From a virus: 30,050 bases of DNA. The stretch covers positions 1 through 30,050 of the IMG/VR virus record IMGVR_UViG_3300005530_000422. The stretch is one strand, 5' to 3'. Every line of letters starts with the position of its first letter. Within the stretch, counting starts at the first letter, position 1. A program made the position numbers and the translations under genes. The notes below the pieces were generated by a model that saw nothing but the letters and a program-made list of their open reading frames with translations, was not told the origin of the DNA and ran no database searches. Shown one piece after another: positions 1-30,050 of this stretch.

Positions 1-44
1 CGGCCAGCGACGGGAACCAAGCACAAAACAGAATAAAAAAATCC

Positions 45-117
45 GGGCGCATAGCTCAACTGGTAGAGCAGCGGACTCTTAATCCGTTTGTTGAAAGTTC
101 GATTCTTTCTGCGCCCA
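45..117 (+). tRNA. tRNA-Lys (anticodon CUU)
   Basis: A 73-nt cloverleaf can be folded by eye. The acceptor GGGCGCA (45-51) pairs with TGCGCCC (110-116), with A117 as discriminator. The D stem is GCTC (54-57)/GAGC (66-69). The anticodon stem GCGGA (71-75)/TCCGT (83-87) carries loop CTCTTAA, so the anticodon is CTT (78-80), which reads AAG. The T stem GAAAG/CTTTC (93-97/105-109) holds loop TTCGATT. The 3' CCA is not encoded, because CTC follows the discriminator. The gene is probably a host gene used as the integration target, since an integrase gene ends 29 bases downstream on the opposite strand. Confidence 0.95.
93..117 (+). other. Presumed attachment site (attL/attB core) in the tRNA 3' half
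   Basis: Tyrosine integrases commonly recombine in the anticodon or T-arm part of a tRNA gene and restore its 3' end. Here the integrase lies immediately beyond the tRNA and points towards it, the usual arrangement at one end of an integrated element. The second copy of the core, which would mark the other end, is not in this window, so the exact core cannot be delimited. The limits given (T arm and acceptor strand) are an inference. Confidence 0.45.
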
Positions 118-145
118 CTCAAAACTAAGCGAAATAACTCAGGAA

Positions 146-1285
146 TTAGGCGGCCCTCTCGGGAGCCGCTTTTTTCATGTCCATATCTGCAGTCAATTCT
201 GCAGTCAATCCGCCAAACGATGTACCCAGCTTGGCCATCTCGGATGACGGCAGGAGTTCCGGACGGAGATGCGCGTACCGTCGTGTAGTCATCGCTGACG
301 AGTGACCCATCACCTGAGCCAGCCATTCGATTGAACCACCACCCATGACCCAGTGGGATGCCATGGTGTGTCTGGTGGCGTGGTACCAGCAGATGGTTGG
401 AAGCTCCAGCTTCAGCTGAGCTGCCTTCAGGCCCCTCCACAGGGCAGCCTGGTCCATGTCAGGGAAGAGCAGCCCAGACCGCTTCTCTGGCCCCTGGAAG
501 CTCTCCAGGATGCTCCCCAGGTCCCCCAGGATGGGGACCGTTCGCCCCTCTTTGTCTTTCAGGCCCCTGAGCTGGCCCTTGTAGAACTGTCTCCTGACGG
601 TGATTCTCTTCCCCGGAAGGTCGATATCTTCCCAGGAAAGCCCCAGAACTTCTGACGTGCGCAAGCCAGCATGGGTACCCACAGCGAAAGCCACCTGAAC
701 ACGGTTGTCCTGGATGCCCTGGTAGATATCCCGAATCTGCTCTTTTGAAGTCAGAAAGGGAGTGTCTTTCGGGTCAGAGTCTGGCTTGAACAGCGCTTTC
801 GTCTGTTTCGTCAGGGACTTCACAGGATTGCGTGTAGCTGCATTAGCTTCGATTAGGGACGTGTAGATAGTAGACAGCAGTCTGACTAGCAGTCCCACAG
901 TAGCGGGCTTTAAATCGCTCTGGCGCTTCCCCTTGATAAAGGCTGCCAGCTTAGCGGTATCCAGCTGGTCTGGCTCCAGGTGTCCGAAGACAGGCTCCAG
1001 GTGTTTCTTCCACCTGAGTTCATCATCCCGGTTTGATGCGTGGGTGAAAGCTCTTTCCTTCAGCCATGCGGTTACCAGGGTGCTGAGCTGCTGGCCTGTG
1101 GCCTGGGGACCAGCTCCAGGGGAAGACGTCTTCATCTTCAGGGCTTCTGAAGCCTGTTCTTGGCTGGTGAAACCTGACTCGTACTTCTTAGTACCGTCGG
1201 GAGTCCGCCACTGAATAGTGAAGGTGTTTCCTCTCCTGTAGACACTACCTGAGCCGTACTCTCTCTTGCGTGCTTTTCTAGGCAT
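146..1285 (-). CDS. int: Tyrosine site-specific recombinase (phage integrase)
   Basis: This 379-aa integrase should catalyse insertion into and, with an excisionase, excision from the adjacent tRNA gene. All parts of the family are visible. There is an N-terminal arm-binding-like segment (about residues 10-45, GSGSVYRRGN), a SAM-like core-binding domain (about 65-155) and a catalytic domain. The catalytic residues are R209 (in AGLRTSEV), a lysine in the beta-hairpin (LKDKEGRTVPI, about 243-245), H302 and R305 (YHATRH), H328 (MGHSS) and the nucleophile Y337 (RRYAHL). Length is typical. The ATG at 1285 has AGGAGG about 10 nt upstream on its strand. The extreme C-terminus is Ala/Lys/Glu-rich and its DNA doubles as the tRNA terminator. 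Transcription runs towards the tRNA. The excisionase-like gene lies just upstream on the same strand. Confidence 0.95.
   Translation of the reverse strand: MPRKARKREYGSGSVYRRGNTFTIQWRTPDGTKKYESGFTSQEQASEALKMKTSSPGAGPQATGQQLSTLVTAWLKERAFTHASNRDDELRWKKHLEPVFGHLEPDQLDTAKLAAFIKGKRQSDLKPATVGLLVRLLSTIYTSLIEANAATRNPVKSLTKQTKALFKPDSDPKDTPFLTSKEQIRDIYQGIQDNRVQVAFAVGTHAGLRTSEVLGLSWEDIDLPGKRITVRRQFYKGQLRGLKDKEGRTVPILGDLGSILESFQGPEKRSGLLFPDMDQAALWRGLKAAQLKLELPTICWYHATRHTMASHWVMGGGSIEWLAQVMGHSSAMTTRRYAHLRPELLPSSEMAKLGTSFGGLTAELTADMDMKKAAPERAA
150..175 (+). terminator. Rho-independent terminator downstream of tRNA-Lys, inside the integrase 3' end
   Basis: GCGGC (150-154) and GCCGC (165-169) form a stem around a 10-nt loop that can close further through CCC/GGG, followed at once by six T (170-175). 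In the plus orientation this is a standard intrinsic terminator and would end transcription from the tRNA gene. The same bases on the minus strand encode the last residues of the integrase, including the AAPERAA tail, so the two functions overlap. Confidence 0.75.
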
Positions 1286-1315
1286 GTAGCCCTCCTGTCC
1301 AATAGTAGTACCGGA

Positions 1316-1567
1316 TTAATGGCTACAGTTCAATAGGCTATCACCCAGGACTAATACCCGCGATCCGACGCGACGCGATACTAGTTCTCCTGATGCCACC
1401 TTGCGGCGAATAGTCTTTTCCGACACTGCAAGAGCCAGAGCAGATTCTTTTACTGAGAACCACTGCGTAGGCGTTTTCTTTTTCAGCGCCTGTATCTCTA
1501 GCTCTAGATAATTAATCTTGTCTTGCATCTGCTGGATTAATTCATTCACAGACTGGAAAGCATCCAC
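1316..1567 (-). CDS. Small HTH protein, excisionase-like or Cox-like regulator
   Basis: This 83-aa protein lies 30 nt upstream of the integrase on the same strand, so the two are probably co-transcribed. The first 30 residues form a predicted coiled coil (NELIQQMQDK then LELEIQALKKK). Residues about 34-75 match the excisionase/MerR-type helix-turn-helix pattern: W-FSVKESALALAVSEKTIRRKV, then a wing, SRRVGSRVLV. The pattern of a first helix, recognition helix and short beta wing is the HTH_17/Xis type. The start is GTG at 1567 with no clear SD close by; ATG at codon 14 is an alternative. Its position suggests recombination directionality control, but as the only HTH protein near the control region it could also regulate the nearby promoters. 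Confidence 0.75.
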   Translation of the reverse strand: MDAFQSVNELIQQMQDKINYLELEIQALKKKTPTQWFSVKESALALAVSEKTIRRKVASGELVSRRVGSRVLVLGDSLLNCSH

Positions 1568-1615
1568 GGTTTAATTCATTTCGTTCGCTCCGAGGGGATT
1601 AACTGGGGAGCCAGC

Positions 1616-1621
1616 ATTATA
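1616..1621 (-). promoter_or_regulatory. Candidate -10 box for the excisionase/integrase genes
   Basis: On the minus strand the hexamer is a perfect TATAAT, about 50 nt upstream of the GTG start at 1567. No good -35 box is present at 16-18 nt. Instead the spacer is filled by a GC-rich inverted repeat, TCCCCC/GGGGGA (1622-1627/1632-1637), whose loop reads GCAA on the minus strand. A promoter with a perfect -10 and no -35 would probably need an activator. The assignment is tentative. Confidence 0.4.
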
Positions 1622-1908
1622 TCCCCCTTGCGGGGGAGGGGCCAGCGGGGGCCAGCGAAAAGCGGAACGGCACAGTGTTCCCATTCAACAACTGCAAGTC
1701 TACTACTTCGGAAGATGTCCTGGAGGGGTGAAAGTCTTCTCTTAGATAAGAGAAAGAAAGCCATCGGCGTTTTTTCTTACGGATAAGACAATCCCATCAT
1801 GCTGGTAAGCTGGCTCCATTGCGTAACGTCAGTGAAGCAACAGCTCTATCCCTCTATAATATTATTAAGTTGGTACCAGCTTGTAATACTATAATAGGGG
1901 ATTAACTG

Positions 1909-1928
1909 TATATTGCTTGCGCAATATA
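1909..1928. repeat. Inverted repeat TATATTGC / GCAATATA
   Basis: Two perfect 8-bp arms are separated by TTGC and abut the GGTACC palindrome. The right arm contains the -10 box of the candidate leftward promoter. It could be a second operator or a small hairpin. No T-tract follows, so it is not an intrinsic terminator. Confidence 0.5.
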
Positions 1929-1950
1929 GGTACCAGCTGGTACCACTCAA
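1923..1950 (-). promoter_or_regulatory. Candidate leftward promoter with an operator in its spacer
   Basis: On the minus strand, TTGAGT (1950-1945) and TATATT (1928-1923) are separated by exactly 16 bp. That spacer is the perfect palindrome GGTACCAGCTGGTACC. Transcription would start near 1916 and run towards the excisionase and integrase. A repressor dimer bound to the spacer palindrome would block RNA polymerase. The hexamers fit sigma70 moderately well (4-5 of 6 matches each). Confidence 0.5.
1929..1944. promoter_or_regulatory. Perfect 16-bp palindrome, candidate operator
   Basis: GGTACCAGCTGGTACC reads the same on both strands. A related half, GGTACCAGCTTG, occurs at 1872-1883 just upstream of a plus-strand TATAAT (1890-1895). 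Two copies of one motif, each placed over a promoter-like element, suggest operator sites for a single regulator. No regulator that binds them can be named from the sequence. Confidence 0.55.
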
Positions 1951-2050
1951 TAATATTACAAGGGGGATTCTTAAGGGGGGCCTCTCCTGAGCGCTGCGTC
2001 ACAATCGACATCGCTAATTAAAATAGTTCTTCCAAAGTGGGGGTTTTGCC

Positions 2051-2080
2051 ATTGTGCGATTTCCGACCTGTTAGATAATT
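2051..2080 (+). promoter_or_regulatory. Early promoter element, copy 1
   Basis: A 30-bp element begins with ATTGTGC and ends with GACCTGTTAGATAATT. It matches the element at 3924-3953 at 26 of 30 positions and has the same spacing. Read as sigma70, it is TTGTGC (2052-2057), 16 bp, GATAAT (2074-2079). It lies 26 bp upstream of the first early gene. Conservation beyond the two hexamers, especially GACCTGTTA, suggests an added recognition feature such as a dedicated sigma factor, activator or operator. Confidence 0.7.
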
Positions 2081-2106
2081 GTATTCAGGAGCAGTGACTA
2101 ACTTAA

Positions 2107-2526
2107 ATGAGCAGAGCAACCAACACTAAATTCACAGAGACACTTACACACTCGGACGGAACAAAGACCACCACAACAGGAACTACTAAATCAGCCCTGG
2201 ACGCATGGACTCCAGAAATGGCCGCACAGGAGGGATACAAACCATTTACCCCAAGTCCCGAGGTAGTCACAGCAGTTAAACAATATATCGCTCAGTCAGG
2301 CCCCGATAGATATTATCGCGCATTGGTTGATTGGCGGAAATGGATGATTAACCGTCAGGGCAAGATGAACCTATCTCTTGCTCACTCGATGCGAGACAAA
2401 GTCTTAAAAGCAGTTGCTGAAGCTCAGCCGACCACAAAAGAAGAACTACTAGCGATCCCTGGTATCTCAGAAATGCTAGTTGATATCGCTGGATTTGAAT
2501 TACTCGATTTCCTGAGAAAGACATAA
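2107..2526 (+). CDS. Stand-alone HRDC-domain protein
   Basis: This is the first early gene, 139 aa. Its C-terminal half (about residues 68-138) has the HRDC pattern found at the C-terminus of RecQ helicases and RNase D: a leading helix LVDWRKWM, then helices ending in PTTKEELLAIPGISEMLVD and ELLDFLRK. HRDC domains bind nucleic acid, often single strands or branched DNA. No helicase or nuclease motifs are present, so the domain is free-standing. The N-terminal 35 residues are Thr/Ser-rich and probably disordered. The ATG at 2107 follows the promoter element; the nearest SD-like AGGAG (2087-2091) is 15 nt away, which is long. A role in recombination or replication is inferred from the domain. 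It could instead modulate a host helicase. Confidence 0.75.
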   Translation: MSRATNTKFTETLTHSDGTKTTTTGTTKSALDAWTPEMAAQEGYKPFTPSPEVVTAVKQYIAQSGPDRYYRALVDWRKWMINRQGKMNLSLAHSMRDKVLKAVAEAQPTTKEELLAIPGISEMLVDIAGFELLDFLRKT

Positions 2527-2528
2527 CC

Positions 2529-2954
2529 ATGGGACGCTTTCATTACGCTGACCTTTATGACTCACCCAGTATTACACCATCGCGCGTCTGGTCCCCTCAG
2601 CTCGGTACTAACCGACCCCTCAGTAGTTCCCATTTACCACCCATCGTCTTACCCCCACGCATCTACTCATGCCGCTTAACACAGAATAACGCGCCAATTA
2701 ACAACCCTGAATTCACCAAACAGAATCTTACCCTCAAGGAACTCCGACACCTACAAACACTAGTTCCCGATGGCTATGAACTCGAAATAATACCTCTCAA
2801 CTACGTAACGCAAAAGGAGACCTACTATGAACTTTTCAACATCAACACAGAACGCAATGACTCGCACATGGGGAGACGGAGCAGCATCACAGAAGAACTA
2901 CGTTCCCATGACACTACCAGTTTACAAGCTTCTAATGACTCGTCTGGGAAATGA
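2529..2954 (+). CDS. Hypothetical early protein
   Basis: This 141-aa reading frame starts two bases after the HRDC gene stop, suggesting coupled translation. No family is recognised. The N-terminal 60 residues are rich in Ser, Pro and Leu. A middle part, LTLKELRHLQTLVPDGYELE, looks like an ordinary folded helix-strand segment. The last 42 codons overlap the following gene by 128 bases in another frame. That is unusual for this compact genome and lowers confidence in the C-terminal part. No transmembrane segment or metal-binding motif is visible. Confidence 0.5.
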   Translation: MGRFHYADLYDSPSITPSRVWSPQLGTNRPLSSSHLPPIVLPPRIYSCRLTQNNAPINNPEFTKQNLTLKELRHLQTLVPDGYELEIIPLNYVTQKETYYELFNINTERNDSHMGRRSSITEELRSHDTTSLQASNDSSGK

Positions 2955-3309
2955 CCAGGTTGGTCCCATGGCCACCCTACTCTTCCTGTTCTCACAGAAG
3001 CGAGCTGGCACCACAGTTGTTTATCCATCACTGAAGACAATCGCCGCCAACCTTGGCTCTGGCTGTACGATGGAAGGGGCGAAGCGCTTTGTTTCCACCC
3101 TTAAGGACAAAGGCCTGATTTCTTCCTTTAAGGACAACGGGCTAGATAAATACGACCTATCCCCTTGCATGGAATACATCTCAGTTGGCCTACAAGCTGA
3201 CTCCACTGCTTCGCTAGAAGCAGGTCCCACAGCTTGCGCCGAATGCCATAAAGACTTCCCAGCTGTCTGCGCCAACCACGCATCAGAAATAAAAGCAGGA
3301 GCGATTTAA
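2827..3309 (+). CDS. Winged-helix DNA-binding protein, possible replication initiator or regulator
   Basis: The 160-aa product has a helix-turn-helix/winged-helix pattern at about residues 28-105. It runs VYKLLMTRLGNDQVGPMATL, then a long helix, YPSLKTIAANLG as helix 2, GAKRFVSTLKDKGLIS as recognition helix and first strand, and a wing ending near DKYDLS. This is the layout of HTH_36-type domains and of the N-terminal domain of phage replication initiators. The C-terminus holds a Cys pair (CAECH, then a later Cys-Ala-Asn-His), a possible small metal site. The ATG at 2827 has a strong SD, AGGAG at 2815-2819. With no polymerase or helicase nearby, a replication-initiation role is possible but unproven; a transcription factor is equally compatible. 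Confidence 0.7.
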   Translation: MNFSTSTQNAMTRTWGDGAASQKNYVPMTLPVYKLLMTRLGNDQVGPMATLLFLFSQKRAGTTVVYPSLKTIAANLGSGCTMEGAKRFVSTLKDKGLISSFKDNGLDKYDLSPCMEYISVGLQADSTASLEAGPTACAECHKDFPAVCANHASEIKAGAI

Positions 3310-3678
3310 ATGCCACCACTAGAAAACGCACGATTCATCGACGCACTACAGATGTCCCAGCTAATCCAAGACGAGCTAAGCAACTTCACAAGCCAGCGCG
3401 CACAATTGGCAGCAATGGAATTGCACGACGTACTACTAGAGCTAAACGCACAGTTTAATCCATCCCATCCATATTACGTAGTCGAAACCCACCCTGTATC
3501 AAACCAACGCATAGCTATCAAAACGACATTGAAACGACTAAAGCAAGACCGACGCGCTCTATGGGACTATTGCACATCAGACAACGCCACTCCGGTTAGC
3601 CTAGGAACCGACAACGCAGGATTATTAGGTATAGACGTAGTCAGGATAGAATACATCACAAAGACAGGTGAATCATAA
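3310..3678 (+). CDS. Hypothetical early protein
   Basis: This 122-aa protein begins immediately after the stop of the winged-helix gene, with no base between, so translation is probably coupled. The first 55 residues look helical (FIDALQMSQLIQDELSNFTS, then AAMELHDVLLELNAQF). They are followed by a beta-rich part (YYVVETHPVS, RIAIKTTLKRL) and a final strand, GIDVVRIEYIT. No family is recognised and no catalytic motif, signal peptide or membrane segment is seen. Its place in the early operon suggests host takeover or DNA metabolism, but nothing specific. Confidence 0.65.
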   Translation: MPPLENARFIDALQMSQLIQDELSNFTSQRAQLAAMELHDVLLELNAQFNPSHPYYVVETHPVSNQRIAIKTTLKRLKQDRRALWDYCTSDNATPVSLGTDNAGLLGIDVVRIEYITKTGES

Positions 3679-3903
3679 TTGACGCCACTTAACGAATGGG
3701 TAATCGAAGATATCCGCGACATAACCCACAAGCTAGAACACGACACTTTCTTATCCCAAGAGACCCGAATCACACTGGAGGAAGAATTACAGAGACTGCT
3801 AGAGCTGAGAAAGAAATTGAGACAGGCTGGTCTTGAATCAGCTGAAGATATTCAGTCCGCAATGCGGATACTACGCAGAGGAAGAAAATCGACATACAAC
3901 TAA
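3679..3903 (+). CDS. Small helical early protein
   Basis: This 74-aa protein starts with TTG directly after the preceding stop. It is highly charged and almost entirely helical: EDIRDITHKLEHDTFLS, then ITLEEELQRLLELRKKLR as a strong coiled coil, ending in a basic tail, RRGRKSTYN. This suggests a small dimeric protein, possibly binding nucleic acid through its tail. No family is recognised. It is the last gene of the first early block; a second promoter element follows within 25 bases. Confidence 0.6.
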   Translation: MTPLNEWVIEDIRDITHKLEHDTFLSQETRITLEEELQRLLELRKKLRQAGLESAEDIQSAMRILRRGRKSTYN

Positions 3904-3923
3904 AAGAAATATCTCGAAACGCT

Positions 3924-3953
3924 ATTGTGCAATACCAGACCTGTTAGATAATT
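3924..3953 (+). promoter_or_regulatory. Early promoter element, copy 2
   Basis: Same 30-bp element as at 2051-2080: ATTGTGC, a variable middle, then GACCTGTTAGATAATT. TTGTGC (3925-3930) and GATAAT (3947-3952) are again 16 bp apart. It sits in a 100-bp gap between two early gene blocks, 51 bp upstream of the AT-hook gene. All four differences from copy 1 lie in the middle section. Confidence 0.7.
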
Positions 3954-4004
3954 AAATAGTAGGCAAGACAACACGACCATACAGAAGGGACCACTGATGA
4001 CAGA

Positions 4005-4406
4005 ATGAATACAGCACAGAAGAAACCAGGACGCCCACGCAAGAACACTAACCCGACTAACCTAAACATTAAAGAAGTCCTAGCTGGCCGCCAATCACTA
4101 TACGTTGGCGAGGGAGAAACAGCAGGACGCATCAAACCAGAGTATCTGGAAGCGGCAGAACAGCCCCCACTTACTCTAAAGTCAAAGCATCCCCATCGGG
4201 ACTACAACGGCCAGGAAATCAAAGCTGGCGATTTCGTAGTTCTCCTAGGCACAAAAGGTGCCTCAGTAGCCCACGTAATTAATCCCGGGGCTGCCAAAGA
4301 CACCATCTATGTGGAATGGGCCAATGGCAACGCTGCCATCTGGAATAATACTTCACAGACAGCCTGTGTATTACCCGAAGGCTTTATCACCACGGGAGAT
4401 GAATAA
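4005..4406 (+). CDS. AT-hook protein with an SH3-like C-terminal domain
   Basis: This 133-aa protein opens with a basic AT-hook, KKPGRPRK (residues 6-13, GRP core 9-11), a motif that inserts into the minor groove of AT-rich DNA. The C-terminal half is beta-rich: GQEIKAGDFVVLLGT, then ASVAHVINPG and DTIYVEWANGNAAIW. This resembles a small SH3-like barrel. It is the first gene after promoter copy 2. An SD-like AAGGGA lies 15 nt upstream of the ATG; a three-codon reading frame (ATG at 3997) ends in a TGA overlapping the start, so translation may depend on re-initiation. Binding to phage or host DNA is likely; the purpose (silencing, replication, host takeover) is unknown. Confidence 0.65.
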   Translation: MNTAQKKPGRPRKNTNPTNLNIKEVLAGRQSLYVGEGETAGRIKPEYLEAAEQPPLTLKSKHPHRDYNGQEIKAGDFVVLLGTKGASVAHVINPGAAKDTIYVEWANGNAAIWNNTSQTACVLPEGFITTGDE

Positions 4407-4408
4407 CC

Positions 4409-4582
4409 ATGGAGACCTGGGTAAAGACACTTAGCACCACAAAAACCCGATACGGCTACCTCCTAGAAGACTCTGAGCCAGTCTGCCTGGTTAAGTTCTT
4501 CGATGAAGAAAAGCCCGAGTATGTCGCTAAACAACACATTGAACTAGTAACCTCGTTAGCTGAAGAATTCTTCCTGGTGTAA
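4409..4582 (+). CDS. Small early protein, 57 aa
   Basis: This short reading frame begins with ATG two bases after the AT-hook gene stop and ends two bases before the next ATG, exactly filling the space between its neighbours. Such packing is good evidence for a real gene. The product is beta-rich then helical: METWVKTLSTTKTRYGYLLE, a strand CLVKFFDEE, and an amphipathic helix EYVAKQHIELV ending in EEFFLV. No family is recognised. Confidence 0.65.
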   Translation: METWVKTLSTTKTRYGYLLEDSEPVCLVKFFDEEKPEYVAKQHIELVTSLAEEFFLV

Positions 4583-4584
4583 TC

Positions 4585-5073
4585 ATGGCGAAAGACCATA
4601 ACTTGCAGCAGACACTTAAAGAGCTTGAAGACGCCAAAGCCCTACTAAATCAACAACAAGTGAACACTAGCCCTTACTCCCCTTACGGACCAACCATAGA
4701 CGCCTACAAACACAATAAGAATTGCTTATGTTCTGGATGCGCCTGGGAGAAGGTTCAGACGATGAAGTCCCAGATTATCTGGGAGACGGTTCCAGTTCCC
4801 CCAGCTGTCCCCCAGCTGACACCAAAGGAGCTGGCCATTCTGGCCAAGCTCCCAGCCAATCCCCTCTATCGCAGTTCATCCAAGCTGGAGCCAATGGTGG
4901 GAATGGTTGTCTCACTGAAGGGTGGCCCCAAGACCTTCTTATCCCCCGATTGGATAGCTCTCTATAGGTCTAACAGCACGTTCGGACGTTCGCTCCAGAA
5001 CTACTGGACCAAGGGGAGCTACGCAATCTACTACACCACACGCCCCAAAACCCGCTTCAGCATTACGAAGTAA
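4585..5073 (+). CDS. Hypothetical early protein
   Basis: This 162-aa protein starts with ATG two bases after the preceding stop. Residues 1-27 form a helix (NLQQTLKELEDAKALLNQQQ). Around residue 46 there is a cysteine cluster, NCLCSGCAW, a possible metal site or disulphide knuckle. A Pro-rich linker (VPVPPAVPQLTPKEL) follows, and the C-terminal third is basic and beta-like, with LEPMVGMVVSLKGGPKTFL and YAIYYTTRPKTRF. No known family is recognised. A 36-nt gap follows before the nuclease gene. Confidence 0.6.
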   Translation: MAKDHNLQQTLKELEDAKALLNQQQVNTSPYSPYGPTIDAYKHNKNCLCSGCAWEKVQTMKSQIIWETVPVPPAVPQLTPKELAILAKLPANPLYRSSSKLEPMVGMVVSLKGGPKTFLSPDWIALYRSNSTFGRSLQNYWTKGSYAIYYTTRPKTRFSITK

Positions 5074-5109
5074 CCCGCGAATAATTAGAAACGAGCCGTG
5101 ACAACCTAA

Positions 5110-5502
5110 GTGGAGATAACCAACCTAGCAGACAAGACATGCGGTAAATGCAAAACGAAGATTAGTAATAGCGGCTCTTATTGCAAGGCTTGCAAGGCCT
5201 TTTACGACAAGGTCCGCTATTACAGAGACCTAGACCAACAAAAAGACAAAAGCCTTAGATATAAATTTGGCTTAACGTTAACCGAATACAACACCATGCA
5301 CAATAGCCAGCGTGGTCTCTGTGCAATCTGCGGTAACCCGGAGACACGGCCTAGTCACAGGCTTGCTGTAGACCACTGCCACAAGACCGGCCGCGTGAGG
5401 GGGTTGTTATGTATGCGATGCAATACCGCTCTCGGTAGACTAGAACCGTTCATCGACAGAGCAGTCTCCTACTTACTCCAGAAGCAGGAGACGAATGACT
5501 AA
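5110..5502 (+). CDS. Endonuclease VII-like HNH nuclease
   Basis: The 130-aa product carries the recombination endonuclease VII family signature: KFGLTLTEYNTMHNSQRG, a first zinc knuckle CAIC (C71/C74), the beta-beta-alpha metal core VDHCHKTGRVRGLLC with D88, H89 and H91, and a second knuckle C101-x-x-C104 followed by N105. Unlike minimal members, it has an extra N-terminal zinc ribbon (C11-x-x-C14 and C25-x-x-C28). Family members resolve branched DNA before packaging (T4 gp49) or nick DNA. The start is GTG at 5110. A second, shorter member of the family is encoded at 24107-24412. The position in the early region fits a role in recombination or replication, or in homing. Confidence 0.88.
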   Translation: MEITNLADKTCGKCKTKISNSGSYCKACKAFYDKVRYYRDLDQQKDKSLRYKFGLTLTEYNTMHNSQRGLCAICGNPETRPSHRLAVDHCHKTGRVRGLLCMRCNTALGRLEPFIDRAVSYLLQKQETND

Positions 5503-5902
5503 TAAGAAGAGAGATTTCGCCGCATTACAAAAACGCTGGTATCTGAAGCTTCAAAAGTCCGGCTTTAAAGACATTGAGCTTAACGCTGACCTAGAGCCAG
5601 TAAAGTCAACCATACGGTCTGACCATGCTTCTTTCGATTTTCTCCTGACTGAAGATACAGAATCAGACATCGAACTAAGTTCACTCTGGGAGTGTCCAAA
5701 GTTCAACTACTGGCATGAGTTCCTGTCCCATGCTTATGCATTACCACCAAACTACAAGTACAGAAGTCTTCTTATAGAGATAGGTGAATACGGCGGATAC
5801 ACAACAGCCATGCTGACTAAGCGTCACATTTCGCGCCAAACCATGAGAACAGTAGTTAGGGTGTTTCAGCAGAACTGGAAGGATGATGATGACGAATGTT
5901 AA
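5495..5902 (+). CDS. Hypothetical protein with possible C-terminal HTH
   Basis: This 135-aa protein starts inside the end of the nuclease gene (8-base overlap), indicating coupled translation. The N-terminus is basic (KKRDFAALQKRWYLKLQ). The middle is acidic (LLTEDTESDIELSS), followed by an aromatic stretch (FNYWHEFLSHAYALPPNYKY). The end, YTTAMLTKRHISRQTMRTVV, could be a helix-turn-helix, and the C-terminus is a run of Asp/Glu. No family is recognised. The possible HTH rests on pattern only. Confidence 0.6.
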   Translation: MTNKKRDFAALQKRWYLKLQKSGFKDIELNADLEPVKSTIRSDHASFDFLLTEDTESDIELSSLWECPKFNYWHEFLSHAYALPPNYKYRSLLIEIGEYGGYTTAMLTKRHISRQTMRTVVRVFQQNWKDDDDEC

Positions 5903-6351
5903 TAGTCCGCGATGCCCTTGAACAGGACCGTAACTTTATCCTGGACTCATTCCGTCACGAATATAGAGACTGTCCCTTTGTCGGGGAACTGCCATCTTCA
6001 GAGCTTACCAAGAAGATGGTTACTGTTCTTACCTCTAAAGGACCAGTCCCCTGGAATATCAAGATTCTCTGTGATGATGAGTTCCCAGATGAGATTTACG
6101 CCTATGTCATCTACTGCCTAGTTAATCCCCCTGTTGTCCCCTGGCTACACGTCAAAGGTATCTACAGGGGTCAGGGCTTTGGGAAACAGCTGCTTACCCA
6201 GCTAGTCCCCAAAGGTGTCATCCAGACACCGTTTCTAGTTCCAGGAGTGGCCCCAAAGTTCAAGACCTGGGGATACCAAGTTCATTTTCGCCCCTACCTT
6301 CCCGAAGTAATCACCCTAAATAACGGAGTCCTGATGCCTCACAATGCCTAA
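5896..6351 (+). CDS. GNAT-fold acetyltransferase-like protein
   Basis: This 151-aa protein has the layout of a short GCN5-related N-acetyltransferase. An N-terminal strand-helix (MLIVRDALEQDRNFILDSF) is followed by central strands (YAYVIYCLVN and PWLHVKGIY) and the acetyl-CoA pyrophosphate-binding loop RGQGFGKQLL (residues 91-100, the Q/R-x-x-G-x-G/A motif). A C-terminal strand pair follows. It overlaps the previous gene by 7 bases and the next by 8, so it belongs to the same translation-coupled chain, just before the terminase genes. The acetylated target is unknown. Phage GNATs can modify host proteins, but nothing here identifies a substrate. Confidence 0.7.
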   Translation: MLIVRDALEQDRNFILDSFRHEYRDCPFVGELPSSELTKKMVTVLTSKGPVPWNIKILCDDEFPDEIYAYVIYCLVNPPVVPWLHVKGIYRGQGFGKQLLTQLVPKGVIQTPFLVPGVAPKFKTWGYQVHFRPYLPEVITLNNGVLMPHNA

Positions 6352-6673
6352 GAAAACCTACGTAACTGTTCCACCCAACGAGATAGACGAAGCGTGCGCT
6401 AAAGAGATAATTGACTTTCGAACGAAGAAACACAAAGCCACGCCACTAAAAGGACAACCCAAAGCAATCGCTTCTATTACCTCGCGCGAGATAGGAGAGC
6501 TTCGAATACTAGCTAAGTACGCCCCACTGTCTGAAGAATCCCTAGCCAAACTCAACACCCTAGCCAAGATAGTTGGCGTTCTCGCTCAAGCCCAAGACAA
6601 ACTACACCCTGAAGACAACACTATTGACCCGGAGAAGCTTACTGATGAAGAGTTAGAAAAGCTTGCAAAGTAG
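6344..6673 (+). CDS. Possible small terminase subunit
   Basis: This 109-aa, charged and largely helical protein is encoded directly before the large terminase. It overlaps the GNAT-like gene by 8 bases. Residues 45-85 form two helices separated by a turn (TSREIGELRILAKYAPLS, then SLAKLNTLAKIVGVLAQA), and the C-terminus is acidic (DPEKLTDEELEKLAK). Small terminase subunits recognise the packaging site and are short helical proteins in this genomic position. The sequence itself has no diagnostic motif, so the call rests mainly on position and length. Confidence 0.45.
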   Translation: MPKKTYVTVPPNEIDEACAKEIIDFRTKKHKATPLKGQPKAIASITSREIGELRILAKYAPLSEESLAKLNTLAKIVGVLAQAQDKLHPEDNTIDPEKLTDEELEKLAK

Positions 6674-6683
6674 ATGATGGTAC

Positions 6684-8222
6684 TTGCCTAAACATAAACT
6701 AACCAAGACACAGGTAAACAAAGAACTCAAGAGACGCGACAAAGAGAAGAAAGCAGCCCTGTTCAAAGGGTTCAGCGTTGAAGCTCTGGCCGCTGGCCAT
6801 AAGAAGCAGCTGGCTTTCATTCTCGATGATTCGAAACACCAGATTCTGGTCTGCTCCCGTCGTGCGGGAAAGACCTGGGGTGACTGTGGAAAGCTGGCTT
6901 GGACTGCTATCAGCAAGCCCAAGACCAACAGTCTCTATATCGTATTAACCCATGGACAGGCGAAAGAGTCTGTCTGGGAAGGTATCTGGCTGAAGCTGTG
7001 TGACCAGTGGGGATTTCCCTGCCGTCACAATAAGTCCCAGATGCTCACCACGTTTGAAAACGGCTCAACCGTTAGATTCCGTGGAACCGACGATATCAAG
7101 ACTATCAAGACCTTCCTGGGTAATAAATATGCCCTTGTAATCATCGATGAAGGCCAGGACCAGGGAGATACCCTTCTAGAGCCATTGCTACTGGACATCC
7201 TGCCTCACGCACTAGCAGATGAGAACGGCTCTCTTGTCCTTACCGGAACCATTCCGGAAGTTGCTTACGGAATGTTTTATGACCTATTCACGCAAGAGAA
7301 CAGCTGGTCTAAGCACAACTGGGGACGCTTAGATAACCCTCACGTAGAGAATCAACTAGAAGCCCTAGAAGAGTATCTGAAGGCATATCCCTGGAAGACA
7401 CACGACTCCCCAGATATCCAGCGTAACTTCTACGGGAAGTTTGCCTATGACCCGCTGGCCCTGGTCTTCCAGTACCTACCTTCTCTGGCTGTGCCAGCTG
7501 CCCCCACTGGTGACCCGTGGGTCACTCAGCTCGCTTCAGCTCACTCCCTAGGCCTGAAATACTTCTCTGTGGGTATCGACCCAGGAACCAGGGATCGTTG
7601 CGCTATCACGGTCCTAGGCTGGTCTGATGACGTTGTCTATCAGGTCTACGAATGGGTAACGCCAAAGGATAATAAGTCCCAGCTCTCTGACATCAAAACT
7701 CAGCTCGACAAGATAGACAAGCTCTATCCAGTCAGCTGGCGCTACATGGACCAGGGTGGTTCACAGCTGGCTATTGATACGTTCGCCAACGATACCGGCA
7801 AGTACGTAGTTCACGCTGCAAAAAAGGTGGACATGGTTGGTCAAATCGACCGCATGAACAACCTTCTACAGCAGAACAGGTTACGTATCATCGTAGGCTC
7901 AGAGCTTGAATCAGACCTAATGACTACGCGATGGGACATTAAAGCTAAAGCCAAGGGTCAGAATAGATACTCTTCTCACAATCACCCTGACGTAGCTGAC
8001 TCTTGTCGTTACGCATTACAGGGCTTTTTCGAGACCTTCAAGCCAGAACCACAGAAGAAACTAACGCATCAGGAAGCGGACTTCCTCCATATGCAGACCA
8101 TGGCTAAGGCTGCACTGGAGCCACCACAGTCATACGGGACTGTTAATCCAGATGCATATTCATCGAATCAGTCAGATTACGACAGTTTCGAGCCTTATGG
8201 AGCCTCTTGGGATATCCCATAG
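6684..8222 (+). CDS. terL: Terminase large subunit
   Basis: This is the 512-aa motor that pumps DNA into the prohead and cuts it. The ATPase domain shows Walker A CSRRAGKT (residues 57-64), Walker B LVIIDE (151-156) and the coupling motif LTGTIPE (186-192). The RNase H-like nuclease domain shows acidic residues in VGIDPGT (D299), YMDQGG (D356) and HPDVADSCRYAL (D436/D439). Length and motif order are standard for podovirus-type terminases. The start is TTG at 6684, 10 bases after the previous stop. It docks on the portal protein encoded just downstream. All key residues appear intact. Confidence 0.95.
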   Translation: MPKHKLTKTQVNKELKRRDKEKKAALFKGFSVEALAAGHKKQLAFILDDSKHQILVCSRRAGKTWGDCGKLAWTAISKPKTNSLYIVLTHGQAKESVWEGIWLKLCDQWGFPCRHNKSQMLTTFENGSTVRFRGTDDIKTIKTFLGNKYALVIIDEGQDQGDTLLEPLLLDILPHALADENGSLVLTGTIPEVAYGMFYDLFTQENSWSKHNWGRLDNPHVENQLEALEEYLKAYPWKTHDSPDIQRNFYGKFAYDPLALVFQYLPSLAVPAAPTGDPWVTQLASAHSLGLKYFSVGIDPGTRDRCAITVLGWSDDVVYQVYEWVTPKDNKSQLSDIKTQLDKIDKLYPVSWRYMDQGGSQLAIDTFANDTGKYVVHAAKKVDMVGQIDRMNNLLQQNRLRIIVGSELESDLMTTRWDIKAKAKGQNRYSSHNHPDVADSCRYALQGFFETFKPEPQKKLTHQEADFLHMQTMAKAALEPPQSYGTVNPDAYSSNQSDYDSFEPYGASWDIP

Positions 8223-8243
8223 GCAACCATCGGCGCGAGGTAT

Positions 8244-8510
8244 GTGAGCACTCCACTAAGCTTAAAGACCTTCAAAGCTTTTCTAAAAGCAATGAAGGCA
8301 GAAGGTGTGATTTACCTTAAGACCAGTGATTTCGAGGTAAGTCTTTCTCCATACATTCAGGAACTTGACCAGGCACCAGCTATTAATACAGCTGGCGTTC
8401 CAGTCCCCAGGGCGAAGCCAAAGCAGGACTTGTTAGACGTAGTCCTGTCCGGCCGACGCATTGAAGAGATAGACGGGGAACTCTTTGATCCAGCTGGGAG
8501 CGATAGCTAA
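8244..8510 (+). CDS. Hypothetical protein between terminase and portal
   Basis: This 88-aa protein starts with GTG at 8244, with GAGG about 5 nt upstream. It ends at the A that begins the portal ATG, so the two are translationally coupled. It contains a basic helical N-terminus (LSLKTFKAFLKAMKAEG), a short strand (IYLKTSDFEVSLS), a Pro/Ala linker and an acidic end (EEIDGELFDPAGS). No family is recognised. Genes in this slot are often packaging or head-completion accessories, but the sequence itself does not show that. Confidence 0.6.
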   Translation: MSTPLSLKTFKAFLKAMKAEGVIYLKTSDFEVSLSPYIQELDQAPAINTAGVPVPRAKPKQDLLDVVLSGRRIEEIDGELFDPAGSDS

Positions 8511-10432
8511 TGGCTTCCAGTCGTTACCTGAAGTCCAAGGGGAAAGCTGTTCAGTCAGTATCCCATCGCTGGTTCTCTGAAGAAACATCAGCTGGTGCCG
8601 CATCGGCCCTAATGGCCGCCGCTACTTCCCTAGAGCTGTGGTCTTACCAGCGTCGGGAAATGTCCCTTCTGTGTACCCGCTACATGACCCAGAGAGACCT
8701 ACCAGCTACTTACGGTTTCGCTATGTCTCAGCGCGCTTCCAACGCCGCCATGACGTTCAGAAACGCAGTATTCGCCCCTCCTGTGTTCAACGTCATCGCA
8801 ACAGCAGCAGACGTACTATCAGCGCGCATCTGGAAAAACCGCCCATTCATAACCATCACACCTAACGATGGTGACTTTAAAGCCAGGAACGCAGCCAAAG
8901 ACCTTGGAGCCTATGTAGACGGCCTATTCGATAAACTAGGCTTCTGGAACATTCTGGAGACCGTTGGCATTGATTGCATGACCACAGGAACCGGGATTGT
9001 AAAAATCTCAGAGGGCCTGGACGGAGAGATTAAGTTAACCAGGGTACTTGACTCAGAGATACTGATTAACGAGGTAGACGCTGCATATGGCGATCCCCGT
9101 TCTTTAATTCAGCGCGTTTTCTTAAACAGAGAAGACCTTGCTTCAGCCTACAAAGATGACCCTGAAGCAGTAGCAGCTATCAACAGCGCCGCCTGTGTAT
9201 TCGATGGCTATTCCTATTCAGGCTCAGACTCCAACAACACTGACATTATTCCACTGGTAGAGGGCTGGAAGCTCCCACTTTCTGACGGAACCAAAGGCCG
9301 TCACATGCTGGTAGTCGGTAACCATGCTCTCCTAGATGAGAAATGGACTGACAAGGAATTCCCCTTTGCCGTCATCCGCTTCAAGCAACTCAGCTTCAGC
9401 TGGTTCGGCCAGGGAATGGCAGAGCAGCTCCTACCAATCCAGCGCGATATTAACCGCCTGACAGCGACTATCCAGGAGTCACAGAAGCGTGTTGCGTGGC
9501 CCCGAGTGCTTATCCCCTCCACAGCTCAGGTAAACCCCAACTCTCTCTATGGCCCTGGAATCGTCTCCTACCATGGCCAGCAGCCCCCTAGTTTCGTCGC
9601 CCCAGTAGCTAACAGCCCTGAACTCTACGTCTACCTAGAGACCCTGATTCAGCGTGGCTTTCGTCGCGCGGGCATATCTGAACCAGCAGCAGCAGGAGCT
9701 AAACCAGCTGGCTTGAACTCAGGGAAAGCCCTGGAGACCTGGAACCAGATTGATGACGCACGACACATAGACCTAGGTCAGCGCTTAGAAGACTTTGTCA
9801 CCTGTGTAGCAGTCAAGGCTATTGAACTCGCTTCCAAGCTCAAGCCCTCAGTAACCACACCAGGCAGTAGACGCCAACAGATTGACTGGGATGAAGCCCG
9901 TTTCATCACCAACAAATTCGCCATTAAAGCATTTCCAATTTCCCGGTTATCTCAGACTGAAGCAGCACGCCAACAGCAGATAGACACCTGGTATGCCAAT
10001 GGGGTTATCACCAAAGAGCAACAGCTACGTCTACAGCAAGTACCAGATACACAAGGCTTCGTAGACCTAATAACTGCTTCAGCTAACGACATTCAGCAGA
10101 CCCTAGACGAGATAGTTCAACAGCAGAAGTACAACCCTCCTGATACCGCTCAGGACCTGAAATCAGCCCTGGAAGCAGTCCAGTCCCGATACCTCCAGGA
10201 GAAGACGAACAAGTCCCCTCGGAAGGTTCTGACACTGCTTCTCCAGTGGGAACAGGCTGTCAAAGACCTGATTTCCGATGCTTCAGCCCCAGCCAATGAC
10301 AACGGGGCTCCAGCTCAATCCCCAGCTGGTTCCGTGGGCCTTCAGGCCCCAGCGACTCCCCCAGGTGGACCAGCTCCACCCCCAGCACAGGTAGCCCCAG
10401 GGCAAGCCCCACCAGCAGCCCTGGCAGCCTAA
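8510..10432 (+). CDS. Portal protein (head-tail connector)
   Basis: The 640-aa product should form the twelve-fold ring at the capsid vertex through which DNA enters and leaves. It has the podovirus portal features: an N-terminal RYMTQRDLPATYGF region, a clip/stem segment FKQLSFSWFGQGMAEQLLPI (about residues 291-310), then QRDINRLTATIQESQKR, a long helix next to the tunnel. A C-terminal helical barrel-like part (about 500-580) is rich in Gln. The last 50 residues are low-complexity Pro/Ala and probably disordered. Length suits T7/P22-type portals. It follows the terminase and precedes the scaffold and capsid genes, the standard order. Confidence 0.88.
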   Translation: MASSRYLKSKGKAVQSVSHRWFSEETSAGAASALMAAATSLELWSYQRREMSLLCTRYMTQRDLPATYGFAMSQRASNAAMTFRNAVFAPPVFNVIATAADVLSARIWKNRPFITITPNDGDFKARNAAKDLGAYVDGLFDKLGFWNILETVGIDCMTTGTGIVKISEGLDGEIKLTRVLDSEILINEVDAAYGDPRSLIQRVFLNREDLASAYKDDPEAVAAINSAACVFDGYSYSGSDSNNTDIIPLVEGWKLPLSDGTKGRHMLVVGNHALLDEKWTDKEFPFAVIRFKQLSFSWFGQGMAEQLLPIQRDINRLTATIQESQKRVAWPRVLIPSTAQVNPNSLYGPGIVSYHGQQPPSFVAPVANSPELYVYLETLIQRGFRRAGISEPAAAGAKPAGLNSGKALETWNQIDDARHIDLGQRLEDFVTCVAVKAIELASKLKPSVTTPGSRRQQIDWDEARFITNKFAIKAFPISRLSQTEAARQQQIDTWYANGVITKEQQLRLQQVPDTQGFVDLITASANDIQQTLDEIVQQQKYNPPDTAQDLKSALEAVQSRYLQEKTNKSPRKVLTLLLQWEQAVKDLISDASAPANDNGAPAQSPAGSVGLQAPATPPGGPAPPPAQVAPGQAPPAALAA

Positions 10433-10481
10433 TCCCCTTCTCTCTTTAAAACGCCCACCTTCTTAATCCCTAAAGGAGCAT

Positions 10482-11504
10482 ATGTCAGACCAACTACCAC
10501 AGTCAGTATCTAGTGCAGTTATATCAGCAGACGCCAAATCAGCAGCAATGGCAGCAGCTGAATCAGGTGATTCGGGAGCCACTTCAACAGCTGAGCACCC
10601 AGAAACCCTAGTTTCGTCAGCTGGCACTGGTACCGAAACGGAAACTATAACAGCTCAGGATTCCCCAGAATCCCATAACCAACCAGCTGGTCCTAAGCAT
10701 TCTCCAGAAGCCCTAAAAGAGATAACCCGTCTCTCAAAAGCGCGCAGAGAAGCAGAGAAAAAAGCCCGAGACCTTGAAGCCAAAGCCAAAGAGCTTGAAA
10801 CCAAACTAGGTAACCCTGATGAATTAACTCAGAGAGCCAGTGAACTAGTACGCATCAAAGAAGAGATTGCACGCAACCCAGGCAAGGTATTTGAAATGCT
10901 TGGAGTGGACTTCAATACAGCTATCTCCAGCTACCTCACACCAGAGTCAGTAGACCCCAAGGTCCAAGCTCTAAATGAGAAGGTTGAAGCCCTTAATAAG
11001 CGCCTAGAAGCTGAAGACAAAGCCAAAGCAGAAGCAGCAGAACAATCGCGCCAAGAATCTCTAAATTCCCAAACTAATCAAACCCTTAAGGTAATTCAGG
11101 GAATCATCTCAAAAGATACTAATCGTTGGGAGCTTTGTTCCAAAGAACCATCTTCAGCAGAACTAGCATTCAAAGCAGCTCACCTAGCTGTATCCAAACT
11201 GGGACGTCCAGTCACAGAAGCTGAAGCCCAAGACCTAGTGTCCCAAGCCCTAGATGCAATCGAATCAGACCTAGAGTCACTAGGTAAGAAATACCAGAAG
11301 TCTCAACCAACGGCGCGAATTATGAACCCAGAAGGTTCTAGTAAATATCTCCCCCAGAAGCCAAGAGACAACAGGCCAAGAACAATAGATTCCTCTTTAC
11401 CCCATTCAAACTCGTCCGGAACTACTACTGTAAAGACTGGTCCCCTTACTAGAGAAGAAGCAAAAGCAAGAGCTTTAGAGTTACTTAATCGGCATTCAGC
11501 ATAA
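10482..11504 (+). CDS. Capsid scaffolding protein
   Basis: This 340-aa, acidic, low-hydrophobicity protein lies between portal and major capsid genes, where podoviruses encode the scaffold. Residues 1-65 are Ser/Thr/Ala-rich and disordered. A long coiled coil follows at about 75-115 (LSKARREAEKKARDLEAKAK), with a second helical part around 155-200. The basic, helical C-terminus (REEAKARALELLNRHSA) resembles the coat-binding end of known scaffolds. A good SD, AAAGGAG, precedes the ATG. It should direct prohead assembly and then leave. The call rests on position and composition, not on a diagnostic motif. Confidence 0.78.
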   Translation: MSDQLPQSVSSAVISADAKSAAMAAAESGDSGATSTAEHPETLVSSAGTGTETETITAQDSPESHNQPAGPKHSPEALKEITRLSKARREAEKKARDLEAKAKELETKLGNPDELTQRASELVRIKEEIARNPGKVFEMLGVDFNTAISSYLTPESVDPKVQALNEKVEALNKRLEAEDKAKAEAAEQSRQESLNSQTNQTLKVIQGIISKDTNRWELCSKEPSSAELAFKAAHLAVSKLGRPVTEAEAQDLVSQALDAIESDLESLGKKYQKSQPTARIMNPEGSSKYLPQKPRDNRPRTIDSSLPHSNSSGTTTVKTGPLTREEAKARALELLNRHSA

Positions 11505-11572
11505 CAGCAGAACCCCAGTTAACTCCCTTCATAACCCCTAACAAGGATAAGACAACAGCAAAGACAGTGAGT

Positions 11573-11591
11573 GGTTCCTCTCAAAGGAACC
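11573..11591 (+). promoter_or_regulatory. Hairpin enclosing the major capsid gene SD
   Basis: GGTTCCT (11573-11579) and AGGAACC (11585-11591) are perfect complements around loop CTCAA. The SD AAAGGA (11583-11588) of the capsid gene lies mostly in the 3' arm, and the ATG (11595) begins three bases after the stem. In RNA this could limit initiation or act as a 5' stabilising structure. Confidence 0.55.
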
Positions 11592-11594
11592 CAA

Positions 11595-12824
11595 ATGGCC
11601 TTTTCAAGTTCAGTAGATGCAGCCCTAAGACAATTTAATAGTGATATTTATGAAGATGCAGCTTTCCGTAAGCACGTGCTCATGGGCATTATGCCCAAAA
11701 AGGCAGTTTACGGTAATGCATTCAAACAACCCCTAGCTACTAGCTACACAGCAGGTATCGGCGGAACCTTCTCAAACGCTCAGTCCAACCAAACTGACGT
11801 TGGTCGTGTTGCCTACCTAGTTAGCCCATTCTTCACCTATGCAGTTGAAGACGTCGCTAACACAGACATTGCAGTATCAGAGAACAAAGCTGGCGCAGTT
11901 GTAGACCTATTAACAGATGCCATTGAGAAATCAATGCGCGCCTGTGGTGACCAGCTGGAGATGTCTCTATTCGGAGACGGCTCAGGCACCATCGGTACTA
12001 TCAGCTCCAATACCAACCCCTCTGGTACCACATATGTATTAACCCTAACCACTCCCTCTGATGCATTACGCTTCGGCCTAAACCAAGTATTAGTTTCAAA
12101 AGCCACAGCATTTGCAGGTTCATTAGATACCGGAACAGCTCTTGTAACCGCCACTGACCTAATCAATGGCACCGTAACCGTAACAGCTCAGTCAAGCTGG
12201 ACTCCTACAAACGGCCACGTTCTAGGCGTTCAGGGAACAATGCTGGCATCAACCAGTATCGTTACCTTCCCAGGCTTAACCAGCTGGATTACCAATGACT
12301 CTGGTGCGTTATCAGCTTCATTCTTCGGCGTTACCCGCTCAACAGCAGGTAATCAACAGGAAGTAGCAGGTTGGGTACTAGACGGTACTTCACTCAACAT
12401 CCAACAGGCTATCAATCAATTAGCTCAGCAGATTGGCGTTTTCTCAGGCGCAGAACCTGACAAAGTCATCATGAGCTATGCGAACTACGCCAAGTTACTA
12501 ACCATCCTTGACAACAAAGCCCGCAATATTCAGACAAAGGGCGCTGGTATCACTGTTTATTACGATAGCGTCGAAATCTTCGGCCCAGCAGGCAAGTTAG
12601 AAGTAATCCCCAGCTCTTTCTGTCCCTCTGACAAGGTATTCATCCTTGACAGTAAGACATGGCAGCTAGGTTCACCAAACAACAAGCCAATCAGAAACGC
12701 CGACCCAGACCGTCCCTATGTGGCCCTATCAAGCAAGGATGCCCTGGAAGTCCGAATGATTTCTCAGTGCTACGTGACCTGTTCATTCCCAGGCGCAAAC
12801 GGCTACATCACAGTAACCCCATAA
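11595..12824 (+). CDS. Major capsid protein
   Basis: The product is 409 aa from ATG at 11595, chosen over the in-frame GTG at 11571 because AAAGGA lies at the right distance. Features fit an HK97-fold coat protein of the podovirus class: an N-terminal arm (SSSVDAALRQFNSDIYEDAA), an EDVANTDIAVSEN segment preceding a long spine-like helix (VVDLLTDAIEKSMRACGDQ), and an inserted Thr-rich beta region (about 130-220). A C-terminal part with FSGAEPDKVIMSYANYAKLL and late strands follows. It comes after the scaffold and should be the most abundant virion protein. No protease or delta domain is seen. Confidence 0.85.
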   Translation: MAFSSSVDAALRQFNSDIYEDAAFRKHVLMGIMPKKAVYGNAFKQPLATSYTAGIGGTFSNAQSNQTDVGRVAYLVSPFFTYAVEDVANTDIAVSENKAGAVVDLLTDAIEKSMRACGDQLEMSLFGDGSGTIGTISSNTNPSGTTYVLTLTTPSDALRFGLNQVLVSKATAFAGSLDTGTALVTATDLINGTVTVTAQSSWTPTNGHVLGVQGTMLASTSIVTFPGLTSWITNDSGALSASFFGVTRSTAGNQQEVAGWVLDGTSLNIQQAINQLAQQIGVFSGAEPDKVIMSYANYAKLLTILDNKARNIQTKGAGITVYYDSVEIFGPAGKLEVIPSSFCPSDKVFILDSKTWQLGSPNNKPIRNADPDRPYVALSSKDALEVRMISQCYVTCSFPGANGYITVTP

Positions 12825-12837
12825 AGGATTAATCAAC

Positions 12838-13227
12838 ATGGCTAATCCATTCCTCTTTACCCCATGGGGCGAGCATAACGACGGCATCACCAATATGGAC
12901 CTAGTGTTTACTTCTGGTGCATCTGGCGCGGTACCCACAACCCTAACCCGGTCTAACGGTATCAAGTCAGTCACAAAGAACGGCACAGGTACATATGACG
13001 TCGTCCTGAGAGCCCCCTATACCTTATCCATGGGTTTCAGTGGCTCTATCAAGCAAGCCAGCTATTCAACTGGTGCCGCTTCTGTCATCAACGTAACAGC
13101 TGACACCATTGCTACTGACGGGAAGTTCACTTTCGTCACTGGCAAAGGCACAGATGCCAGCGCTGTAGACATGAGTGCAGGAGATGTACTTCACCTTACT
13201 ATCCGCCTACAGGGAGTTAAGCCCTAA
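12838..13227 (+). CDS. Beta-rich head-associated protein, possible capsid decoration
   Basis: This 129-aa protein follows the capsid gene by 13 bases with SD AAAGGA. It is composed almost wholly of short beta strands: GTYDVVLRAPYTLSMGF, ASVINVTADTIA, KFTFVTG, DVLHLTIRLQG. Strand-rich composition and position directly after the coat gene suggest a virion surface or decoration protein. No specific family is recognised. A strong stem-loop follows its stop codon. Confidence 0.65.
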   Translation: MANPFLFTPWGEHNDGITNMDLVFTSGASGAVPTTLTRSNGIKSVTKNGTGTYDVVLRAPYTLSMGFSGSIKQASYSTGAASVINVTADTIATDGKFTFVTGKGTDASAVDMSAGDVLHLTIRLQGVKP

Positions 13228-13241
13228 TAGCCCATTGACTA

Positions 13242-13273
13242 CAGGATTGGCTACAACCAACTAGCCAGTCCTG
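13242..13273 (+). repeat. Twelve-bp stem-loop after the decoration-like gene
   Basis: CAGGATTGGCTA (13242-13253) pairs with TAGCCAGTCCTG (13262-13273) through 12 positions with one G-T pair, around loop CAACCAAC. It starts 14 bases after the stop codon at 13227. No run of T follows, so it is more likely an mRNA-stabilising or processing structure, or a partial terminator, than an efficient intrinsic terminator. Confidence 0.6.
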
Positions 13274-13376
13274 ATTAGTTTCAACTACTTACCCGTCTAC
13301 TCTGACGGATAACAAATCCTCCAGCTCTTTCCAGGCTCCCCCAAGAGCCCAGTTCGGTCCCCTCTTAGAAAGACCC

Positions 13377-13610
13377 ATGAAGCATCCCTCCCCCGAAGCA
13401 ATTGCAGTGCGTATCAAGCTGAAGCCCAAAAAGGCTCCGCTGTTTGATGCTCCTGAAGACGATGAAGACGAAATGCCAGAAGACACCCAGTCTGATGAAG
13501 ACATGGAGTCCGAGGGTGACATGGGCCAGATGGTTCTAGACGCAATGGCTCATAGAGACCCAGAAGCACTAGAAGAAGCTATTCGCAAGATAGTTGAATC
13601 CTGCAAGTAA
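13377..13610 (+). CDS. Small acidic protein
   Basis: This 77-aa product has a basic, beta-like N-terminus (AIAVRIKLKPKKAPLF), then a strongly acidic stretch (PEDDEDEMPEDTQSDEDMES) and a C-terminal helix (DAMAHRDPEALEEAIRKIVE). It lies alone in a 600-base interval between head and tail blocks, upstream of a terminator. No family is recognised. Acidic proteins in this place may be internal head or assembly factors, but that is a guess. No good SD is seen. Confidence 0.55.
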   Translation: MKHPSPEAIAVRIKLKPKKAPLFDAPEDDEDEMPEDTQSDEDMESEGDMGQMVLDAMAHRDPEALEEAIRKIVESCK

Positions 13611-13711
13611 CGCTCCCGCTACACCGTCCGTTCTCGCGTTGCTCGAAACCATTCCTCCCGACAAGGAAACCCGCACAGTTACGAATCTCTACAACAGCCA
13701 GTAACTATACC

Positions 13712-13750
13712 AGCCCCGTCCGCCTTTCCCGGTTGGCGGGGCTTTTTCTT
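13712..13750 (+). terminator. Intrinsic terminator between head and tail genes
   Basis: AGCCCCG (13712-13718) pairs with CGGGGCT (13737-13743), followed by TTTTCTTT. An internal alternative, CCGCC with GGCGG, is also available. The GC-rich stem and T-rich tail fit a rho-independent terminator closing the head operon. The remaining 90 bases up to the next gene show no clear sigma70 promoter. Confidence 0.8.
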
Positions 13751-13840
13751 TCTAACGCTTCCAGATGCTCTCAGTTGAACGAAATCGCCGGCAAGCCCTT
13801 ACCCCTTAAGACACTCGGAATCTCTCAATAGAACGGCAGC

Positions 13841-14524
13841 ATGGCCCTTAAAACCCTACAGGACTTAATCACAGCATCCAGGCAACTAGCCAACGCAGAG
13901 AATACAGACTTTGTCACTGACACTGAGCTTACTCAGCGTGTCAATGAAGCTGTCTTGGAACTCTATGACAAGATTGTCATGGCCTTCAATTATTACTATG
14001 TGTCTTCAGCTACATTCACCCTGACTACCAGCTGTAACAAAGCCCAGTTACCTGACGATTTCTACAAAGACATTGGCTTAGACCTTATTGGTGGCAATGG
14101 AGCTTCGCCCCAACAGCCCCAGACAATCCATAGATTCGGTTCATTCGTAGACCGAAACAATCAGGGTTGGAAGACCTACATGATTGTGAATAACGCTCTC
14201 ATGGTCCAGCCAGTCCAGAACGCAACCGGAACCTACAAGTTCTACTACACACCCAATGTCACCCTTCTCTCTGCCCTCGGTGACACCATCGATACCAACC
14301 TATCACGTTGGTATGAATTCATTGTTCTTCAGGTAGCAATCTCCATCCTGACCAAGAGAGAACAGGATACTTCCCAGCTGGTTCAGAAGGTAGTTCATCT
14401 GACCCACCAGATAGAGATTGCAGCTCAGAACCGCATGGCTGAACCCCAGCAGATTCCCATCAGAGATACAGGAGAGCCCTGGTTCTGGAATGGTGGAGGC
14501 TGGGGGAATGGTGGCTACTACTAA
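13841..14524 (+). CDS. Tail adaptor (tail tubular protein A-like)
   Basis: The 227-aa product has the size and layout of the podovirus adaptor that binds under the portal (T7 gp11, P22 gp4 group). It starts with a helical bundle (LITASRQLANAENTDF, then ELTQRVNEAVLELYDKI). A strand-rich insert follows (TFTLTTSCNKAQLPDDFYKD and VNNALMVQPV), then a long C-terminal helix (WYEFIVLQVAISILTKREQD). The last 14 residues are unusual, Trp/Gly/Asn-rich (WFWNGGGWGNGGYY). It is the first gene after the head terminator and overlaps the next gene by one base (TAATG). The order adaptor then nozzle supports the call. Confidence 0.78.
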   Translation: MALKTLQDLITASRQLANAENTDFVTDTELTQRVNEAVLELYDKIVMAFNYYYVSSATFTLTTSCNKAQLPDDFYKDIGLDLIGGNGASPQQPQTIHRFGSFVDRNNQGWKTYMIVNNALMVQPVQNATGTYKFYYTPNVTLLSALGDTIDTNLSRWYEFIVLQVAISILTKREQDTSQLVQKVVHLTHQIEIAAQNRMAEPQQIPIRDTGEPWFWNGGGWGNGGYY

Positions 14525-15042
14525 TGGCCAACTTCTTTACAAAGCTCCAGGCCCTAAAGCCTGACACAGACACGATTAATCGCCTACAGGACCAGATTAC
14601 CCAGGCATTTAATACAACTCAAGCATCCCTTGCGTCTATTTCTCAGGCTATCGCAACACTTAATTCATCTAAACAATACAGTTGGCTCTTTTCCGGTTCC
14701 AACGACCCAACAGGAACTAATCCCCAAGCTGCTTCCAATGGCTTCGCCAGTACATCTGGCACCACTGACCTTGACTTTGGTTATGTCCTACCAGCCTGCA
14801 CCCTTACATCACTCAGAGTCAGCGTATTCGTAAACATCGGTGGACCTGACGCAACCATCACGGTCTACAAGAATAAATTACCCACCCTTATGTCAGTCAC
14901 TATCCCAGCTGCAACTAAACTAGTCATCTCTGACTTTACCCATGCGGTAACGGTCAACGGGACCACTGACGTTATTTCCGTGGTTGTAGGTACCCACGCT
15001 GGAAATCTTCACTTCACGGCAACTCTGGGGGGCATTCCATAA
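14524..15042 (+). CDS. Beta-rich structural protein between adaptor and nozzle
   Basis: This 172-aa protein is coupled to both neighbours by TAATG overlaps. Residues 1-50 are helical (INRLQDQITQAFNTTQASLA) and the rest is a beta sandwich-like run (LTSLRVSVFVNIGG, ATITVYKNK, KLVISDFTHAVTV, DVISVVVGTHAG). Such helix-plus-beta proteins are often short fibres or tail appendages. No named family is recognised. A virion role is inferred from the context. Confidence 0.65.
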   Translation: MANFFTKLQALKPDTDTINRLQDQITQAFNTTQASLASISQAIATLNSSKQYSWLFSGSNDPTGTNPQAASNGFASTSGTTDLDFGYVLPACTLTSLRVSVFVNIGGPDATITVYKNKLPTLMSVTIPAATKLVISDFTHAVTVNGTTDVISVVVGTHAGNLHFTATLGGIP

Positions 15043-18000
15043 TGCCGCTTCAGGGTACCACTGTTGATGCTCCTTTCCTCCCCATGGATGAGCAGCAGCC
15101 CGTCACAGCTTCCCCTGTGGGCGAGCTGAAGAAACTCACCAATGGCGTAGCCATTAAGTTCCAGCCCGTTCTTTCCACAGCTGGCACAGCCCAGCCCCAC
15201 GCTCTGAGACTCCAGAAGCGCAACGGTTTCCAGGCTATCTCTACCGATGTCAGCAACCCAGACAACGGGAATGACCTTGGGACCGGGATTATCAAACATC
15301 CCACGTTCCTGAACACCCTAGTTGATAGGCAGCTGGTCACGGTCGCTGACTCTATTCCCTACGTCTACGCCGAAGACGCTGAAGTCTGGCAGCAGACGCA
15401 AGATTACATCGCGCCTACAAATATCCTTCGCACAAAGCCTATCTACACAGGCAATAACATCCAGTGTAATCCAGATTCAGCATCTGTCGGGAATGTCTAC
15501 TGTCGTGTTTGGAAGACGCCAACACCGGTCTCCGGGAACACCTGTCAGATATTTATCCAGGACAAAGACGGAACACCCATCCTGAACCCCAAGTTTATAA
15601 CAGCGTGCCAGCGAATCAAGGTAGTTTCAGACAATAGCCACTTCTGGGTATTTGTCGATAATAACATCAACATCACTGTCTTTGTCTATGACATCACAGG
15701 AACCGTTGTCGGTTCAGCAAACGTATTGGCCATGGATATATCTAATTGTTCATGGGACATTAATTATCAATCGGCAGTAGGAGTAACCCTGGCTTGCCAG
15801 GGATTATCTGGCCTGAGAGTAGCTGTGTTGTCCCTTTCAGGGTCAACGGTATCAGCTTCAACCCATACGTTTAGTACCATAGATGCATCAGCTGGGATCG
15901 CATATCTCCAGAACGATGACAATGACGGCTTTTTGTTTGTCAACGCACAGAATGCAGCAGGTAAATCAACGGCCTACAAGCTAACAACCACGTCACTCAT
16001 TAAAACCTACCCGGTTGAAGCAGTTACCCCCGCCCTTCCCTCGTCTAATGCAGCGGGGTTCAGGGTTTCCCTGTCAGATGACATCGTTGTGTATTTATCC
16101 AAGCTCCAGACAAACCAGATGGAGGATTACACTACCGCCGTTACCGTCCTAGGCTCCGGAAGTAGGGTCGTATTACCAACCAACTTCACTGTCCAATTAG
16201 CATCACGTGCTTTCAAGCTACAGGACAACCGATATTACGCAGTCGTAGCATATAACTCCGTTCTAACCGTTGCATACGTTGGGGGAACAGCTCAGGTTGG
16301 CCAACCTACCTACTTCCTAATTGACCTTGCTACAGGTAACCGCTCAGGCTTCTTTCTGAGAAGTATTGCCAACCAGCAGATTACCCACCAGGCAGACCCC
16401 ACCCTCTTCATTTGGTCCCTAGCTTCTCCCCTAATCGACCTTCAGGGAGATTGTCACCTCCCTCTCTGTTACAACGCAGAGACTGTTAACCAGCTGGCAG
16501 GTGGTACCAGAAACGTATTTGCCTTCGGCCATGCATTGTCTATCGCCACGCCTCTCCAGGTCACTTCCCTTCATACGGTCGGTATCACTGACGTCATTTT
16601 TGAAAACGATTACGGCACAGGCGTTGAATTTAATGGTGATTTACTTATCCCAGGCCCTGGATGTACTGACTTTACTGGCTATGCGTTCTCAGAACAGGGT
16701 TTCTGGCTTTCTCCTGAAGCGCCAACTCTAGTTTCATCTACCGCAGCTGGCGGACTAACCCCCAAAGCCACCTATTCATACATCTTAACTTTCGAATGGA
16801 CTTCCCCCACAGGTAATCGCGTCTTTTCTACTACGTCAACAGCCTCCCAGATAACAATGGGGGCCACGGACAATATTGTCACCCTGTCTGGCTATAACCT
16901 GAATATGACCAACAGGGAACAGGTCACCATCTCTATCTACAGGGCAGTTGTTGACTTAAATGCATCAACCACAGATTCAACTATTCACTACAAAGTAACC
17001 AGTGATCTTAGCCCTGTCTATAACGACTCAGGCACCCTTACCTGGGCTTATGTAGACCAGTTATCTGACGATTCAGCAGCTGTAAATGAAGTTCTCTACA
17101 CAGAAGGTGGAGCTGTAGACCATGAGCCAGCCCCACCTTTCAACGCTGGAACCACCCTGGTTAATCGAACGTGGCTAGCTGGTTACGATAATGCCATCTG
17201 GTTTAGCTCTGAGAAAGTAGAGGGTCAGGACCCCTGGTATTCATCAGTCATTGCAAGAATACCTATGCCTACACAGGACCCAGTCACAGCCCTGTGCCCT
17301 CTTGACTCCAGGCTCTATATCTTCTGTGAGCGCTCCATTTGGTTTATAGAGCCTGGAAATCTTCCCCAGCCCAACGGTACCGGCGGAACGATTCCTACGC
17401 CCCAGCGCTTCCCTATTAACAATGGTGGCCATAAGTACACCCTGGCGACCAAAGACGGGATTTACTACGCAAGTAATGAAGGTGGTATCTGGGCCACTAC
17501 TCGTTCCATCGTTGCTACCTTCGCTGGCTCCAACGTCGAAGACGAAACAGCTGGCGCCCACGTAACAGGGATGACGGTTGATAAGAACCAGAGGGTCTTT
17601 ATCACCCTGTCTAATTTCAAGACGGTTGTATGGGACACGGTGTCAGCTGTGTGGTCAGTGTGGAAAACCCCACTGACAGGGGTCAACGGTGAGGGTTATA
17701 CCCCCAACTTTAAACTCTGCTGTTCATGGAACAGTGCGTTCACAGCCATGGATTCAACTGGCCAGGCCTGGTACCTGACAGATGACGTCTACTTTGACCA
17801 TGACGGAACCAACGCCAATAAGATAATCACGACTATTGAAACCCAGCCCTATCACCTAGGCGGAATTAAGAACTACAAGCGCATCTGGGCTTTACAGTTC
17901 TACGGAACCACCTATTCAACATTTAACCTGACAACTCAGATTACTTACGGCGATTCCGGAATCACCCCTGACATCAGGACCAAGACGGGAATTACACCAG

Positions 18001-18197
18001 GGAGTCCGCTCTATTACGAGATTCAGCCCAAGATTGAACTTACAGACTCTCTGGCGCTGAAGTTTGAAGATGACTTTACTGACAACAATCCAGGCCAGGG
18101 CTTTTCTCTTGAACTAGTTAGCTTCTACGTAGGCCTAGAAAAAGGTCTATTTAGACTACCTCCCACTACTCGCAGACTGCCTCCAGGGAACTCATAA
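15042..18197 (+). CDS. Tail nozzle (tail tubular protein B-like)
   Basis: This 1051-aa protein directly follows the adaptor module and is the largest in the window. It is nearly all beta structure. Repeated sheet-forming segments with conserved aromatic turns (for example GIYYASNEGGIWATTRS, AVWSVWKTPLTG and SRLYIFCERSIWFIEPG) match the propeller/platform organisation of podovirus nozzles (T7 gp12, P22 gp10 group). It is somewhat longer than T7 gp12; the extra length lies in the first 600 residues. It should form the distal tube and gate of the short tail and provide the fibre attachment surface. Start ATG 15042 shares its A with the previous TAA stop. No frameshift is seen. Confidence 0.78.
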   Translation: MPLQGTTVDAPFLPMDEQQPVTASPVGELKKLTNGVAIKFQPVLSTAGTAQPHALRLQKRNGFQAISTDVSNPDNGNDLGTGIIKHPTFLNTLVDRQLVTVADSIPYVYAEDAEVWQQTQDYIAPTNILRTKPIYTGNNIQCNPDSASVGNVYCRVWKTPTPVSGNTCQIFIQDKDGTPILNPKFITACQRIKVVSDNSHFWVFVDNNINITVFVYDITGTVVGSANVLAMDISNCSWDINYQSAVGVTLACQGLSGLRVAVLSLSGSTVSASTHTFSTIDASAGIAYLQNDDNDGFLFVNAQNAAGKSTAYKLTTTSLIKTYPVEAVTPALPSSNAAGFRVSLSDDIVVYLSKLQTNQMEDYTTAVTVLGSGSRVVLPTNFTVQLASRAFKLQDNRYYAVVAYNSVLTVAYVGGTAQVGQPTYFLIDLATGNRSGFFLRSIANQQITHQADPTLFIWSLASPLIDLQGDCHLPLCYNAETVNQLAGGTRNVFAFGHALSIATPLQVTSLHTVGITDVIFENDYGTGVEFNGDLLIPGPGCTDFTGYAFSEQGFWLSPEAPTLVSSTAAGGLTPKATYSYILTFEWTSPTGNRVFSTTSTASQITMGATDNIVTLSGYNLNMTNREQVTISIYRAVVDLNASTTDSTIHYKVTSDLSPVYNDSGTLTWAYVDQLSDDSAAVNEVLYTEGGAVDHEPAPPFNAGTTLVNRTWLAGYDNAIWFSSEKVEGQDPWYSSVIARIPMPTQDPVTALCPLDSRLYIFCERSIWFIEPGNLPQPNGTGGTIPTPQRFPINNGGHKYTLATKDGIYYASNEGGIWATTRSIVATFAGSNVEDETAGAHVTGMTVDKNQRVFITLSNFKTVVWDTVSAVWSVWKTPLTGVNGEGYTPNFKLCCSWNSAFTAMDSTGQAWYLTDDVYFDHDGTNANKIITTIETQPYHLGGIKNYKRIWALQFYGTTYSTFNLTTQITYGDSGITPDIRTKTGITPGSPLYYEIQPKIELTDSLALKFEDDFTDNNPGQGFSLELVSFYVGLEKGLFRLPPTTRRLPPGNS

Positions 18198-18225
18198 CCC
18201 TCGGGGCGAATATTGAAGGAACTTA

Positions 18226-19635
18226 ATGGGTAACTTTCACTTAAATTCAGATGGCTCAGCTACGTATGACCTTGGCGATGGGACTTATATCTATACCCCT
18301 GCCAACAATGGCACTAAAGATCCCATCACAGGCCAGGAAATAGACAACCCTATAATCGTAGATAAGAACGGTAACCCTGTCCCAGGCATCACCCCTGAGC
18401 AAGCAAGGGCTATCGAAGCTAAAAACGAGGGTGCTGGCAGCACCTACGGCACATCAACACCAGGCTCTGGGAAGACTCTGGGATGGGAATCGGGGGCACT
18501 TGCCACCCTTCTGGGTGGCCCAGCTGGAGCAGCCGCATGGGGATTCACAAAAGAGGAAGGTGACCCAGTTGGTCAACAAGTGGGAAGTGCGATTGACGCT
18601 GTTAAGGACGGTATCACCACACAGCCGCCTCCTGGAACGCTTGCCGGTCCACCGAAAGACTCGTCTCGACTAGTTCAGGACCCGGTAACAGGGTACTGGA
18701 AAGACCCATCTACTGGTCAGAGCTACTACAAAGACGCATCTGGGAACTTCCAGAGCATTCAAGATACTAACGTTGCCCAGCTCAGCACCCAAGCAGGCAA
18801 CCTAAGTGACTATTTCAACTCCTTATCCAAGGACGACAGAGACAAGTTAATTAACTCACTCTCTGCCACTCAGGGAGAAGCTGGAAACATTGATGCAACT
18901 GGTCAGGCTGTTATTAATAACACAGCTAACCTGACAGCCGAAGGTGACCGATTAAACGGCCAAGCTGACAAGTTCAATGAGAATGCCAGTCAGTTCGACG
19001 ACGCCGCTAATTCATTCCTGAATACCATCAACAACCCCAATGCTCCATCTGTCGCCAGAGCACAGTTAAAGCAGGGATTGGAAGCGAACCAGAGGCAGCA
19101 GTTGTCAGCAGCAGCTGGCGTAGGTGGCAACAACGCCTATCTAGCCTCCAGAACAGCGGCCACAAACGCAAACCAGGCCAACCTTGCCACGAATCAAGCT
19201 CAGGCGCTGGTGCGTGCTCAGGAAGTGGCCAACGCTCAGAAGTCTCTGGTTGATGCGCTCTCAGGGAAGACAACGGCTCTGTCAGGAGCCACTACAGCTG
19301 ACACCAACGCTGGTACTCAGTTTAATAACGCTGGTACCCAGCTTAAGAGCGCTGGCGACCTATTCAAGGGAGCTGGCGATTTGAACAGCAAGGTATCTGA
19401 CACCCTGAACAACATCAGAACCACTGACATCAACACTGGTAAGTCCTATTTAGACACAGCTGGCAACCTAGAAGATTCATATCAGAAGACTAATCTGGCC
19501 GCACGCCAGAAGAACACCGACACAACCAATAACTTTCTGTCTAGCGCATTTAACAAGATTACCGGCGCAGCAGGGACAGCAACAGGAGCAACAGGCCTAG
19601 GTTCATCCGATGAAGAAGAACCAGCGAAGCTATAA
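18226..19635 (+). CDS. Internal virion/ejection protein 1
   Basis: This 469-aa protein begins a set of three large proteins after the nozzle, the place of ejection proteins in podoviruses. The N-terminal 60 residues are beta-like with conserved turns (DLGDGTYIYTPANNG). There is a short Gly/Ala hydrophobic segment (LATLLGGPAGAAAWGF, about residues 93-108). From about 190 on it is helical and Asn/Gln/Ala-rich, including AGTQFNNAGTQLKSAGDLF repeats of a short heptad-like motif. The end is acidic (SSDEEEPAKL). SD AAGGA lies upstream of ATG 18226. It is expected to leave the capsid with the DNA and help build the conduit through the envelope. The family is not recognised by motif. Confidence 0.65.
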   Translation: MGNFHLNSDGSATYDLGDGTYIYTPANNGTKDPITGQEIDNPIIVDKNGNPVPGITPEQARAIEAKNEGAGSTYGTSTPGSGKTLGWESGALATLLGGPAGAAAWGFTKEEGDPVGQQVGSAIDAVKDGITTQPPPGTLAGPPKDSSRLVQDPVTGYWKDPSTGQSYYKDASGNFQSIQDTNVAQLSTQAGNLSDYFNSLSKDDRDKLINSLSATQGEAGNIDATGQAVINNTANLTAEGDRLNGQADKFNENASQFDDAANSFLNTINNPNAPSVARAQLKQGLEANQRQQLSAAAGVGGNNAYLASRTAATNANQANLATNQAQALVRAQEVANAQKSLVDALSGKTTALSGATTADTNAGTQFNNAGTQLKSAGDLFKGAGDLNSKVSDTLNNIRTTDINTGKSYLDTAGNLEDSYQKTNLAARQKNTDTTNNFLSSAFNKITGAAGTATGATGLGSSDEEEPAKL

Positions 19636-19642
19636 GGAACCA

Positions 19643-21649
19643 ATGCCAGACTTAATAGACCTTAAATATAACCCTGAGACAGGTACCTTTCATGACCCAG
19701 CTTCTGGGAAAGAGATTGACCTAGACGATGCCAACGCTCCCAACGCTGGGAGACCACTAGACGAGCCTCCAGCAGAGAAACCAGCTGGTACGCCAACTGT
19801 GGCACCAGCTCCCGTTGCCTCTGGCAACGCTCCAGCTGCCCAATCTCCAGCTCCTGCCCCAGGTCCATCAGCTGCTGAACTGGCAGCCTCCATGCCCAAC
19901 CCCACGGCTCACGCGACTGGTGCCACTGGCGTAGCTGCTGTGGATTCGTCTGTGAAATCTCCTGAGACATCATCGGAAATCAAAGAAGGCTTTAGCCCTG
20001 AAGCAAGAAAAGCCGCTGATGCTCTGAAGGCAGCAGCTGAGAAGAAAGCACAGGCTGACAAAGACGCTATCAAGGCACAACGGGAACTAGAGTCAGCTCA
20101 CGCTGACGCGGAAGCAGCTTCCCGGATGGCATCAACTGATGAGTTACGTGTTATCCGCAGTGACGTCGCAGGAGAAAAACAGGAACATAAAGACAAGCAA
20201 GACGCACTAGAAGAAAGTATCATCGAACGCCAGGAACAGCCCAAGTCCTATTGGGGCTCTAAGTCTGACGGCCAGAAAGCATCTCTTATAATTGGAACCT
20301 TTCTGTCAGGCCTAGCGGGCAATGGCCAGGAGAACGCTGTATTCGGCGCCATCCTGAAAGACATAGATAATTTCCATAAGCAACAGGCGGATATTCTCAC
20401 TTCCCGGGAAAACCTCATGAAGGTTCACCAGCAGGGAATCAGCGACCTAACAAGCTACCTGACTACCTCAGTAGCTTCGCAGAAGGAACAGGCCAATCAG
20501 GACCTAGAAGCTGTAAAAGCAAAAGTCAACGCTGAAGCAGCTAAGATAGGCTCGCCCCAGGCTATTGCGAAGGCCAACCAGGCATCAACAACTATTGATG
20601 CTCAACAGGCCAAAAACAACCTTGAGATTGAACGTCTCCAGAAGGTTAATATCACTCAGAAGTCTGGCTCAGCTGAAGCCAAGATTCATGGCGTAGCCGC
20701 ATCTGGAAGCCCATCAGCTGGCCTATCCAGGACCCTTCCCCAGGTGGCTCCAACGCCGTCAGGTGCTTCCTTTCCAGCTCCAGGCGCAACACTAGGTGTG
20801 CCCCAGCTCCCTCCCAACGCCACATCTGCACAGAAGCAAGCTTTTCTGGATGCTGTTAAAAATCACCCGAACAACAAAGGTCAGAAGACTAAAGCAACTC
20901 CCACGGTTCAATCATCAGAAGATTATGACGACACAAACAGTCCTGGTGTTCTGAAAGTTGGCGGCCGTAGGTTCAACAGCTTCACCCCCAACTTCGTAGG
21001 AGTAAACGACCCTGGCCTTACACAGGGTATCGAACGATTCCAACAGAACGAAAGGACACTATATGGTGGTGTTGTAGCGATTACGGCTATGAGAAAAGCT
21101 ATTGAAAGACGGGATTCTCTTCCTGTTGGCTCGGCTGACAGAGAAAGACTTGACGCCTATATCAAAGGGACTCTTGCGCCACAGGCTGAAGCAGCTCTCT
21201 TATCTATCGGAAGCAGTAATTCCTATTCAGCCGAACGCGTGGCCCCACTAATGAAGCTGTTAGGAGGAAGCGAAAACTCTGCATACTCTGACGTAATACA
21301 TCACTTCTTTAGTGACCCAGCCGGTATTAAAACAGCAGGCCTGAAGGGCTTAGAAGACGGTCTTAAGAGCAATCTTGTAGACCAGTCACCAAACAAGAAC
21401 GTTAAGCGCGACGGGGCTCCCAAAGGAGACAAATACGGGAAGTATCACGGCAAATCTCTGCGTGAATTCGTAGATTCGATTGCAGATGAAGATTCAAACG
21501 TTGCAGTTTCTAGAATCCCTGGAATGAGTGGAGCCTCTAAAGAAGATAAGATTGCCAAGCTACAAGAGATAGTAGCCCATCCAGAGAAATACAATCCGGC
21601 AGGCGTTGAGGCAGCTAAAGCCTATCTTAAGAAAACGAGTAAGAAGTAA
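19643..21649 (+). CDS. Internal virion/ejection protein 2
   Basis: The product is 668 aa from ATG 19643, preferred over the in-frame ATG 19610 because TAAGGA lies six bases before it; the later start also avoids an overlap with the preceding gene. The N-terminus (LKYNPETGTFHDPASGKEID) is a small strand-turn domain, followed by about 70 residues of Pro/Ala linker. A long coiled coil spans about residues 115-210 (KAADALKAAAEKKAQADK) and another about 255-330. A Gly/Ala segment, SLIIGTFLSGLAGNG (about 218-232), could insert in a membrane. The C-terminal 230 residues look globular. Size, coiled coils and neighbours suit an ejection protein. No lytic transglycosylase motif is seen. Confidence 0.65.
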   Translation: MPDLIDLKYNPETGTFHDPASGKEIDLDDANAPNAGRPLDEPPAEKPAGTPTVAPAPVASGNAPAAQSPAPAPGPSAAELAASMPNPTAHATGATGVAAVDSSVKSPETSSEIKEGFSPEARKAADALKAAAEKKAQADKDAIKAQRELESAHADAEAASRMASTDELRVIRSDVAGEKQEHKDKQDALEESIIERQEQPKSYWGSKSDGQKASLIIGTFLSGLAGNGQENAVFGAILKDIDNFHKQQADILTSRENLMKVHQQGISDLTSYLTTSVASQKEQANQDLEAVKAKVNAEAAKIGSPQAIAKANQASTTIDAQQAKNNLEIERLQKVNITQKSGSAEAKIHGVAASGSPSAGLSRTLPQVAPTPSGASFPAPGATLGVPQLPPNATSAQKQAFLDAVKNHPNNKGQKTKATPTVQSSEDYDDTNSPGVLKVGGRRFNSFTPNFVGVNDPGLTQGIERFQQNERTLYGGVVAITAMRKAIERRDSLPVGSADRERLDAYIKGTLAPQAEAALLSIGSSNSYSAERVAPLMKLLGGSENSAYSDVIHHFFSDPAGIKTAGLKGLEDGLKSNLVDQSPNKNVKRDGAPKGDKYGKYHGKSLREFVDSIADEDSNVAVSRIPGMSGASKEDKIAKLQEIVAHPEKYNPAGVEAAKAYLKKTSKK

Positions 21650-21651
21650 GT

Positions 21652-22938
21652 ATGGCAGATGACATCGAAGACATACTAGCTCTAGCCAACTCTCCAGTCC
21701 CGGACTCAGAGAGTGACGTTACTGACCCAATGACCGGGATGGTTGTTGGGAAGACTCCAAGTGTGCCCTCTCCTGCTACTCCAACAGCTAATACCAGCGG
21801 AACAGCAGCATTTAGAGGAATAGAGCAGGGAGCGGCCTTAGGTCTTGCAGACGAGGGAGCAGCGGCAGCTGACTACCTGATATCTAAACTCCCTGGTGTT
21901 AGAAACGTTGCAGAGAAAGCTAACTCAGCAGCTGGGGGACACCCAGGCTTATCTCCAATAGACAACCCTGATTTAACCTACCAACAGAGAAGGGATGAGT
22001 ATCGAGCTCAACACAAACAAGCTCAAGAGGAACACCCTGTTCTCTATAACGGTGGTCAGATAGCTGGAGCCCTTATTTCGTCTGCATTTCTCCCAGCTCC
22101 TGCATCGGTAGCGGGAAGAATTGGCCTCGGAACAACGCAAGGTGCTGTCTCTGGCTTTGGTCACTCAGAAGCAGACAACGCAAAAGACCTATTAACCGAC
22201 TCTGCCAAAGGGGCCGGAATTGGTGCTGGTGCGTCCGTACTTGGAGAGGGAATTAATAAGACCCTTGATACTGCAGGCGACGCGATAGTCAAAACGGCGG
22301 TGAGGAAGCAACTAGCCCCAGCCCTGATAAAACACGCCACAAACGTTACTAACAGACTAGAACAGGCAAAAGCAGCTCTGGCGTCCGCAGAAGAATCCCT
22401 AGCAACCCCACTAGCCTTACCTACTGATGAGGTAATAAAGAGAACTACCGCAGTAGACAACCTACGCAAACTAGTAGGAACTTTAACCAATGACGCAGAA
22501 CGCGCCACAACTGAAGCCACAAAAGCAGCCTCTATTCCTCCCTCTCCATTGATTGCCACTATCAAGAAGGGAGTTAAGTCAGCGTTACCGTATTCAACTA
22601 TTGGAGCTGGAGCTGGCGCTCTCTTTGGCTCTCATGAAAGAGGACTTGTCGACAGAATAGAGAATGCAGCTATTGGCGCAGCTGTCGGACCAGTCATCTC
22701 CGCCGGTATTAGACTTGGCGGAAACGTTGCCTCCAGAGCAGCTAATACCGCGCTTCCAGCTGCGGCCAAGCTAGCCACGTCCGACCTTTACAACACTCTT
22801 ATAGCCAAAGGTATATCGCCAGTAGTCGCCAACGCAACAACGCAACGCCTAGCAGAACAGAAGGCATCAGAAGACTCAGACAAAGAGATAGACGATATTC
22901 TACTTCTTTCCAAAAAGAGAATCCAAGACGGCAAGTAA
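21652..22938 (+). CDS. Internal virion/ejection protein 3 with glycine-zipper segments
   Basis: This 428-aa protein has a typical phage pre-pore pattern: a helical region YQQRRDEYRAQHKQAQEEHP followed by VLYNGGQIAGALISSAFLPA, then several Gly/Ala-rich hydrophobic stretches (GAGIGAGASVLGEGI, STIGAGAGALFGS, AAIGAAVGPVISAGIRLGG). These resemble glycine-zipper membrane helices. A coiled coil (NRLEQAKAALASAEESLA) lies in between. It follows the two preceding ejection-type genes with two bases between. It probably inserts into the host membrane during DNA entry. The last 39 bases overlap a small minus-strand gene. The ATG at 21652 has only a weak SD. Confidence 0.68.
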   Translation: MADDIEDILALANSPVPDSESDVTDPMTGMVVGKTPSVPSPATPTANTSGTAAFRGIEQGAALGLADEGAAAADYLISKLPGVRNVAEKANSAAGGHPGLSPIDNPDLTYQQRRDEYRAQHKQAQEEHPVLYNGGQIAGALISSAFLPAPASVAGRIGLGTTQGAVSGFGHSEADNAKDLLTDSAKGAGIGAGASVLGEGINKTLDTAGDAIVKTAVRKQLAPALIKHATNVTNRLEQAKAALASAEESLATPLALPTDEVIKRTTAVDNLRKLVGTLTNDAERATTEATKAASIPPSPLIATIKKGVKSALPYSTIGAGAGALFGSHERGLVDRIENAAIGAAVGPVISAGIRLGGNVASRAANTALPAAAKLATSDLYNTLIAKGISPVVANATTQRLAEQKASEDSDKEIDDILLLSKKRIQDGK

Positions 22939-23013
22939 CGCGTGAATAGCGGTCTGGGCAATTACAAAACCAACAAACGCGGCAAAACACACTGAGAAAC
23001 ATTCGATAATCAT
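22900..23013 (-). CDS. 37-aa membrane peptide, antisense to the late operon
   Basis: On the minus strand an ATG at 23013 is preceded by a perfect AGGAGG (23026-23021) at 7 nt and opens a frame of 37 codons ending in TAG (22902-22900). The peptide starts MIIECFSV. It has one continuous hydrophobic stretch of about 28 residues, including CFAAFVGFVIAQ and HALLAVLDSLF, and ends in GKK, so a single membrane span with a basic tail is likely. The gene has its own near-consensus promoter and runs opposite to all surrounding genes. Its 3' end overlaps the last 13 codons of ejection protein 3. This is the usual look of a gene expressed apart from the lytic programme: superinfection exclusion, a type I toxin-like peptide, or an antiholin given the divergent holin candidate. 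No family is recognised. Confidence 0.65.
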   Translation of the reverse strand: MIIECFSVCFAAFVGFVIAQTAIHALLAVLDSLFGKK

Positions 23014-23033
23014 AAGTTAACCTCCTACTGTCC

Positions 23034-23061
23034 ATTGTAGTCTACCCCGGTCTACTGTCAA
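23034..23061 (-). promoter_or_regulatory. Near-consensus sigma70 promoter for the antisense membrane peptide
   Basis: On the minus strand TTGACA (23061-23056) is a perfect -35 box and TACAAT (23039-23034) a 5/6 -10 box, 16 bp apart. Transcription would start near 23027, leaving a leader of roughly 15 nt that begins almost at the AGGAGG. An 8-bp direct repeat, CTACTGTC (plus-strand 23025-23032 and 23052-23059), brackets the promoter, and TCTAC occurs twice 10 bp apart in the spacer. These could be operator half-sites. Confidence 0.75.
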
Positions 23062-23065
23062 TACT

Positions 23066-23329
23066 ATGAAATCAAGAAAAGTAATAATAGTTCTAATATC
23101 CATGGCCCTACTAACACTTGGCGCCCTTATTTGCGCTCACTGGCCTATCTTTTGCGCACAATACCCTGTCTACGTCGGCGGAATTGCAACCCTATGCGCG
23201 ATGTATATAGGCGGCAACGTCTCCAATGATGTCCTAATTGAAAAGACTAAGTCTTTGATAGCCAAGACCCACATTGAAAAGCTTGGTTCACTTCCCCCGG
23301 AGCCTTCGAAAGACCCTGGCACCACTTAA
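23066..23329 (+). CDS. Two-TM membrane protein, holin candidate
   Basis: This 87-aa protein has a short basic start (MKSRK), a first membrane helix (VIIVLISMALLTLGALICA, about 6-24), a second (PVYVGGIATLCAMYIGG, about 34-50), and a charged soluble tail (EKTKSLIAKTHIEKLG, ending PPEPSKDPGTT). Size, two spans and a charged C-terminus fit class II-type holins that permeabilise the inner membrane at lysis. No endolysin gene can be recognised next to it, so the assignment is from topology alone. The ATG has no visible SD, and the -35 box of the opposing promoter ends five bases upstream of it. Confidence 0.55.
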   Translation: MKSRKVIIVLISMALLTLGALICAHWPIFCAQYPVYVGGIATLCAMYIGGNVSNDVLIEKTKSLIAKTHIEKLGSLPPEPSKDPGTT

Positions 23330-24117
23330 TGATTATCGATCCCGGAGAAGCCACCTTATTAGTCCTAGGCCTAAAACCCATCGTTTCGAAAGAAGTGGAA
23401 CGGGTTTATGTGTCTCAGTTCGACGAAATAGACAATCTTGGCACCTATATTGAGCAGCAAGCCCGTCGGGTCACAGACCCAGAAGCTGAGTTCAATTGTC
23501 CGGACGTCGAAGCAGTTAATTACAAGAGCTTCCTGAACCAGCTGGTTGAACCATGGGACCGGGAACAGCTGGAGACCATGATACGGGCCTTTGGCCCTCG
23601 GGGAGCCACTGAGGGGCAAGCTCTCCTGAAGAAAGCTCCTGGAGTAGTCCAGATGCTGAAAGCCCAGATTCCCAGAAGTATCTATTCAGACTTCACGGGC
23701 TTTCTAACCCTCGAACCATCTAATCAGAAGATGTTTGAATACCTGTCTATGGTCGATATCCTTAACGGCAAAGATTATATATGGGAATTGATTGGGTCTG
23801 GTGGTCTTCTGAAGTATCAAGCAATGGCTTTCAAGACGGTATATCCATCGGTATCTGAAGCTATCTCCGAGGCTCTTGTTACCGCCATGGTTAAGAGAAA
23901 GTCTGAAAAGAAGTCCTACCAGCTACCTCTTAAGACCGAATACAGCTACCGAATCTGGTTCAATAAGCCACATGGGGATTTAGCGTTGCTGCTTCAAGCT
24001 AACTTCCAAGCTGCTAACGAGAAAGCTAAGGGCAATAGCCCTCCCCCAAAAGCTAACCCCACAGCTACCCTTACCAATACACAGCGGACATCCCTAAAAA
24101 CTCCAGTTGGTCCCTAG
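23329..24117 (+). CDS. Unknown 262-aa protein in the lysis region
   Basis: The start ATG shares its A with the stop of the holin candidate, so the two are translationally coupled. The protein is mixed alpha/beta without signal peptide or membrane span. Visible segments are VERVYVSQFDEIDNLGTYIE, a Tyr/Trp-containing middle (LVEPWDREQLETMIRAFGPR), a long helical part (MFEYLSMVDILNGKDYIWEL) and a basic region (AMVKRKSEKKSYQLPL). The last 35 residues are a Pro/Thr/Ala-rich tail. No lysozyme, amidase or peptidase motif was found, although an endolysin would be expected here. Function unknown. Confidence 0.7.
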   Translation: MIIDPGEATLLVLGLKPIVSKEVERVYVSQFDEIDNLGTYIEQQARRVTDPEAEFNCPDVEAVNYKSFLNQLVEPWDREQLETMIRAFGPRGATEGQALLKKAPGVVQMLKAQIPRSIYSDFTGFLTLEPSNQKMFEYLSMVDILNGKDYIWELIGSGGLLKYQAMAFKTVYPSVSEAISEALVTAMVKRKSEKKSYQLPLKTEYSYRIWFNKPHGDLALLLQANFQAANEKAKGNSPPPKANPTATLTNTQRTSLKTPVGP

Positions 24118-24412
24118 TAAGGCGACCCTTCGGAAATACGGGTTATCCCTGGATGAGTGGCAGGCGATATTTAATCGCCAAAGTGGGGTTTGTGCTGTCT
24201 GTAAATTCCCAGCGAAACGGCTCTGTATCGACCATGAGCACGTAAAGGGCTGGAAAAAGCTTCCTCCTGACCAGAGAAAACGCTTTGTCAGGGGTCTTTT
24301 GTGCTGGTTCTGTAATACCCGCTATGTAGGCAGAGCCATTACCCTGGAGCGAGCAAAGAACGTAGTGGCTTATCTTGCTGATTACTCGCTCAACCAGGCG
24401 CGCGAATTATGA
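24107..24412 (+). CDS. Second endonuclease VII-like HNH nuclease
   Basis: The 101-aa product shows the compact endonuclease VII core: KYGLSLDEWQAIFNRQSG, first knuckle C29-x-x-C32, metal-binding IDHEH (D42, H43, H45), a 20-residue insertion (KGWKKLPPDQRKRF), then VRGLLCWFCN with C66-x-x-C69 and N70. The order matches the family. It lacks the extra N-terminal zinc ribbon of the early-region copy (5110-5502), and the insertion differs, so the two are not recent duplicates. It starts with TTG at 24107, overlapping the preceding gene by 11 bases. A late position suits resolution of branched DNA for packaging; a homing-type nuclease is an alternative. Confidence 0.85.
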   Translation: MVPSKATLRKYGLSLDEWQAIFNRQSGVCAVCKFPAKRLCIDHEHVKGWKKLPPDQRKRFVRGLLCWFCNTRYVGRAITLERAKNVVAYLADYSLNQAREL

Positions 24413-24439
24413 CAGCAGATTTCTACCTGCTGTTGTCTA

Positions 24440-24462
24440 AAACGGGGACTTTTATCCCGTTT
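24440..24462 (+). repeat. Stem-loop upstream of a structural gene
   Basis: AAACGGG (24440-24446) and CCCGTTT (24456-24462) are perfect complements around GACTTTTAT. It lies in a 70-base gap between the second nuclease gene and the next gene. Only three T follow the GC part, so termination would be weak. It may separate or stabilise transcripts. Confidence 0.5.
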
Positions 24463-24482
24463 GAACCTGGAAAGGGAGCACA

Positions 24483-24881
24483 ATGGCAGCTAAAAACCTA
24501 TACGGCCAAGGGATGGAAGGCCGGGTACTTAACACAACAGTATCAGACACCACAGTACAAACCTCCCACGTTACATTTCTCAATACCTTAGACAATATCA
24601 GCTACCAGTTAATTAGCACTGGAACGGTAGCAGGCGCTTGGACGGTTGAGGTGTCAAATAACTACACTCCCGGTCTAGGCGACAACCAAGCTCCCAACTC
24701 AGGGAACTGGGTCGATATCACGTCTCTATTTACAACTGTCAACGCTGTCACTTCGGGTGGTAGCGATCAGTACATAGAGAAATCATCTGGATTAATCGGC
24801 GCCAGAGCAATCAGGGTCAAATTTACCCCTACCTCTGGTGCTGGAACCGTTTCAGCCTGGTTCTTTGGAAAGGGAATGTAA
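24483..24881 (+). CDS. Small beta-sandwich virion protein
   Basis: This 132-aa protein begins at ATG 24483, preceded by AAGGGAG at good spacing. It is beta-rich with the pattern NISYQLISTGTVAGAWTVEV followed by SNNYTPG and NWVDITSLF, then a final pair of strands, ARAIRVKFTPTSGAGTV. A strand with W-x-V-E-x-S-N is common in small phage head or tail surface proteins. A role as a virion decoration or appendage is inferred. No specific family is named. Confidence 0.65.
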   Translation: MAAKNLYGQGMEGRVLNTTVSDTTVQTSHVTFLNTLDNISYQLISTGTVAGAWTVEVSNNYTPGLGDNQAPNSGNWVDITSLFTTVNAVTSGGSDQYIEKSSGLIGARAIRVKFTPTSGAGTVSAWFFGKGM

Positions 24882-24884
24882 CAC

Positions 24885-25613
24885 ATGTCATCTAATACAG
24901 TTCAACAGTCACTAGACTACTTTAATACAAACACAAACTCTGACAACATCCAGGGAGCCAACTCGGTTCCGATGCTAAACATGAAAGCATCTGGCACAGC
25001 TCAATTCCTGGTTGACGTATTCGATAAGAACGGGAACCCTATCGCGGGGGGAGGCATCAGCTCTGCTACATCGCCCCTGTCAATAACAGCGGGGAATATT
25101 TCTCTTCTGGACTCGGGCAACACTGCCGGCCGGGCTGGAACTGAAATCTTGATTCAGCGGGCAACGCTAACTAACGCTTCTACGTTCTCACCAACAGCGT
25201 TTTCAGCGGGGGCTTACCGATCCCTTCGTTTCTATATGCGTCTTGATTCGGGTGCGGCGACAGCTATTACAATAACCCTTACTGGCTTATCAGGGACGTA
25301 TAAGATGTCAGCGATTTATCAAACATCAGCTGACTTCACAGTGTTATCCGGGTTCGGCAGTTCAACAGCCTGGACATCTGCCATTGGCGCCACACCATCA
25401 GTTATCCAGGGAACCACCAGAATCGACACCGGCGGCATTCGCTCACTAAACGCCTCTATCCTCTCGCCAGACGGTCAAGGCGCTGGAGTCGGCCTCTTTA
25501 TAGACACTATCACTGGGTATAACACCGACACCACAAATGGCGTCACTGCTTTTGTCTGTACTTTCTCTGGCGGTAACGCCACTGGAATAGCTGAACTATG
25601 GGGCCTTCCATAA
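24885..25613 (+). CDS. Beta-rich structural protein
   Basis: This 242-aa protein starts three bases after the previous stop. The N-terminal 35 residues are polar (NTNTNSDNIQGANSVPML). The remainder is a series of beta strands separated by Ser/Gly/Thr turns: AQFLVDVFDKNGNPI, RSLRFYMRLDSG, AITITLTGLSGTYKM and VTAFVCTFSGGN. No catalytic residues or membrane segments are seen. It resembles virion surface or tail appendage proteins in composition. The gene overlaps the next frame slightly if the upstream ATG of that gene is used. Confidence 0.65.
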   Translation: MSSNTVQQSLDYFNTNTNSDNIQGANSVPMLNMKASGTAQFLVDVFDKNGNPIAGGGISSATSPLSITAGNISLLDSGNTAGRAGTEILIQRATLTNASTFSPTAFSAGAYRSLRFYMRLDSGAATAITITLTGLSGTYKMSAIYQTSADFTVLSGFGSSTAWTSAIGATPSVIQGTTRIDTGGIRSLNASILSPDGQGAGVGLFIDTITGYNTDTTNGVTAFVCTFSGGNATGIAELWGLP

Positions 25614-25624
25614 CCAGGAATGCG

Positions 25625-25912
25625 ATGGACGAGTTCTCTGTAATTTCACAATTATCCCGCCAATCAGTTCAGATAGAGACCCTCACGAGCTCTATTGCAA
25701 AGGTGGAGATTTCCATTAGCGCCGGAATAAATAAACTCAATGACACACTAGAAGAAATCCTCACCAAACAGCAAGACCATAGTGAACGAATCAAGACATT
25801 AGAGGTATCAGAAGGCAAGAGAAAGACAGCATTTCGGTATCTCTTCGGAATTATGGCAACGGTGGTTGCGGGGTTGATACTGGCATTAATCAAGTCTCAC
25901 ATCGGACAGTAA
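25625..25912 (+). CDS. XhlA-like coiled-coil membrane protein
   Basis: The product is 95 aa from ATG 25625, chosen over in-frame ATG 25598 because AGGA lies five bases before it and the overlap is avoided. The layout is that of the XhlA/haemolysin accessory family of phage lysis proteins: an N-terminal cytoplasmic coiled coil (QSVQIETLTSSIAKVEI through ILTKQQDHSERIKTLEVSEG), a basic patch (KRKTAF), then a single C-terminal membrane span (RYLFGIMATVVAGLILALIK, about 71-90) and a short tail. Such proteins assist or substitute for holins. With the two-TM protein at 23066 it could form the membrane part of the lysis system. Confidence 0.65.
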   Translation: MDEFSVISQLSRQSVQIETLTSSIAKVEISISAGINKLNDTLEEILTKQQDHSERIKTLEVSEGKRKTAFRYLFGIMATVVAGLILALIKSHIGQ

Positions 25913-25923
25913 TAAAGGCAGCT

Positions 25924-26175
25924 ATGGCGTTACCAAAAGTATCCAAGGACCTTGCTATCCACTTCATTTATCAGGCAATGGACAACCTAGATGCGATTTC
26001 TGCCCTAGCCCCAACGCTTTTAGACCGAGATAACTTAATGGATGTTGCCAAGGAGATTCTACAGAAAGACCCCTCTCTCAAAGCTTACGCAATGGAGAGA
26101 GCCCTTGACGTATTGCTCTGCCAAGACACTCCAGTATCGGACTACACAGCACTTGAGATGGAGGAAATTAAGTAA
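25924..26175 (+). CDS. Small helical hypothetical protein
   Basis: This 83-aa protein follows an AAAGG SD and is almost entirely helical: KDLAIHFIYQAMDNLDAIS, MDVAKEILQKDPSLKAYAME, then ALDVLLCQ, ending in an acidic tail (ALEMEEIK). Its stop shares the A of the next ATG, so the next small gene is coupled to it. No family is recognised. It sits between lysis and tail fibre genes; an assembly or chaperone role is possible but not shown. Confidence 0.6.
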   Translation: MALPKVSKDLAIHFIYQAMDNLDAISALAPTLLDRDNLMDVAKEILQKDPSLKAYAMERALDVLLCQDTPVSDYTALEMEEIK

Positions 26176-26333
26176 TGAGCTGGGGCGGATGGGGTGGGAA
26201 CTGGGGAGCTGACTGGGCTGGTTCGTATCAACAGACTCAGCCTGTTCCGCCAACACCAGTATGTGACTGTCCTGTGATGACCCCTGAAGGGGAGCTAACA
26301 GGTTGCGTCGAGATGACTAAGGACGATTGTTAA
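26175..26333 (+). CDS. Trp/Gly-rich 52-aa peptide
   Basis: This short frame starts at an ATG that overlaps the preceding stop (TAATG) and ends one base before the GTG start of the tail fibre gene, filling the gap exactly. The first 17 residues are WGGWGGNWGADW-like, containing four Trp and five Gly. A Pro/Gln linker (QQTQPVPPTPV) and a cysteine-rich acidic C-terminus with CDC and two further Cys follow. The Trp/Gly stretch resembles the tail of the adaptor protein encoded at 13841-14524. No family is recognised; a small virion or adhesion component is possible. Confidence 0.6.
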   Translation: MSWGGWGGNWGADWAGSYQQTQPVPPTPVCDCPVMTPEGELTGCVEMTKDDC

Positions 26334-26334
26334 C

Positions 26335-28113
26335 GTGGCAACAGCTCTAATCCAATTTACTCAGGGTTCAACAGTGGGGACTGCTGGTCAAGCCCTTGTA
26401 GGCTCGACGGGTACAGCTGTGGCAGTTGCTAATAACTCCACCACTGGCATTCAGTCATGGTCTATCGAGTGTCTAGATTCACCTACTGGTTCAACCGTTC
26501 CAAAGACTACTCTGGCTTTTTCCAACTCGGGAAACACCCCAGCAGCTTCTTTTACGCCTGACATCCCTGGTTCCTATCGAATCAGACTGAACGTCTGGGA
26601 TGCTGTTTCACGTCCTGGCACACCCACAGACGTAGATATCCGCGTGTTTGCAGTCAGAGAAGCAAACGGCTTCATCTGTCCCCCATACCAGGTCTATCCT
26701 CCCCAGCTCCCCCCGCCCGCAAGCGGGCTAGCTGGCAACAAACCAGACGAGATGAATTTCTCTGGTCAAACCAATGGCTGGGCAGGAACCGGAACAGATG
26801 GACTCCTAGATAACCTGATTAAATCAGCCAACTCAGGGGTTCGTTCAGTAACAGCTGGCCTAGGTATTTCCAACACAGGAACGTCATCTGACCCGGTTAT
26901 CACAAATACTGGGATCAGAAGCCTTGCGGCTGGTTCGGGAATATCTATTTCGGGAACCGCGTATGATAAAACGATTTCTAATACAGGCATTCTGTCTATC
27001 ACCGCCGGAAGTGGAATAACCATCACTGGCAGCACGCAGACCCCAACCATTTCAGCTTCAGGACTGGCTGGCAGCACTCTGGCAGCTGCTTATAACGCGG
27101 GAACTTCTGACGCTGACCAGACATTACTTCTAACAGACACCCACAGCCCGACCCCTGGAAACGGTCTAATTATCGACTCCACACAGGTCTCATACACGGG
27201 CCTTTACGCACTACTAATTAAACAGCCCGACGTAACAACAGGTAGCTTTACATATACGCCTTCGATGGCGTTTAATCGCGTCGGGGGTTTACTCGCGTCA
27301 GTTGAACTCGCGAGCGCGTTTGTTGGTTCGTGGGAATGGTTAGTCAATGGGATTGGCTCAGAAGGTCTTGACTTAAGTTTTATCCTGAAAGCAACAGATG
27401 AATTCGGAACCAATTGGAATCCATTTGTTTCAGACATCGACGGCAGCACTGCCCTTTTCGATAAGACCGGGGACAAGTTAGTTATCAGCAATGGCCTGAT
27501 AGAAGCCCGCACAGACGCGGGTAATATATCTCTGTCTTTCAACGGCGGGGCTCCCGTGAGTGGCGGCGTTGGGGTCATTGGTATTAGTAATTGCTCCACT
27601 CCTCCCTCTGGCACCCCATCGGCCGGCGGGGTTCTTTATGTAGACACTGGCGTTCTAAAGTTCCTTTCTGGCAATGGAACAATAACCACCATTGCGCCAA
27701 GTTACTCTTTTAACCGCCACATTATCTTCTTCGGCGCATTCGTTATTCCATCCGGCGTACCCATGTGGGTACTGGATTCAAATTCAGACAACACAGCCCT
27801 TGCCGGTGGCCTTACTTCAGCAAGTGGCGCAGAATTTTACGTTGGTCAACCTTTAACCAAATACAGAGCAAACTACATAGCAACTGGAAGGTCTGTTCCA
27901 TCAGGAAACCTAAGTATTAACCTGACTAAGAATGGCTCCGTAGTCGCCACTCTGTTCACTGCGTCCGGGTCAGGTTCTGGTGGCCCATCAGGAACCGCCA
28001 GTGGCTCAGCATCATTTAGCGTCGGAGACGCCTGGGGTATTAACCTGACCTATCCAGGCTCTGGCAACGCATCCATCTCGTTTAACTTAGAGATTTCGGT
28101 GTACTACGCATAA
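26335..28113 (+). CDS. Tail fibre with beta-spiral repeats
   Basis: This 592-aa protein starts with GTG at 26335. The N-terminal 165 residues are a domain shared with the next gene (FTPDIPGSYRIRLNVWD, DVDIRVF, PPYQVYPPQLPP, KPDEMNFSGQT); as the common part it is probably the tail-anchoring domain. Residues about 168-243 hold three repeats of some 25 residues with the pattern G-[IV]-x-S-[LIV]-x-AG-x-GI-x-I-x-G followed by P-x-I-x-N-T/S (AGSGISISG, AGSGITITG), typical of trimeric fibre shafts. The distal part is beta-rich, ending in a Gly/Ser-rich segment (GSGSGGPSGTASGSASF) and a final strand (FNLEISVYYA), likely the receptor-binding tip. Confidence 0.8.
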   Translation: MATALIQFTQGSTVGTAGQALVGSTGTAVAVANNSTTGIQSWSIECLDSPTGSTVPKTTLAFSNSGNTPAASFTPDIPGSYRIRLNVWDAVSRPGTPTDVDIRVFAVREANGFICPPYQVYPPQLPPPASGLAGNKPDEMNFSGQTNGWAGTGTDGLLDNLIKSANSGVRSVTAGLGISNTGTSSDPVITNTGIRSLAAGSGISISGTAYDKTISNTGILSITAGSGITITGSTQTPTISASGLAGSTLAAAYNAGTSDADQTLLLTDTHSPTPGNGLIIDSTQVSYTGLYALLIKQPDVTTGSFTYTPSMAFNRVGGLLASVELASAFVGSWEWLVNGIGSEGLDLSFILKATDEFGTNWNPFVSDIDGSTALFDKTGDKLVISNGLIEARTDAGNISLSFNGGAPVSGGVGVIGISNCSTPPSGTPSAGGVLYVDTGVLKFLSGNGTITTIAPSYSFNRHIIFFGAFVIPSGVPMWVLDSNSDNTALAGGLTSASGAEFYVGQPLTKYRANYIATGRSVPSGNLSINLTKNGSVVATLFTASGSGSGGPSGTASGSASFSVGDAWGINLTYPGSGNASISFNLEISVYYA

Positions 28114-30050
28114 TGGCCAGGAGTTTAATTAAACTACAACAGGGAGCTTTATCCCCATCAGCTGGTGTTGCCCTGTCAGGGGCAACGGGAACAGCTGTCT
28201 CCATCACAAATGGAGATAATACGGGGGTGTCCAGCTGGGAAATAGACATCCTGGACGTTCCAGGAGGGTCAAGCGTTCCTATTGGAATCTTGGCGGCAAA
28301 CGACAATGGGAATACCCCATCGGCAAGCTTCACACCAGATGTAAGGGGCTCTTACCGTCTACGACTACAGACGTGGAGCGTTATTAATAGAGTAGGGACG
28401 CCAGACGTAGACATCCGCGTGTTCACCTCTCCACAGGCTAACGGGTTTATCACCCCACCCTATCAAACTTACCCTCCACAACTTCCCCCGTTAGCGTCTG
28501 GTCTCAGCGGCGCGAAGCCAGACGAGATGAACTTTAGTGGCCAAACCAGGGGTTGGGCCGGCAACGGGACAGACGATGGATTACTAAACGCTTTTATCGC
28601 TCATGGTGGAAGCGGCGGAGCATCGGTCATTCCTACTGCTACCGACCTACGTGGCTATACGGGCGAATTGAATTCGTTGTTCTTATACAAGACATCGGGA
28701 TACTTAACACCCACCGACGGTGGAGGAGCCTTTTACAGATGGGACAACTCATCTACATCCACAGATGACGGAGTGCTGGTGTTTCAAGTATCCGGGACAA
28801 CAACCGGGCGATTTAAATACGTGAACGTCGGGAACGACCTAATGTTTCGCTCTAGCTGCTGCGGAACTGCCATCGCCGCTGGAACACCCAGAGTTTCCTT
28901 TGACCCAACGGGTACGGTTGCCATCGGGTCAGAGCTAGAGAGAGTAACTAAACTATTATCAGTAGCCGGTTACATCGGAGTTACCTTCGATCCTACCGCC
29001 ACATATAAATCAAACTCAACCGAGCAAGTATCACAGAGAAAGCGATTTCAACCGTTCATCTTAGATTTTCAAGGAGCGAAGATTTCCGCTGACGCTGGTC
29101 ACCTACCCGGGGGAGCAAATATAGCTTTCTTTGCGCGTGCCGCTGGTGACACTGGAACAATTCCAGCAGTGTTACAAACCACGGGATACATTACCGACTC
29201 CAGCACAACTTGTCAGCGCAAATGGACTCAGACGTTTTCCGGCGCAGAAAAGACCATGACGGGCATATCTAATGTCGGTTCTCATGGGACAGTTCCAGCA
29301 CTATCCGTGGGACAGGATATCCTATTGCGTATCGGTGCCTGTCAGAATGACGCTGGAGGCTGGTCTAACAGTCAATACTTCGGAACTATCACTGACATAA
29401 CAGGTTCAGACGTGACGGTTGAGCCTCCCCTTTCAATTGTTCCACCAACCACAGGAGCAGGGATTAACGTTTCGCGAACCCAAACCATGCATGACATGGT
29501 AATCATCGACACCAACGGTTACCAGGACTACCTTACCATAAAGAACCTAGTTCTAGATAACGTCACCCTGACCGGAATGTACGACCGATGGGCAACAATT
29601 GACTGTCACTGGTTAACAGCTCACTTCTGTATCAACACAACCGGGTCTATTCAGCCAACATACATCTTTCGAGCCACTGAAGTAAAAGGGTATAATGCCG
29701 GGTCCGATAATCCCTGGTACGGAGGCGCTATTACCCTGCAGGCTACTCACGCCGCGTATATCCCGGTCTTTTATGTCGACAATTTAGATGGCGTCTATGG
29801 AATCTCAGAGGAATTATTATCTGAAGGTACACACGTTGATGAAATGGACGTTGTATGGGATGCCGCTCGCTCAGCGACAGACACGGTTCTTATCGTTAGT
29901 CAGACCCCTGGTTCTACTGCTCTTATCGAAGTTGACCAGCTGACAGCCAAAGGCGGATATCAGTCCGCCTCTTTTAGCCCCAACGTTAACATCGTTTCAG
30001 CGGCCCTGATTTCGTCCAATAACACAACGGCCTATAACTTAGACCTGTCC
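28113..30050 (+). CDS. Tailspike, beta-helix type, truncated by the window end
   Basis: An open frame begins at ATG 28113 (sharing A with the previous stop, TAATG) and runs unbroken through 646 codons to the last base. The first 165 residues closely match the start of the preceding fibre (SFTPDVRGSYRLRLQTW, PPYQTYPPQLPP, KPDEMNFSGQTRGWAG). Residues about 175-245 have the pattern LRGYTGELNSLFLYKTSGY, then DGGGAFYRWD, DDGVLVFQ and GRFKYV, found just before the parallel beta-helix of many polysaccharide-degrading tailspikes. The rest is a strand-rich sequence (FILDFQGAKISADAG, DYLTIKNLVLDNVTLTGM) consistent with beta-helix coils. It probably binds or cleaves host surface glycan. The C-terminus and any catalytic residues cannot be judged. 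Confidence 0.82.
   Translation, partial: MARSLIKLQQGALSPSAGVALSGATGTAVSITNGDNTGVSSWEIDILDVPGGSSVPIGILAANDNGNTPSASFTPDVRGSYRLRLQTWSVINRVGTPDVDIRVFTSPQANGFITPPYQTYPPQLPPLASGLSGAKPDEMNFSGQTRGWAGNGTDDGLLNAFIAHGGSGGASVIPTATDLRGYTGELNSLFLYKTSGYLTPTDGGGAFYRWDNSSTSTDDGVLVFQVSGTTTGRFKYVNVGNDLMFRSSCCGTAIAAGTPRVSFDPTGTVAIGSELERVTKLLSVAGYIGVTFDPTATYKSNSTEQVSQRKRFQPFILDFQGAKISADAGHLPGGANIAFFARAAGDTGTIPAVLQTTGYITDSSTTCQRKWTQTFSGAEKTMTGISNVGSHGTVPALSVGQDILLRIGACQNDAGGWSNSQYFGTITDITGSDVTVEPPLSIVPPTTGAGINVSRTQTMHDMVIIDTNGYQDYLTIKNLVLDNVTLTGMYDRWATIDCHWLTAHFCINTTGSIQPTYIFRATEVKGYNAGSDNPWYGGAITLQATHAAYIPVFYVDNLDGVYGISEELLSEGTHVDEMDVVWDAARSATDTVLIVSQTPGSTALIEVDQLTAKGGYQSASFSPNVNIVSAALISSNNTTAYNLDLS

Follow-up and report, generated by a model that had tools for sequence, protein, structure and literature searches.

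A probable moron-like gene for a short membrane peptide, antisense to the late genes of a temperate, short-tailed phage

The closest described system is sieA, in the immI region of phage P22. SieA is made in the P22 lysogen, is located in the inner membrane and blocks DNA injection; it has 162-164 residues and three membrane spans, and the mutants that escape it carry changes in gp16 and gp20 (PMC10883804). The P22 gene order is 14, 7, 20, 16 and then, 22 nt further on and on the opposite strand, sieA, with mnt, arc, ant and the tailspike gene after it. At the start of sieA the sequence AAGGAGG lies close behind a weak promoter-like match. HK97 gp15 is named as a phage moron in PMC10883804. 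The Fc02 genes olg1 and gene 10 are exclusion genes, and exclusion by small proteins has been reported for them (PMC9936078). Type I toxins are common in prophages (PMC6563280, PMC6562991).

The window, that is the whole stretch of DNA analysed here, is a virus record of 30,050 bases with a GC content of 49.6%. Its first 44 bases are probably host DNA. They are followed by a complete tRNA-Lys(CTT) gene (45-118) that adjoins the integrase gene (146-1567, minus strand) and then an excisionase-like gene, also on the minus strand. This arrangement suggests the end of an integrated prophage, with tRNA-Lys(CTT) the likely attachment site. The plus strand carries terminase, SU10-type portal, coat, tail and ejection-type genes, and the phage is temperate and short-tailed. 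Past the excisionase-like gene, approximately 500 bases (1580-2105) precede the first gene of the plus strand. They contain repeats of GGTACCAGCT/GGTACCA as well as promoter-like stretches that are AT-rich (TATAAT, TAATACTATAATA), and are likely to represent the control region of the phage; no repressor gene was recognised near them. An endonuclease VII-like gene (24107-24412, PHROG match) is placed amid the structural genes. In the early region another gene (5110-5502) resembles it, as judged by eye only.

An exact 61-nt match to the tRNA-Lys(CTT) gene occurs in two MAGs only, both from the Chersky series, and one of the two also has distant homologues of the tail protein, on two contigs. The class of these MAGs includes a single-contig genome of 12.2 Mb. 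On these grounds we infer that the hosts of the phage group are Myxococcota-like. The true host may differ, because the matching MAG pieces have a GC content of 63-69%.

The peptide gene is on the minus strand. A sigma-70-type promoter, TTGACA-16-TACAAT (23061-23034; -35 element 23061-23056, -10 element 23039-23034), agrees with the consensus at 11 of 12 positions. The Shine-Dalgarno sequence AGGAGG (23026-23021), also assigned by consensus, is 7 nt after the -10 element and 7 nt ahead of the ATG at 23013, which opens a frame of 37 codons with a stop that ends at 22900. The product is a hydrophobic peptide, MIIECFSVCFAAFVGFVIAQTAIHALLAVLDSLFGKK, and the frame overlaps the final 39 nt of the plus-strand gene at 21652-22938. 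With a transcription start 7 nt past the -10 element (approximately 23027) the leader is about 14 nt. A preliminary description of this DNA had reported the same minus-strand promoter, a strong one belonging to the gene itself, and the same spacing and frame, all of which were recovered; it put the leader at about 15 nt. It had also called this the sole minus-strand gene outside the integration module, and the ORF map shows no other plausible one beyond the integrase/excisionase module.

The promoter is the best in the window and the sole 11/12 match on either strand; shuffled windows contain 0.31 promoters of this grade each. The full unit, with a promoter of at least 11/12, the Shine-Dalgarno sequence and a frame of at least 20 codons, appeared in none of 150 shuffles and, when the promoter was relaxed to 10/12, at 0.1 per shuffle. 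AGGAGG at 4-10 nt ahead of a frame of at least 15 codons is seen three times in the 30 kb, at the peptide gene, at the integrase gene and at a 15-codon frame. The peptide gene has the strongest Shine-Dalgarno sequence among the genes listed, a 6-nt match being present otherwise only at the integrase gene. Kinship of these two leaders, both with GGACAG before the Shine-Dalgarno sequence, was considered and set aside as background since another site in the window scores 31 as opposed to 30.

The same architecture was sought in viral contigs with the pattern TTGACA-N16-18-TAYAAT-N6-10-AGGAGG-N7-ATG, and at least 120 stretches matched. Of 100 complete frames among the matches listed, with duplicates removed, 97 are at least 20 codons long and 95 at least 37. 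For all ATGs in the same viral DNA the values are 47% and 31%, respectively, and for promoter-like sites without a Shine-Dalgarno sequence 53% of frames reach 20 codons. At face value about 94% of the matches mark genes. We consider it very probable that the separately promoted, antisense gene for a short membrane peptide is real, and place our confidence somewhat below the face value because the peptide, unlike most of the control matches, has no family. Products sampled from the matches are HicA toxins, HTH and ribbon-helix-helix regulators and a few one-helix peptides. At L073:13510-13623 (IMGVR_UViG_3300017653_000009) a 37-residue one-helix peptide is encoded behind the same promoter and Shine-Dalgarno architecture, on the minus strand inside a plus-strand array past the lysis genes and with a second hydrophobic frame after it. 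This gene resembles those of small prophage toxins, a putative assignment.

Genes as short as 37 codons escape routine gene finders, and the exclusion and toxin genes of prophages are frequently small. The peptide is under 60 residues in length, with a single hydrophobic span and a basic end. In hydropathy over 19 residues it ranks first among the 154 window frames of 30-45 residues, with a best value of 2.36. AlphaFold2, run on the single sequence, predicts one helix (residues 2-35, mean pLDDT 89), a result that for a lone hydrophobic peptide amounts to little more than ‘helical’. The product is probably a single-helix peptide with a predicted location in the inner membrane, and its C-terminal half may resemble TisB. 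Searches of phage records at E 10 and of 318 genomes from the class to which the best tRNA match belongs gave no homologue, and nothing significant was obtained from PHROGs, Pfam, PADLOC, NCBIfam or the PDB; phrog_36365, at an E value of 0.13, is no match. In viral contigs, a degenerate DNA pattern covering the Shine-Dalgarno sequence plus the start of the peptide had zero matches. That the gene might be undescribed had been anticipated. Short homologues in related phages, which the preliminary description proposed to seek, were absent from the libraries searched.

On the plus strand the frame is flanked by the third ejection-type gene (21652-22938, plus strand, 428 aa, phrog_5880). In the relative L045, the homologue of this gene matches phrog_342, a family of internal virion proteins, with an E value of 7e-6, a weak match that suggests the ejection-type assignment. 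Next comes a plus-strand gap of 127 nt (22939-23065) that has no counterpart in the relatives and a GC content of 44%, at the 14th percentile within the window. It is followed by a gene for an 87-aa membrane protein with two spans (23066-23329, plus strand), which overlaps the 262-aa gene (23329-24117, plus strand) by 1 nt. The peptide and 87-aa genes are divergent, with 4 nt separating the -35 element from the 87-aa ATG. Family searches with the 87-aa protein produced no match, and L048, a lone match out of context, was judged to be chance. The site had been described as lying between an ejection gene and a holin candidate. The first label holds by way of the L045 homologue, at the strength of that weak match; the second is a guess from two hydrophobic spans in a protein with no family match.

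Relatives were found by means of the tail, portal and coat proteins (L002, L003, L004, L005 and G321 (L037/L045)), with identities of approximately 28-50%, the tail proteins at 28-34%. They keep the order of tail protein, three more genes (the ejection-type block) and then the 262-aa family, with its member immediately after the third ejection-type gene; the two overlap by 4 nt in L002, L004 and L005, and by 1 nt in L045. In these four the slot lacks the gap, the 87-aa gene and any minus-strand frame, and a scan of the relatives for an analogous unit of promoter, Shine-Dalgarno sequence and short frame found none. Compared with them the window has 390 extra bases, in which lie the 87-aa gene, the promoter and the greater part of the peptide gene. 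Because the flanking genes overlap directly in four distant relatives, we read the peptide and 87-aa genes as an insertion. They would be lineage-specific and moron-like, showing the pattern of a moron and not that of a conserved late gene, with the caveats that these relatives are distant, that the search gave no closer one, and that absence from them would look alike after a gain here and after losses elsewhere. The preliminary description had regarded relatives that retain the plus-strand protein and lack the minus-strand frame as evidence against the gene. This is literally the state of L002, L004, L005 and L045; we take it to reflect an accessory insertion, and keep the reading of a gene.

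Host RNA polymerase would read the gene leftward from its own near-consensus promoter and so the peptide can be made during silence of the late operon. We infer that in the lysogen the gene is on while the late genes are off. Late transcription, once on, would cross the gene in the opposite direction; the late transcript would be antisense to it, and transcription in one direction could plausibly interfere with that in the other. ATKGACAGTAG occurs as two direct copies 27 nt apart (23025-23062, minus strand), one at the -35 element and one just before or over the Shine-Dalgarno sequence. They are possible repressor sites, with the caution that two 11-nt copies per 200 bases can be chance. GTAGACC was rejected as an operator; it is over-represented yet falls mostly in plus-strand coding sequence. 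Past the peptide gene there is no clear terminator, only a weak hairpin at 22684-22667, and a consensus scan of 22300-23400 found no promoter-like site on the plus strand. The peptide message folds no better than its shuffles (z +1.38).

Placed beside P22 sieA, the peptide gene has a like position, on the opposite strand and directly after the third ejection gene, given the weak ejection assignment. The likeness extends, by prediction, to a promoter belonging to the gene itself, a Shine-Dalgarno sequence close behind it and a membrane product. The proteins differ, with 162-164 residues and three spans in SieA compared to 37 residues and one predicted helix here. The likeness to sieA is positional, and says nothing on descent, because the peptide and SieA do not align at E values up to 100. 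No mnt, arc or ant genes were seen in the window. In common with phage morons, the locus has an extra gene missing from the slot in its relatives, distant as these are, and a promoter, by consensus match, for that gene; morons differ in having their own terminator. HK97 gp15 likewise adds to the virion genes a gene with a promoter of its own that relatives lack, in a long-tailed phage as opposed to a short-tailed one. The opposite-strand, overlapping arrangement recalls olg1 and gene 10 of Fc02; these occupy the lysis-lysogeny region and encode larger proteins, whereas the peptide gene is beside an ejection-type gene.

What might the peptide do? We tentatively favour a moron-like accessory gene, expressed in the lysogen and most likely excluding related phages at the stage of DNA injection. 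In a short-tailed temperate phage, such a gene would have entered behind the final ejection-type gene and ahead of the next virion gene. The single-helix peptide would sit in the inner membrane and disturb the membrane conduit built by incoming ejection proteins, blocking DNA injection by related phages in the manner of P22 SieA. The position of the gene, by itself, suggests this exclusion step.

Most of the probability that is left goes to another membrane function in the lysogen. It is possible that the peptide is a real small membrane protein with some other role there, in host physiology or as partner of the co-arriving 87-aa protein. The divergent arrangement of the two genes, 4 nt apart, and their shared absence from the slot in the relatives fit such a partnership, but neither product matches a family and nothing specific points to a shared role.

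A type I-like prophage toxin, a hydrophobic peptide harmful to membranes and repressed by the late plus-strand transcript with no dedicated antitoxin RNA, is the chief rival, though we regard it as unlikely. The size, single helix and basic end of the peptide would suit a toxin, the 3′ end of its gene overlaps a plus-strand gene, and among the matches listed the promoter and Shine-Dalgarno architecture often drives toxin genes in phages, mainly HicA. TxpA, BsrG and YonT share with the peptide a short hydrophobic product, a strong Shine-Dalgarno sequence and transcription on the other strand. They also have an antitoxin promoter and a long leader; neither was found at the peptide gene, and its product has no similarity in Pfam or NCBIfam. 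With its leader of about 14 nt the Shine-Dalgarno sequence is almost at the 5′ end and, in view of the fold score, the usual long leader that masks it is missing. This, together with the lack of a plus-strand promoter in the consensus scan, weakens the classical type I form, and a lysogen would hardly bear a strong, unguarded toxin promoter. Some weight is left to the toxin because the late transcript could act as antisense RNA.

Two explanations are less likely than these. If consensus-like sequence had merely come together by chance and there were no gene, this would account for the distant relatives that lack the unit and for the want of a homologue to show conservation, but it is a poor match to the shuffles (0 of 150) and to the control (97 of 100, among the matches listed, as opposed to 47%). 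It is very unlikely that the promoter is real and the frame incidental, with antisense RNA or colliding transcription silencing the ejection and late genes in the lysogen: the transcript, lacking a clear terminator, would run antisense into 21652-22938, but there would then be no need for a textbook Shine-Dalgarno sequence with its exact spacing or for so extreme a hydropathy.

The locus is very probably an accessory gene that had escaped notice. It would belong to a known kind, the prophage moron with a membrane peptide, and to no known family, with a function suggested by its position. The preliminary description is well supported as regards a real, separately promoted antisense gene, which the routine families do not cover, and the lysogen role it gave the gene is kept as a proposal. 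A near-consensus promoter, a short leader and AGGAGG together form a good marker of real short phage genes, with few false matches (loci from L049 on), and could be used to find short genes that are unannotated. That a 37-residue, single-helix peptide with no relation to SieA, in the SieA slot of an unrelated short-tailed phage, blocks DNA ejection by way of the membrane conduit, as a minimal and independently evolved exclusion factor, is a rather improbable proposition. If true, it would mean that unrelated short-tailed phages reuse the slot past their ejection genes to carry anti-ejection genes, and such reuse would provide a positional rule for finding exclusion factors.
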